NCBI RefSeq assembly: GCF_025602895.1
Contig: NW_026516209.1
Location: 806,001-870,000 of the forward strand
Length of the DNA: 64,000 bases
DNA from: Polychytrium aggregatum
Taxonomy: Eukaryota > Chytridiomycota > Chytridiomycetes > Polychytriales
Direction of reading: 5' to 3'
The notes below the pieces were generated by a model. That model made no database searches and was not told the DNA's origin. It saw only the letters and a list, made by a program, of their open reading frames with translations. Below, piece after piece: positions 1-64,000 of the stretch; positions within the stretch are counted from its first letter, which is position 1; each line of letters opens with the position of its first letter. The translations under genes were made by a program, and so were the position numbers.

Positions 1-1
1 C

Positions 2-1138
2 TGGATGGGGATATGCGTTGCAACAGCAAGAGACCTGCTCATCATTGGCGTCCATGTCACCGTGACCTCAGTCAACACCAAGGAAGAAGATCGGTTCACC
101 CCAGTGAGCCTGTGGCTGCTTCTCGAGGCCCTGGTGGCCTACGTCCGTCTGCCCAAGGCAATTCTGTACTACTTTCTGTACCGGAACCCTGCCCAACTCA
201 ACATGAACTCGCATCGACTCTTTCGAAACTACTCGCTACTGCTCTACCAGGCGGCGCTGTGCTCGTGGGTCTGGGGTAAGCCATTGGGTTTTGCTCTGGG
301 GCCTTGGACTATCCTGTCCCACATGCACCTCTTTGCCCTGTTCCCTGGCTCTGGTCCGATTTGGTCCGATCTGGTCCGATCTGGTCCGATCTGACTCAAC
401 CCCGATGCCCTGATTCTCACCCCATCGGCGGATCTGCTCCCAGGTGCGCTGATCATCGTCAAAGAGCAAGTACTGTGGCCGCCCTATCTCGACATGCGGA
501 TCATGACGGTCGAGATTCTGTTCGGAGCAGCCGTTTGGGTGCTGATCTCGATCGGCGGAGCCTCCATCGTTCTGTCGTCGGCACTGTGTCCTGGGCTCCA
601 GGTGCCGGCGGGTATCAGGGCCTACATCGAGCAAATGGCCACAATCTTCTCGGGCGCTGTCGTCATCGATCCGCACAATATCCGTCGCTGGTCGATCGTC
701 CAGAGCGGGCTGACGACTCAAGAAGTGGCCACCCTGCCGGTGCTCCACTACTCCGCCAGCAGCGACACTGAGAGTGCCGTCGAGCGCATGTGTCCCATCT
801 GCCTGATGGACCTGGAGGAGGGCGAGGCCGTGCGGGAGCTGACATGCGGACATCTGTTTCACCCCGAATGCATCGATCCGTGGCTGCTGGGCCCCAGTCC
901 CTCGACGATTCCGCACACCCGGAGTGTCTACGGACATCGCACCTGCCCGATCTGCAAGCAGGATGCCTTGGCGGGGATTGTCTATGGCCGCCGCCATGTT
1001 CGGCTGCCGTTTGTTGGGCCGGCCTTTCTCTTCCCGGATCGATCGGGGACTCGGTCTCAGACCAGCAGCCTCCTTCCGAGCGCCTCGTCGTCGGCCCGGG
1101 TGTCTCGCAATCCCTCATACCAAACTCTGTACCCGTAG
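2..1138 (+). CDS. Membrane RING-H2 E3 ubiquitin ligase, 5' partial
   Basis: Probably a membrane-anchored E3 ubiquitin ligase. The frame is open at the left edge, so the N-terminus lies outside. Exons: up to 275 and 444-1138; the intron (GTAAG...CAG) restores frame exactly. The visible N-terminal part holds several hydrophobic stretches (around DLLIIGVHVTV, LWLLLEALVAYV, SLLLYQAALCSWVW, and TVEILFGAAVWVLISIGG after the intron), consistent with membrane helices. The C-terminal part has a RING-H2 finger beginning CPICLMDLEEGE, then CGHLFHPECID, and ending CPIC. About 18 extra residues lie between PWL and the last CPIC pair, longer than usual. The tail is Ser-rich. The fold class and E3 role are well supported; the subfamily is not, because the multi-span N-terminus is incomplete. 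Confidence 0.75.
351..390. repeat. 10-bp tandem repeat in RING-gene intron
   Basis: Four copies of CTGGTCCGAT (second copy with one change) lie inside the intron of the RING-H2 gene. Confidence 0.9.
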
Positions 1139-1449
1139 GCCCCCGCACAGCATCCGTCGAGGATGATGGGGCAGCGTTCGCTAAACGAACGAGACGCTCT
1201 GCTCTTGAAGCCATCTTGGCCGCTTGGCTGTTTCCTGGATCCCTGAATACATGCATACTTCATTCGCCAGCCTCAGTGGCTGTTCATGGCCATCTTTCCC
1301 ACCGGCCCAGTTTCCTCCGACGAGTTTGCCACCATTCCGCGTCATCCAGTCGCCCATCCTGCCAGTCTCTCTCAGCTCCATCCTGCTCCCAGATCAGCAG
1401 CGGCTGCTCCCGGCCCACAGCAATACCGTCAGCACCATAACCCCGCGCC
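1139..1449. other. Intergenic, 3' UTR/promoter
   Basis: No coding signal seen. It should hold the RING-gene 3' UTR and the dCMP-deaminase promoter; no recognisable element. Confidence 0.6.
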
Positions 1450-2727
1450 ATGATCGTTGGACTGGTCGGACCCCCGAAATCGGGCAAGACAGCAGTGGCA
1501 TCGTTCTTGCTCAAGCACCTGGGCTTCTGCCAGATCTCGCTGGCGACGCAGCAGGACGGCCTCCCCGCCATCGAGGATGATGCCCACATTGTCGTGGCCA
1601 CCGCCGAGGCCCTGATGGATCACATCACTCAGAACTGGACCCACAACTTTGTCCTGGATGGCATCGAGAGTCTGTCGCTGATCGAGACCCTGTCGATCCG
1701 TCCGTTCTTCCTGCTGGTATCCGTCGACTCGCCCATCTCCATGCGCCTTGCTCGCCAGCTCCCCGACCCGATGCAGCACAGAGACCCGGGGCAGCTGCTC
1801 CAGTTCATGAGCCAGGACGACGACTGGAAGTTTGGCAAGACCAACGGCAAGGAGTGCATGGAGCGGTCGGCCCTCAAGATCGTCAATGCCGAGACCTTGG
1901 CGAGTCTCTATGCGCAACTGCAGCGCCTCGACATCACCAACCCCATCCGACTGCGACCCTCCTGGGACACTTACTTTATGAAGCTATGCAATCTCGCGGC
2001 GACCCGATCGAATTGTAAGCATGCGACGGCAGCCACATCCCTGCTTGCTGTGCCAGTGTGGCAGATCGACCTTCTTGGCGCTGTCTTGGATCGAGTGCTG
2101 TCGACTGGATGTCTGACATCCCAATGCTGTCCCGCATCGGGCTCCAGGCATGAAGCGGAGAGTCGGCTGCATCCTCGTCCGCAACAACCGCATCATTGCC
2201 ACAGGATACAACGGCACCCCGAGAGGTGTGCGCAACTGCAACGAAGGCGGATGCGACCGCTGCAACCACGGCGCCTCCAACCACTCGCTCGATACCTGCC
2301 TGTGTCTGCATGCCGAGGAAGTACGTTGTCCGCCTTGGATGGTTTGGCTGGCTGCTCGTGGATCCACTGGGAACACTCGCCGCTTTCTGATCCCTCTTTA
2401 CCGTTGATCTTTGTTCAGAACGCCTTGCTCGAAGCCGGCCGAGAGCGAGTTGATTCTGGCGTCGGCCATGCCATCCTCTACTGCAACACCTGCCCGGTAA
2501 GCACACACTCCTGTCAGGCTCCGTATTGAAGGAGCGTGAAGATCCTTGCTTATTCCCCAGCTCTGCCCTATTGTCGCTTTGTCCAGTGTCTGGGATGCGC
2601 CAAAAAGATCATCCAGGTCGGTATCCGCGAAGTCATCTATGCGCTGGGCTACAAGATGGACGACATGACGGCCAAGCTTTTCGACTCGGCCGGTGTCCAG
2701 CTGCGACAGCATGTTGTCGCTCCGTGA
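1450..2727 (+). CDS. DCD1: Deoxycytidylate (dCMP) deaminase
   Basis: Converts dCMP to dUMP, feeding thymidylate synthesis. Exons 1450-2014, 2148-2320, 2419-2496 and 2587-2727 join in phase to give 318 residues. The N-terminal ~175 residues form a kinase-like extension starting with a P-loop (GPPKSGKT, residues 7-14), as in yeast Dcd1. The catalytic half follows: RPSWDTYFMKLCNLAATRSNC, then MKRRVGCILVRNNRIIATGYNG, the substrate loop PRGVRNCNEGGC, the zinc-binding/catalytic HAE, and a C-P-C-x-x-C zinc motif assembled across the third intron. The end (GYKMDDMTAKLFDSAGV) is typical. A read through the introns would break the zinc site, so the spliced model is preferred. Very likely correct; the exact start rests on the P-loop position. 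Confidence 0.92.
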
Positions 2728-3048
2728 ATGACCTTCGCGAGAGTGAATCGGATACTCGGCAATGCGTGGAGATCCAGCAATGTTTCTACCGGAGGGCTGG
2801 AGCACATACAGTCGAGATCCTTGAAATGGAATAGAACTCCAATGCAGCTCCCGTGTGATGAATATTGCAATCCGCAGAGTGGAGTAGAGGGGACTGGCGC
2901 TGGCGAGTTGGCGCCAAACGGAGCGGTCCAGTGCATGCCTGCGTCGGCTGCTTGCATGGTCGCCGCGGGCTGTCGGCGAGAACGAGCGTCTCCTCTGGTT
3001 TGCTGGTCAAGAAGATCCTGGGAGCTCAGAGGTCGATGCTACGCGACG
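2728..3048. other. Intergenic between DCD1 and the first CFAP57 gene
   Basis: No gene recognised; presumed promoter and 5' UTR of the CFAP57 gene. Confidence 0.5.
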
Positions 3049-6000
3049 ATGGCATTGCCCACGATTTCATACAGGTGGGTTGGGCGTGAGCATTGCCAGC
3101 GACGAGCGAGGCAGAGCCAGGGCCACGCAATGCCGCCGCCGTCGGATGGCCCCTTTCCTGCATCGCAAACCCCCGCGTTGACTCGGATAATGTCTTCCGA
3201 TGCTCCGCCAGATATGCCTTTGGCATCAAAACCGATGTCAAGGAGAACATTGGCTTCCTTGACGAGCAGACCGTCATCTATCCGGCCGGATCCAACCTCA
3301 TCATCTACAATGCCGAAAACAAGAGCCAGCGGTTCATAACCATGACGGAGCACTGCGAGTCCATCACGAGCCTCTGCATCTCCAACACCCGACGGTACTG
3401 CGCCGTTGCCGAGCGGAGCACGGTCGAGAAGCCGCAAGTGGTGATCTATGATCTCCACACGCTGAGGCGAAAGAAAGTGCTCGTGCCAAGCAGCGAGATC
3501 GAGTCCAAGGTACTGCACTTTCACCTCCTGCTCCGGCACCAGCGTAAATGATGGTCGCCGCGCAGAGCCAAGGCCGGGACTGATAGGCGATGGGTCCATT
3601 GGATCGCCGCTAATGCCGCCCGCTGTCCAGGAATATGTGGCTCTGGCCTTCTCCAGCGATGCAAAGTTCATCATCACCCAGACAGGCGCGCCAGACTGGA
3701 TGATGTACTTTTGGCTGTGGGAAAAGGGCAAGCTGATGGCTTCGTTCCGCACCACCCAAGACAAGCCGACATCCAATCTGCCGCCGCCAACCGGGTTCAA
3801 GGACCGAGATGCAGGCGGAACGATCAACCAGGTCTCGTTCAACCCCTTGGACAGCAACCAGATCTGCACGATCGGAAACGGCGTCTTTCGCCTCTACCGA
3901 TATCAGGACGGCGGGTGCAAGCAGCTTTCGTTTTCAAAGTTCGAGCCGCGCGTAAGTACCGGGGCCAACGCCAGGTCCCCAGCGCCCAGGAACGATGGCG
4001 ATGCAAGAAAGTGCGATACCGCAGAGCATTTGTGAAGACCATGGCCCGCCGTCTCTGACCCTGTTCCGTCACGGTCGTCCAAATGGGCTGCCCTATCGGG
4101 CCGGCACCTCGATTCGCATGTGCATTCCAGAACTTCACTTCACACGCCTGGATCTGCGATGACCGTTTGGTCGTGGGCTCCGAGGACGGGCGACTCCTCA
4201 TCTTTGAATCCACCGGGGAGCTCAAGATCGAGATCGTGTACAGCAACGGCACAACCAACGCGCCAAAGCAGATCTACGGCATCGTCGCGTACCTCAAGGG
4301 CTTCATCGTGGCTGGAGAGGGGGGATTCATGTCTGTGTACGAGAAGGAGGATCCGGGACTCGCGGGGCAGGTCTCGGCCGCAGCCATCGCCAAGGAGCTG
4401 TTTCGGAAAACCAGAGAGTACTCGCTGCCCTTTGACAACGTTCGTGTCCTGACCCTGGCCATTTCTCCAAGCGAGGACAACATCATATGCACCCTGGAAA
4501 ACAGCCAGATCTATACGCTGATGGTGACCAGTTCCGAGATGAAGGTATGTTGACGACGAATCCGTGTCCCGTGTCTGGGCTGTGAGCCCGTTTGTACTGA
4601 GGCGTCGTTGTGGTGTCAATCCTCGGCGCACGCAATCACATCCGCCGGTCGCATCAACGATTGCCTCGCCGACACCAATATGACAACGGGGCTTTGCATC
4701 CATCGGCGCATCCACATGCAGGGCGACGAGGCAAAGTTCAACCTGCTTGCACAGCCTTTCCACCATGGACCCATCATCGGCATGGACATTTGCATTCGGA
4801 AGCCCTTGATTGTCACATGCTCCTCGGACAAGTCCATCCGGGTCTGGAACTATCTCGAGAACACCTCGGAGCTAGTCAAGTACTTCCCCGAGGAGGCCTT
4901 TAGTGTGGCAATCCATCCAAACGGCCTCTACATCCTGGTCGGATTCGGAGACAAACTCAAGTTGATGAATCTCTTGATCGACGACATTCGTCCCTTCCGC
5001 GAGTTCACCATCCGAGGCTGTCGCGAGGTAATACCATCAGGAGCCCAAACGTCTGTACAGTGCTTGGCCAGAAGCCAGTCAGCACGGCGACTGGAGCATG
5101 CTGCTCGACTTCCCACCAGCCAAAACACTGACGGCTGCGGAAACTGCATTCTTGCCAGTGTCAATTCAGCACCGGTGGTCAGTACTTTGCCGCCGCCCAC
5201 GGCAACGCCATCCAGCTCTACAACACCTGGAACTTTGAGAACATCGGGAACCTCAAAGGACACAGCGGCAAGGTCCGAACGATCGCCTTTACGTCGGACG
5301 ACAGCCGCATTATCACTGCCAGTATCGACGGCACCATTTTCGAGTGGTCGCTGAGAGACGTGTACGGATTCAACGGAATCGGCATCAAGAAAGAGAGCGA
5401 GTCGACCGTAAAGAACTGCAGTTATACAAGCGTCGTGACCTCTCCGGATGGCCGCAGTGCCTATGCCGTCGGAAGTGATAAGATCATCAAGGTAGGAATG
5501 CACTTCGAGGAAGCAAATGGGTGGGGGGAGGATGCTATTTGGTGCTTGATATCTACGACCGTCGAGGCGAGTTGCAGGTGCTGCTGCGTCATCTGGACCG
5601 AAACAGGGACGCATCCACTCACTGGCGATGGCTTCTTTCCCCAGGAAATAATGGAGGGCCAGCTGCTCAAGCAAGTCGAAGTCGACATTCCCCTGACCCA
5701 GATAGCGATCTCCCACGGCGGCAAGGTTCTGTTTGCAGGTACTCTAGCCTTGGTCTGTCTCCTCCAAATGCCATTAGTCCTGTCATTCCAACGGCTGTTT
5801 TGTGGTCAAGAGACCGGTCCTATCAGATAACCACTTCTGATGCTCTGGCTCGACAGGAACATCCACTGGCAGAATTCGAGTCATGAGGCTTCCCCTGCAA
5901 AACAATGTCGAAAACGAGTACTTGGACTACCACGGACATCACATGCCGATCACACGACTACACATATCCTCCGACGACCAGTATCTCTTCTCCGTTTCGG

Positions 6001-8262
6001 AGGACTCGTGTCTTTACATCTACAAAATCATCGACAAGGAGGGCCGAACGATGAAGCGCGACAGAGAGGTGATCTACGCAGACGAGGTAACTACCTTACA
6101 GAATCAGCGTATGATGCCTGACGTGGCGGCTGCAAAGTAGACCCACGACCGAACAATGGATGTCCGAGTCGCACATGGCCTGACTACTTGTGAGAATACG
6201 GAGAAGGAGGGCATCAGCTGCGCTCGACCGGGTGCGGGCACCGTTGCTGAGCTCCTCAACGGTATCGGACAGATATTGGTGACAAAGTCGGATCTCGAAG
6301 AGAAGAACTCGGTGATGCTGGATCTCAAGACCCGCGTGGAGGAGCTCAAGATGGAGAACGAGTATCAGCTGCGCCTCAAGGACATGAACTTTAGCGAGAA
6401 GCTCAAGGACGTCAGCGAGAAGTTCATGCAGGAGATCGAGGCCCTCAAGATCACCTCGACGGTCCTCAAGACCGACAAAGAGAAGGAAGACATCCGACAC
6501 AACGAAGAAATGGCCGAGGAAGCCGACCACCACGCGCGCGAGCTGCTCGAGTTGGAGGCGATCCACAAAGCCAAGCTGACTTCTGAGAGTGAAAAGTACA
6601 AGGAACTTCAGGCCCGCACGTTGGACATGCAGCGCCAGTGGGAGCGCCAAATGAAGGAAATGCAGCAAACGAAGGATGCCGCCCTGAAGGAAATGAACAA
6701 CCATTTCCAGGAGCAAGAGCGGGAGAAGCAAGCTGAGATCGACCAGGCAAGTGCATCAGAACAATTCAGCCATCGAGCCACCGCGGCGCGGCATTGGTCA
6801 GAAAGCGAGCGGGTGGTGGTCTGTGCATCCAGAACTGACTCTCTTGCGTCATGCTTGTGTGGTGGTACAATCTCCGACGGCTAGATCCAAGAAGAAATCA
6901 AGAAAATGGTCTCTGATTTCCACAATTCTTCTGCCGAGACCGAGTTCGACGCAGATTGCGAGATTCGGGACCTCATGTACAAGTTTGAGAAACGAATGAA
7001 AGAAGAACACGAATTGGGTCTGCGCCTCAAGGCCGACAACAATGCAATGAAGAAGACATTCAACGAGCTCCAGCAGCGGATCAAAGAGGGTGAAGAGAAC
7101 ATCAAAAAATCTGTCCTGAACGAGAAAAAGCTGCAAGGAATCATCAAGAGTTTGGAGAAGGACATTGCGGGGCTCAAGAAGGAGGCACGTTGTTTGCTGC
7201 TTGGTTCGACAATGGGTAGTTGCACTGGTGGTTGCGCTGGTAGCTGTCATGGCAGTGTCGTGACGACTGACATGTATATGGCTCTCTGTGGTTTGCAGAT
7301 CCAAGAGCGCGACGAGACGATCCAGGACAAGGAGAAGAGAATCTATGACCTCAAGAAGAAGAACCAGGAGCTGGAAAAGTTCAAGTTTGTGCTGGACTAC
7401 AAGATCAAGGAGCTGAAGCGCCAGGTGGAGCCGAGAGAGCAAGACATCCAAGAGATGACGGCACAAATCAAGGTGGGCACTTTGCCCAGAGTCTGCTTGA
7501 TGCGCATGCCTCTGGCTGGGTGGGATCAAGTGACTGACCTCTGCCTGGATTCAAGGAAATGGACGTGGAACTAGACTTGTATCACAAATCCAACGCCGAT
7601 CTCGAGTTCTCCATCGCCGATTTGAAACTCAAGCTGAAGGCATCTGACCGAGAGGTGGAGAAGGAGAAGAACAAAGTCAACGCCCTCACGAATTTCTTGC
7701 GGCGATTCAAAATCGAGCTGAACGAGTGCGCCCAGCAAAGCTCGGATCCAAAGAAGCTCAAGGTATGTGACCAAGCGCCCGCTTTCAGTTATATATAGCT
7801 GGGGAAAGCAGTCACAGTATCCGGAGGAGTCAGAGAGTCCACAGTCGTCAGAGGTCGCAGTGGTCAGACCAAACAGGCCAGCCAGCAGTCGCTCCTTCAC
7901 TGATCGGTGGCTGACACAAATCCGTCTGCCAGGGGCAGGTCAAGGCGCTTTATCAAAAGTACTGCAAAGAAAACATCAACGAAGACGAGGAAGAGGTCGA
8001 TATCCAGCAAGAATATGCAAGACAGCGAGAGTATCTGGAGCGCACGGCTGCCTCCCTCAAGAAAAAGGTCGTCAAGGACCAGAGTCTCCACAGAATCGAC
8101 AACGTGCGTATCATGGACGAGAATGTGGCGCTCCTCAAGGAGATCAATTTGCTTCGCAAGGATCTGCTCGGCGGTCGACATAAAAAGCTGGCCGACAAAG
8201 CCGTGATTGCAGCAGCCGCAGGTATGCATCTCAAGCGTTGCCAGCCAGCAGGACTGTCATAA
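3049..8262 (+). CDS. CFAP57: CFAP57-type axonemal protein, copy A
   Basis: Cilia- and flagella-associated protein 57 (WDR65 family), an axonemal WD40/coiled-coil protein linked to inner dynein arms. Exons: 3049-3074, 3212-3509, 3631-3951, 4131-4544, 4722-5027, 5159-5491, 5645-5738, 5857-6086, 6273-6746, 6885-7184, 7299-7472, 7556-7762, 7939-8262; all phases agree, giving 1166 residues against about 1250 in human. The first ~670 residues are WD40 repeats (family signature FLDEQTVIYPAGSN; later LIVTCSSDKSIRVWNY); the rest is coiled coil ([16 protein letters not shown] onward; [20 protein letters not shown]). Introns 9 and 10 use GC donors. The last exon may instead splice at 8222 into an unseen exon; as read it ends with a short tail and TAA. 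A paralog follows directly. Confidence 0.9.
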
Positions 8263-8876
8263 GACAGCGACCAAAGGCTAACAACTGGAGTGGCGGGGCG
8301 AGTTGGACAACGGGCGACTTGCATATCCCAGCTCTGACTAACTACACGTTCGGTGGCACTCAATACTTCGATGTGTTGCAGAGTCGCATGGACGACCGAA
8401 TATGTCTCAGCGAAACGGATCTGCCCCTGGACCAACCATCACGCTGCCGTCAGTCGAGCATCACTGAGTGCAGTATGCAGTTTGCGCATAAACAGCGGGC
8501 CGTGCCCGTCTGGGAACCAGTTACGACTCTGCTGCACCCACCAACGAGTCGCTTGGGCGCATTGCCCCCGCCCTGTCTTCACGGTGTGGATGGTGATGGT
8601 GAAAGATGGATGCGTGCATTCCTCACACACACACACACACACACACACAACAGAGTTGTAAATCTCCGATCATATGCATCCTGGTCAGCCGCCCAATCCA
8701 GCTCAAGCGGAGAGGGCGGGGTGGTGGGACACAAGCGGGGCCGAGCGATGACGATGAGAGCTACGGCCATCTTTTGTTCTGCGCGTCGGCTGCAAGAAGG
8801 CTCCCTTGCATGAACAGACCCGCTGCTCGGGTACCAACACGTCGACTCCGTTCCATTGTCGACACATCGCGAGGCC
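8263..8876. other. Intergenic between the CFAP57 copies
   Basis: No gene recognised. Contains a CA microsatellite and presumably the copy B promoter. A short unseen terminal exon of copy A cannot be excluded. Confidence 0.5.
8624..8649. repeat. (CA)n microsatellite
   Basis: About 13 uninterrupted CA units in the spacer between the two CFAP57 genes. Confidence 0.95.
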
Positions 8877-11800
8877 ATGTCTATCGCCGCAGTTGCTCAT
8901 CGGTAAGAGAAGTCTGGGCATTGAGGGCCAAACATCCCCTCCGCGCGCGAGAATGCCCCCTGGTCGAGTGGTGCCGCCATGGAGACTCGCCGGCTGTTAT
9001 GCGGGCAGCACGCTGCACTCCCAGCCACGGCGCTTCTGATGCTCTTGTCTGTGATTTATGGCACAGCCGTGTGTTCGGTCTCAAGGAAGATGTCAGCAAC
9101 ACCATCACTTTCCTGGACGACCAGACGATATTCTATCCCGCCGGCTCCAACTGCATCATCTACAACCACGAAACGAGAAGCCAAAAGTTTATTCCCGTGA
9201 CTGAAAAATGCGACGGAATCACTGTCCTGGCTGTCTCCGGCAGCAAGCGGTTCGGCGTCGTTGCCGAGCGGAGCACTACCGCAACAGCAGTCATCTACGA
9301 CCTGCATTCGCTGAGGCGGAGAAAGACGCTGATTCCCACGGACGCGGCGTCGAAAGTGAGCACTCACAGGCACCCGTGTCCACCATCTGCGCATCGTCTG
9401 CGATCGGTTGTCCTCGTGCTGTATTTGCCAGCACTCGATTGCTGTCGCCGTCGAGGCCGGGGCTGATCGCCACTCTCATCCGTCGCCCAGGAATTCGTGT
9501 GTATGGCGTTCTCGTCCGACGCCAAATATCTGCTGACGCAGTCTGGGGCACCCGACTGGGCACTTTACTACTGGATGTGGGAGAAAAACAAGCTGATGGC
9601 CTCCGTCCGCACCGTCAACAGCGAGCGATCCGCTGTGCCATTGATTCCGTCGATCCGACTGAATAGCGGCAGCCACCGCGAGGCTGTTTCGACCTTTGGC
9701 GAGGTGGTCTACCAGGTGTCCTTCAGCCCAACTGACAACACCTATGTCTGCTGCATCGGCAACGGCATTCTGAAGTTCTATCGGTACCAAGAGGGAACCC
9801 TGAAGATCATCAACGCCACGCCCAAGTTTGAAGCAAAGGTACGCTCGTTGCAGCCACATTCCCAAAGCGCCCAGTGACTCGGCGCAAGCCTCAAGAACGG
9901 CCATGGCTGCATCAGCACGAGCAATGTCGATGCTTTACCGGGTCGGTTGACACTCTGTGTGTACGGTGATACACCTGGCATGCCACTGACGACCATGACT
10001 TGCGTTTGGTTGTCAGAACTTCCTGTGCCATGCTTGGGTCTTTGAAGAGCGCGTCGCTGTTGGCACAGAGGATGGCAAGATCTTGATCATAGAGCCCAGT
10101 GGGGAGCTCAAGGCAGAAATCGACTATACGGTGGGCCTGAGCCAACTCCCCAAACCAGTGTACTCGATGGTCCCGCTGAAGAAAGGGTTCGTATGCGGAG
10201 GAGGAGGCGGAACTGCAGCGGTCTACGAGCGCAACGAACTGGCAACTGGCGAGGCACCCACAACGCCAGAGCAGCCCCGAGCGTTCCTGCGAAAGGTCAA
10301 AGACATCACCACTGCAGACGAGTCGGTTAGGATCATAACGATGGCAGTGTCTCCAAACGAGGAACTGCTCGTATGTTCGCTCGACAACCGCCAACTCTTC
10401 AGTGCCTCGCTGAACAGCAAGGTGAGATACTGGCGCTTGGGATCAGCAGCAATCTGTGTGGCGATAACGCCTGTGGCTTGAAGAGTGTATTCGGAGCTCA
10501 AGACGCCGAATGAATCGGCCCGTTCTGATCCCGCACAAATCTGTTACTGAAGGTGGAAGAGCCCAAGTTTGAGCAGTACATGCAGTCGTTTCATCATGGC
10601 CAAATCACCGGCCTCGACACATGCATCCGCAAGCCCCTGATCGTCACCTGCGCCACCGATCGGTCGATTCGGGTCTGGAACTATCAAGAAAACACATGCG
10701 AGCTTGTAAAGTACTTTCAAGAGGAAACATACAGCGTCGCCATCCATCCGAGTGGCCTCTACATCCTAGTTGGTTTCAGTGACAAGCTGAAGCTCATGAA
10801 CCTCCTGATCGACGACATACGACCGTTCCGAGAATTCTCAATCCGAGGATGTAAGGAGGTGAGGCACGCACACACTCGGTTATATATACGGCATGGGAGT
10901 GGCAAACAGAGATCAGCGACTCTGCGATGGACACATAGGCGACCTGGAGAGTCGAAGCCACGGGCGAGGATCTCATTCAAAGTGGCTCTGCGGACCTAAG
11001 CTGAGTGGCGCGACGCTGATACCGGATGGTATACGATCCAAACGACTACTGCATATCCTCTAGTGTCGTTTCAGCACCGGCGGGCAGTACTTTGCCGCCG
11101 TTTATGGAAACACAATCCAGATTTTCAGCACATGGAACTTTGAGAACCTGGCCAACCTCAAAGGCCATAATGGCAAAGTGCGGTCGATCTACTGGACAAA
11201 CGACGATAGCAAGATCGTCACCGCCGGCATGGACGGCGCGATTTACGACTGGCTGCTGAAAGACCTGACCGGTTCTAGCGGTACAGGAGTGAAGCGTGAA
11301 GGCGAGAGTATCCTCAAGAGCTGTAGCTACACTTGTGCCATCTCGTCTCCGGATGGTAAGACCATCTTTGCGGTTGGCAGCGATAGGACGTTGAAGGTAA
11401 GGGCCAGAGAAATGGCATGCCAAATTGCCATGGATGTCCATGTTTCTGTCACTCAACCGACGCACATCTCAGGAAATTACCGACTCGCAAATCGTGAAAG
11501 AGGTCGAGTCGGACTGCGTGTATACCCAGATCGTATTGTCCCATTCCGGCCGAATGATGTTTGCAGGTAATGAAGTACCTCCTGTGGCTTTGTGAATGGC
11601 CTCGTTGGCACGGTTACGCTTGAAGACGGAACGCCGTTGCAGTAGCTATGTCGTGTGGCCGGTTGGCTGGATGTAATGGAGCTACGACAGGCCAAGTTGC
11701 TAACCTGACCGTCTTGGATTCCATCCAAGGGACCTCGAATGGCACGATCCGATCCATCAAATTCCCGCTTGCCTCCGACACGGGCGAATATCAGGAGCAC

Positions 11801-14374
11801 CAGGGACACAGCGCGGCCGTTACCAAGCTTCGGGTTTCCTTTGACGACCAGTTTCTGTTTTCGACGTCTGAAGACGGATGTCTCTACGTGTACAAAGTCA
11901 GCGACAAAGAAGGCAGAGGTATCAAGCGAGACAAGGAAATCACATATTCTGACGAGGTACAGATCCCAGATCGGGGGCGGTCCTCGAGCCTTGATTTGTG
12001 GGAGTGGAGCGAGAGCCATACCGTCGTAAGCCCGAGTGTGCAGCATGAGAGCTAGGAATCAATAGTGTCGATTATGTCTGATTGACCAGCGGACCACCGA
12101 TGCAAGCAGGCTGGCCGGCTGGATAACAATGGCCCCGGGTCAGACCGGACGAGGCTGGTTGTGTAGTCAATGGGTGCGTACTGATTGCACATCGGTATAA
12201 CTCGACGACCACCATAGATATTGGTGACAAAATCCGACCTGGAGGAGAAAAACTCCATGATGCTCGAGCTCAAGACCCGCGTGGAGGAGCTCAAGATGGA
12301 GAACGAGTACCAGCTGCGCCTCAAGGACATGAACTTCAATGAAAAGATCAAGGAGGTCACCGAAAAGTTCATGCAGGAGATCGAGGCCCTCAAGATCACC
12401 TCGACAGTTCTCCGAACCGACAAGGAGAAGGAGGAAGTGCGCCACGACGAGGAGATGGGAGAGGAGAGAGAGCGCCACAACAAGGAGCTGACTGAACTCG
12501 AGGCGCTCTATAATGCTAAACTCATGTCCGAGTACGAAAAGTACCAGGACCTACAAGTCAAAACTGCCGATCTGCAGGAGTACTGGGAAAAGCAGATGCG
12601 CGGCATGCAGACGATAAAGGAAAACGCACTTGTGGAGCTGACTGCCCAGTTCGAAGCCAAGCTGAGGGAGAAGCAAACTGAAATCGATCAGGTAAGTTGT
12701 TGTCGCGGTTTCGGGATATCTTTGTGCGGACCTGGGGGACAGCAGTAAGAATTCGCCCATATCGGATAGCACCGGACTGACTTGGTACGCTTGGTGCATC
12801 CCGCAGTTGCAGGAGGAGATGAGATACCAGTCGCGCGAGTTTCAAGAGACCACCCAAGGCACCGAAGAAGATGTGGATGCGGAGATCATGGAGCTGCGGC
12901 ACCGCTACGAAAAGAAGCTGAAAGAAGAGCGCGAGGTCGGACTGCGCCTCAAAGGCGAGAACGGAATCATGCGAAAGAAGTTCAACACTCTGCAGAGCGA
13001 GATTGACGCCCACAAGTCTGAGATTGCTAAAATGGCGGCAGAAGAAAAAAAGCTGCACGGAGTCATCAAAGGGCTCGAGAAGGACATTGCGGGGCTCAAG
13101 AAGGAGGCACGTTGTTTGCTGCTTGGTTCGACAATGGGTAGTTGCACTGGTGGTTGCGCTGGTAGCTGTCATGGCAGTGTCGTGACGACTGACATGTATA
13201 TGGCTCTCTGTGGTTTGCAGATCCAAGAGCGCGACGAGACGATCCAGGACAAGGAGAAGAGAATCTATGACCTCAAGAAGAAGAACCAAGAGCTGGAAAA
13301 GTTCAAGTTTGTGCTGGACTACAAGATCAAGGAGCTGAAGCGCCAGATTGAGCCGAGAGAGCAAGACATCCAAGGCATGACACATCAGATCAAGGTAAAA
13401 CTGTAGCGTGAATTGATTCAGTTGCGCCAAATAGTGTCAATATCATCCGAAAGCCGACCCGACGGCCCAACGCCGGGGACATCTGGATATGAACAGTGGC
13501 AATGATTTTAACTATGACTCCGACGACGCTGCAGGAAATGGATGTCGAGCTAGAGCACTACAACAGAGCCAATTTGAGGCTCGAAACAACCATCTCCGAG
13601 CTCAAATCCAAGCTCAGAATGGCCGAGCTGAATGTGGACAAGGAAAAGGCAAAGGTCCAGCAGGGCATGGCGGTGATCAAGCGCTTCAAGCGCGACGTCA
13701 ACAACTGTGTGCAGTACATCCAAGAGCCCGCGCAGCTCATGGTAGGTTGCACGTTTGGTGGCTGCAGAAATGCACAGACCTGTCCAGTGCGACGGAGATC
13801 CGGTCTGCGATGTTCGGCCGCATGGATACGAGGACATACGCATGCGCTAGCGAGACACAGTTGTCTACAGCGGAGGATGTGCCGGCTCGGAGCATCGAGC
13901 CCAGCGGATCGATTCGGGCGGATCTGGACTGACCATGTGGGTGCCGGCCGCCAGGCTCACGTCAAGGAGCTCTTCGGAAAATATTCGCGGGAATGGGTCA
14001 AGGACGACGTTGAGATGGAGCTCGACATCCAGGAAGAGTACGCTCGCCAGAAGCAGCATCTCAGGCGGACAGTGCGCACACTCCGGAAGCAGGTCATGGA
14101 GGACCAGGGCAGCCACAAGGCCGACAATCTCGACGTGATGAACGAAAACGTTCTACTGATCAAGGAGATCAACCAACTCCGCAAGGAAATGCGCATATCC
14201 AAGCAAAAGGAGAAGGCTGCTGAGATTACGCTAAGGCACTTTATCCCAGCCACAGTTGACCTTGGGGACGCAGGACCAGCGCCAGCAGCCGCTGCACCAG
14301 AGCCTTTGCCGGAGGCCGAGAATGGTCCGCCGGAACGACTCCACTTGCCGCCCCTCCGACAGACTGTCGACTGA
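8877..14374 (+). CDS. CFAP57: CFAP57-type axonemal protein, copy B
   Basis: Tandem paralog of copy A with the same 13-exon architecture. Exons: 8877-8902, 9067-9355, 9491-9838, 10017-10421, 10553-10858, 11064-11396, 11473-11566, 11730-11956, 12218-12691, 12807-13106, 13221-13394, 13535-13741, 13955-14374; 1200 residues. Exons 1, 5, 6, 7, 9, 10, 11 and 12 match copy A in length exactly. It starts [18 protein letters not shown] (copy A: MALPTISYRYAFGIKTDV), then [16 protein letters not shown]40 repeats ([16 protein letters not shown]) and a long coiled coil. Its C-terminal exon is longer than in A and ends in an Ala/Pro/Glu-rich tail. Intron 10 has a GC donor and is identical to that of copy A. 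Role as for A: flagellar axoneme, inferred from family. Confidence 0.91.
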
Positions 14375-15482
14375 GGAAGGGTGATGGGCCGGTGGGCCGG
14401 CTTTTGTTTCTGCTGGCAGCCCAGGCCGGATCGGGTCCTTGCTGTCCCAAAGCGGCGGTCGATGAGCAGACCCACAGCATCCCAATAGAGCGGATGACCG
14501 CAATTGCCTGTTGAAACAGAGGGCGTCCCGTCGACTATGGGCGGCACTGCAGCGGTTGCAGCAACAGAGTGGGCGTTCCAAAGATCTCTGGCCCAGCCCT
14601 GTCGTTACGGCGAATGGCGACATTTCGGGCTGCCTTTGGGGCCGGCTTGTGTGTCCGACTGGAGCCAGGAGTCAGGAAGCCGCGACGGAACCACAACCGG
14701 TGAAGCCGCCACAGCACTCGGCCCAGCACTCGGCACCAACACGGCGGTCGCAGCACCGGCCCAGCACCGGCCCAGCACGCTGCTGCTCTCGCACCGCCGT
14801 CCAAGCCCGTCGGGATTCCATATCCCCGCATCGCATGCTGCTCCGCTGCCTGCACGCCGTCTGCACCTCGTCGTGTCGTCTGCACCTCGTCTTGTCCCCT
14901 TCCGGCCTCGGCGGCTCGGCGCGCCCCAAACGACCGCCGTCACGTGGGCGGGGTGGGCGCTGATGCGCGGCCCTTGTGTCTGGCTTCTCGCCTCGCTGTC
15001 TTCTCGCCTGCTGGGTTCAGGCCAGAGGGTTTTTCTTCTGGGTCTGGTCCTCGCATCGCAACCAAGGAGCCTTTCCGAGCCCGGGTGCTTCCTGTGCTGT
15101 CCAGGACGAGAGCGCTGCCTGTTTGTCGAGCTGCTGGATCTGCCGCACACCCGCTGCTCTCGCGCCGATCTGGACGCAGAGGTGAGATGCTCTGGCCAGC
15201 TCGTCCTGCCTGCATTTGCCCAAGCTTTCGGTCGCTAACCGGACCCTTGACCTCCTAATCACCGGGCGATCTGCATCCAGTCTCTCCGCAACCAACCAAA
15301 GTCACCACCGAGATCCAAGATCATCCAAAGCAAGCCCACCAACTCCCCGAACAGCCTAGCTGCTGCCTGCGCCTTGTGAAATCACTGCCGATCATCCACA
15401 TCCTCAGTCTTGGCTCCGCCGTCCTTTCCCTCCGTTCGCTGACTGCAGCGCCCGTCATTTGCTCCATTTGCGCTCGCTAGCC
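14375..15482. other. 1.1-kb intergenic region
   Basis: Open frames here (for example 14504-15238, +) have no recognisable motif or splice logic and look like GC-rich chance ORFs. Short repeats of CCCAGCAC type occur near 14720-14775. Presumably CFAP57-B 3' UTR and SET-gene promoter. Confidence 0.5.
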
Positions 15483-18400
15483 ATGAGGGCAATCAAACAA
15501 CCCAAATCCGTCCAGTCCGAGCCCGAAGGCTCGCCAGAGATTCGCAAGTCACGCCGTATCAAAGCTCAGCAGTCACCGATCCACAGCGAGTGCCCAGACG
15601 ACCGCCGACACCAGGTCGGTGGTAGGGAAAGGCCAAGGACCGCCTATCGCACCCGCGTGCCCACATTCAACGATAGCGAAAGCGAAGATGATCAGCCGCA
15701 ATCAAAAGATTCGGACCGGCTGCGATTCATGGAGATGCAGGTGGACTCGCTGTTCCCGGAGGAGCATCCCAGCGACGATGACGATGCTGGAGCTGGGGGT
15801 TTCGATGAAAATGATGTCAGCTCCAATAGCCCCCAGCGAACCAAACAGGTCGACCTGCGGCCAAGTCGGGCTGCTCTGAGGGAACCGAGGCGCTCGTCTT
15901 CACGCCCGGCTCGCCTCCGAGTCGCCGGGACAGCGCCGGCTCCAGACTGGGACACCAGCTCGTCTGACCGAAACTCTTCTCCCGCTCCACACCCCTCTCT
16001 TCATCCGCCTGTCTTGAGGACCCGGCGCTCGTACAGCCAGGCGGCTGTTGCGTCGCCAGTTGCTTCGACTGCATCTGAGCCGCCGAGTCCAGTTCCGCAG
16101 GCTCGAGTCTCGACCCGACATTCTCGCATGTCTGAGCCACACCCCGACTTTGCTCTGGCTCCTGTCGACTTTGACTATTACGCAACCTGCGATTTGCCTA
16201 TGGTCGCTCTCGACAAAAGCCGATACCGTTCTATGACCAACGCTACTCGATGCCAGTCTCAGATCCGCGACTTTTTCAAAGCCCCGGTGGGCGGCATCAT
16301 GAGTGGGCCTATGGACACTGGTTTTGGATCCTGCGGGATTGTGATGGAGGCCTCGCTTCGGAAACTGATTGGCGGCCAACTCGATGGAGACTTGAAGGAT
16401 GCCGTTGGCTGGAAGGGCAAGCTGAACTACTACACCATGTGTCTGCGCCAGCGGCGCATCTTGGACGCCGAGCAAGCCAGTCTGGCTCTCATCGACGACT
16501 ACATGAGCAAGCTTGACTCGGACGGTGACGAACTGTCCGAGGACGAGGGTCGAGCAAGCCGCTCCAAGAGAGTCAGACGCCACAGCTCGGCTGTCGGGGC
16601 CGAGGAACGCACCGGACGGACACGGACAACGAATGCTCGAAGCAGATACCAGCAGCGCGAGCGATCCCCGACCGAGTCGCTGTCGCGATCGCCCAGCCGA
16701 AGCACAGTTCGATCGCCCGCCCGAAGCACCCAGTCGTCCAACAGCATACAAACGACAAACCGAACCCGGTTCCCTGTCCTGGGGAAACTTGGACGCGAAG
16801 CCGAGGAAGCCTGGAACAGCTCGGAGGAGGTTCGGGTGCTCCACGCCAAGAAGCCCTATCTTGCCTCTGGGCTGTACTCGCAGGAACATAAGCTCGATCC
16901 AGAGCTGCGCGAGAGATACCGGAAGCAGCGGCGTGTTGGCCAAATGTATAGCGAATTCAAGTTCCCCCCGCTCCTGCATCTTGGCGAACGCATGATCGAC
17001 GAGGAGCAGGAGTTCATTGTGCCATACGACATCCAGCTCTACGTGGATTCGATGGGCGGTCCTCAAATGGTGAGCAACTGGGTATTTCTGCAGCCCCATG
17101 TCTTCGTCTGCCATGAGCCGATGTCATGCAGGATAACGTAAAGGCGAGGCTCGATTGGCTTATTCGATGGGTGTGGCCACGCAGATACCTTGTGCTGGTC
17201 GCACGACAAGCGAATACTCACGCACCCATGTCTACCCTTGGCAACACCACTAGTGCCGCACTATTTTGACGGCGTCCGATACCGATCACAAACCAAGCCC
17301 CTTCCGCAAAGTGCGCGCGAGTAAGTACCAGAAGCAGAGGCGCACCTTGACACGTTGCAAGCAGCAAATGCTCGAATCTAACCACGTCTTCTCCCTGGCC
17401 TCCAGACATTTTTGTTGACCGGCCGCCGCGAAAGGCGAAAGAGGCCCCCGTCTGTGTCTGTATGCCTCCTGCAGACGGCGGGCTGGGTTGTCTTGAGGAC
17501 TGTCTGAACAGGTACGCCGCATCCGTGGTGGCTCGAACGCCTTGAGTTTGCACTTGTGTGTTGTCGCACTAACGCCCGCATGGCTGCTCTGGTCTGCGTA
17601 GATGTATGTTTATCGAGTGCGATGTCAAGACCTGTCCGTGTGGATCGCAGTGCTCGAACCAGGCTTTTCAGCGAAGAGACGAGGTCAAGGAGCTGGAAGT
17701 TCACTGGGTATGTCGCAATATGTGAATTCACCTCACTCGCTCGCGCCCGCCAACGCGATGCGGCCCTCAGTAACCTGGATGCCGAAAACTTGATGCGATC
17801 ACGTTTTCCGACATACAGACGCAGGCCCGTGGATACGGCCTCAGGACCAACGTCGACATTCCCAAGGGCACACTGGTACACGAATACCGCGGCGAGGTTA
17901 TCTCACAGCAGACATGTCTCGATCGCATGAGCACCATCTACAAAGACCAGACATGCTGCTATTTTTTGAATTACGCCAACGGCGAGGTCATCGATGCGTG
18001 CCAGAAGGGTACCGTGGCCCGGTTCGTCAACCACAGCTGCGACCCCAACTGTCACATCGAGAAATGGTAAGATCGATGCATATTCTTGGACAACCTGCGA
18101 GATGCACAGCGAGCGTGCAAAATCGATGTGCTCGCGTCGGGAAGCTTCAGCCCATCAGCGACGCAACTGATCATGCTGCTGGCGCTGCAACAACCAGGTT
18201 CATCAACGGCGAGTTTGGAGTCGGTCTGTTCTCCTCAGTGGACATCCCAAAGGGCACCGAGTTGACGTACGACTATCGCTTTGACGCCTTCGGGCCCATG
18301 CAAAAGTGCTTCTGCGGAGCGACAAAGTGTCGAGGTAAGAATATGGGACTGCAGTAGCAACGCCGGTCTTGCAAGCAGGTCAAGCTGCGAGAGCGCAGTG

Positions 18401-18540
18401 ATGCAATGTATTTGAGATGGCCCGACGAGCAGGACCCGCGGCGATGGTCTACCGACTGAATCACCAATACCCCGCCGTGCCTAATAGGATATATTGGAGT
18501 CAGCAAGGCAGACGCTGAAGCTAGAGGTAGAGCCGCATAG
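15483..18540 (+). CDS. SET-domain histone methyltransferase, ASH1/SET2 class
   Basis: Predicted nuclear histone-lysine methyltransferase of the AWS-SET-postSET type, most like ASH1 (H3K36 class). Exons: 15483-17069, 17254-17320, 17406-17511, 17602-17707, 17819-18066, 18198-18334, 18488-18540; 767 residues. Residues 1-529 are largely low-complexity Ser/Arg/Pro sequence. An ASH1-like lead-in (PFRKVRAN.F.D) precedes the AWS cysteines (GCLEDCLNRCMFIECD, then CPCGSQCSNQ). The SET core shows ARGYGLRT, the AdoMet/substrate motif VNHSCDPNC, and GTELTYDYRF; the post-SET is CFCGATKCRG. The first ATG is 15483; the frame continues upstream only via non-ATG codons. The short last exon (YIGVSKADAEARGRAA, stop) is the least certain part: the gene could instead splice into the ORF just downstream. 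Confidence 0.85.
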
Positions 18541-18551
18541 TGTGATCTCAG

Positions 18552-20260
18552 GGAGTGCTTGATGGAAACGTCATCGCCACATTCGAGCATGCGATCTCGA
18601 CTGGCCCACAGGGTGTCCCGTCACAAGCCGGATCTGTCGCCGCACCTTTTCCTGACGATTGCGATCCACACTGCCCTGTTCCAGAGAAAATAGCCACCAA
18701 GACTGGGACGTCTGCTGCCACAAAGGGCAAGAGGCACGTCCGGCGTGCACACCAGTCCAGCACTGCCGGAGACGAACGCGACTTTTGGGTTCGGAAGCAG
18801 CAGTTTGACCGCCTGCAATATCAGTTCAAGGATATCATGAAGCACAGGGCTAGCTTTCTGCACACCCGCCTTTTCCTCATCCGCAACCTCCGCAGCCGAC
18901 TCTGCAAGGATATACGTCTACGGCAGTCCGCGAGCGCGAACGGGACGCTGTTGCCGGACTCGGTCAGCATCTATGCAACTACTTCCAAACGGTCATCTGT
19001 TCGGAAGGCTGACGAAGGTGTTCAGTTCGCTTTAGAGTCGCCCACCAGCGAAGCTGCGGCCACGAAGGAGATGCTGGTGGAGCGAAGGTCTCGGTCGATC
19101 AACCAGATTTTGGAGGACCTGAGGATGTCAGCAGAGGCGACCAAGAAGCACTCGACGGATGACATGGACGGCCTGTTTGATGAACCGCTCTGTGGCTTTG
19201 CACGCGCGGACGAATTTGCAGTGCCAGAGGCAGCCTCGGCCGTCCAGCTGAATCGGCTGCCCAGTGAAAACCTGTTGAGAATGGATCTCGATCTTGACTT
19301 TGATCTGAGCGTGGATGTATCCAGGACCTGTTCGGATACAGACTCGATGGGAAGCCCTTCGATTGAGCACCTCAGGCTCTTCAACGAATCCGTGGCAGCA
19401 AGAGAAGCCGGTGGAAGCGACGGCGCAGCGAAAACGGCGCAGAGCCCAAGTCCCATAGGTACCTTGTCTGCCCGTACTTTGCGCAGGTCGATTCGCGGCG
19501 TTGAACATAAGAGCGAGCGCGCAGCCTTATGCGCAGGGCTTCTGACCCGCTTCTACTCGTATCTGCAACAGGCAAGGAAAACATCGAAGTGCAAAAGGCG
19601 ACCGCAGGCGAGAGTCAGAAGCGCAAGTCGCGGAAGCCGCCGCGTCCCTCCATCAGCGAGCGAGACTATTGGGTCCGAAAGCATTACTATGAGCGCCTGG
19701 AGGACCAGTACAAGCGAGCTGTTCGAAACCGAGAATACCACAGCTCAGCGCGAATCTTCCTGGTGCGCAACCTCGAAAAGCAGTACCTCAAGAGACTGCA
19801 TGAGTTCCCCAAGCCTGCCGCCGCCAACTCACAAGCGCCCTCAACCCGGCGAAAGCGCACTCAATCTGCGCCTGAATCGGAGGTTGTCTTCGTTAAACGT
19901 CCACGAAAGCCCATGGCAAAGATCCTGGAAGATCTGGCCGCAGCGGCCCAGCTGGACCCTGCAAGTCAAACAGCCGTCCAGCTATGTATGATCGACTCCG
20001 CTGCCGACCTCGATGGCCACGCGTGTCTCGATGTCGACGAGCTCCCTGGCGAAACCACCAAGGCGGCGTCGAAAGGCAGCCTGAAGGCTCAAGAGAGGGT
20101 GTGCTCAGCCGAATCAAACTCCTCGGACGACGATCCGTCCATCGGAGTCTATCAGGCCGGCGACAAACCACAGCCAGCAAAGGCTTCAGGGGCATCCCAG
20201 CAGCACAACGGTTGGAGAGTGCAGCGACCAACGAGGACGCTGTTCCATGGCGATCTCTAA
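18552..20260 (+). CDS. Unassigned protein with a duplicated Arg/Tyr-rich module
   Basis: Not recognised. The frame opens at a possible acceptor (CAG at 18549-18551) with no in-frame ATG before 18837, so it probably lacks its first exon or is the 3' part of the SET gene 12 bp upstream. Using intron 19459-19571 (phase 1), it encodes two related modules: ERDFWVRKQQFDRLQYQFK with LHTRLFLIRNL, and ERDYWVRKHYYERLEDQYK with SSARIFLVRNL. Each is followed by a basic stretch and a second shared motif (INQILEDL / MAKILEDL). Between them lies an acidic, Ser-rich linker. The repeated architecture argues for a real product; its function is unknown. No simple in-phase splice from the SET post-SET exon into this frame keeps the conserved CRG. 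Confidence 0.55.
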
Positions 20261-20829
20261 GAGACAACGGCTGTGCGCTGTCCTGGCAGCTGATGCTTAG
20301 ATACCGGATCGGGATCACAATCGGAGCCAGATGAGAGGATGAATAGAGGCCTCGTATCGACAACGCATGATGCCATGGTAGTCCAGCTGCGGGAACCAAG
20401 CTGTTCGGGCTGCCTGCTTGTGCTGGGTTTCCCACAGTCAGTTGCCCCACCAGCGGGAGATGCTGGTCTGTGCTGGGCGAGACCATTCGCACATAGCCGC
20501 TCGCTGCTGCGACACACATGCCCTTGCGGCGGCAGTCGACGCATCAGCGATAACGGTGGGTCGGATGGACACCCACGAACCGCTTGGTGGTTGTCCTTGG
20601 TCGGGTCTGGGGGTTGTCTCGATGCTGGCCCTTTTTTTCTTTTGCCACATTTGTCCAAAATAGGAAGGCCTGGCGAGAACGTCCTCGCTGCTCCTCGCGC
20701 CGCCCTCGCCGCGGCTCGCTCTCCCCCCGGCGCCTCTTCGTTCTCCCCCAGCCCGGCCAGGCGTTTCTCTTCGCCCAGCCCGCATCAATCGCCGTCCAGA
20801 CCGCACCTGCCTCTGCCATAACCGCCGCC
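20261..20829. other. Intergenic, EB1 promoter side
   Basis: No gene recognised. A pyrimidine-rich stretch at about 20625-20800 immediately precedes the EB1 start and probably belongs to its promoter or leader. Confidence 0.5.
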
Positions 20830-22869
20830 ATGGGTGAATCTCGCACCGAACTCATCGCCTGGGTCAACGACCTCACACAGCTGGGCATCTCCAAGATCGA
20901 ACAATGTGGAACAGGCGCCGTCCACTGCCAAATCGTCGACTCGATCTACCGTGATGTGAGTTGGTCGTCTCCCCCCCCCCGCCCTTCTCGTCTCTCCCGT
21001 TCCCGTTGGTATGGCGACCTTCTGCCGCCTACCATCGTATCCTTGCTGCCATCGGCCGATACCCGAGAGCCAGATCCTCTCGACCGGGTACACATCTTCT
21101 GGCCCGGGTTGTCGGCGGTGGCCGCTGATCGCCACCTGCCCCTTTCCAAGCGGCAGCTTGGTAGCCCTGGTGCCTGCTCACGAAGGAGACGGAAGCACCA
21201 TGGTTCAAGCAGATCGTCCAGGTGGCCGATTGCCTGCAAAGCCATCCAGCCCTTGCCAGTGTCTCTGCGCTTCGGCGAGTCTCTGGGTAGCTCGTCGGCA
21301 GTTGTATCGAGCGGGCTCTTGGACCTGGACGACGGCAGAGCCCCAACGAGTCCGGCGCAAGACAGCCAGCTGATCAGCCCTGTGTCCTCGTTCGGCTGTC
21401 AACCTGGCTTCGGTCGGGTGATCGGCCACAGTGTGGCGGCTGACCTGGGCCACCGACCGAGCCGGACACCCTCTGGCGGCATTCGAGCAACAGAGGATCG
21501 ATTGCCGTTTGTAACGAACCTCTTCCCATCTGCCCCCTCCCGCCCCAAACCCGGGTGGCTTCTTCTGGGCGAATGCTTTGCCCTGGGAATCTGCATGCTC
21601 AAGGTTCCGCTGTCCAAGGTCAAGTTCAACGCCAAGCACGAGTATGAGTATGTCAGCAACTTCAAGATCCTCCAGGGTGCCTTTGACAAGCACAAGATCG
21701 AGAACTCCATTCCTGTCGAGCGTCTGCAGAGATGCAAGTTCCAGGACAATCTAGAGTTCCTGCAGTGGATGAAAAAGTGAGTCATTTTCGAGGCAGCGCC
21801 TTAGCAAGGACGGGGAGAGGACAAGCTGGACATACGCCAATGTCCGCAAATCGCACTGTTCGGCAGTGGTTCGATATCGAGTCACTCCATTTTTTTGAAT
21901 GGCCCCTAAAGTGGTGACCAGACAGTCGCTAAGATGACTCGACTGACACTCCATTCTCGGGACTAGATACTGGGACCAGTACTATCCCGGCGGAACTTAC
22001 GATGCCGTCGCCCGCCGCAAGGGCGCTGACATTGGAGCCAAGCCCGCTGCCGGCACCGCATCGACCCGAAGCGCCACTTCATCAACCTCGAACCTCAAGA
22101 AGACCCCATCTGTCCCCTCTGTCGCCACGTCCACAAACCGGCTAGCTGCTGCCGCTGCTGCTTCCAAGCGGCCGGCTGCCACGAGCCGTGCCCCCGCCGG
22201 CATGGCTTCGAGCCCAAGCCAGTGGGAGGCCGAAAAGCAAGAGCTCGAGCAAGAGTACAACCGCATGGTCCAGGACCTGACCCAGCAGGTCTTGGAGCTC
22301 AAGGTTACCGTTGAGCAGGTCGAGAAGGAGCGCGAGTTTTACTTTGGCAAGCTGCGCGAGATCGAGGTCTATGTCCAGCAGCTTCTGGATAACGGCTCGA
22401 CTGCTCCCCCCATGTCCATCCTCCAGGAGATCCAAGGAATCATGTACAAGGTAGGGTCGTCGAGGTGCTGATGGAAAACAGAGCGTTTTGGGAGCAGTGG
22501 CGGGAGGATATGTGTCAGCGCACCACCTGTCGACATCAATGTGTCATGAAGTTGGAGCTGGCATGTCATTGTCTGTGGCCATGTGATGCCGCCTCGATGC
22601 TGGACGAGAACGGTGCTAGAATGCCTTGGTACTCGCAGCAGGAGGATGCTCGTGGTGCAGAGCAATAACTGCATGAGGAAACATTGGAGCCCGAGATTTG
22701 AAGATCGCTCAGTCGATCAAGGCGGCTGTGTTGCATCGGGAAACTGGAAGGAGGCACATCGGCGCTGCTCACACCATCCCATCTAACACCACATGCGCTT
22801 TTGGTTCGACAGACCGAGGACGGTTTTGAAGTCCCTGAGGGTGCCGAGTACGAGGAGGAAACCTACTAA
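20830..22869 (+). CDS. EB1-family microtubule plus-end tracking protein
   Basis: End-binding protein (MAPRE/Bim1/Mal3 family) that tracks growing microtubule ends and recruits partners. Exons 20830-20955, 21604-21776, 21967-22450 and 22813-22869 give 279 residues, close to the family norm of ~270. The N-terminal calponin-homology domain (residues 1-~105) starts MGESRTELIAWVNDL and includes PLSKVKFNAKHEYEYV, NFKILQ, and the near-invariant KFQDNLEFLQWMKK. A basic Ser/Thr/Ala linker follows, then the EB1 coiled coil (about 165-250; EREFYFGKLREIE) and an acidic tail ending EEETY, the family's terminal aromatic motif. The first intron is long (648 nt) and its acceptor (CTCAAG) lacks a strong pyrimidine tract, but phase and alignment support it. 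The last exon adds only 18 residues. Confidence 0.93.
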
Positions 22870-23135
22870 AGCCCACGCCCATGCACAAGAATCGGACGGA
22901 GCATATTGTAGATCCTCCAGGCGGCGACAGCCTCTCCGGCTCCGTCGAGTTTTCACTTTGCCTCCCTGTTGTTTTCAGCGTGCTTTGCGAGCAAATACAT
23001 CGATCTACCGACCCACGTGCACCAGATTCAGGGGAATGGATGAGAGGATGTTCCCAAGGCGAGATCATCGGAGAATGCCACTGGAAGAATCTCTGCGGTC
23101 GTTGCACTCTGGGCATGGGGGACGTTGGAGCAAAC
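22870..23135. other. EB1 3' flank
   Basis: No gene recognised. Confidence 0.5.
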
Positions 23136-23330
23136 ACGTTTTGAAACAGGACATCATCACAAACGGATGGCTTGTGGGTCGGTTGATGCTGATCGATCTG
23201 GCTGGACGGCTTGCTGGTCCTCATCGTGCCCACTCACTCCATGCATCTCCCTCACAGGGGAATGGCTTGACCTACTCGACCGGGTGTGATATGATCCAAC
23301 TACGCCGTGTTTGTCCGAATGAGACGGTGT
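23136..23330. repeat. Dispersed repeat family, copy 1
   Basis: Shares an ordered series of blocks with 40165-40400 and 48891-49085: a TTTTGAAACAGGACA-like start, a GATCGATCTGGCTG-like block, CACTCCATGCATCTCC, a GATATGATCC-like block, and a GTGTTTGTC-like end. No ORF. Same orientation in all three copies. Confidence 0.65.
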
Positions 23331-23711
23331 GTCCCATCGTTTATTCAACACGCTGTACACAGCGCGAGACGGTGTCGCCACAAACGCCTGGTCAAGCCAA
23401 AGATGATCGAACACACCGTGAACGCCTGATCCGATGCAACCAAGAAAATAGGAAGGGGGAGGAGTGGAAGGAACGAGAACGAGAAGTGAACAATGAATCA
23501 AACAAAGTACAGAGGGAAGAAAGGCCAAATGCAGACTGGAGCATTGGCCAACGGAAAGATGGGAAAATACGACTGACTGAGCGGTTTCGTGCAGAAGCAT
23601 GATAGGGAGAGGCACCTTCTCCAGAAAGCAGACAAGGCGACGCACGGCCAAGCCACCGACGGAGTAATTGGCAAGCCACCCTTTGGAGGAAGTCGGATTG
23701 CAGTCATGAGC
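23331..23711. other. Intergenic, convergent 3' ends
   Basis: No gene recognised between the EB1 flank and the TMEM184-like 3' end. Confidence 0.5.
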
Positions 23712-25330
23712 TTAGGCGCTGTCGTTGCCATACGCTCCCACTCTCTTTGACTCTCCGCTGAGATGCTCGGTTGATGGGCGCTGGATGTTGGCAGACCAGG
23801 TCCGAATGTGGTCAGCCCCGTGCTTGAACTGAGTGCCAATATCGACGGGATTGAGGCAAAGCGAGAGTGCCTTTCCAAACGACAGCGACTTTGAGCCAGT
23901 GTTGGAATAGCCCTTGGCGCTGAATGCGTAGAGATGCACGATCGAGACAACAAACATCTCGAAGCAGACCAGCATGGATTGGACACCGTTTCCGACGTTG
24001 GTGCGGGACCAGTACTGGGTGGCCTGGATGACACCGTAGTGAACAAGCATGCCGATGAGCAAGTTCTGCCACATGGTGAGCAGGATGACCAGCTTGATGG
24101 AGAGGAACTATCGCAGGACAGTATCGGGAAGCAAGGACGGCGGGTTAGTTACTGGCCGATGTCGTTGCCGTCGTCGGTACAAGGTGACGAGTGCGGACAT
24201 TTGGGAGCCCTGAAGGGCATATCCGTCGATGGAACCAACACCTGAGCATCGGTGCGACAACACAATGGCGGCGCCAGTCCAAAGTGCATCGCCAGAGAAC
24301 CACAGCCGGTTGCTTACCTTCGAGAAGGGGTTGTAGCTCTCGATTTCATCGTGGATGGTGTAGTACATGGTGATGAGCGCATACATGCAGATGCTGACGC
24401 TGGTGACGTTCAGAACCATATACCAAAAGTGACCATAGACCGGCGAGAAGGACTCGGGGCAGTAGCGCTGGAGAGCTTGAAGGACAACGGCGACAAGCGT
24501 CATCACAGGTCGAACGACGACGTACTGAAGGACAGCGACTCGGTTTCCAGGCAAGAACCAGCGGGAAGCCGGGTTGTATCGGGGCAGAAGGAAGCCAATG
24601 AAAGGGTATTTCATCATGCCCTTGGTTTTGAGATGCTCCTCGACGTCGCCGGCGTAGCTCATGATCAGAGCGTAGAAGCTGTAGACGACAAAGGCCTCAT
24701 AGCAGTCGCGGATCATGAAGTAGTAGACCGCATAGGTGTAGTAGCGGAAGGCACACCACGAGAGGATCGAGTAGATCGGAATGAAGAGCAGGATGCGGAC
24801 AATGTGGCGCTGCTGGCTGGGGTTGCTGAAGTTTCGGAGATGAGTGGAGATCAGGTATCCGGAGATGACGGTGGCGAAAAAGGCAAGGGCGCCGCATGCT
24901 GCCCACATGTACGAATGCAGCTCGAGGCGGAAGAGCGTGTCTGGGTATCGCAGGTCGATCTGGGTGGTGGGATCGATGTACTGCGAGTTGTCCTGGCAAG
25001 GGCAGAGCGAGAGATGGAAGCGGGTGTTGGTGACTGGGCGGCAATCGGCCAGCAGGACATGGTCGCCAATCCCAGCAAGAAGGCACTGATTGCCACAAAG
25101 AAGAAGAACATGGTATCCAGCAAAAGAATGATCGCCGCCACCGAAAGCGGCAGAGTTTCCGACAGGACAAGACAGCACAGGACAGGGCAGACAGCCGGTG
25201 GCCATGAGCGACAATCGGCGGCGCACGGGCGGCCGGGACGGGCCTGGTGCTGAGCACGGCCGTGCAAGGCCACGCAGGGCCCGGGAAAACTTACATCGCA
25301 AATCGCGACGGCAGAAGTGTTGGAAGACAT
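23712..25330 (-). CDS. TMEM184 / organic solute transporter alpha-like 7-TM protein
   Basis: Multi-pass protein of the TMEM184/OST-alpha family, probably in a vacuolar or other endomembrane; molecular role in fungi poorly defined. Coding order on the minus strand: 25330-25295, 24992-24318, 24107-23712; all phase 0, 368 residues. Seven hydrophobic helices are visible: YMWAACGALAFFATVISG, IVRILLFIPIYSILSW, EAFVVYSFYALIMSY, VVVRPVMTLVAVVLQAL, WYMVLNVTSVSICMYALI, FLSIKLVILLTMWQNLLIG and VQSMLVCFEMFVVSIVHLY. Family landmarks are QRHIVRILL.IPIYS..SW, the cytoplasmic YPFIGFLLPRYNPASRWFLPG loop region, and PF.KFL.IKLV spanning the second intron. The 12-residue first exon (MSSNTSAVAICD) is inferred from a good GTAAGT donor and phase; the body is secure. 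Confidence 0.85.
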
Positions 25331-26041
25331 GGTTGGGCCAGGAAGGTGCGCGGCGGCTGCAGCGATGCGGGGGAGCTGGTTGCTGGGGGAGAAGGTCGAA
25401 AGGGCGGCGGTTTTGAGGCGGCTGGGTCTGAGAGGGACGAAGAGCGCGGGGCGGGATGACGGGGCAGAGCTGTGGCCCTTGTTGTTTGTATGGGGCGGGG
25501 CGGGAACACAGGCGCGCGGGGCGGTGGGACGAGCGCGGCCGCCAAGGGCGATTCTGTACATGGCGGCTTGGGTGGAGTAGTTCGGATACAAACGAGTCGA
25601 TGGGGTGGTGCAAGTGATGGTGCAAGGGATGGTGCAAGGGGTGGCTCAACGGAGTGATACCATCTCGGGCTTGGCTGCACTCGATTGCACGGAGTGGGTC
25701 TGTGCCTCGATCTTGGCAGTTCTTGGCAAATCGCAAGTTCAGCAAGGACGCTCACCAGCCCGAAGCCCTGGGTCGATGCAGGACGATCATGAGACCGAGG
25801 AGGGATCCTCCGTGGCGACGACGGCACCATCGTCAACTAATGCCATCTGGCATCACATTGCAATTGGAGCCAGCTGTATTGAGGAGGCGATCGCCAAGGC
25901 CGGATCAAGGAAGGCAATCGCAGGATGTACAAGGGCCATCCGAGTCCATTCCTCGACACCCACCATTCCGATCGACAGCCACCGAGTCCATCCGCCCACC
26001 GAGTCCCATCAGCCCATCAAGCCAAGATATTTGCTCTGCAG
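25331..26041. other. Intergenic, TMEM184-like promoter side
   Basis: No gene recognised. Three copies of an 11-bp GATGGTGCAAG-type repeat occur near 25600-25640. The long + strand ORF across here and into Mak11 is an antisense shadow. Confidence 0.5.
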
Positions 26042-27796
26042 CTATGCCTGCTTCTTCCCGACACTCCACTTGGCCCGTTTGTTCTTCTGGGCGCTCTTGC
26101 TCTTTCCGTCCTGTGTCGCTATCGTGGCGGGTTCTCTGGCTGATGTGGGGCGAGTCTCCTGGGTCTGGCTCGGCGGCGGCGGGCCGGTCTTCTTCAAAAT
26201 CGACACTGGCACTTTGGCGCCACCTGCAGGTTTGCCGGCAGAGGAATCATTTGGCGTAGAGCTCGCCTTGGACGGCTTGCTTTTGGGCGTCGGCGCATCC
26301 GGCTTCGATTCGGGCTTCGATTCGGGCTTCGATTCGGGCTGGGAGGTCTTGGGAGACGTCTGCAAGCGCTTGTTCTGTCGCTTGGCCTTCTTCTTCTGGT
26401 GCCGACTCTGGTGCGGCTTTCCGCCCTCTCGTCCGGGCTTGTCGTCTCCAAAGGAAATGGTCAAACGCGGCTTGCCTTCGGCTGCGCTCAATCGACTTCC
26501 CTTGCTGCCCGATGGCCCATCGTCCTCCTCATCGTCGTCCTCATCGTCGTCGTCATCGTGTCGATCAGGGAGATGGGCGGAATCGTCTGCTTCTTCCTCG
26601 AGCTCGGCTTCGCTTGTCTTTCGCTTTCGGTTTGTGGGCTTGGAATTGCGGTTAGGCAGCGAAACAGTCACGCACGTCAGACGACAGTTGGCATTGTACT
26701 CGGTAACCGGAGTAAGCGGAACGGCAGCAATCTTGCGGAGCGTCTTGGGCGTCTCCTCGGCTGCGTCATCAGACGGCTCGACTTTGGAGGCCCCAACGGC
26801 CTCGGCAAAGTTCCACAAGCGGATGCCACCATCCGACGAGCAAGTGACGATCACCGTTGGCCGAGCAACCCCAGAGTCAGGAGAGCCCTCGAGGGCATGC
26901 AGATCTTTGACGCGGAAGCCGTGGCCGGTATCCCAGCGAGCCAGGCAGCGCCCTTGGAGCGACCAAACGCCGACGGTTTTGTCTTCGCCGCCGGTCAAGA
27001 CAACTTGGCTGGTCGCATCAACGCCTTCGCCCAGGGCGCCGGCAGCATCCCCCAGACGAACAAACGCCAGGGTCGTGATCTTGCCGATGCCTTCGATTTT
27101 GCCGACGACCTCGCCAGAGTCGACATCCGAGATTTGCACGACTCGGTCCATCAAAACGGCATGGTAATCGCCGTCGGGGCTCCAGCACACCCGCTCGGCA
27201 GGTTTGGGCAGCTTAGTTGAGTGGGCGCAGACGGCCTTGGCCATGTCCCAAACCTTCAAGAGACCGTCTCTCGCCACACTCAACAGCACCTTGCCAGAGG
27301 GGTGGATGTCGATCCAGTCCACGGCACCTCGGTGTCCCTTCAAGGTCGATAGCAGCTCCCAGTCGCGGGTGCGCACGATCGAGATGGTACCGTCCTCGGA
27401 GGCAGCAATCAGATGGGACTTTTTGAAGAACTTGAGGCAGGTGATCGACCCATTGTGATGCATCAGCGACCCGATTTCCTTACGGATCTGCAGGTCGTAC
27501 AGCTTGATGTGCTCGTCGGTCGAGCCCGTCGCCAGGAACCGGCCGGTGGTGGCAAGGCATTTGATGCAGGTGATGTGCGACGGATAGATGAAGACGGGCG
27601 TGAGGGTGATCGGGGCAGGCGGGGCCGGGGCTTCTTGGCTCGTTTCAGAGGCGGGCTGGTGAGAAGACCCGGCGTCGGTCCAGAAGGCGTCGATGCCGTA
27701 GAGTAGACGCTCGTAGGTGCCGGCAATGATTCGAAAGTCCTCAACCTTGTCGCCGGCGGGCGAGTCGCTGTGTGCAAGGGTTGTTTGGGGCGCCAT
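26042..27796 (-). CDS. MAK11: Mak11 / PAK1IP1 WD40 ribosome-biogenesis factor
   Basis: Nucleolar WD40 protein of the Mak11/PAK1IP1 family, needed for 60S subunit assembly. Single exon, 584 residues starting MAPQTT at 27796. Family landmarks: residues ~20-35 AGTYERLLYG, then FLATGSTDEHIKLYD, HNGSITCLKF, LIAASEDGTISI, GAVDWIDIHPSGKVLLSVA, GLLKVWD, and CSSDGGIRLWNFAE; the WD40 part covers about residues 20-365. A long charged C-terminal tail (~200 residues) follows: an acidic run (DDDDDEDDDEEDD), a basic patch (HQKKKAKRQNK), four tandem SKPE units (a 12-bp repeat near 26307-26342), and a Lys-rich end. Such tails are common in nucleolar factors. It is one of the few intronless host genes here. 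Confidence 0.9.
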   Translation of the reverse strand: MAPQTTLAHSDSPAGDKVEDFRIIAGTYERLLYGIDAFWTDAGSSHQPASETSQEAPAPPAPITLTPVFIYPSHITCIKCLATTGRFLATGSTDEHIKLYDLQIRKEIGSLMHHNGSITCLKFFKKSHLIAASEDGTISIVRTRDWELLSTLKGHRGAVDWIDIHPSGKVLLSVARDGLLKVWDMAKAVCAHSTKLPKPAERVCWSPDGDYHAVLMDRVVQISDVDSGEVVGKIEGIGKITTLAFVRLGDAAGALGEGVDATSQVVLTGGEDKTVGVWSLQGRCLARWDTGHGFRVKDLHALEGSPDSGVARPTVIVTCSSDGGIRLWNFAEAVGASKVEPSDDAAEETPKTLRKIAAVPLTPVTEYNANCRLTCVTVSLPNRNSKPTNRKRKTSEAELEEEADDSAHLPDRHDDDDDEDDDEEDDGPSGSKGSRLSAAEGKPRLTISFGDDKPGREGGKPHQSRHQKKKAKRQNKRLQTSPKTSQPESKPESKPESKPDAPTPKSKPSKASSTPNDSSAGKPAGGAKVPVSILKKTGPPPPSQTQETRPTSAREPATIATQDGKSKSAQKNKRAKWSVGKKQA

Positions 27797-28610
27797 CGAT
27801 GCACGGTGCTGCGATTGAGATCGAGAAGGGCAGCAGTGGAGGCTGAGCTGGGATGTGCGCTTCGGCGGGTGCGATAGCCGTCAGGGTTCCTCGCCGATGG
27901 CAGACAGAGAGCGATCAGCCAGCGGATGGATCGATGGATTGATGGGTTGGGTGCCCGCGAACCCGACAAGCAAAAACAAAAAAAAGCGCAGCCGCAGCTG
28001 ATTGGCGGCGCAGCGAAGCGCGTCGAGGCCAAGAGCACCCTGGCGAGAACACCCCGGCCAGCAATGAGACAGGATGCATCCCGCTATCGATAGCGCACGG
28101 CTGCGTAGGACTGTGTCGAGCAGGACGGCATTGGTGTTGGAGCCAGTCGCAGCCAGGCACGGCGAGGTGCGTCGGGTCCCTGCAAGCTGGCTCCATCATC
28201 AACGCCGTCCTGCTCGACGATATTGGGATTCACCGTCTACCTGCTCTGCCTTACTGCTGCTGCGATGTTGTCAGCCAATCCTCATCGTATTGACTTGTAA
28301 CCTGTTAAAATCACGATGAGATACGCTACATCATGCTCGGCCAAGAATGACCGAGCGTGTCAACATCTCCCCGGAACCTGATATCTCGTCGGCCAAGTCC
28401 ATCGCAGGAGTCCGAGCGCCGATCGACGTCACTCCGGCAGGCGGCCGATCAACATCATTTCACCCACAAGAGCCACACAAGCCACACAAGTCACCCCTGT
28501 GTGAAGGTGTTCCGATTCAAATAAATCCGTAGTAACAACTCTGTCCGCGCTGGTATCTTCTCGTCCAGTCTCGCTCGCGGCGCATATCCCTCTTCATATC
28601 ATAGTCAAGC
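27797..28610. other. Divergent intergenic region with foldback
   Basis: Lies between the Mak11 start (-) and the EF-hand gene (+), so it likely carries both promoters. No ORF of interest. A long inverted repeat is at 28115-28218. Confidence 0.55.
28115..28218. repeat. Long inverted repeat / foldback hairpin
   Basis: Arms 28115-28146 and 28187-28218 pair over 32 positions with about 3 mismatches; the outer 15 (GTCGAGCAGGACGGC with GCCGTCCTGCTCGAC) are perfect. The loop is 40 nt. Size is compatible with a hairpin RNA, or with a small foldback element. Confidence 0.85.
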
Positions 28611-29995
28611 ATGGGCCAGTCACACTCAAAACATAACACCGGCAAGGCACTGGCACCCGAAACGCACTGTAAGCCAGACTCGGCCATTCATTCGTCCGGG
28701 GCGAAAATCTGTCCCTGATTTGCAATCCGGAACGCTGCCTTCCAGAGGCATCTGTGCCGACCCGTCCCAGTGCTTAGTCCGCCTGCCCTCCTTGTGCTGC
28801 TCCTTGTGCTGCTCCTGGTGCTGCTCCTGGCGATGTATTGAAATGCACCCATTTCATTCGATCTCCAGTCACACACAACGAGTTCCAGCGATTAAAATAC
28901 CAGTTTGAAAAGAACGCAGACGAGGATTTCACCATCACCAAGGATCTATTTCGACATGTAAGACGTCGCGGCAACGCGAGGCTCTGTTGCTTGGCGATGG
29001 CCGATCCTTCAAACGGATACGCTTGGACGATACCTCGTCGACGGTGGTTAGCCAAGATCCGGCAGCCAGAGGGACACTGCTGAGCACATTGCTGAATAGA
29101 GGATCCGCAGCGGCTCCTTTTGCCATCCGGTCTCGCGGGTTTCACGCGATGTGTCCCAGGATATTGCTCGTTTTGCCTTCAGATTAGCCCTCGCCTCTCG
29201 CCGCAAGAGGCTCGGCATGTCGATCCGCCCGCTAGACAATCACAATCAGATTCCACCACTCTCCGATCTAACAACGGCTGCTTTTGGTATCGCTGTCGCG
29301 CCGCCGTCCTGCAGATCCTGGAAAACCATGTCCATTGCTGGTCCGTCGGCGCACAATACCTGTTTCTGGAACGGCTGTTTGATGCCTTTGATCTGGACGG
29401 GAACAAAAAGATTGACTTTCGAGAATTCATCAAGGGTCTGAGCGTCTTCTTGAAGGGTACCCCACAGGAAAAGCTCGAACGTAAGCGGTCCCGCCTCTGC
29501 CCCCGAGGAATGTCTGCTCCGGAGAAGAGCGTTGGGGAGGGATCGAGTGGCCCTGGAGAGGCTGGATGAAAGGGCGAATGGAAGCTCTATCGACTGACGA
29601 CGCGATGGGTTGCATGGGCAACTGGGCCGGTAATCGGCAGTGTCATTCAGGATCTACGATCTGGACAAGAGCGGCACGATCGAGCCCAAGGAGCTGATCA
29701 AGGTCATGGGCCAGATGTACTCGGCATTTTACAACGAGGACCAAACCAGACGGATCCAGGACACTGTCAACCAGCTCTTCAATGACCTGGACATCAACAA
29801 CGACGGGTCTTTGGTAGGTAGCGCAGAACAGCGGTGCAATGTGCGGCCGTTGTAGGGAAGCTTCCGCCGGCTCAGGGCAGCAGCTGTAACACTCGAGGTT
29901 CTCCACAGTCACTCACAGAGTTCAAGCTGATGGCGCTAAAAGAGCCCATGATCGTCGATTTCCTCGAGCAGTTCCTCATCACCACAAGCGAATAG
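28611..29995 (+). CDS. EF-hand calcium sensor, calcineurin-B/NCS/calaxin-like
   Basis: Small calcium-binding protein. Exons 28611-28668, 28869-28957, 29315-29480, 29641-29813, 29909-29995 give 190 residues, typical for calcineurin B, NCS and calaxin-like sensors. It starts MGQSHSK, a plausible N-myristoylation signal. The N-terminal segment FQRLKYQFEKNADEDFTITKD looks like a degenerate first EF-hand. Three EF loops with correct ligands follow: DLDGNKKIDFRE, DLDKSGTIEPKE and DINNDGSLSLTE, the last assembled across an intron. The sequence FREFIKGLSVFLKGTPQEKLELSFRIYDLDKSG resembles the calcineurin B / calaxin joint between hands 2 and 3. The exact family is open: a calcineurin regulatory subunit, or (given the ciliary genes nearby) an axonemal sensor. 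The start is supported by the myristoylation motif and splice phase. Confidence 0.8.
28791..28830. repeat. 12-bp tandem repeat in EF-hand gene intron 1
   Basis: About 3.3 copies of CTTGTGCTGCTC/CTGGTGCTGCTC, just before the intron acceptor. Confidence 0.85.
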
Positions 29996-30238
29996 GCGCA
30001 ATACAGCATTGCCATCGCGCACGTATGCTCCAGTCCAGCCTGAATGCGAGAACTGGATGCGGTGTCACGCAGCGGGATGCAGCAAATGATCAGCCAAGTC
30101 CAGACGATGGCTTGGGCACGGTGGATGGAGCGTGCCCTTGGTTTGGGCAAAGTAGGTGAGATGGTTGATGTATTTGCAGGATGCTCGTGCGGTACCAACG
30201 ATGCGGGGATATAGTGATCAAGTGGCTCTCTGGCGTTT

Positions 30239-31000
30239 CTACTTGATCAAGAAGACACCGGCCAAGGCGGAGAGCACGGCGAAGGCCCACAACTGCGATG
30301 AGATGGCCGTTTTGAAACCAGCGGAGGTGGATGGCGAAGCGGCACTGGAGCCAGAGGGAGACAAAGTACTCGAGGTCGCCGGAGCAGCGGCGGACGAGGT
30401 AGCCACAGCCTTCCAGATGACGGCAGAGGCAACCAGCTGCGATGAGGCAGGAACGAACAGACGGAGCTCGTTGAAGTCGGCAAAAGAAACAGCGCGGCCG
30501 GCGGCGGTCGTCAGCTGGAACTTGGGAGAGTCGCCCGGGCCGAGCTGCGAAGACACAGGGGTGTCGACGACCTGGGCGGCCGAGGTGTTGCCGACCATGC
30601 CGCCGTACCAGTACGACTCGGGGGCCTGGAGGAAGGTGAAGTTGTGGACGATGAACTGCACCAACAGGAGAGAGAGCGAGTCGAGCAGTTAGTGATCAGG
30701 GTCTTCGCTCTTCGCTCTTCGCGAGCTGGCCAAGCGGTACTCAAGGGACGGTGATCGGATTCCCAGGAGCATGCCAGGGAAACATACAGTGCATCCATCG
30801 AGGATCTCGACGGTGCCATAGATCGTGATGATGTTCTGATTATTGTTGACCCAGCTCTGGCTCTGCGAGACAAGCGTAGCGTTTGGAATGATGCCGGCGG
30901 GCATGGCACTGGGGCTGCAGACAGAGGCCCAGGCGGACCATGAATGAGCCAGGACAGCAAGGAGGGCGATGGCCCAGACCGAAAGCGATCGCGAGGACAT
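30239..31000 (-). CDS. Secreted DM13-like, probably GPI-anchored protein
   Basis: Probable cell-surface protein. Minus-strand exons 31000-30788 and 30655-30239 (phase 0) give 209 residues. Residues 1-25 (MSSRSLSVWAIALLAVLAHS...WA) form a clear signal peptide. Residues ~45-140 resemble a DM13 domain: IYGTVEILDGCTFIVHNFTF followed by APESYWYGGMVGN and FNELRLFVPASS. DM13 domains are predicted redox/electron-transfer modules in extracellular proteins. A Ser/Ala/Thr/Pro stretch follows and the protein ends in a hydrophobic segment (QLWAFAVLSALAGVFLIK), consistent with a GPI signal or a C-terminal anchor. The splice joins GCT|F inside the conserved motif, which supports it. The DM13 assignment is by eye and moderate; secretion is well supported. 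Confidence 0.7.
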
Positions 31001-31351
31001 TGGGGGCGGATGGTGATGGAGACGAAGGGAGCTGGACGGAACTGGTGGGGGTTATATCCCCGGCGGCCCCCTTCGGACGCAGGACCCCGCCGGCATTCCG
31101 TCGATGATTCCGTCGGCGAGATCGGGAGTCAGAGTGCGGTGCTGGTCCTTGTGGAGGCGGTGGCTGCTCCAAACAAAGCCCCGTCAGGACACCGCCGAAC
31201 GCCAGAGGCACCCAGGGCGACGCTCGACAAGGTGTCCCATTGGCCATTCAACTCGCAATGCAGATGGAACACCCTCATTTTCGAATCGGCCGCACACATC
31301 CACCAAGGGCCATGTGGCCAAGCGGCTCGTCCGCCCCAAGGACCGAGTGCA
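31001..31351. other. Intergenic, upstream of Fanzor relic
   Basis: DM13-gene promoter side. No gene recognised. Confidence 0.5.
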
Positions 31352-31455
31352 TGCACCGCACTCTCGAATCGCGATGGCAACGACTGCCGATTGTTGCCGC
31401 AGGAGATCGACCGGATGTATTCGAGACTGATCCCCCCAAGCCAACAAAATGTTGA
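31352..31455 (+). pseudogene. Fanzor C-terminal relic 1
   Basis: Decayed 3' end of a Fanzor (TnpB-like) nuclease gene, + strand. In one frame CTALSNRDGND matches the RuvC-III region CTTLTHRDINA of the long Fanzor at 53.3-55.9 kb. After a frame change, IVAAGDRPDVFETDPPKPTKC then a stop matches TIATGDRPGVFKTVLPKPTKQ. DNA similarity is also clear (shared CAGGAGATCGACCGG). Nothing of the upstream gene remains nearby. It sits between the start of the DM13 gene and the end of VAC1. Confidence 0.8.
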
Positions 31456-31547
31456 TTGTCAGCTGAGACCATGCGGTTTCTGGATCGTCGCGCTTCGGGC
31501 CAGCGATTACTGCAGTGAACACGGGTACTGCCCCGAGTTTCTTCGCA

Positions 31548-34500
31548 CTAGCTGTCCTCCATCTCCTTTTTGACCCGGGCCATCTCGTCGTCCAGGGCCC
31601 GCAGGTTTTCGCGCAGGCTTTGAGCATCTTCGAGCCGCCTCCGCTTCACTGCATCCTCGAGGAACTTTTGAACGAGCTGGCGCTGCTCTGTCAGCACATC
31701 GTATTGCTGGCGCAGCTCGCGCAGTCGATCAATGTCTTTGACGGCCGTGGCCTGGATGGGGATTGAGTCCACATTCGGCTCCTTGCCCTTGGTGTCGCTT
31801 TGCAGCTTCGGAAGGAGATTGAGGGTGTACATATTGGACTGGATGTACTGTGTGCACGATAGCTGAATGTTGGAGTGGATGCGTTGCTGGGTGCTGCTTT
31901 CTGCTGCGAACGACTTGATCCGCTTGCTGCAAGCCGGCGTTGGTTGAGGACGAGTGAGTCAAACAGTTGTTCAGATGGAGGGGGCACTCAGCATCCACAA
32001 GTTCCGAGCATGTGCCGCCATGCTCACCCGAGTGCATCCATCTGTGAAAACAGATCGGTAATGTCCTTCTTGTATTTTACTGCCACGAGATAGTCCCTGT
32101 CCTTGAGTGTCAGATTCTTGCGCTCTCTGTCGATATCGGAGAGCATGGGAAGCCGGGGAGGTAGTGTCAGTTGATGAATACCCTCGCTTTAGCCAGAGAC
32201 TGCTTCATGTTGCGCCGACCACGGAGCAGGGCAGAGCAAAGCAAATCATTGCATACATGAGATCCATGACAACATCTTGGAATCGCGGCAGGATGGTCTC
32301 AATGGACTCGCGAATCTTGATGATTTTCTGATACACTACGACAAACGGAGGCGTCTGCTCCTCTGGTTTCTTGCGCCGGAGGACTAGCCGCTTGCAGTTG
32401 TTGCATGTCCGCAGCTCCCCGGCCAGCTCCTTTGTGTCTGTGTGTATCGACAGCGCAAAGCAGTGATGCCGTGGGACGAGTTTGTGTCAGCAGCATGGAA
32501 TAGATCGTGAAGCAGGTGTGAGATGTGAAACCAGCAGCAAATCACTCATCCAATGGACTCGTGTGTCTAGGCAAATGCATCTCGCCCATCGCATGCATTG
32601 GCTACATCTCACGAACCTGGGTCGACCACGGGTATCGCAGCCGAGCACGTGTCGAGTCCACATACTACCCGACCACAAGTGCGGCAGTGGTGCCGCCGAT
32701 TCAGAGCCCCGAAAGTAGAGCTGTGACGTGTGGAGCATCAGCATACCATCCAACGTTGCAAGGCCGCTGACACCGGGCACACTCAACCATATGCGAGCGG
32801 GTGTCTGGGACTTGCAGGCTTACGAGCAGAACGGGCACGCCTTAACACCGCCGTCATCTTCCCATTTGACGATATCTTGTTCGAGGGCTTCATTTGATCA
32901 CGATTCCCAGAGAGTGGTTGGTTCGTACCGATGCGCAATTCAGTGGTTGTATAAGCCAGCAACATTAGACAAACATTGTTGGCGAACATTGGCAAAGACA
33001 AAAGCGATACCGCGGTGCAAGATCCGGTTAGAATTTTGCCAACGAGACAATGCACTGGCACGGTCGGCTTAAGCCAAGAGATCGGCAAGGTCGAAGCCAG
33101 GCGCAGCACGGTATGCTCCGATGCAAAGCGGTAGAGCCAAAGGCGGACTGGGGCCAAAGTCAGACACATGTGCGTGCACCAACCTCTCAGATTGTTTGTC
33201 ATGAGCAATCCGCCCATCGAGCTGATCGACGAGCGCTTGTTCACCATTCGATGCTCAGATACGTATAGTTTCGTAAGCTGCGCCAGCGGCAAGATGGCCA
33301 CAGACAGAAGAAATAAGTTGTCACCAAGCTGTTGCTGCAGACGTGTGCGATATTGGCTGCGGGAGACAGGACATACCTTGTCGAATCGGTTCTCCAGTTT
33401 GTTGACCTCCAGCAGGACCCGCTGAACTCGTTCACGGCGCAGCTGCGAAAAGACATGGGTGTGGCTTCGAGTGACGCCTGGATGTAGAGCAATCGCAGCA
33501 ATCAGCAGCGAAGAGTTGGACTGACGGCAAAAAAGGCACATGCGCGAGCTTGGAGTGGAGAGACATTGATTACGGGCTCATCTGCTCCTACCGTTGTTGT
33601 CGCCATAGCCTTCGCGGTGAGTGTAGCAAGACTCGCAAACCCGACACCAAATGCCCTTCTCGGGATCATGTCGAGCATCCAGAGCCAGTCTGATCTGGAA
33701 CGAAGTGTGGCTGTCGCAAAAGAGCTTGCCGCATCTGCCACGGGAGAAACAGTGATGATCCCACAGCATTGCATCGCAGCATTACATCGCAGCATTGCAT
33801 CGCAGTATCGCCGCGTCAGTACTGCGACACCGATGTCGCATCCGGGCGGGCTCTTGCACCCAAGCCGACCCCCAGACCACAGTCAGAGACATCGTACCTG
33901 CGACAGTTCTGCTTGCCGAAGCGCAGCCCAAGGGCTCGGCCACATCCCGGCGTCGAGCAGAGATCGTTTCCTGTCTCTCGCTGCCAATGCGTCTTTTTAA
34001 GGCCAAACTCGGGGTCACGGATCTCGGCTGGCCCCGTCGAGCCCTGGGGCTGCGATCCCGACGACCCGCTAGGGCTGGCCATTGAGTTAGGATTCAACTC
34101 GATCGGGTTCGAAACCAAGCCGAGCTTGTCCATGTTGGAGAGGATGTTCATCTTGTCGAACGAGAGCGAGGTGGTTGCATCGCGAGCGGCCTTGGAGAGC
34201 GGGTTGATGACCTTTTCCTTGGTTTTGCGCAAAAACGAAAAGATGGCGGCCGATGTGTCGTCTTCGTTGTGCATATCATCGAGATGCTGGTTGAGTTGGT
34301 ACAGATTCTGCATCGGGACGTCTTGCACCAAGATTGCCGAGCAGGGTTAGGAGATTCCACGGTGCGTGCCCGCCAAGGCGGTGGCATCGAAATGCGGTCA
34401 AGGATAGCAACGCATTTGTTCGAGGACCATGGAATGGTGAATAGCACGGGCATGGTGAGCGGCAGTCTCCCGGGAATGGCGGGTGCTGCTCTGGCTGCTC

Positions 34501-34990
34501 TGGCTGCTCTGGCTGCTCTGGCTGCTCTGGCTGCTCTGGCTGCTCTGGCTGCTCTGGCTGCTCTGGCTGCTCTGGTCGCTACAGCTGCTCCTCGTCACGA
34601 CTGGTCCAGGGTCTCGCTGATGATGCCGATAGCAGCGACTCCTGCCGGGCATCTGCTCCCCCTCCAGCGATCCCGCACCGCCTTGAACCTACTGCAGATG
34701 GGGCATTCGATTGTGGCGGGAGCCTCGTGGGTGGACTGCACCGGAACAGAGTTGCGAGGCCGGGGGTTCCCGATCGCCAGTGACGATGTCCTCGGTTGGA
34801 AATCGCGCTCGTGGCTGTTATCGATAACCTGGGTCGCCTGAGCGACCTCGTCACCCGCATGTGTGGTAGACCGGGGTGTCTGGGGAGAAGATGCAAAGCT
34901 CGGCAGTGACTCGGATCGTTCGAGGGTGGACCTCTGGGTCCCTGTCCGGAACGAGCCCCGCTTGAAGACGAGGTCCGAGGGCGTATTCAT
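31548..34990 (-). CDS. VAC1: Vac1/Pep7 (Rabenosyn-5) endosomal FYVE protein
   Basis: Rab5/PI3P effector that tethers Golgi vesicles to endosomes. Ten minus-strand exons: 34990-34693, 34321-33898, 33734-33592, 33477-33377, 33277-33184, 32887-32824, 32720-32617, 32437-32257, 32186-32028, 31926-31548; phases agree throughout, 648 residues. Domain order matches yeast Vac1: a C2H2 finger near residues 96-117 (CPIC...QLNQHLDDMH) assembled across intron 1; a first FYVE-like finger (PGCGRALGLRFGKQNCR then RCGKLFCDSH and CRVCESC); a second, canonical FYVE (ACPFCSSTFGALNRRHHCR, TCGRVVC, CNNCKRL), also built across introns; and a C-terminal charged coiled coil (IDRLRELRQQYDVL). The donor of exon 5 (GTTGGT) is weak but restores the WEDDGGVKACPFC frame. 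Intron 1 holds a 9-bp minisatellite. Confidence 0.9.
34485..34575. repeat. 9-bp minisatellite (CTGGCTGCT)n
   Basis: About ten tandem units inside intron 1 of VAC1; frame-neutral, producing poly-Ala-Leu or Gln-Ser-Ser shadow ORFs. Confidence 0.95.
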
Positions 34991-35557
34991 TGTGCAGTCG
35001 GATCGACGGGTTCAGGTCTATCGAGAGGCCGACGCAGGATGGAGCAGATGGGTTGATGAGCAGTGCCGGGAGAGGTGGAGGGGGAAGAGAAGCGATGAGG
35101 TCGCCAGACGACGGATGGGCGAGGAAGTGGGTATCAATCGAGCCAACAGTACGAGGATCGAGGCGCTTGGCGAGCCAGACTGTATGGAGGAGGCAGCGAT
35201 GAAAAAAAACGAGGGAGGGTGCCGAAGCAACACTCTGAATCACCGTCGACTCGCCGTCCGAGGGAGGGCAGTGAGCCCGCTGGAGGGAGGAAGAAGGCCG
35301 CAGGAAAGACCAAGGCAGAAGCAGGTCGGCTCTGCCCTGGCCGATTTCGCACCCAACACCGCCACGGGCAACAAGGGCCGCGCCGACCGGATTCTGCGCA
35401 AGATCTGTGGAAAGGACCGGTGGGTTGCCATGCTGACCAGCGGGCATTGCTCGCAAATGAAACGAGCACGGCATGCCCGTATATCATTTGCAATCGCAGA
35501 CTGTATATCATTTGCAATCGCGGACTGTAATCACTTGCATCGAGAAATGGTGCATGA
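34991..35557. other. Intergenic between VAC1 and AFG1
   Basis: VAC1 promoter and AFG1 3' flank. No gene recognised apart from the direct repeat at 35479-35526. Confidence 0.5.
35479..35526. repeat. 24-bp direct repeat
   Basis: Two adjacent copies of GTATATCATTTGCAATCGCA(G)ACT with one mismatch, just downstream of the AFG1 stop. Confidence 0.9.
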
Positions 35558-38244
35558 TCAAGTGGCCTCCTGTTTGGGTCGGGGCGTCCCCGACAGCTCA
35601 TGGATCCGGCTGATAGTACGTCCAAAGTCCACGCCCTCTGCCTTGCCCGCAGATGTATCGTCGGCACCGGTCCCAAGATCGGCCTCCGGGATGGAGGATG
35701 CTGGCCGCAGTTTTCCCGAGTTGCTGTCGCTGATCTGGGGTCCTACATGAGGGCCTGTTGCGCCGAAGCCTTCGATCCGAAACAGCTCCTCCGGGGCACC
35801 GGCGGCGGACATGACAATCCGGACCTTCGTCGCCATGCATGTCAATACCGGTCGAGGGCCGATTTCAGTGGGAGGCAATCATCCGTTCACACCGCAACGG
35901 ATCCATCGACGCCGTTGAATTGCTGGTCGACAGAGGCTCACCTTGTTGTCATACAGTGCATCGACGAGCATGATCAGTCTCCGAACCTGGTCCTTCTGCT
36001 TGACAGTCATCTTTGGAACTCGCTCGATCACAACAACGTCAAACTCGTGGGCAATGGCCAAGTAGTCTGCAACGCCAAACGGCTGGATTCCAATCGGCGG
36101 TGATATCGAATGATAACCGAGCATGAGTCAGCGGTGAGATACAGGGCTCCAGAGACACATTCGCTTCGCCAATGCGGAGCGCTTTTGGCCAGCGGACCTG
36201 CTCCATGGCTTTGCCCGAGCCAACGCCGAGTACCGGGCAGACGCCCGACGAACACTGACCTTGATACGGTCTCCGCAGAGGTAGTCAAAGTCAAAGATGG
36301 CGATTCGGGCAGAGGTCTCGGGTACGATAGTCCTGCGACCGTAGACTTCCAGCGACCTCGGGACGAACCGGTGACGGGATCGCATCTCCTGGATGTAGTC
36401 GTTGTACTCGCGCGATCTCGAAGGATTTGAAAGATCATAATACGAGTCGAGCCCTTCGAGAGCCCAGCCAGGTCAGTGCGCACAGACAACCACAGGAAAG
36501 ACGAGCATGATGGGCATTCGGAGTACTGTCTGTCAAAGCATGCGAACGACGAGAGTGTATGTTGATATTGCGAGAAAGAGAACTCACCGATGCCTGCCAG
36601 CTGACGGTAGTCATGCTCGCCTCCCAGGTGATAGATTTCACAGCCCTGCTCCAGCAGATGGATCAGAGGGCGATACGACTTTTGATGGAATGCCCTTCCT
36701 CCCAGTTCTTTGGTTTAGATGCAATATCGTCCAAGGCCAGCAATCGATGCGTATGGCATTGCCGTTAGTGAAACGAAGGTTTTCACGGAGCACATATCTC
36801 TTTGTCCATCGGTACTGTATCGGTGCTGCATCAGTACGGCACCGGTCGGTGGGCTCCCACAAGGCATTGCAATCGGTCCGGTGCAATTACCCCTTGGCGT
36901 CTGGTTCGAGGTTGTAACAAGGACGCTGCCCATTGCAAACGAATGCAGCAGACACTGTCCCAGAATCGAGGCGGTCGCCACATCGGGCAGCTGAAACTCG
37001 TCGACAAAGAGCAACCAAGCCTCTTGATGTAGCTGGGTAGCAACATAGTGCGAGACATGTCCAGATCGTTGGCTGATCGGGAGGCGACTGGGGGCAAGTG
37101 AGATGGTTAGCGCCCAAACCGAATATGCTCGCTGCTTCTCAGCGTCCTCACAGCTCCTCATGCGATGCACTCTGCTGGTAAGCCGTCCATTCCGGTTCAG
37201 CAATCGCCCAGTAACGGCTCGTTCTCAGCGATGCAGACCACTCAACTGCCAGTCCCGCATATGTGAGTGGATCTTGGCCATTAGTTGATCAAAATGCAGT
37301 CGAATCTTCTTCTCGACGCCGACGCTTTCGCACAAAAGATCCATGAGCATGGTCTTGCCGCTACTGTGGAGTTTCAGTCGCTCCGCGTGAGCATGGGTCA
37401 CAAGGGCAGCAGGGATCCCATCAACGCAGCCGATCGGTATTCGCAGGCTCCACTGCGTGCCGGATCAGACTCTTACCCAACTCTTCCGTGGATCCAAAGC
37501 CCTCGAGGGATCGACGTTGGTCGACCCGGAGCATCAGCGGCGCTCGCGCGAGTCGATCGTGGGCTTGATGTGGTCAAGGGAGACGCAGAATATGGATCGA
37601 TAGGTGGACTCGGATCCTGAACACGGCCAGAAATCAGCAAACTGCCGTACCATCGGAAACGAAGCCAGCCACGGCATACCTACAGATTGACTCGCCAATG
37701 CGCTGTTGTACTCCTCCAGGCGGTGCCAGAGACTCTTGATCTGTAGAGGCCAGCATCACAGGGCATCAGCGGCGACGACCTATGGCCAGGTACTGCTCAG
37801 TACTCAGCCATCTCCAGCGATGCCTGCGACTTGCCTTCCCAACTGCGGCGACCTGTTGTCTATCCAAATAGAACTGGTGGCCCAGGGCCAGCTCGCGGTA
37901 TCGCTCAACGGGATTCTCTCGAGGAAGCTGCGATCTGTGTGCAAGAAGCTTCAGTGCAAGGGCAAGTTGGCCGATCTCTCGGGTTCTTCGAGCTTTGAGA
38001 CACAGTGAATAGACCAGCACCACCCAAAAGCTCACTCAAAGCCGCTTTGGCCTGGAGAAAGGCTGCTGTTTCCCTGGACAGATGCGTTCCGTCGATCCAG
38101 GGCAAATCTCTCCCTCCACCACGATGCACTTTAGATCCGCCAGGCTTGGACTCACCTGCTGGTGTAGTGGACGAGCCGGACTGGCACCCGGTCGCATCGC
38201 TCCACACATCGCACAAGCTGCCTCAGACCTGCTGTTGGGTTCAT
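35558..38244 (-). CDS. AFG1: AFG1/LACE1-family mitochondrial ATPase
   Basis: Mitochondrial P-loop ATPase of the Afg1/LACE1 family, linked to quality control of respiratory subunits. Ten minus-strand exons: 38244-38156, 37934-37835, 37740-37684, 37616-37477, 37363-37247, 37087-36891, 36707-36588, 36453-36260, 36082-35942, 35824-35558; 473 residues against 509 in yeast. The Arg-rich start (MNPTAGLRQLVRCVERCDR) fits a mitochondrial presequence. Landmarks: PVERYRELALGHQ, Walker A GRVGSGKTMLMDLL built across an intron (~residue 129), HFDQLMAKIHSHM, Walker B LLFVDEFQLPDV, sensor VLVTTSNQTPR, then VYGRRTIVP, DYLCGD and the C-terminal ADYLAIAHEFDVVVIERVP and SRIHEL. Intron 2 has a GC donor (GCAAGT at 37834). 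Exon 3 is only 57 nt. Strong assignment. Confidence 0.9.
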
Positions 38245-38624
38245 GGTCGCTGCTGCGATGGGGACAGGCAGCCAGGAACTCGCTGCAAAATCTTGGCCGC
38301 AGACATGCCCGCATCACGTGCTTACGGGCGACGCCGATTCGCGAGCGGCCCTCTTGGGCTCTGTGCCGGCGTTCTTCGCTTGGCCACCGGCTTCATCTCG
38401 ATCCAGGTGAGTCCCATCCATCCAGTCCCATCCAGCCCCCGCCCTCGCCTCGGCCTCGCCCGGCGACCCAACGTATGTGCACCTTTAGGAGATGCCCCCT
38501 GATCCGCAGCGACTCTGGCTCTGACTTGGCTACTTGCATCGTCCGGCTCTGCATCCAAGATTCATCCAGCTCGCCCAACTCGTCCAACCAATCTTCGTCA
38601 ACCGGCATCCTGTAGCTACCAGCC
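38245..38624. other. Divergent AFG1 / CUE-gene promoter region
   Basis: 380 bp between two divergent starts; probably a shared bidirectional promoter. No discrete element recognised. Confidence 0.55.
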
Positions 38625-40004
38625 ATGGCCGACAACATCACCGTGATCATCTCCGTCGTTATCCTCATATTCGTTATCCGATATATCTTTGGTGAGCAGA
38701 CGCCTCTGACTGCGATTCGGGACTGCGATTCGGGTCTGTGTCCGGCAGGGGTGTCGGGCGACCCCGAGCGCTTTCATCAGAGGGATTTTCTAACCCGAGC
38801 AACCTCTTCGGGCCGTGTGTGCATCGTACGATCTGCACGCCCGCGGCAATAATCCTGGATTGCTGTGCTTTGACTTGCTGCAGGCGGGCCGTCTCGAAGA
38901 TCCAGCGATGTGCCCCAGACTTATCCGACTCAAGCCAACTCGGCCCCTCGATACCGGGTAACTCCAGACAAGGTACGCATGCTGTCGATCCGAGAGAAGT
39001 CGACTTGCGGGCATCGACCGCTCGCTAAGGTCGTTACGGCGTACGGATGCGCATTCATCGCACGGCGCGAGTGGCTCTGGGGCAATGATGGCGAACTGGG
39101 CACCAAGGCTGCGAACCCGCCCCGGCTTAGATGGCCGAGCGAACGGCTAACAACAGGCCCTGTCTTTGTCTCGGTTGCGACGGCCAGGTCGAAGCGGTCC
39201 TGTCCATGTTCCCGCATTTCCCCCGTCAGGTTGTCGAGGCTGACCTCGGACAAACTGGCAGCGTCGAGCGCACAATAGAAAATATCCTGAGCAACCGTCT
39301 CGTTGCGGTGAGTCATCCCGGCAGAGGTTACAGTGTTTCTCGAGGCAGCGCGACAACACTTTGCTGAACGTTACTTTCGATAGGCCTGGGCGACGGATGG
39401 CTGATGCCCGGCACGGGTCCCAGCGCATGCGACCGAGGAACGAGCGGTAGTCCTTGGGCATGCATCGCTGACGTTCTTTGCCTATTGCCTTCCCGGATCC
39501 CAGCCCCCGCCGCCCGAACCCGTCGGCTCATCCCCAAGCCCAACCAAGGCTTCCCTGGCCGAGAGTATTGACTTTTCCAAGCCTGCTGTGGAGCCGCCGC
39601 GGGTGTGGGAGCAGACTCCCGAAGGACGGCAAGCGAACCTGCGCGCGCGGAAAGAGTTCATGGTCCGACAGGCCCGAGCGTAAGTAAGATGCGATGCACG
39701 GAGGCGCTCAGCGGATGGCCACATATCCTGATGCCAGCATAGGATCGCTCAAAGCCGATTTGAGGGGGGAGAATCCACGTCCTTGGACGCGGGAATAGGC
39801 GGCGACAGACACAGAAAGGACCCAACGAAGATGTCGCCGCTGATGATCCGCAAGCAAACCCCAATCCCACATGAGCAGTTTGCGGACAGAGCATGCGAAC
39901 AGCTCTCTGAGTTCTGATGAATACCGCCTTCCATCGTCAAACGCAGCAAGCTGCTGGAGAAGCAGCAGGCAAGCGAGGAACAAGCCTCGCCCAAGAGCGA
40001 CTGA
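38625..40004 (+). CDS. Cue1-like ER membrane CUE-domain protein
   Basis: Small ER-anchored ubiquitin-binding protein; in yeast Cue1 tethers and activates the E2 Ubc7 in ER-associated degradation. Exons 38625-38691, 38884-38972, 39188-39307, 39504-39679, 39947-40004 join in phase to 169 residues (yeast Cue1: 203). Residues 4-22 form one hydrophobic anchor (NITVIISVVILIFVIRYIFG). A short linker leads to a CUE domain at ~residues 52-92 with the diagnostic MFPHFP, DLGQTGSVERTIENIL. The C-terminus carries EGRQANLRARKEFMVRQAR and AKLLEKQ, a basic helix typical of Cue1/CUE-anchor proteins that precedes the chain end. No E2-specific evidence is visible, so the ERAD role is by family. Confidence 0.83.
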
Positions 40005-40164
40005 GCCTGAATACTGTTTCACTCTGCGGAATGGGCAACGGTGCCAGCATGCAAAGGGCCGCACCTGAATGCTGGTGATTGGAGAGCAACTCTACGATCA
40101 TGCGAGCAATCCGCCGATGGTCGGCTGCCAGGCAAACACCCAGTGACGCAGAATAAAGTGTACA
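40005..40164. other. 3' flank of the CUE gene
   Basis: No gene recognised. Confidence 0.5.
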
Positions 40165-40400
40165 CATGTTGAAACGGGATACTTCAACGGGAAGGCGGCT
40201 TGTATAGATTGAATGGTGTTGATCGGTCTGGCTGAATGAAGTCGATCGGCATCCGAACCCCAATATAATCCGTTCGCCGAGGTCACTTACTCCATACATC
40301 CCCATGTTTACTCAGGACGCCGAGAGTGGTGATTATAGCCGGCTTGGTTACTCTGGATCGAGTGCAAGACATGATCCGACGATATCGAGTTTGTCTGAAG
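40165..40400. repeat. Dispersed repeat family, copy 2
   Basis: Same block order as 23136-23330 and 48891-49085: GTTGAAACGGGATAC, GATCGGTCTGGCTGA, TCGCCGAGGTCAC, CTCCATACATCCCCATG, and CATGATCCGACGATATCGAG to TTTGTCTG. Closest to copy 3. It lies about 85 bp upstream of a Fanzor relic. Confidence 0.7.
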
Positions 40401-40484
40401 GAGGCGGTATCTCCCAATCGGTCATTCAAGCCATGAGGATTTGTGTCGGTGGGGTGGGCGTTGGCAAGCAATGCTTCCAAACGT

Positions 40485-40790
40485 CGGCATGATCTGCGGG
40501 ATCTGCGGAATCGAGACATCAATGCCAGCCAATGACAGTCGCAAGTGGATCCAAGACGGTGCTTCCCAGACCAACGAACACAACTATCGCCAGCGAAATC
40601 AGGAAGGCATTCCCATGGTCTGCTCGCTGGGGGCCACAGATCGCTGCGAGGGACACTCGGAGACACACTGTCCCGCTTCGTTCTGAACAAGCCGAGAGAT
40701 CAGTGCATGTTTCGTATTTCCATGGATGGAGTGCACGCAACTCGGTCGCCGCAATCTGTGTGCCGAGCAACGGCAGCAGCATGGCTTGAA
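40485..40790 (+). pseudogene. Fanzor 3'-end relic 2, extending past the gene end
   Basis: Decayed + strand copy of the 3' end of a Fanzor gene. LRNRDINAS matches the RuvC-III motif of the long Fanzor (THRDINAS); after a deletion, VASGSKTVLPRPTN matches the conserved end (TVLPKPTK). By eye the DNA match continues through the long copy's extra C-terminal codons (CCAACGAA, CCATGG, CGCTGGG blocks, CTGTCCCG.TTC.TTCTG) and seemingly about 100 bp beyond its stop. Frameshifts and stops exclude function as a protein. Confidence 0.7.
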
Positions 40791-41250
40791 CAGCCGGAGT
40801 GCAAATCTGGGACTTGGCGATGACTGCTCAGCCGAGTCAAAGAAAGCGTCGCTGTATTGAGTGGCATGAAGGCGATGATGGTGCAATACTCCCAGTCATA
40901 CTCTGCCAAACAGACAACCGAGACAAGACAACCAACAAACGAGAAGAACAGCGAGTGGATATCAAGTGGGAAAGCAGCCCAGGGGAAGGTTGGGGCGGAG
41001 ATGGAAAGAACAAGCACAATACAAAGCAACGACAGAAGGAGGAGTGTGCTTGCTGTGAGACTCAGTCGAGGACTCAGTCGAGGACACTGGATCGATGGTG
41101 TGGTCGAACAACCAGGATCTGCCAGGTGAGACTCTGGGTGAAGCACCGAGGGCTATCCGAGTGTAGTGCATCAACTGCCACTGCCGGTCACTGCTGGCCA
41201 TGCCTCAGGACAACCCATCGGTGCAGCCTGGTCCAGCACATCTGTGCCAT
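40791..41250. other. Intergenic, convergent side of NRPS-like gene
   Basis: No gene recognised. A 13-bp duplication (GACTCAGTCGAGG) is at about 41058-41085. Confidence 0.5.
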
Positions 41251-44200
41251 TCAGTTGCGGCCAGTGCGGCCAAAGACGCTGACATCGGGATAGTCGTCCG
41301 TCTGGAGCGGCGAGACAGGCTCGGGCGGAGCATGGAGGTACTTCACACGGTCCAAGAATCGGAGACATCGCTCGACGACATTCTCGGCCGGGGGACTCGG
41401 TGTCGGATAGATCGAGCGGGTGTTGGGGTTGTCGACCTGGACGGACATGTCCATCAGCATGTGCATCAGCGGGAACAGGGCGTTGGTCTCGACGGAGGGA
41501 GCCGAGTGGAGCAGGATCTTGAACTGCTCGCGTGTCTCGAACATGACTCGCCAGCCCATGGCATTGACGATCTCAAAGATCTTCTTCTCGGCGATGAGGC
41601 TGAGCATGGAGTGTCGGTGTGAGATGGGCGGTGTGAGATGGGTTGGTGTGTGATGGGTTGGTGTGGTGAGCCGGGTGCTGTCCCATCCATTCTCTATCCA
41701 TGCCCTTCCTTCTCACTCGCTGCTCCCCCAGCATGTCATGAGCCACATCCTCACCTGTTCTCCGAGTCGCTGACATGAAACACAAAGTTGGAGAGGGCCT
41801 GCTCCGAGGCCACAATCGCCGTGACGACCTTGGCCACATGGTCGACCGGGTCCATGGTCAGGGTGACGGGGGTTGCATGGGAGGGAGCGATTCCGATCTG
41901 GATGCATCCCTTGACATATCGCCAGATGTAGTCATCAACGTTGCATGCTGGTGGCGAGAGAGAGATGGAGAAAGCGAGTGAGTGTCGGCCGAGGACTCAC
42001 CAAGCACATCACCACATCACCACATCACCACATCACCACATCACCACATCACCATCACCACATCACCACATCACCACTCGCTCACCTCCGTATCGGCTCT
42101 CGCCGACGATCGCGGCCGGTCGGATGATCGTCACCGGCACGCCCCTCGATCGTGCCTTGTGGACCAGCTGCTCCGAGACCCACTTGGTCTGTGCGTAGCC
42201 GCCAGAGAGGTTCCAGTTCAGCGACATTCGCTCCTCGAGCGGCTGGGCCGAGCCCTTCATCGGCAGCGTGCCGATCGTCGAGATGTAGTGGAGCGGCTTC
42301 AAGTGGTGGGTCGTGGCCAGTCTCAATGCCGTCGCCGTGCCGAGGACGTTCGGGCCCTTGAGTGCCTCGTAGTTGTAGAGCCAGTGGACCTCGGCACCGT
42401 TGTGCACAATCACATCACTCTGCTCGCTGATCTCCTGCCATCGCTCGTCCGACAGCCCCCACTTGTCCTGTGCCAGGTCGCCGGGAAGACCCACGATCCT
42501 GGGACGGATGTTGTGCTCGAGGTCGTGCATCTGCTGCTGGTTGAGGATCAGCTTGCTGGCCGTGTCAAAGATGCGGTCGATGGCGGCCGGCTCGTCCTTG
42601 GCTCGGACAAGGCAGTAGATCTTGGCGCTGGGGAACCTGCTGGCCAGCTCGTACAGCAGGAATGCGCCGAGAAACCCAGTGGCCCCCGTCAGGACGATGC
42701 CGCGAGGATTGTCGGGATAGACAAACCGAGGGAGGCCGTCGGCCGTCACACCCGCATCGTCGAACCTGACGGCTTCCTGGTACAGATCCACGGTCGGCGG
42801 GACCATCAGTCTGTCGTCGAGCATGTCGATGGCAAGCTGGGCGACATCGGTGGGTGTCATTCCGTTCGACAGCAGGATCAGCGGCGAGATCTCGACATCC
42901 AGCTCGTCCTTGATGGCGAGGGACAGGCGGCCGGCGCTGAGCGAGTCAAAGCCGACACCGCCAATGTAGTAGTTGCGGCCATCAAGGGCGGCCCTGCCCA
43001 GGACCCGGCTGCCGATCTGAGAGATCTTGGCAGCGACGCGGGACAGGAGAGTGTTGTCGATCCTGAGAGCCGGATAGACGACCGACGCAGTGTACTGCTC
43101 GACATTCTCGGCAAACAGCCTGAGCTTCTTGAGGTCGCGCTTGTTGGAGTCGTTGAAGGGGAATCGCTCGAGCGCAAAGCAGTTGTGGATCGGGACCTTG
43201 GCGACGTTCGAGAGCGCAAAGAGCTCCTCGGTCATCAGGATGATGTTGGCGGGGACTCAGGAGGATGGCAGGGCCGCTTTGGGGGACATAGAGCATCACG
43301 ATGCGCTTCTCGGAGGTCATGACAAAGGCACAGTCGGCGATCGAGTGGCTCAGGTTCTGGTTGACAAGCTCCTCGAGGGCATTGAGGTCGACATAGACGC
43401 CGTTGACCTTGACCTTCTGGTCGAATCTGGAGCGGTGCATGTGGAGGGATGATGTGGTGTGATGGGATAGCAATGTGGTGAGAGGTGATGTGGGTGAGAG
43501 GTGTGATGAGGTCGATACATGGCAATTGGATGAGTGGTGGATGGGTGGGTGGTGAGGCAGGAGATGAATGCCACATCGCAGCCAACATACCGACACAGTG
43601 CCTCTGCATCGCACCCACCTTCCGACCACAGTGAACTCGTTCTCGCTGACCATCTCGACCCAGTCCATGGTGCAGACACGAGGAGAGCCGTCGCTGAGGA
43701 AGCCAAAGTATCCAATCTTGTTGTCCGGGTCGGCGTTGACAAAGCTGGGATGATCCTTGACCGGATGGTCGGGATCGACAGCAAAGACAAGGACGCCGCC
43801 GTTGGAGAACCTTCTGTCGATGAAGTTGCCGTGCTCGTCGATGATATGGCAGCGGACTCCTGGCTTGGCGAGTTTGTACACAAGTTTGGGAGGGACTTCG
43901 GTGACATCGGCCGGGAGACTGAAGTATGTAGCGGCTCCAATCAACAGAGACTGATGAAGCAAATCGTTGCTCCGGTCAGTCGAGTAGTAAACATCATATT
44001 TTGCTTGACATTCAATGATGACGGACCTCGCTGCATCCGTAGACAGATTGAATCTCGGCATTTGGGAAGCGGCGTCTGGCTTCACAAACGACGCTTCGGG
44101 GCACGATTTCGGACCCAAGGAGGATCTTTCTTGTTCCTCGCCAAACTGATGTGTCTGTTTTCCGACACTCCGACTCCAATCAACAGCTTCAAAAACGATG

Positions 44201-45839
44201 GCGGCTACGAGAATAACAGGAATTTAGCACTCGTTTCACCGAAACAGTGTGCCTTCGGCCATCTAAGGAGTTCATACCATGAAGAGATAAGCAAGACCAT
44301 CGTCAAGCATCTTGGAAATACTTCGGACTTTCTCAACAGGGTTCGGAGTTGCTCTGGGGATCCATGCTGACCCTTGGAGATTCAGTGCAGTCAAGAAAAG
44401 ATTCAATGTGGCAAGGAATGAGGGCGCCTCAAGAAGGAATATTCGTTAGCATAGAATTGCGACGGAGGTTAAAGACCATCAAGTTTTGACTCACTTGGCA
44501 TATTCCGATATTGCAATGTGTGAATCCGACAGATTCTCGAGCAGTTATGGGGCCGTAATGAGAGTATATGAAACTGATACACATTCATGAGCATAGGTCA
44601 GTGATCTCCGTTGATTCGCTTCGGACTGTGCTCAATACACGGTCTCGACCCACTTACGTCTTGGGGATGCCTGTCGAGGAGTAACAAGAACCACCATGAG
44701 CATCATGCATATCCTGTGATGACCCACAGACACTTGCTCGCTCGTACCATGCCATCAGATGCGCCACTCATCCGATGTATCAAGCACTCCGCCCAGACAC
44801 ATAGCTGGCGGATACTCTGACAGCCATCCATACCTGTCGTTCCAGAAGTGCATGCATAGGCGATGAACTCATCGAGAGGCTCGCACGCCTCAAGCGAGGG
44901 CAGTGGGATGTCGTCCAGCATCGGGAATGTCGATGCATCCACAAGAGTCACTCCCTGTGTGCGTCCGGGTTTGACGCAGTGGTGCAGGATATACTTGATT
45001 GAGTATCTGGATGGATGCAGCCCTGTCAGCTGCTGTTTATCAATCGACACCCTCTCTGCCGCCATCATCACTTCTGAGGTCGAACTATCTCACAGACAAT
45101 AGACATGCCCACAGACGATCCAGACATGCCCACAGACAACACACCTGTCGCACAGAGCCTTTCGGGCAGCCGGAGGCAGGTTGAGACCAAAGTTGATTGT
45201 CTTCCTGGATGGTGGTCAAGGGACGAGCGAGGAGAGTCAGGAGGATCACAGAGCCAGGAGGGAGGATCACAGAGCCAGGAGGGAGGATCGCAGAGTCAGG
45301 AGGGATCACAAACCAGGACAGAGCATGAACGATGGCACTGGATCGACAGTGCTGGTGGCGGATGTGTGGAGCAAGCAAGCAGCAGACGACTGATGCAGCG
45401 GGACTCGCCCTCGATCGCATCCAAGCAGCACTCACTTGCCAAGCATCCACACTGCAAGGGAATAGAACACCCAGTTGACCTCGGACTCGCAGAAGGTGCC
45501 AATGACCTCGTGGTCGGCGTCGTCCCAGCCGGCGAGGGCCCTGAGCCCCTGGGCGATCGAGTATGCTCTCCTCCACACCTGGCGATAGGAGTGTCGCTCG
45601 GAGGCGCCGCTTTCGTATGTGTTGATCAGGAGGGCATCGGGCTCGTCGCGGGCGCCGTTGATGAGACACTCGATGGGATGGAGCCAGGGACCAAGGGAGT
45701 CGGCTGGTTTGGAGGATGCCGTGTCTGACGGCTCGGGCTGGGTTTGCTGGACAGGGGCTTTCGAGGTTGTGTCATCCACATCCATATCGACATCCACATC
45801 CATCGACGACTTGGCCGGGAGACTGGAGCTCGAGGCCAT
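41251..45839 (-). CDS. NRPS-like adenylation-carrier-thioester reductase enzyme
   Basis: Single-module carboxylic-acid-reductase-type NRPS-like enzyme: activates an acid, loads it on a carrier and releases it reductively as an aldehyde or alcohol. Minus-strand exons: 45839-45436, 45204-45145, 45006-44834, 44670-44658 (13-nt microexon), 44573-44495, 44427-44278, 44204-44027, 43950-43619, 43426-42086, 41947-41755, 41599-41251; about 1089 residues. A domain: CTSGTTGIPK (~212), SVYGCSE (~352), GRFDQKVKVNGVYVD (~463), FPFNDSNKRDLKKLR. Carrier: GGVGFDSLSAGRL, phosphopantetheine Ser ~626. Reductase: TGATGFLGAFLLYEL (~708) and YAQTKWVSEQL (~872). Two single-base insertions break the frame: in AAA near 44127-44129 and CCCC at 43251-43254. 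They may be assembly errors or early decay. Substrate unknown; no companion biosynthetic genes nearby. Confidence 0.82.
42003..42076. repeat. CATCACCA-type minisatellite in NRPS-like intron
   Basis: Tandem CACATCACCA-like units within the intron 41948-42085 of the NRPS-like gene. Similar GGTGTGATG-type runs sit in its neighbouring introns (41610-41680, 43440-43550). Confidence 0.9.
45239..45305. repeat. 21-bp tandem repeat in NRPS-like intron 1
   Basis: About three copies of AGGATCACAGAGCCAGGAGG(G). Confidence 0.9.
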
Positions 45840-46609
45840 TTGGTGGCGGATGCGACGGAGCAGGGGAGATCGGGGGAGGAAGAGGACGAGGAGAGGGAAA
45901 GGGGCAGGCAAGACGAGATGCGGCGGGATGGAGTGGGATGGGATGTGGGATGTGGGATGTGGGATGGGATGTGGGATGTGGGATGTGGGATGTGGGATGT
46001 GGGGTGTGGGATGGCATGCAGATTCACCCCCTCGCCGATCGGAATGGCCATGACTGGTTCGGGGTTCGCGTCTGTGGAACCTGGGGCGAGTGGTCCACCT
46101 GCCACTCTGGCATTGGCTGTCGCTGCTCGGCTGTCGCTGGTGGCATCTGTGGGTGTCTGTCTCTGCTCCGATAATGCAGGAGCACCACGGGATAATGCAG
46201 AAGCACCATGGGATAATGCAGTGGATGGGAGCAAAGTGGAAAGCGCCACCGCACCCCTCGATTGCCTCTCTGCCTTTGCTCCATCTCTCCCGCCATCGGA
46301 GTATCCCCCAAACAGGATGCGATATCTTGTTGGATCAACGAAAGATGCAATGCCTGCAACATTAGCCAGATCAAGTGGGGCGCACGATTGCTTTCGGGGT
46401 GGCTGCTCACTTCCCTGTTGGTTGCAATCGCACCCACCTTCACCGGTCTGTCCCATAGCCATCCGTCACATCCAGTGATCGATCGATCAACTCCAGAACG
46501 GCAGCGACGGTGCCGGGACCTATGGATGACAAGCTCGAAGGAATCAATGTTTATTCAGGGATTCGCACACATTTGCTGATATTGGAGCGATTTGGCCTCA
46601 CAGATCGAG
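45840..46609. other. NRPS-like promoter and S1-nuclease 3' flank
   Basis: No gene recognised. Contains the GGGATGT array (45935-46012) and a duplicated 20-bp AGCACCA.GGGATAATGCAG block near 46180-46222. Confidence 0.55.
45935..46012. repeat. 7-bp GGGATGT array upstream of NRPS-like gene
   Basis: About ten GGGATGT/GGGATGG units about 100 bp upstream of the inferred start codon, in the presumed promoter. Confidence 0.9.
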
Positions 46610-48796
46610 CTAGTTGCGGCAGGTGAAGCTGGCCGGATCGCAGGACAGTCCCGAGGCACAGGTGCCGAGCACGATCCAGGTGTCCACACAGATGAGGATG
46701 TCGTTGGCCGAGCCGCAGCTGAATTGACCACCAACAGAGCAGGGCTGGCCGGCGGTGGGGAGGCCAGTGGGGATGGCGGAGGGAGTCGTGGTCTGCTTGG
46801 TAGAAGTCTGCTTGGTGGTGGTCTGCTTGGTAGTAGTCTGCTTGGTAGTAGTCTGCTTGGTGGTGGTCTTCTTGGTGGTGGTAATGACAACGGGGGTGGT
46901 CGTGGAAGCAGCAGCAGTGGTAGTGGCAGAGGTGGTGGTGGTGGAGACAGCGGCACTGGTGGAGACAACGGCACTGGTGGAAGACCCGCCCGACGAACAA
47001 GTGCCCAGGACGTTGTTCAGCCACATGGCAAGGCGATATCCGGCCTTGGCCAGCTGGAGGTCGACAATGCTCTTGACGTTCTGTGAATCGACAGCAGCAT
47101 CAGTACCATCCACACTCCACGGCTTCCTTTGATCAGGTCAGGGCGTGCTTACATTGAAATAGTCGCCGCCAAGATCATCGCCCGAGGTGGCCTCGGCGTT
47201 GAAGACAGTCGAGCAGTCAAACGAGTTCGAGTCAGCGGCCCAGGCCGAGGGGCAGGCGTTGCTCGAGAGATCGGTGCAGGCCACCCACGAGGCCGTCTGG
47301 GAGGCATAGTCGTTCTGGATCTTGGAGATCAGAGCGTTGGCAAAGGTGGTGTAGCTGTTGCCATAGTCCTCGGCCATGATTTTCTCCTGCCAGCAGATGC
47401 ACATGTGTCAGTGGGGCTCGAAGCGGCATTGATGGTGCTCCAGGATTGTGGCTGCTGCAAACCGCCCACAAGTGTCAAGCCTCAGCGGATGGACTCACAG
47501 GGATTTCGGTGTCCCAGATGTGATGCAGGTTTGTCTTGACGCCGTCAAACACAACGGGGATGTTGTTTCCGCCCAGATCGCGGCCACACTGGGTGAGAGA
47601 GTGGTTGCGTCAGCGGTTGCGTCGGTGTCTGGCAGCAACAAGAGCATCAGTCGATGTGCGATGCCAGTACTCACGGCGTGCAGGGGCTGGGTGATGTCAC
47701 CGAGGAAGTCTGCATGCATCCAACGATGTGAGGAGTGTTAGTTCCCAATGCCAGCGGTCCCGTCTCGGCGCAGTGCTGGTGGAGGCAAGCATCTCACGAT
47801 CGCTGTCATGAGCATCAGTCCAGTGAGATCCTCGACTCCAGCGCGACAGTATGGTGCTTGCATCTCCCCTGTCCGACCGGTGTCTTGGCGGAACTGGAGT
47901 TACTCACGGGTCAAGAACTCTGGAAGAAGCAGGAACAACAGAAACAAGAGCAAGAACCCGCGGTGGGCCGGCGAAGCAGTCAGCTGGATACAAGCACCTG
48001 GTCGGGCAATCGGATCATGCGTTCATGGAATCGCACGCGGGTCTGCGGTACTTACGGAGGGCTTCGACCTGGGCAGACTGGCCGTAGTTGTTGTTGCAGT
48101 TCAGTCTGCTGGTGTAGTTGGCGATGGCGCCAACAACGCAGTTGCCTCCGGGGCAATCCCGCGCGTAGTTGAAGCTGTAGATTCCAACAGGCGGCCAGTC
48201 GGTTGTGGCCAGATGGTCAGCGGGACGAGCGAGGCAGTATCCGACAGGGCTCGAGGGCGGGGTGGGAGACAGCGGGACACTTACGAGCACGAAACCGGTG
48301 GGTTGTCGACAGTGTCGACAAAGTCTGTGGAGAGTGTCGGAGGTCAGCGGCTGGCTTGGAAAATCGAGGTCAGCCAACGACCCAGGTGACAGTCGACTGG
48401 AACTCACGCAGCGGGGCGGACCAGGTGTAGCCAGCAGTGTACTTGACTTGATCGGCCCAATTGCACACGGACGAAGCGGGGACGCTGGCTTCGAGAGTGT
48501 TGCCATAGCTGGCAAGCAACTGGAGCTGGTTGATGACATTGATGGAGTTCTGGAAACAAGCAGCCAGGATAGGTTGGCGAGCCGAGCCGGAGTAAGTCGA
48601 CGAGCCAAAGTCGGTCTCGTCCAGGCGCCGAGTGGTCTGGACATTGCCGACACAGGCAACGGCACCGCACCTGCGACAGGAAGCTCTGGGCCACATTGCC
48701 GACGAGCATATGGCCAGTGGCGCCCCAGGCGGCGACACCGTCAGCGGCCAAGACCAGAGCGACAGCGGCGGTGCAGACAGAGGTGAGCTTGAACAT
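46610..48796 (-). CDS. Secreted S1/P1 nuclease with Thr-rich linker and chitin-binding-like tail
   Basis: Zinc-dependent extracellular nuclease that degrades single-stranded DNA and RNA. Nine minus-strand exons: 48796-48671, 48549-48408, 48324-48285, 48174-48056, 47919-47908 (12-nt microexon), 47709-47675, 47588-47499, 47386-47153, 47080-46610; phases agree, 422 residues. A signal peptide ends ...GVAA, so mature protein begins WGATGH, placing the conserved N-terminal Trp as zinc ligand. Other ligands: WADQV, APLHFVDTVD, THFLGDITQPLHA (assembled from three exons) and LHHIWD. After the nuclease domain come ~65 Thr/Ser-rich residues with repeated KQTTT units, and a small cysteine-rich domain (CSVGGQFSC, LICVDTWIVLGTC, LSCDPASFTC) resembling fungal CBM19-type chitin-binding modules. 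The nuclease call is firm; the binding-domain call is tentative. Confidence 0.9.
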
Positions 48797-48890
48797 GGCG
48801 GCGACTGGTGAGATTATAGAAGAGGGACTACTCCGATGAGGTGCCTTGCGCCTTGTGCAGCGGCTCTTGCGGCTTGTTCATTCCCAGAGC
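48797..48890. other. S1-nuclease promoter-proximal flank
   Basis: Short leader region before the dispersed repeat; nothing recognised. Confidence 0.4.
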
Positions 48891-49085
48891 CGTTTCGAAA
48901 CGAGACACCTTCCCACGCGGATGATCGATCTGGCTGACTCATGTCGATCGGCCACCGAACCCGCTCGCCGAGGTCGCCCACTCCATGCATCTCCATGTTC
49001 GCTCAGGACACCTAGGGATATGATTTGACCCACTCGGTTCAGAGTATGATCCGATCCGACGATGTCATGTTTGTCTGCAAGGATC
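48891..49085. repeat. Dispersed repeat family, copy 3
   Basis: Block order as in the other two copies: CGTTTCGAAACGAGACACC, GATCGATCTGGCTGACTC, CGATCGGCCACCGAACCC, TCGCCGAGGTCGCCCACTCC, ATGCATCTCCATGTTC, and ATGATCCGATCCGACGATGT to TTTGTCTG. No coding potential. Confidence 0.7.
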
Positions 49086-49550
49086 ACTTCTCATCGTCCA
49101 TTCATTTGACTGTCCGTCTCGCCTGGGCTTGTGCGATGCCATAGATGTGCGCAGCCACACAAACAGTGAAGCCCAAACTGGCTCGCCTGGACACAGCCGC
49201 CCTAAAATAGCCGCCGCGCCACAGCTCTCCACCGACACAGAAACTGTGCCGAGCCACACACACACACACGTTTGCTCGATCTGCCTGCGTCTCGGCTTGG
49301 ACTTGATCGCTTGCATCGAAGCCTGTGCCTTGGCCTGGGTTTGATCGACCTCTGGCAACTTGACGGACGAACGCACCGAGAAGCAGCCCACGTCGCCATC
49401 GTCCGGTCCCGAACGCTGCTCGTCCCAGCCGTGCGGTCATCTCCAGCCAGCGATTCGTCTGTCCTGAGCCAGCCAACCAGCCTTTCGCTGTCCGTGTCTC
49501 CAAACTTCCTGCAACTCACTTTGTAGAACGATACCGGTGTTTTCGTCAAA
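49086..49550. other. Carrier-gene promoter region
   Basis: No gene recognised; a short ACACAC run lies near 49256-49268. Confidence 0.5.
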
Positions 49551-51196
49551 ATGTCCGTTGCGAACTCGTCGTCTGCAGGGCTGCCGCCGCATCACCACGA
49601 ACACAGCCGCGACCACGACCACAGCCATCCGCTCGGCCATCCCAATCCCGCGGCCCATTCCGATGCTCATATCTTCAACATGAATAAGCTCATGCAGGCT
49701 GCCCAGCAGCACCCTGCCGAGGCTACCGTCACGGCCTCCAAAGCCCTGGCCCAGCTCGAGAGCGCCGGCGGAACTGACAAGCCAGGCTGATTCCGCATCG
49801 GTCGTGCCGGGCTTCTATGCCGGTCTTGCCAAGGCGCTGGCCACCAAGTCGGCGTTCACGGCGACGGCCGTCAGCAAGGGCCTGCTCAAGTGGTGGTTCC
49901 GGTTCCCGGTCAAACTCTTTCGCCCCGTCGCAGTCAACCCGTGGCTGGTGTTCAACAGCATGGCCCAGAAGGAGGGCAAAAAGGTGTCGGTCAAGTACGT
50001 CCGAGATGTGGTTGCCGATGAAGGGGTAAGCGCCAGGTCGCAGTGTCGCTCGCGGCCGCTGATCGGCACGGGCGATGTCGTTGGTTGTCGCAGTGCTGCT
50101 GTCTTGGCGATTCGGAGTAATCGACGACTGGTGCGATCACTGCCCGTGATCAGCAAGTTGTCGCTGGCGATAACGACCCGCAGGCTGATGCACCTCTGTC
50201 TTTCCATCGCAGTGGGGTGTCCTTGGCAAGAACATGATGCCCCTCCTTGTCGCAAATGCCTGCGTTGGCGCATTGCTCTTCAACGTCTATGGCGGCGTGA
50301 CCGACTACATGGAGGCCCAGGGCTCGTTCCACTACCACACTCCGTTCGTGGCGGGCTTCCTTGCTGGTGGGGCACAGGCTGCTCTTGCAACCCCGCTCGA
50401 CAATATGCAGCGGCACGTCAACCCCGCCGATATTGTCGAGCGTCGGCACGAAGGCATCATCCGGTTCACGTACAACACCATTCGCCAGACGCTGCCGTCC
50501 GGATTCTGGGCAAGCACCAAGTTCCTGTACACGGGCCTGGGATTCACCGCCTTCAAGGATGCCCTTGGCTTCTCCATGTTCTTTGGCGTCTTTGAGGGCG
50601 TGCGACATGTCGGCAAGTCTCTTGTGGCAGAGTTCTTCAACTCACATGTCTCCCTGCCTACTCCAGCCGGGATTCTGCAGAATATCATCCCGATCCGGCC
50701 GCCCACCGAAGCCGTGCAGATCGGCGCACCGGCACAAGGCGAGCAAGTCGTTGTCCTGCCGACCTTCAATGCCCTCGAAGCCCGAGCCAACCAGGGTTTT
50801 GTCGAGATGGAGACGGAGGAGGAGCTTCAGCGGCGGCGGTCGCTGACATTTACGCTGCTGAACGCCCTCGCTGTGATCACGGCCGGGGCTGCAGCAGGCA
50901 TGGCGTACCAGGTCGTCATCTTCCCGGTGGAAAACATCCGTGCCATGATCGGCAACGCCGCCGCCGAGGCGGCCGTCTCGAATGGCGACTGCGGCAACAC
51001 GGCCAAGATGCGAGCCGAGCGGCACATGAGCCTCAGGGATGTTGTGCGGCTCCTGCGGAACGAAGGCTTCAAGCCCTTTTACAGTGGCATCCTGCCGCAT
51101 CTGATCCGGGTGATGCCTCCAAGCGCCCTCGGGTTGCTTGCCTACGAAATCGCGAGCTCCCAGTTCTTTGACAACGAGGACAGCCTGGAAAACTGA
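49551..51196 (+). CDS. Mitochondrial carrier family protein with His-rich N-terminus
   Basis: Probable inner-membrane solute carrier. Exon 1 starts at 49551 with MSVANSSSAGLPPHHHEHSR, a His-rich region, then KLMQAAQQHPAEATVTASKAL. Exon 2 is 50213-51196 (WGVLGKNMMPLLVAN to the stop), joined in phase to an exon 1 end at 50025. Within exon 1 the frame must slip by one base near GGCGGAACTG (~49767) to run from LAQLESAG into ELTSQADSASVVPGFYAGL; unshifted, the first part stops at 49790. Carrier features: TPLDNMQRH and FPVENIRAM, close to the family Px[DE]xx[KR] signature, GFLAGGAQAALATPLD, and a third repeat with LRNEGFKPFYSGILPHLIRVMPPSALG. The repeats are diverged and the N-terminal one is atypical, so substrate is unclear. 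Alternatively the His-rich piece is a separate 79-residue ORF. Confidence 0.75.
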
Positions 51197-52365
51197 GCGG
51201 GGCGACCGACTGGGACAGCAGAAGGGAGCATCCTCGTGCGGCTCGACGCGAAGACGATGCTGGGATGGACAAGCACTGCCACTTGGAGTGCCGTTGCATA
51301 GAAACAGAAGCAGAAGCAGAAGCAGGATGGTACTATGTACAACTTGTTGTTAGATGCAGACGAATCCTGTCGGCGATATCCCTCGCTGCTTGTCGAATCG
51401 CAGCATTGGTTCTCTGCGAAGCATTCTCGAGCCTCATGTTCCCACCATGTGCACAGCATGTCCGTCATGTCGCCGTCGGTTCCAGCAATCCCAACTTCGG
51501 CCTCAATCTGAAATTCATCCGACCCGAGCCTGCGTCGCTGCCCTCGCCTTTTCGACCTCGACCCATGTATCCCTTTGCATTTCATAACTGTCCCAATATC
51601 GCATCATACCACACCTATCCACACTATTTGTCGAGGCACTCATGACGGCCGCCTGTCGTGATCCTAGCAACTCCGGATGCGACGCTGAGGGACGTTCCGG
51701 GTCTGGTCTGTGACGGCCATTTTCCTTGCTACTAAATACATGCAACAGTGACCTGACCCGCTGGATGTGTCTCGTGTCTCGTGGTGTGAATGGTTGCGAG
51801 CCGATCCGTGCGAGCCTATCCGCGAGGCCTGGGAGTCCGTATTCAAGACGAGTCCGCATGCATGGAGTGTCCAAGGCAAGAGTATAGCCTCCTGTCTGCA
51901 ACAGGGCCACAGTCTGGTCTCTGGAAACGAGATCAATTCGCAAGCACGCCTTGGCGGACCGTCTCGAGATACCAGAGCTGAAGCATTGATGTGACCGTGG
52001 CCGTCGCCACACAAATACTGGGAATAATATATTCAAGACTACAAGCGATGAATAGCCGCACTTTCTAACCCGCCATGCAGGCCTGTGGTGTGTTTCAGAG
52101 GCCAGTCACAGCCTGGTATCGAGCGAATCAAGGTGAGGTGAAAGCGGATTCAATGTATCGAGGTCCGAGTGCGGTCTGATTTTCGCTGGACCCGATGCGT
52201 GGAGGTTGATGGTACAGTCGATGACAGCCGGAGGCGATAGTCCGGCTTCGATGCATGTGTGCTTCACAATGGCGCTCCACGGATACAGCACAGCGAGGTG
52301 TCTCGGATCGGTCGGGGTGCCCGTTACTGATGACCTGGATGCGCCCGAGTCCGGTCCGGATCGAT
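51197..52365. other. 1.2-kb intergenic region
   Basis: Convergent 3' ends. A GAAGCA run is at about 51305-51325. No gene, relic or RNA recognised. Confidence 0.5.
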
Positions 52366-52981
52366 CTAGTTGATTGCTGCAGGCATATTCATTCCCTTGA
52401 ACCGTCGGCCACGTCGCTGGTAGGCCAGGTCGACATAGTCCTTGTGCCCATCCAGCAGCCGCTTCTTCTCCGGGACGGCGCCCTGTTTGGGGCCGGTGTC
52501 ATCGGCAGGCACACCAGCCTCCATTTCATAGTCTTCATCTTCGTCATCGTCATCGCCCTGGTCTCGAGTCGAGGCCAATTTGGCATTCCGTTTCGATTTT
52601 GACCGTAGCTGGGCGGTGGTGTTGACGGCATTGGCGATGAGGGCTGGCAGGGGACTGGCCGAGGCGGCGGGCGAGCTGTCGGCGGCGCCGGCGACAGCAG
52701 CCTGGATGACTTTGGTGAGGACCTTCTTTGCATCGGAGGTGCTGAGGGGCTTCTGGATGGCACCTGGGTCCGAGTCCTTGACGATCTTGATCATGTCCTT
52801 TTCCTTCTGTGAAGCGTTGCAGCAGATGCACACAGGCAATGGAGACAGCGGCACAAGAGAAGAAGGACGACGGAGGGTTAGCGAGGGACGGGTTGGACAT
52901 GGAAATGCAGCTCGGACGGCACGGAGAGGAACGTCGACATGCCTTGGTGGGTCGCTTGAAGAACTTTGCGGACTTGCCCAT
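52366..52981 (-). CDS. Small conserved-looking basic/acidic protein, function unknown
   Basis: Not recognised. Minus-strand exons 52981-52943 and 52806-52366 (phase 0) give 159 residues beginning MGKSAKFFKRPTK|KEKDMIKIVKDSD. The 39-nt first exon is followed by a GC-AG intron (donor GCATGT at 52942). The protein has a Lys-rich start resembling short nucleolar proteins, an Ala/Ser-rich centre, a basic patch (QLRSKSKRNAKLAS), an acidic run (DDDDEDEDYEME) and a conserved-looking end, LLDGHKDYVDLAYQRRGRRF. Charge pattern suggests a nuclear or nucleolar protein; this is inference only. Confidence 0.6.
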
Positions 52982-53188
52982 GACTGCGGTGATGGATGTA
53001 GGTGGAGTGATGCACTATGAAAAAAGTTCTTGTTAATAAAATGAGCGAGAACGAAAAAACGCGCTCTCGGAGCCACCTCGGTTGGCGAGAAGAGCAATCT
53101 CTGGCGAGAGACCCCCGAGGGAAGGCGAGAAGCCTCTCGCCGTCACACACACACACTTTGCACAAGGGAGTCAAACACCTCCCATCGA

Positions 53189-53322
53189 CCATCCCAAGAG
53201 GGATGGCAACCCCGAAGTGGACTGCCCAGAATATGGGCGACCCGGCATCCACTGTCGAAATGCACAAGGAACAAGATGCTTACAGTCTATCCAGAAAGAA
53301 ACGGGACAGATCCCCTTTCTGG
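53189..53322 (-). ncRNA. Candidate Fanzor guide-RNA (fRNA/omegaRNA) region
   Basis: Three hairpins follow one another at and just past the 3' end of the long Fanzor ORF (minus strand order): 53322-53291, outer 8-bp stem CCAGAAAG/CTTTCTGG plus inner GGGA/TCCC; 53238-53224, GCCCA/TGGGC; 53206-53189, perfect 7-bp CCATCCC/GGGATGG with a 4-nt loop. TnpB and Fanzor guide RNAs are encoded at this position, overlapping the ORF 3' end. No transcript evidence; boundaries and guide unknown. Confidence 0.45.
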
Positions 53323-55867
53323 CTTCAGACTGACTTGTAGGCCCAGCGGGTAGGCCATGGCATTGCACTCCTGCCTTCGTCGGCAATCGCTTTGTTTCGT
53401 TGGTTTCGGGAGCACAGTCTTGAATACACCCGGTCGATCTCCTGTGGCGATGGTCGACTGGCATACCGAGATCATGTTCCGTGAGGCATTGATGTCTCGA
53501 TGTGTGAGTGTGGTGCAGCTTGCACAGCTCCGTACATAATGTGGCTTCTCGACATCAAGATACTCGGGTGACTCAAGTCGCTTGGCTTCCCGACAAGGTG
53601 AGCACACCTGGGATGTGTTGAACTCGTTCACCGAGCACACATGGATCTTGGAGACGGATCGGTCTGGTGGTCGTCTCTGGTGGTGGTGGAACTGCTCAAA
53701 GTACTTGGCGAACCTGAGTCTCCTGGGACTGGATGCATATCCCTTCCCTTGCTTCCAGGATGCATTCCCAAAGGCAATCACCACCTCGGTCTCCTTTGGT
53801 GCCTGGTCAATGACTTGCTTGCACATCTCGTGGACGGTGCGCTGTCGCTTGCTGTGGAGATCAAGCCGTTTGAACCGCCGTCGCCGGGTCAGGCTGAAGT
53901 ACAGCTGCTTGGCCAGCATGTCTCCATCGAACACATGGCGAATATATAGCAGGAAGGGATACATCCCAGGGATCTTGGGGCTTGGTGTAGTGCTCATCCA
54001 TTTCTGCAGACCAAGGGCCTTGTGGGTGCTCTGGATCCACCTGGTCGCTTGGGTGGTGCCAGTTCGATGCTGGTACTCCTTGTTGGAGAACGACACGATC
54101 TTCTCGTTGGCGCGCTGTGCCTTGGTCACCTTGACACCGTCTTGCTCCTGGATGGATGGTTGTCCGGGTGCTCGAATGACAGCGGTGAAGATCGATCCCA
54201 CACCAGGGTCGATCCCGATCCATGTGGTCCGAGAGTCGTCAATGGGACCGACTCTGGCCTGGATCTTCTTCTCGGGGGTGAGCTCGGGTGTCTTGTCCAC
54301 GGTTTCTGGTTTGACATTAGGATCTTTCATCTTCAGGATCTTGTACTTGAGTGTGGTGATCGAGCACCCGACCCCATCGGTGCTGATCTCGCAGCCAAAG
54401 AGCTGCTTGCCTTCCTCCCTGGCACCAAAGAGTCTCGGATCCAGCTTGAAGTTGGTCTGCCAGAAGGTCTCTTGCTTTGTGGTGCCATTGACCTTGGTCT
54501 TCAGGTCGTCCCACTTGAGTCCAGTGCCAGTCTGGTATCCAAGGATCTCCCACAATGCTTTGGTGTCGAGCTTGACATACTTTGCTCTGGCATCACAGAG
54601 GGGAACCAAGGTGCACTGTGCTCGAGGGGCATTGTGTCGCTTCTTGGTCTGGGCAAGTCGGTCGGTGAGGCGCTTGATTCGCTTCGTGTTGATGGTGATC
54701 TGCTTGTCCACCTCCTCGTGCTGGGTCTGGAGATCTTTGAGTCTGTCAGCCCCGATGTGGTGGATGGGTTGGCTCATCTCCTCGTTCAGTCGCCCACGCT
54801 CTCCTTTCAGAACATCGGTCACCCTCACGAGCCTGGGAATGATCATCTTCTGAAAGACCACCATGAAGAGGGCCTCCTTCAGGTGGGTCAGGCGAGAGAC
54901 CTCACTGGCCAGTTTCGATACAACTCGATACAGGTCCTGGTGGCTTTCGTACCGAAACTTATACAGCTGGTCGGCATGGTGGGCGAAGGATTTTCTCAGA
55001 TCAACGAGGAGTGTCTTGGAGAGGGGATTCTCCATCAACTTGACACAGTTGTCGACGTGTGTGTGACGTTTGACATCCTTCGGAGCAACCAGGACCAGAT
55101 TGCAGTATCGGCGTAGAAGGGACCAATACCGATCGAGAATATGGGTCTCACAGTTGACGGCATAGGCCTTGACAGCCAAACCAAGGACCTGTGAACCAGT
55201 ACCCTTTGGGAGGGACACTGGAGGCAGGATACACGTCTCACTCCATGTACTTCGGTACATCTCATAGGTGTCGAGGAGGTGCCTGTCATCTTCTGGGGTG
55301 TTCGTCCTGACACCCACTGTTCCTGTCTGCACCATGTTGAAACACTTTCGAACAAACGAGGAATCACTCGACGACACAGTGGGGAGAGTGATGCCCTCGT
55401 CCAAGCACCGCCTGAGATGCAGCTCCAGGAGACGAGATGCTTCGTACTGGACTTGGGTCATGGCCCGGACAGTCTCCTCGATCTTGTCGTGCAAGGCATC
55501 GTTCTTGATGATGGCATCGAGGGTGCACTTGACGATCGAGTACTCGGCCTTGGCATACTCGTTGGGGCCACAGTCAGGCAAGGTAGAGCTCCAGAGTGTT
55601 ATAGAAACGGCACTTTGGGGTGTTGCTTCTGGTATGACCCTCTTCCCCGCACGTGGCACATACAGGGACCTTGGGTGCTTGGCTGACCATTTCAGCGACC
55701 GAGGCAGGGCTGCTGTCGACTCTGGCTGTACACTTCTTGGTGAAGGGTTTGACATGGTTGGTCAGGCCACAGGCACGACACGATTTGATGGTGAACTTCT
55801 TGGCCACAGGAGAGTCACTGGGTGATCCCGGGTCGGGATCGGGGGGTGTCTTTCGCTTGGGAGCCAT
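53287..55867 (-). CDS. Fanzor (eukaryotic TnpB-like RNA-guided nuclease), long copy
   Basis: Intronless in a gene-dense, intron-rich region. The main frame runs from 55755 down to TAG at 53287-53289 (822 codons). RuvC-I is in TTWIGIDPGVGSIFTAVI (Asp codon 54208-54210, residue 516). The block VVIAFGNASWKQGKGYASSP lacks the canonical RuvC-II Glu; the likely displaced Glu is in SVNEFNTSQVCSPC (711). RuvC-III is THRDINASRN (Asp 754). Zinc-finger cysteines are 718/721/744/747. Upstream, in another frame, an ORF from ATG 55867 encodes a PKRK-type nuclear-signal-like start and two zinc knuckles (CRACGLTNHVKPFTKKC, CATCGEEGHTRSNTPKC), stopping at 55574-55576; one frameshift near 55575-55600 would join it. 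Against B and relic 1, the C-terminus runs ~30 residues past LPKPTK. Possibly active, possibly just frameshifted. Confidence 0.88.
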
Positions 55868-57952
55868 CTGGCGAGAAAATAGCAGCGATGGCTGGTTCTG
55901 CCCTTGGGGAAGAAAAATTCTCCTCAAAACCAGCGCATTTTGGGCTGGCAGTGATACTGTGCAGTGGCGTCCTTGATTCGGATCCAGAAACGCATCGCTC
56001 GCTCAATCAGTCGTGGGAAGACATCTTGTCAAGGTGAGTCTTGCCTGATAGCCAAACGATCATGCCATCTCGCTGACACACAGCCACGCTTGACTAGGTT
56101 TCCAACCAGAGAGATTCAGACGGTGGTGGTTCTTGTCCGCAATCGGAGTGGAGCTTCCAACAATGATACAATTGGTCATTCCTCCACACCAATTGCCCAC
56201 CCTCACCATCAATCGGCTCAAGGTGATACCAAATGCCGTCAACCGACCATGGCCGGATTCCAACTTTTGCTGCTCCACATTCGACGTGACTTTCAGGTGA
56301 CCGAGATGAGCAGCCTCGAGGGGGACGGAAAAAATTGATAGTGATGGTTGTGGGCCAAGAAGAAAGGCGCAGCAGTCGGAGTTGAATTAGGGTTGTATCC
56401 AGGGCAGAGCCAGGGTTAGGGTTTGAGCATGTGTCCGGCACGTGTGCTCATCCCGTGATCTGGTCCCCTGACCGCATGAGTCACTCCAGACGGCTGGCCA
56501 CATCTGGCCAGCCACCCCGTGTTCCCACCCCCACCGCGGGCCCCGGTTCGTGCGCGGGCGCCGAGCGCCGATTGGTCTCCCTTGCCAGTGAATGGCCAGA
56601 GATACGGGCTGGGCCGAAAGCCGATAGGTAATGTCTGTGCGACGCAGCTCTCGCCGAGACGCTCTCGCCGTGCTCTCGCCGCGGCTAGATGCTGGGACGG
56701 CGAGCGGTTCGGGTCTCGCCGTGTCGTTATCAGCGGAGGTTTCGGCTTGCCATTCCGTTGGTGCTGGTGCGCCGTTATCGCCCGTGTGCGAGCAAGCGGT
56801 TCGTGGGACAGCTGTGCAGTGTCGAGGTGCGCTTCAGTCGCCTGTGTATCCGCACTGTGGACTGTGTTTGCAGCTCTGCGGGAGTGGCTGAGTCCACTGC
56901 CGCAGCAGCCCCGCCACAGCTGGCTGCTCTGATACACAAACAGCACCACACAGCACAGCACCACACAGCACAACGGCACACACAAACACCCGCCTCCGCC
57001 GACACAACAAACACAGACAACACGCCGCCCTCTGGTGTCTTTGCCGCCGCCCTTGCCTTGGGTATCTTCCTTCTGGCCCGCCGCGGTATATCTTGGCCGT
57101 CCTTCGCCGTCCTTCGCCGTTCTTCGCTGACCTTCTTCTGCTGCCTTGCGTCCTTGGCCTACGTCTTTGGCCTGTGTCCTTGGCTGCATTCGCCGCTTGC
57201 GCCCTGCTTGTCGCAATAGCAAACATCCGTCTTCGCCGTCCCCGCCCCTCCCACCCTCCCAGTGCAATATTTGCACGGGGCCCGATCGTCGTTCCGTCTT
57301 GCGTTCTGGTCCTTTCCTGACCTGCGGCCCCTCCCCTCGGCCTACTTCTCACTCACATTCCCCCGTTGCCGATCTTCTCCCACCGGCACTCCAGCTCCGT
57401 GTAAATACCCCCGCTAGGTCCCTGAGTGTAGCACGCTTTCCGAGAGCAATAAACGAAACTGCCGTTTGCCCTCCTCCAATTGCCACTCCTTCCCAGCCCT
57501 TCCCCCACAACCCCTTCAATCCCCACCACCTCCGATTTTGCCGGTCTCTTGGATCCGGACCCTCTTCGTCCGAAACCCCGAGTGCGAGCCAAGTGTCTTT
57601 CCCTCGTTTGTGCTCTAAATCATCCCAGGCGGTCTAAGAACGCCCCAAGCATCCATTTTGTGTCTCTGGAGATCATCAGAAATCGCTGGCTGTTGCTAGA
57701 TATCGCCGAGCATCTTTGACTGGACAGCATCTCCCGATCTTCAACTCCCACACACACTGCAACTGCATTCGGTCTCGCCGACTAGACCCGACCGCATCTC
57801 GACTCATCTCCGGCCGACCATCAGTCTCTCTCCCTCCGGGCGTGCTTGAATCTGCTCGCAATCTGCGCAATCGCAGACAAACAATCACAGCCGCAATCTC
57901 AGTCACCATCGCAGGCGCACTGTCTCAACCACAATCGCCACCCCCCACACCC
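55868..57952. other. 2.1-kb intergenic region: Fanzor 5' flank and kinase promoter
   Basis: No further gene recognised. Holds the telomere-like motif near 56387-56428 and a pyrimidine-rich, CA-rich leader before the kinase. The open frames at 56416-57276 lack motifs. Confidence 0.5.
56387..56428. repeat. Telomere-like TTAGGG vestige
   Basis: AATTAGGGTTG followed within 25 bp by CCAGGGTTAGGGTTTGAG: about three degenerate TTAGGG units, 0.5 kb upstream of the Fanzor start. Too short to prove telomeric origin. Confidence 0.4.
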
Positions 57953-59798
57953 ATGTCGACTTCAATGCCCGCCTCGGCACCTCCTGCCGTCATGGAGCGC
58001 TCCCCCATGTTCACCAAGGTCAACTCCTCCAATGGCGGATGCGCCTCTCCGGCCGTCGTCTCGGCCCTGGCCTTTGGCCTTCAGCAACAGCAGTCGAACA
58101 CTCCCTCGGGCGCCAGCGTCATCCGACGCACCCCCGAGCCGCCAACCCCGCTGCGGGCCCCGATAACCCTGCAGCGGGCCAAGGACCAGCAATCGTACAC
58201 GGCCCGGACCTCTTGCACTGGCCCGCTCGTCAAGCCGCTCGGCAACCTGGTGCTCTCCCCCACCAGCTCGTCTCCTGAGCTCAATACCTCCTCGACTCTT
58301 GTCTCCGAGTCCGCCTCCCAGGGCCGCGGCAGCGACGAGGCCAACCCGTCGTCCCTCTCCTCTCGCAGCGCCCTTGAGCAGCGGCGGTCCTCCAACGTCG
58401 TTGTCAAGCGGCGTCAGTCCTCCACCTCGGTGAGCGCCGGGACACCCAACGACGTAATGACTCCTCAGATCAATGCATTTTCGTACAGCTCGCTGGATCC
58501 CTCGCCCGCGGTCTCGTTCTTGGCCGCCTTTGCGGACGCCTCGCCGACAGGTGCGTACAGTTACACCCGGTAGCGCTTTCTCTGTTTGCCCCGCCCACGT
58601 ACAGCCGAAGCCTCCGGCTCGCCCACTCTGCCCTCCCTCCCCCTTCCCGAATCACGCCCGCGGCCATTGGTAGATCGCTTTTTTGCTTCGCTATCGCACG
58701 GCTTGGCAGGGGTGATCGGTTGAGAAGGCGTGCGCATTCCGCATTATCGTTTGTCTTGTCGTTTGTCTTGTCGTTTGTCTTGTCGTTTGTCTCGTCGTTT
58801 GTCTTGTCGTTTGGCTCCACACGCTAATTTGTGCGACCCCCCCTGCCTTTGGCTCAACAGCACAACATCTCCCGTACCAAGAAGGCGATCAAGTCGGCGA
58901 CTGGATGCTGGTGCGCAAGGTTGGCCAGGGATCCTTCTCGGAAGTGTTTGAGGTCGAGCTGCAGAGCCTGAGCCACCCAACTCACCCCGCCCGTGCTGCC
59001 CTGAAGGCTATCCAGAAAAAGTCACATCCAGACATTTCGCAAGAATCCCTCGAGCGCTCGGTTTTGCACGAAGTTGACCTCTGGAAGGACCTGATCCACC
59101 CCAACATCAACCGCATGATTGAGTTCATCGAGACGGCCGACGCCATCTTTGTTGTCTCCGAGTTTTGTGACAGCGGCAACCTCTTCCAAATGATCCAGAC
59201 ACACGGCGCCCTGGCCGAGTTCAAAGCCATCAGCATCGTCCGCCAGGTGGCCGAAGCCGTGCGCTATCTTCATCTGGACCACCGCATCGCCCACCGCGAC
59301 ATCAAGCTCGAGAACATCCTTGTGGACGATGTCAGCAACACCGTCAAGCTCTGCGACTTTGGCCTTTCCGAGCGCTTTGCCATCAGCCCGGCGTGCTCCT
59401 TCTCGGCCATGTCCGACTTTTCGGCCGACAATGGCGACGTTGCCGGCATTGCTGGCTCGATCCACTACTGTGCCCCCGAGGAGCTGCAGGAGGGCGCCAC
59501 CTCGCCTGTCACCGGCACCGGATGCCACGTCAGCGCCGCCGCGAGCGATATCTGGTCGCTCGGCTGCGTGCTCTTTGCAACCGTGACGGGAACCCTCCCC
59601 TTCAACGACGACTATTTGCCGCGGCTGCAGTTCAGCATCATCAACGGCCGCTACGACAAGTCCCGCTTTGTCGATTGCTCCGTCTCGGAGCTCTGCCAGA
59701 GCCTGATCGAGGGAATGCTGCAGACCAAGATCGAGAACCGGCTCACGATCGAGCAGGTCCTGGACCATCCCTGGCTCAAGCTCGACCAGAGCCAGTAA
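57953..59798 (+). CDS. Serine/threonine protein kinase, CAMK-like
   Basis: Exons 57953-58550 and 58861-59798 (phase 1) give 511 residues. The first ~199 residues are a Ser/Thr/Pro-rich, probably disordered regulatory region (MSTSMPASAPPAVMERSPM...) with several basic RRxS-like sites (LEQRRSSN, VKRRQSST). The kinase domain fills the rest: Gly loop VGQGSFSEVFEV, VAIK-equivalent AALKAIQKKSHP, catalytic HRDIKLENIL, metal-binding DFGLS, a 40-residue activation segment, and YCAPEEL. SDIWSLGCVLFATVTGTLPFND and a terminal NRLTIEQVLDHPWL are typical of CAMK/CAMKL kinases such as the Nim1/Hsl1/Kin4 groups. The subfamily is not settled. No in-frame ATG exists upstream of 57953 in this open frame. The intron carries a 12-bp minisatellite. 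Confidence 0.88.
58746..58811. repeat. 12-bp minisatellite in kinase intron
   Basis: Five to six copies of GTTTGTCTTGTC with one T-to-C variant. Confidence 0.95.
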
Positions 59799-61012
59799 GC
59801 CGCCACTGCAGGGCTCCTCTTGGTCCACAACCACTCTGTCCAGCGATCAGGCTGGTGCCATTTTTTTGCCCTCGAGCGGCACCCACCGCACCCAGCTCCG
59901 TCTCCATTTCGCACTGCAGTGCTGTTTGAGCCTCCCTCCACCATACCTCTTGTCCACATCGCATCGCCCACTGCACGCCGTTTTGCTGCTGCACGTACTG
60001 CATCTTTAATCCCCTCCCTCCCTCACCACCCAAGACCATTCTGGTTAATGTCTCTATTCCCCCCACCACCCATCTTTTTTTTTGGTCGTCCTCTTCTCGC
60101 CGCCCGGCTGCTAACCGCTATCCGGTCTGCATTCCCGTCTCGCTTGCGAGGCATCTCGAGTCGGACTGCTCACACACACCCCTCAGCATGCACCTTTTTG
60201 GATATCGCTTGTGCTTGCCGTTTTGTTCATTTGCTTGCTATCGTCTATTCCTTGTAGTCCAATATCAGTACCAGCTTTCACCTTGTCTTTGCCTGCCAAG
60301 TTCTCGTTCTCGCCATGGTGGCTTGGCGCCACGCCTTCTCCCCGCCCACTGCTTCCTCTTGCCTCCGTCTCACCATGCTGCTGGAGAAGGAAAGCGATGG
60401 AGACATTTTCTCTCTTTTCTTTTTGAATACAAAGTAATCCGAGCTCGCCCCATCTCGCCGCCATCGCAATAATAGTGCCAAGCAGTAGAGATGACACGGA
60501 GCAGACTCGCTGCCGCGGATGGCTGGATCTCGCGATATTCCTGCCCTCAATCTCCCAGATTCAGACCAGGGGACGGTTCAGGGGCATGACAGACGCCAGG
60601 CAAGTCTGCGGATGTCTCACGACGATGGATTCAATCCGATAATCCAAAAAGTGGGGGAGAGCGAGGGAAACAAACGCAAGTAAAGATTTGAGAAAGCGAT
60701 AGAGGCGATCAAGCGGAGCGGAAAGCGATTGAAATAGAGTGAGGAAACGGTGGGCGATGGCGGGGGGGGGCATTGCCAATACCAACAGAGGCATTGGCAC
60801 AGGGCAGAGGGCGGACCGGTGCTGGATGGATTGGCGACAGTGACGGCGGCGGTGGTGGTGGACTTGATCATGAGCTCGAGACTTGCTTGGCTATCAATGC
60901 CATCGTTGGACATGGAGCAAGCGACATACAAACCAAATGCCTGCAGGATCCCAATAAAATGCTCGCCTGGCCGCCGCTGTCTCCCCGCCCCTTCTCTCCT
61001 GACAAATATCAA
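59799..61012. other. 1.2-kb convergent intergenic region
   Basis: 3' flanks of the kinase and the GPI-type gene. T-rich patches but no recognisable gene or RNA. Confidence 0.5.
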
Positions 61013-61855
61013 TTACATCCAGAATACATAGAGACCGGCGACAAGACCCAGAGACCCGAGAACCAGCCCGTGGTCGCCCAGGAATCCGCCGCGAGACGAG
61101 CCGGCCCCGTTCTTGAATGGACTGACGACGATGGTGTTGTTGACCTGGGCAGTGGGCTGCACCGCCGGCGCCGCAGCGGAGGCTGCGAGCAGATAGACAG
61201 GGCCAGACCAAGCCTGGATGCCATTCTGCGTGCCATCCGCAACCTTGAGCTGTGTGGCGTTGAAATAGGTGTAGATCAGGTAGGTTTCGGTTGGCTGGGG
61301 AGCCCAGGCTTTGCTCGAATTGCCTGTGGTGGTGCCGTCGGTCGTTGCCGCAGTCGGGGCGGCAGAGCTAGCGTCGATCTGGACGCTGGGCTCGAGCGTA
61401 AACGAGACCGAGGACGAGCCGGCGGGCCAGGTGAGCGGAGCAGCTGCATAGCTGGCGACCAGGCCAGTGCCGTTGGATGAATCGAGGGGCGTGACGATGA
61501 CGGTGTTGACGGTGTGGCCTCCTGCCGTGAACTGTGCCAGGCTCACGGGCTTCTTGACCATGTACGAGAACTGCACCCGACCGGGCTTGAGCTGAAGGGC
61601 AACGTTGGTTTCGGTCTCGACATAGCTGACGACGATGGTGTTGCTGTCGGTCCAGTTGATCTGCATCGGGATGATGGAGATTGCACCCGAGGACATTGAC
61701 GTCGGCGGCACCGATGAGTTGCACTGGACCGGGCTGCAGTTTGTCGTGAAGGTCAGGACGGCGAACGAGTGCTCGACCAGCACGGAGAGCAGCAGCAGGA
61801 CGGCAAGGCGGGTTTGAACGAGGCGGAATTGAGCGAGTGACTTGAGCATGATCAA
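61013..61855 (-). CDS. Secreted, probably GPI-anchored glycoprotein of unknown function
   Basis: Single exon, 280 residues from ATG 61855 (a second ATG at 61849 is equally possible). Residues ~5-32 (SLAQFRLVQTRLAVLLLLSV...) form a signal peptide. The mature part starts LTFTTNCSPVQCNSS and is rich in Ser, Thr, Val and Ala, with several N-glycosylation sequons (NSS, NWT, NGT, NSS, NAT, NNT). It looks like an all-beta domain (INWTDSNTIVVSYVETETN; PSVQIDASS). A Ser/Gly stretch precedes a terminal hydrophobic segment (GLVLGSLGLVAGLYVFWM), typical of a GPI signal or short anchor. The same layout as the DM13-like protein suggests a cell-surface role, but no family is recognised. Confidence 0.7.
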   Translation of the reverse strand: MIMLKSLAQFRLVQTRLAVLLLLSVLVEHSFAVLTFTTNCSPVQCNSSVPPTSMSSGAISIIPMQINWTDSNTIVVSYVETETNVALQLKPGRVQFSYMVKKPVSLAQFTAGGHTVNTVIVTPLDSSNGTGLVASYAAAPLTWPAGSSSVSFTLEPSVQIDASSAAPTAATTDGTTTGNSSKAWAPQPTETYLIYTYFNATQLKVADGTQNGIQAWSGPVYLLAASAAAPAVQPTAQVNNTIVVSPFKNGAGSSRGGFLGDHGLVLGSLGLVAGLYVFWM

Positions 61856-61967
61856 CGGAGCAGCGACCCGGTGAATTGGGGAGAGGGATTGAACTTGTTG
61901 ATGTCGGATTCAAAGTTGGCTGTTTTGTCCGTCCAAGAGGCTAGCTGGATACGCGGCTGGCTGCAGT

Positions 61968-62003
61968 GGTCGAGGAGGTCGAGGAGGTCGAGGAGGTCGA
62001 GTG
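61968..62003. repeat. 9-bp repeat GTCGAGGAG
   Basis: Four tandem units upstream of the GPI-type gene. Confidence 0.9.
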
Positions 62004-62367
62004 GGCTGAAGCTACTGGTGGATCAAGCTGCGGTGTAGCTCGCGGTGTCGCTGGAGATGGTGTCGATGAGGACAAGGTGGCCCGGCAGCGGTGTATGAGG
62101 AGGAATGGCAGGACGAGACCTGCGGCTGGCTGGGGGAGATGGATCTGTTTTGGAGACAGCGTCTATGGAACGCTGCGGGAGACGGGCTGTCTGGGCTGCT
62201 CGCCGGCGGCAGGAACGGGGGAGGGTGTTGAGAGCAGAAAGGAGGGATCGGAGGGATGGGTGGTTGGTCAGATGTCCAGGAGCGGGGGTCTTTGGTCGAA
62301 AATAAGGGGTGGGCGGTGCGGCTGGGCTGGTGGTCCCGTCTTGGTGGAGCAGGGATGTCCGGGACGG

Positions 62368-62446
62368 AGATGCGATGGCGACGGCGATGGCGATGGCGAT
62401 GGCGATGGGTGCCGAGATGGGTGCCGAGATGGGTGCCAAGATGGCG
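62368..62446. repeat. GATGGC and GGTGCCGAGAT tandem repeats
   Basis: About six GATGGC-type hexamers followed by three 12-bp GGTGCC(G/A)AGATG units. Confidence 0.9.
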
Positions 62447-62769
62447 ATGGGACAGCCAACGATGGCGAGGAAGAGCGGATGCGTTGAGTCGTTCGTGGGT
62501 GGATTTGTCGAGCTCGTTTCGGTCGGTCAGTCGTCGCTTTGTTTGCCGGGTCTGTTTGTTGCCCTGCGCACAGCCGGCACCGCCGCACGCACCGCCGCAT
62601 GCACGGCCACGCATGGCACCAGTTTTTTTTTCATCAGATGGGTCCGGTTATTAGACAGACTTTTGCCTTAGCGTCCCGTTCGGGCTCTGGCACTGGTTGC
62701 ACGCATGGCACCAGATATGCAATCCGCTCGCTCGACACGACTGGTCCATGTACACTATACACATAGCAA

Positions 62770-62818
62770 ATGGGACACTTGCCCATGACCCATATGTCAG
62801 CGTAGTGTGGGATGACAT
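62770..62818 (-). ncRNA. Hairpins downstream of second Fanzor, candidate guide-RNA region
   Basis: On the minus strand, downstream of the stop at 62851-62853: an ATGTCA/TGACAT stem (62818-62813 with 62799-62794) then ATGGG/CCCAT (62786-62782 with 62774-62770). Position is analogous to the hairpin series of the long copy, but stems are shorter and sequence is not obviously shared. Confidence 0.3.
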
Positions 62819-62850
62819 GCGTCTAGCTATGCCACAAGAAATAAAACAGA

Positions 62851-64000
62851 TCACTTTGGCAGCCTCCGAGTGAAGACCGCCGGTCGCTCTCTGGTCTCCA
62901 CAATCGACCTGCACACTGCGATCATGTTGCGCGCCGCATTGACGTCGCGATTCCACACTGTCCGGCAGCTGGGATTCTTGCAGCTCCTGACAAAGTGGGA
63001 ATTCGCAACACTGGGCGCATCGAGTCCTTCCAACCGAACTGGCTCCAGGCACTTGGAGCACACTTGCGAGGTGTTGAACTCGTTCGTCGAGGCCACCTTG
63101 ACGCTTCCATGATGGTGATTGGGACGGCGTCGGTGGTGCTCGAATTGCTCAAAGTACTGAGCAAACCGCTGCCTCCGAGGGCTGGATGCATAGCCCTTGC
63201 CTTGTCGCCATGACGCATTGCCAAAGGCGATCACCACATCGGTCCGTATCGGGGCGTGCTTCAGGACGGCCTTGCACATCCTGTCGACGGCCACTTGGCG
63301 CCTCTTGTGGCCCGTGAATCGATGGTGACGGGCCTTCTTGCCAAGGTGGAAGTCGAGCTGCACTCGCAGCTCCGGTCGCAGGACATGGGTGAGATGGACC
63401 TTGAAAGCCTCCGAGGATGACACCTTGGGCGAGGGGGTGGTCGACATCCAGGTCTCGATGCTGAGTCGATACTTCATGGTGTTGTGCCACTCAGTATTGG
63501 ACATATGGCCACACATGTGCTGGTAGTGGCCATTGGAGAACGAGACCACCTCGTCTTGGTGGCCCGGTGCTTGGATGACCGCCGTGAAGATGGAGCCGAC
63601 TCCAGGATCGATGCCAATCCAAGTGGTGCGGTTGGGGTTTGGGTCACCGATGTGGGCCTGGATACGCTGTTCGGCAGTCGGAGGAGGCTCGATGGTCTCG
63701 GTGTGATCGGTTCGAGGCAGAAACTTGACGAGGCCGATGGTGCATCCAATGCCATCGGTGCTGATCTCGTAGTTGAACAGCTTGTGATTGATATCCCGGT
63801 CACGGAAGAGGGAACTACGCAGCTTGAAGCAGCTGCGCCAGAGACGATCCTGGTTGTTGACACCGTCATCACCTTCTTCCTTGAGCATGTCCCAGGTGAG
63901 GCCAAGACGATGTTCGGTGTCAAGGAGTTCCCAGAGAGTGACCGTGTCAATCTTGACATACTTGGCCGTGGCAGTGCATAGAGGAACCATCGTGCACACG
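62851..64000 (-). CDS. Fanzor nuclease, second copy, truncated by window edge
   Basis: The C-terminal ~382 residues are visible; the N-terminus lies beyond 64000. Clearly paralogous to the long Fanzor but diverged. Landmarks in order: RTTWIGIDPGVGSIFTAVIQ (RuvC-I Asp codon 63607-63609), WMSTTPSPK, VVIAFGNASWRQGKGYASSP, NEFNTSQVCSKC (displaced RuvC-II Glu codon 63079-63081), a zinc-finger second half CKNPSC, and WNRDVNAARNMIAV (RuvC-III Asp 62944-62946). The frame has no stops or frameshifts in the visible part and ends ...VFTRRLPK at TGA 62851-62853, about where relic 1 ends. No introns are needed. All catalytic and zinc residues seen are intact, so it may encode an active nuclease. Confidence 0.9.
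   Translation of the reverse strand, partial: VCTMVPLCTATAKYVKIDTVTLWELLDTEHRLGLTWDMLKEEGDDGVNNQDRLWRSCFKLRSSLFRDRDINHKLFNYEISTDGIGCTIGLVKFLPRTDHTETIEPPPTAEQRIQAHIGDPNPNRTTWIGIDPGVGSIFTAVIQAPGHQDEVVSFSNGHYQHMCGHMSNTEWHNTMKYRLSIETWMSTTPSPKVSSSEAFKVHLTHVLRPELRVQLDFHLGKKARHHRFTGHKRRQVAVDRMCKAVLKHAPIRTDVVIAFGNASWRQGKGYASSPRRQRFAQYFEQFEHHRRRPNHHHGSVKVASTNEFNTSQVCSKCLEPVRLEGLDAPSVANSHFVRSCKNPSCRTVWNRDVNAARNMIAVCRSIVETRERPAVFTRRLPK

What the first reader, a model, noticed from the sequence alone, without database searches (positions are those of the whole stretch)
53287..55867. Long intronless Fanzor nuclease gene with complete catalytic core
RuvC-I (GIDPGVG), displaced Glu (NEFNTS), zinc finger and RuvC-III (RDINAS) are all present in one 822-codon frame, flanked by intron-rich host genes. 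Fanzors are established as RNA-guided DNA nucleases, with a characterised member from the chytrid Spizellomyces punctatus; this appears to be a related but distinct family member.
Basis: partly seen in the sequence, partly recalled or inferred. Interest (0 to 1): 0.92.

Follow-up and report, generated by a model that had tools for sequence, protein, structure and literature searches.

The report
Fanzor nuclease moved between transposons
This is one copy of a repeated jumping gene in a chytrid fungus that carries an enzyme of the RNA-guided DNA-cutting Fanzor kind, and its DNA still shows scars suggesting that the enzyme moved from one kind of transposon (Tc1/mariner) into another with CACTA-type ends.

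Summary
The Fanzor call is right: sequence profile, fold and catalytic residues (D516, E711, D754) place it with SpuFz1 and its kin. But it is not an intact stand-alone gene. It is the only gene recognised in a 3,331-bp transposon (53013-56343) with CACTAT inverted ends and a 3-bp target duplication, in Polychytrium aggregatum; 42 of 50 fetched Fanzor loci share its 3' end. This copy has a 2-bp deletion near codon 94, so about 50 codons at the start of the 822-codon frame are out of frame with sister copies. Main discovery: the element holds fossils of a Tc1/mariner element (transposase tail, whole 3' TIR), and sister loci still are mariner transposase + Fanzor, so the Fanzor changed carrier. 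Two leads: insertion sites carry a motif oriented relative to the Fanzor (M-T at -4,-3 in 19 of 28 sites, mirrored in 5 of 28), which I read as its TAM; and copies at one insertion site on two contigs differ far more inside the element than in the flanks, consistent with overwriting by other copies. Guide RNA, TAM and function are inferred; no transposase bearing these ends was found.

The parts
53013..56343 (-). whole family-A element, 3,331 bp, CACTAT-type ends, one recognised gene
   Evidence: sharp loss of similarity at both ends against other copies; boundary table
53010..53012 (.). 3-bp target-site duplication ATG (copy at the 3'-of-gene end)
56344..56346 (.). 3-bp target-site duplication ATG (copy at the 5'-of-gene end)
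53013..53021 (.). terminal inverted repeat CACTATGAA
   Evidence: 78 exact genome sites of a 23-base end pattern, 0 of the reversed control
56335..56343 (.). terminal inverted repeat TTGATAGTG (CACTATCAA on the minus strand)
   Evidence: 74 exact sites of a 17-base end pattern, control 0
53013..53280 (-). 3' segment without similarity to the mariner family; predicted to fold strongly; candidate guide-RNA end (inferred)
   Evidence: last 240 nt 97.1% identical among 28 copies vs 87.8% at third codon positions; fold z -2.57 for 153 nt; alifold z -7.0 for the last 145 nt, no covariation
53281..53309 (-). fossil Tc1/mariner 3' terminal inverted repeat; contains the Fanzor stop codon
   Evidence: A-B similarity ends at the mariner terminus; the same kind of end directly borders varied DNA in family B; letters
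53287..55755 (-). 822-codon frame; residues 516, 711, 754 catalytic by homology
53287..55599 (-). part of that frame that is in frame with sister Fanzor proteins (nuclease core and most of the N-terminal lobe)
   Evidence: alignment A1; codon map
55574..55867 (-). family N terminus with zinc knuckle, in a different frame in this copy (2-bp deletion near 55597)
55984..56026 (-). fossil end of the mariner transposase gene (encodes DVFPRLIERAMRFW)
   Evidence: 93% identity over 43 bp between families; translation of the window stretch
56027..56343 (-). 5' segment without similarity to the mariner family

Best explanation
The gene is a Fanzor nuclease, nearest to Fanzor1, and the only recognised cargo of a non-autonomous transposon with CACTA-type ends. 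SHOWN: sister loci are two-gene Tc1/mariner elements (DDE_3 transposase + Fanzor), and the window's family keeps the end of that transposase gene and the whole mariner 3' repeat inside CACTAT ends; this chimera is multi-copy and its nuclease codons show purifying selection. INFERRED by parsimony: the Fanzor went from the mariner carrier to the CACTA-ended one. INFERRED: the 3' end of the element plus target duplication is transcribed into a guide RNA whose last ~15 nt come from the host DNA beyond the insertion; the protein uses it to cut chromosomes that lack the element, where the site reads about [A/C]T[C/A]N followed by that sequence, and repair from an element-bearing copy restores the insertion. 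The occupied site is spared because the element's own last base puts G where A or C is needed. A transposase supplied in trans moves the ends. This particular copy is frameshifted before the nuclease core and may be dead or make an N-terminally altered protein.
For: Fanzor identity. Exact 3-bp duplication in 20 of 28 independent sites (22 of 30 before allelic repeats L003 and L020 were merged). Mariner fossils and family B: similarity and transposase frames, DDE_3 7.1e-24 and 2.8e-24 in the two transposases tested, transposase upstream in six of seven B loci (not in L059). Selection: median dN/dS 0.31 over codons 100-822, aligned D, E, D codons kept in 50 of 50 copies. Oriented motif: A/C at -4 in 26 of 28, T at -3 in 20 of 28, G at -4 in 1 of 28; M-T forward 19, mirrored 5 (all five also forward), sign test 14:0, p 1.2e-4. 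Precedent in PMC10432273 (section 7 and passages): S. punctatus elements have a conserved CA upstream of the 5' repeat and the SpuFz1 TAM is CATA; TIR and TSD are predicted parts of Fanzor1 guide-RNA scaffolds (PMC10711439, passages). Insertions with replaced content.
Against: No transcript, no cleavage data. No transposase with these ends: of 82 3' ends 45 pair with a 5' end, none as an element of 3.9-20 kb (from exact-pattern and capped lists), and of 29 PF02992 places only one lies within 20 kb of a listed end, outside a complete 3.7-kb element. Family B's guide RNA should end at its mariner repeat, so family A may still use that scaffold; that segment also folds better than column shuffles (z -2.7 with B, -2.0 in A alone). 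The 5' end, a control, folds better too (z -2.4), and 5' bases 121-360 are at least as conserved as the 3' end, so conservation may only reflect transposase binding. No covariation. An oriented motif could come from unequal ends. This window's own site has C, not T, at -3. The root of the protein tree is uncertain. The replaced-content effect is also seen in family C.
Confidence: 0.7

Rival explanations
1. Same transposon history, but the guide RNA is still made at the old mariner repeat inside the element. Its guide is then internal DNA, so the Fanzor no longer targets empty insertion sites and is a passenger, or targets relatives lacking it.
For: Family A and B proteins are about 80% alike, so they should bind the same scaffold; the mariner repeat core is retained in 38 of 43 family-A elements searched for it by an exact 10-base string; that segment folds better than shuffles.
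Against: The repeat (93%) and the 40 nt after it (90.5%) are less conserved than the new 3' end (97.1%) and vary in length; it does not explain the oriented motif at CACTA-type insertion sites.
Confidence: 0.25
2. A passenger: the transposase chooses oriented sites because the two ends differ, and ordinary ectopic gene conversion mixes copies; the Fanzor has no role in retention.
For: The two ends differ from base 7 onward; deletion derivatives are common, 15 of 45 paired elements at 1.55-1.63 kb; the replaced-content effect is also seen in family C.
Against: Nuclease codons under purifying selection; the motif resembles the published TAM-plus-TSD arrangement.
Confidence: 0.3
3. The mosaic and allele differences are assembly artefacts of a repeat-rich genome.
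For: No record of the sequencing method was found (one search); 418 contigs, some overlapping as if haplotypes.
Against: Ends, duplications and flanks are crisp in independent loci; 747 of 881 differing sites in 8 pairs have both states in at least two other copies, as real copies would, though mixed reads would too.
Confidence: 0.2

Closest known systems
SpuFz1 / SPu-1 element of Spizellomyces punctatus (Fanzor1)
   Same: chytrid Fanzor; single-gene, multi-copy element with inverted ends and ORF-less relatives; D-E-D RuvC and TNB zinc finger; conserved oriented bases upstream of the 5' end (PMC10432273 section 7)
   Different: SPu-1 has 33-bp TIRs and putative TA duplications (PMC3627910, passages); this element has ~9-bp CACTAT ends, 3-bp duplications, mariner fossils and an N-terminal zinc-knuckle region
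Fanzor1 in Tc1/mariner elements (Bao and Jurka 2013, PMC3627910, passages)
   Same: family B of this genome is a DDE_3 transposase + Fanzor element
   Different: family A has lost most of the transposase and the mariner 5' end and sits inside CACTA-type ends
CACTA (EnSpm/CMC) DNA transposons
   Same: ends begin CACTA and make 3-bp duplications (defining features recalled, not from a call)
   Different: no CACTA transposase is linked to these ends here; cargo is a Fanzor
Spodoptera frugiperda ascovirus Fanzor1 element
   Same: non-autonomous TIR element coding only Fanzor1, short TSD (PMC10711439, passages)
   Different: transposon family unknown there; no ancestral carrier described in the passages seen

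Membership tests
Fanzor (TnpB-like RNA-guided nucleases of eukaryotes) | RuvC with split D-E-D and TNB zinc finger, homologous to known Fanzors | tested here: met
Fanzor | guide RNA from the 3' element end plus flank | tested here: inconclusive
   folded, conserved 3' end but the 5' control folds too; no transcript data; no Rfam match
Fanzor | RNA-guided, TAM-dependent dsDNA cleavage | not testable with these tools
   needs bench work
Fanzor1 (as opposed to Fanzor2) | closer to Fanzor1 than to Fanzor2 | tested here: inconclusive
Fanzor2 in IS607-type elements | carried by an IS607-type element with serine recombinase | tested here: inconclusive
   no second gene was recognised in the element by eye on the frame list and the sister carrier encodes DDE_3, but no serine-recombinase model was run, and Fanzor2 outside IS607 is known
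CACTA (EnSpm/CMC) transposon | ends starting CACTA | tested here: met
CACTA (EnSpm/CMC) transposon | 3-bp target-site duplication | tested here: met
   20 of 28 independent sites exact
CACTA (EnSpm/CMC) transposon | moved by a PF02992-type transposase | tested here: inconclusive
   29 PF02992 places in the genome, none tied to these ends
Tc1/mariner (family B sister elements) | DDE_3 transposase, inverted ends, TA at both sides | tested here: met
   DDE_3 in the two tested; ends and TA

The most novel reading that the evidence does not exclude
The Fanzor acts as an RNA-guided retention and homing device of the transposon: only insertions whose 5' side carries its TAM in the right orientation are kept, and cuts it provokes are repaired from other copies, so both versions of one insertion are repeatedly overwritten. 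Moving into CACTA-type ends gave the nuclease a new guide-RNA end and a new TAM-compatible target duplication.
Probability: 0.25. Interest if true: 0.85.

Novelty: new variant of a known kind. Interest (0 to 1): 0.6.

Why it matters
Fanzors are known from several transposon superfamilies (PMC3627910, passages), which implies carrier changes, but I know of no case where the change itself is on record (recalled; not a literature claim). Here mariner-type and CACTA-ended carriers coexist in one genome with the scar preserved, so one can ask directly what happens to guide RNA and TAM when an RNA-guided nuclease changes transposon. The oriented insertion motif gives a testable TAM prediction, and the insertion pairs are a possible natural record of copy overwriting.

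Tried and rejected
Stand-alone host gene: rejected, sharp repeated boundaries. Sequencing error as cause of the frameshift: unlikely, the same 2-bp deletion is in L002, L003 and L057, though absent from the presumed allele L022. RIP-like hypermutation as cause of allele differences: rejected, 747 of 881 differences are states shared with other copies. Autonomous CACTA partner: not found. Empty sites: none in 6 joined-flank queries; all 18 hits stop at or within 5 bases of a junction or piece end. Rfam match: none. A conserved fixed guide after the mariner repeat: the region is variable. TA-flank motif for family B: only six 5' flanks, nothing clear. First AlphaFold model of 770 residues: mean pLDDT 49.5, unusable as a whole. 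Catalytic distances were not measured (no coordinates available to me). Alifold of the last 240 nt gave z -23.7 but the alignment has many gap columns from a simple repeat; not used. Tree of A and B: B one clade, root unsure, A star-like. One protein against PDB found no Fanzor; only the profile did (LaTranC also scored 4e-4). L009/L018 have a lost 5' end, so their 5' boundary is approximate; the same holds for the first bases of L005/L041.

Papers: PMC10432273 section 7 and passages; PMC3627910, PMC10711439, PMC11423790, PMC12633428 passages only. The Science Advances 2023 Fanzor survey is recalled and was not held; it may list CMC-associated Fanzors, so the CACTA association may not be new. 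Searches: 'Fanzor' 82 papers, 40 listed; 'Fanzor'+'CACTA' 0; 'Fanzor'+'EnSpm' one work, a co-mention; 'Fanzor'+'Polychytrium' 0; 'Fanzor'+'transposon'+'TSD'+'mariner' 3 listed, one not opened; searches gave nothing used.

Full report
Observation. The 822-codon minus-strand frame exists at 53287-55755. Its motifs and residues 516, 711 and 754 are as stated. The quoted end, 55867, is the start codon of a different frame that encodes an N-terminal zinc-knuckle region (zf-CCHC 2.5e-4). In open sister copies such as L008 (862 aa) that region and the nuclease form one frame; here a 2-bp deletion near codon 94 separates them. About 50 residues at the start of the 822 are therefore not the family's N terminus.

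Host. Five of the eight protein hits are gene models of Polychytrium aggregatum, two on a contig of 1,154,014 bases, the length of contig C375 of the window's genome. The assembly has 64.7 Mb in 418 contigs.

Element. Comparing loci gives sharp ends at window 53013 and 56343. The ends are CACTATGAA and CACTATCAA; the window copy has ATG at both sides. Of 50 fetched Fanzor loci, 42 have this 3' end; seven (family B) and L060 do not, and of these eight, seven show a mariner-type 3' end and L058 is cut short. Of 28 independent insertions with both ends (allelic repeats and copies with lost ends dropped; the deletion derivative L061 kept), 20 have an exact 3-bp duplication. The 3' end pattern has 78 exact sites genome-wide, 0 for the control. 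Of 82 3' ends taken pair with a 5' end: 26 in the 3.3-3.9-kb Fanzor class, 15 of 1.55-1.63 kb, one of 2.6 kb, three of 278-665 bp. L061, the one 1.6-kb element read, is an internal deletion of the Fanzor. Searches list only 40 places each, so these are lower bounds.

Carrier switch. In six of seven family B loci a transposase gene lies upstream (L059 has other DNA there); the two tested are DDE_3 (7.1e-24, 2.8e-24). The B ends read CAGYC and GACTG next to TA. Family A resembles B through the Fanzor to the very end of the mariner 3' repeat, and has one isolated 43-bp piece, 93% alike, from the transposase's end, coding DVFPRLIERAMRFW. The family A end probes found no match in the B loci. The simplest account is a mariner-Fanzor inserted in, or captured by, a CACTA-ended segment with loss of the mariner 5' part. 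Transposases like B's are abundant (123 scored of 623 candidates), as are TNB domains (150 scored of 663).

Function. Across copies, median dN/dS over codons 100-822 is 0.31 (1,222 non-independent pairs); the aligned catalytic codons are D, E, D in 50 of 50 and the four zinc-finger cysteine codons are changed somewhere in 10 of 50. The last 240 nt are 97.1% identical among 28 copies, third codon positions 87.8%, but the 5' segment is also conserved (96.1%), so this is not specific to a guide RNA. The 3' end folds better than shuffles (z -2.57, 1 of 200; last 145 nt z -7.0, 0 of 100 column shuffles), without covariation. In the same test the 5' control end gave z -2.4 (3 of 100), the mariner-end segment -2.7 (0 of 100) with B included and -2.0 (4 of 100) in A alone. 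Column shuffles do not keep dinucleotides.

Oriented motif. In ORF orientation the base before the duplication is A or C in 26 of 28 sites and the duplication starts with T in 20 of 28. M-T occurs in 19 of 28 forward and 5 of 28 mirrored; all five mirrored sites also match forward. Earlier Fisher tests on 30 rows gave p 0.009 and 0.010. The element's own end gives G at that position, seen in 1 of 28 5' flanks. In S. punctatus a conserved CA upstream of the 5' repeat, with a putative TA duplication, fits the measured TAM CATA. I therefore predict a TAM near [A/C]T[C/A]N. The motif was found by looking, so its p value is descriptive. The window's own site reads ACCAT, matching M but not T.

Overwriting. 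For 12 pairs of loci sharing an insertion site on different contigs (taken as alleles), flanks are 99.4-100% identical; the elements are 94.8-98.4% identical in nine pairs, and 99.5, 99.9 and 100% in three. For the window pair the flanks are 99.5 and 99.8%, the element 95.5%, and in 8 of 13 240-base windows some other copy is closer than the allele. In eight pairs 747 of 881 differing sites have both states in at least two other copies. At the L025 site one contig has a full element and another a 1.54-kb one whose deletion junction matches that of L061. The family C Fanzor of this window is 96% like its counterpart on contig C118, no more than it is like the 38 other full-length places listed (96-97%; 40 scored of 981 candidates). 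So the effect is not unique to family A; general conversion or assembly mixing remain possible.

Conclusion. Ordinary as a protein (a Fanzor), damaged as a copy, but unusual as an element: a visible change of transposon carrier with a testable prediction for guide RNA and TAM.

Noticed in passing
window 62854-64000 (-): A second Fanzor (family C, 48% identical to L008's protein, TNB 7.3e-10) running off the window end; its counterpart on C118 is no closer (96%) than other genome copies.
   Followed up: partly
window about 55895 (site); 13 of the 29 loci compared: A ~367-bp insert TGTCA...TGACA flanked by AGAAC duplicates lies just upstream of the Fanzor start in many copies but not in the window copy: looks like a solo LTR that was carried along and might act as promoter.
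   Followed up: partly
P0003, P0006, P0008 and others: Public P. aggregatum gene models contain Fanzor pieces joined to other domains (PF00646, recalled as F-box; male sterility; kinase); probably annotation fusions.
   Followed up: no
window 52981 (-): 31 bases separate the element from a start codon of a possible host gene (MGKSAKFFKRP...), so a guide read from this copy would match that upstream region. Pfam found no domain in the frame tested there.
   Followed up: no
L033-L040: Two groups of PF02992 (CACTA-type) transposase loci are 100% identical within and 98% between over the 3.2 kb held, so such elements look recently active.
   Followed up: partly
C112, C402, C406, C366, C146 of G000: Examples of a DDE_3 transposase hit with a TNB domain ~2.4 kb downstream on the same strand: a large mariner-Fanzor family is likely (read off by eye, not counted).
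   Followed up: no
L022: The presumed allele of the window copy lacks its N-terminal frameshift but has another in the zinc finger, shared with L045, L046, L048, L050, L051.
   Followed up: yes
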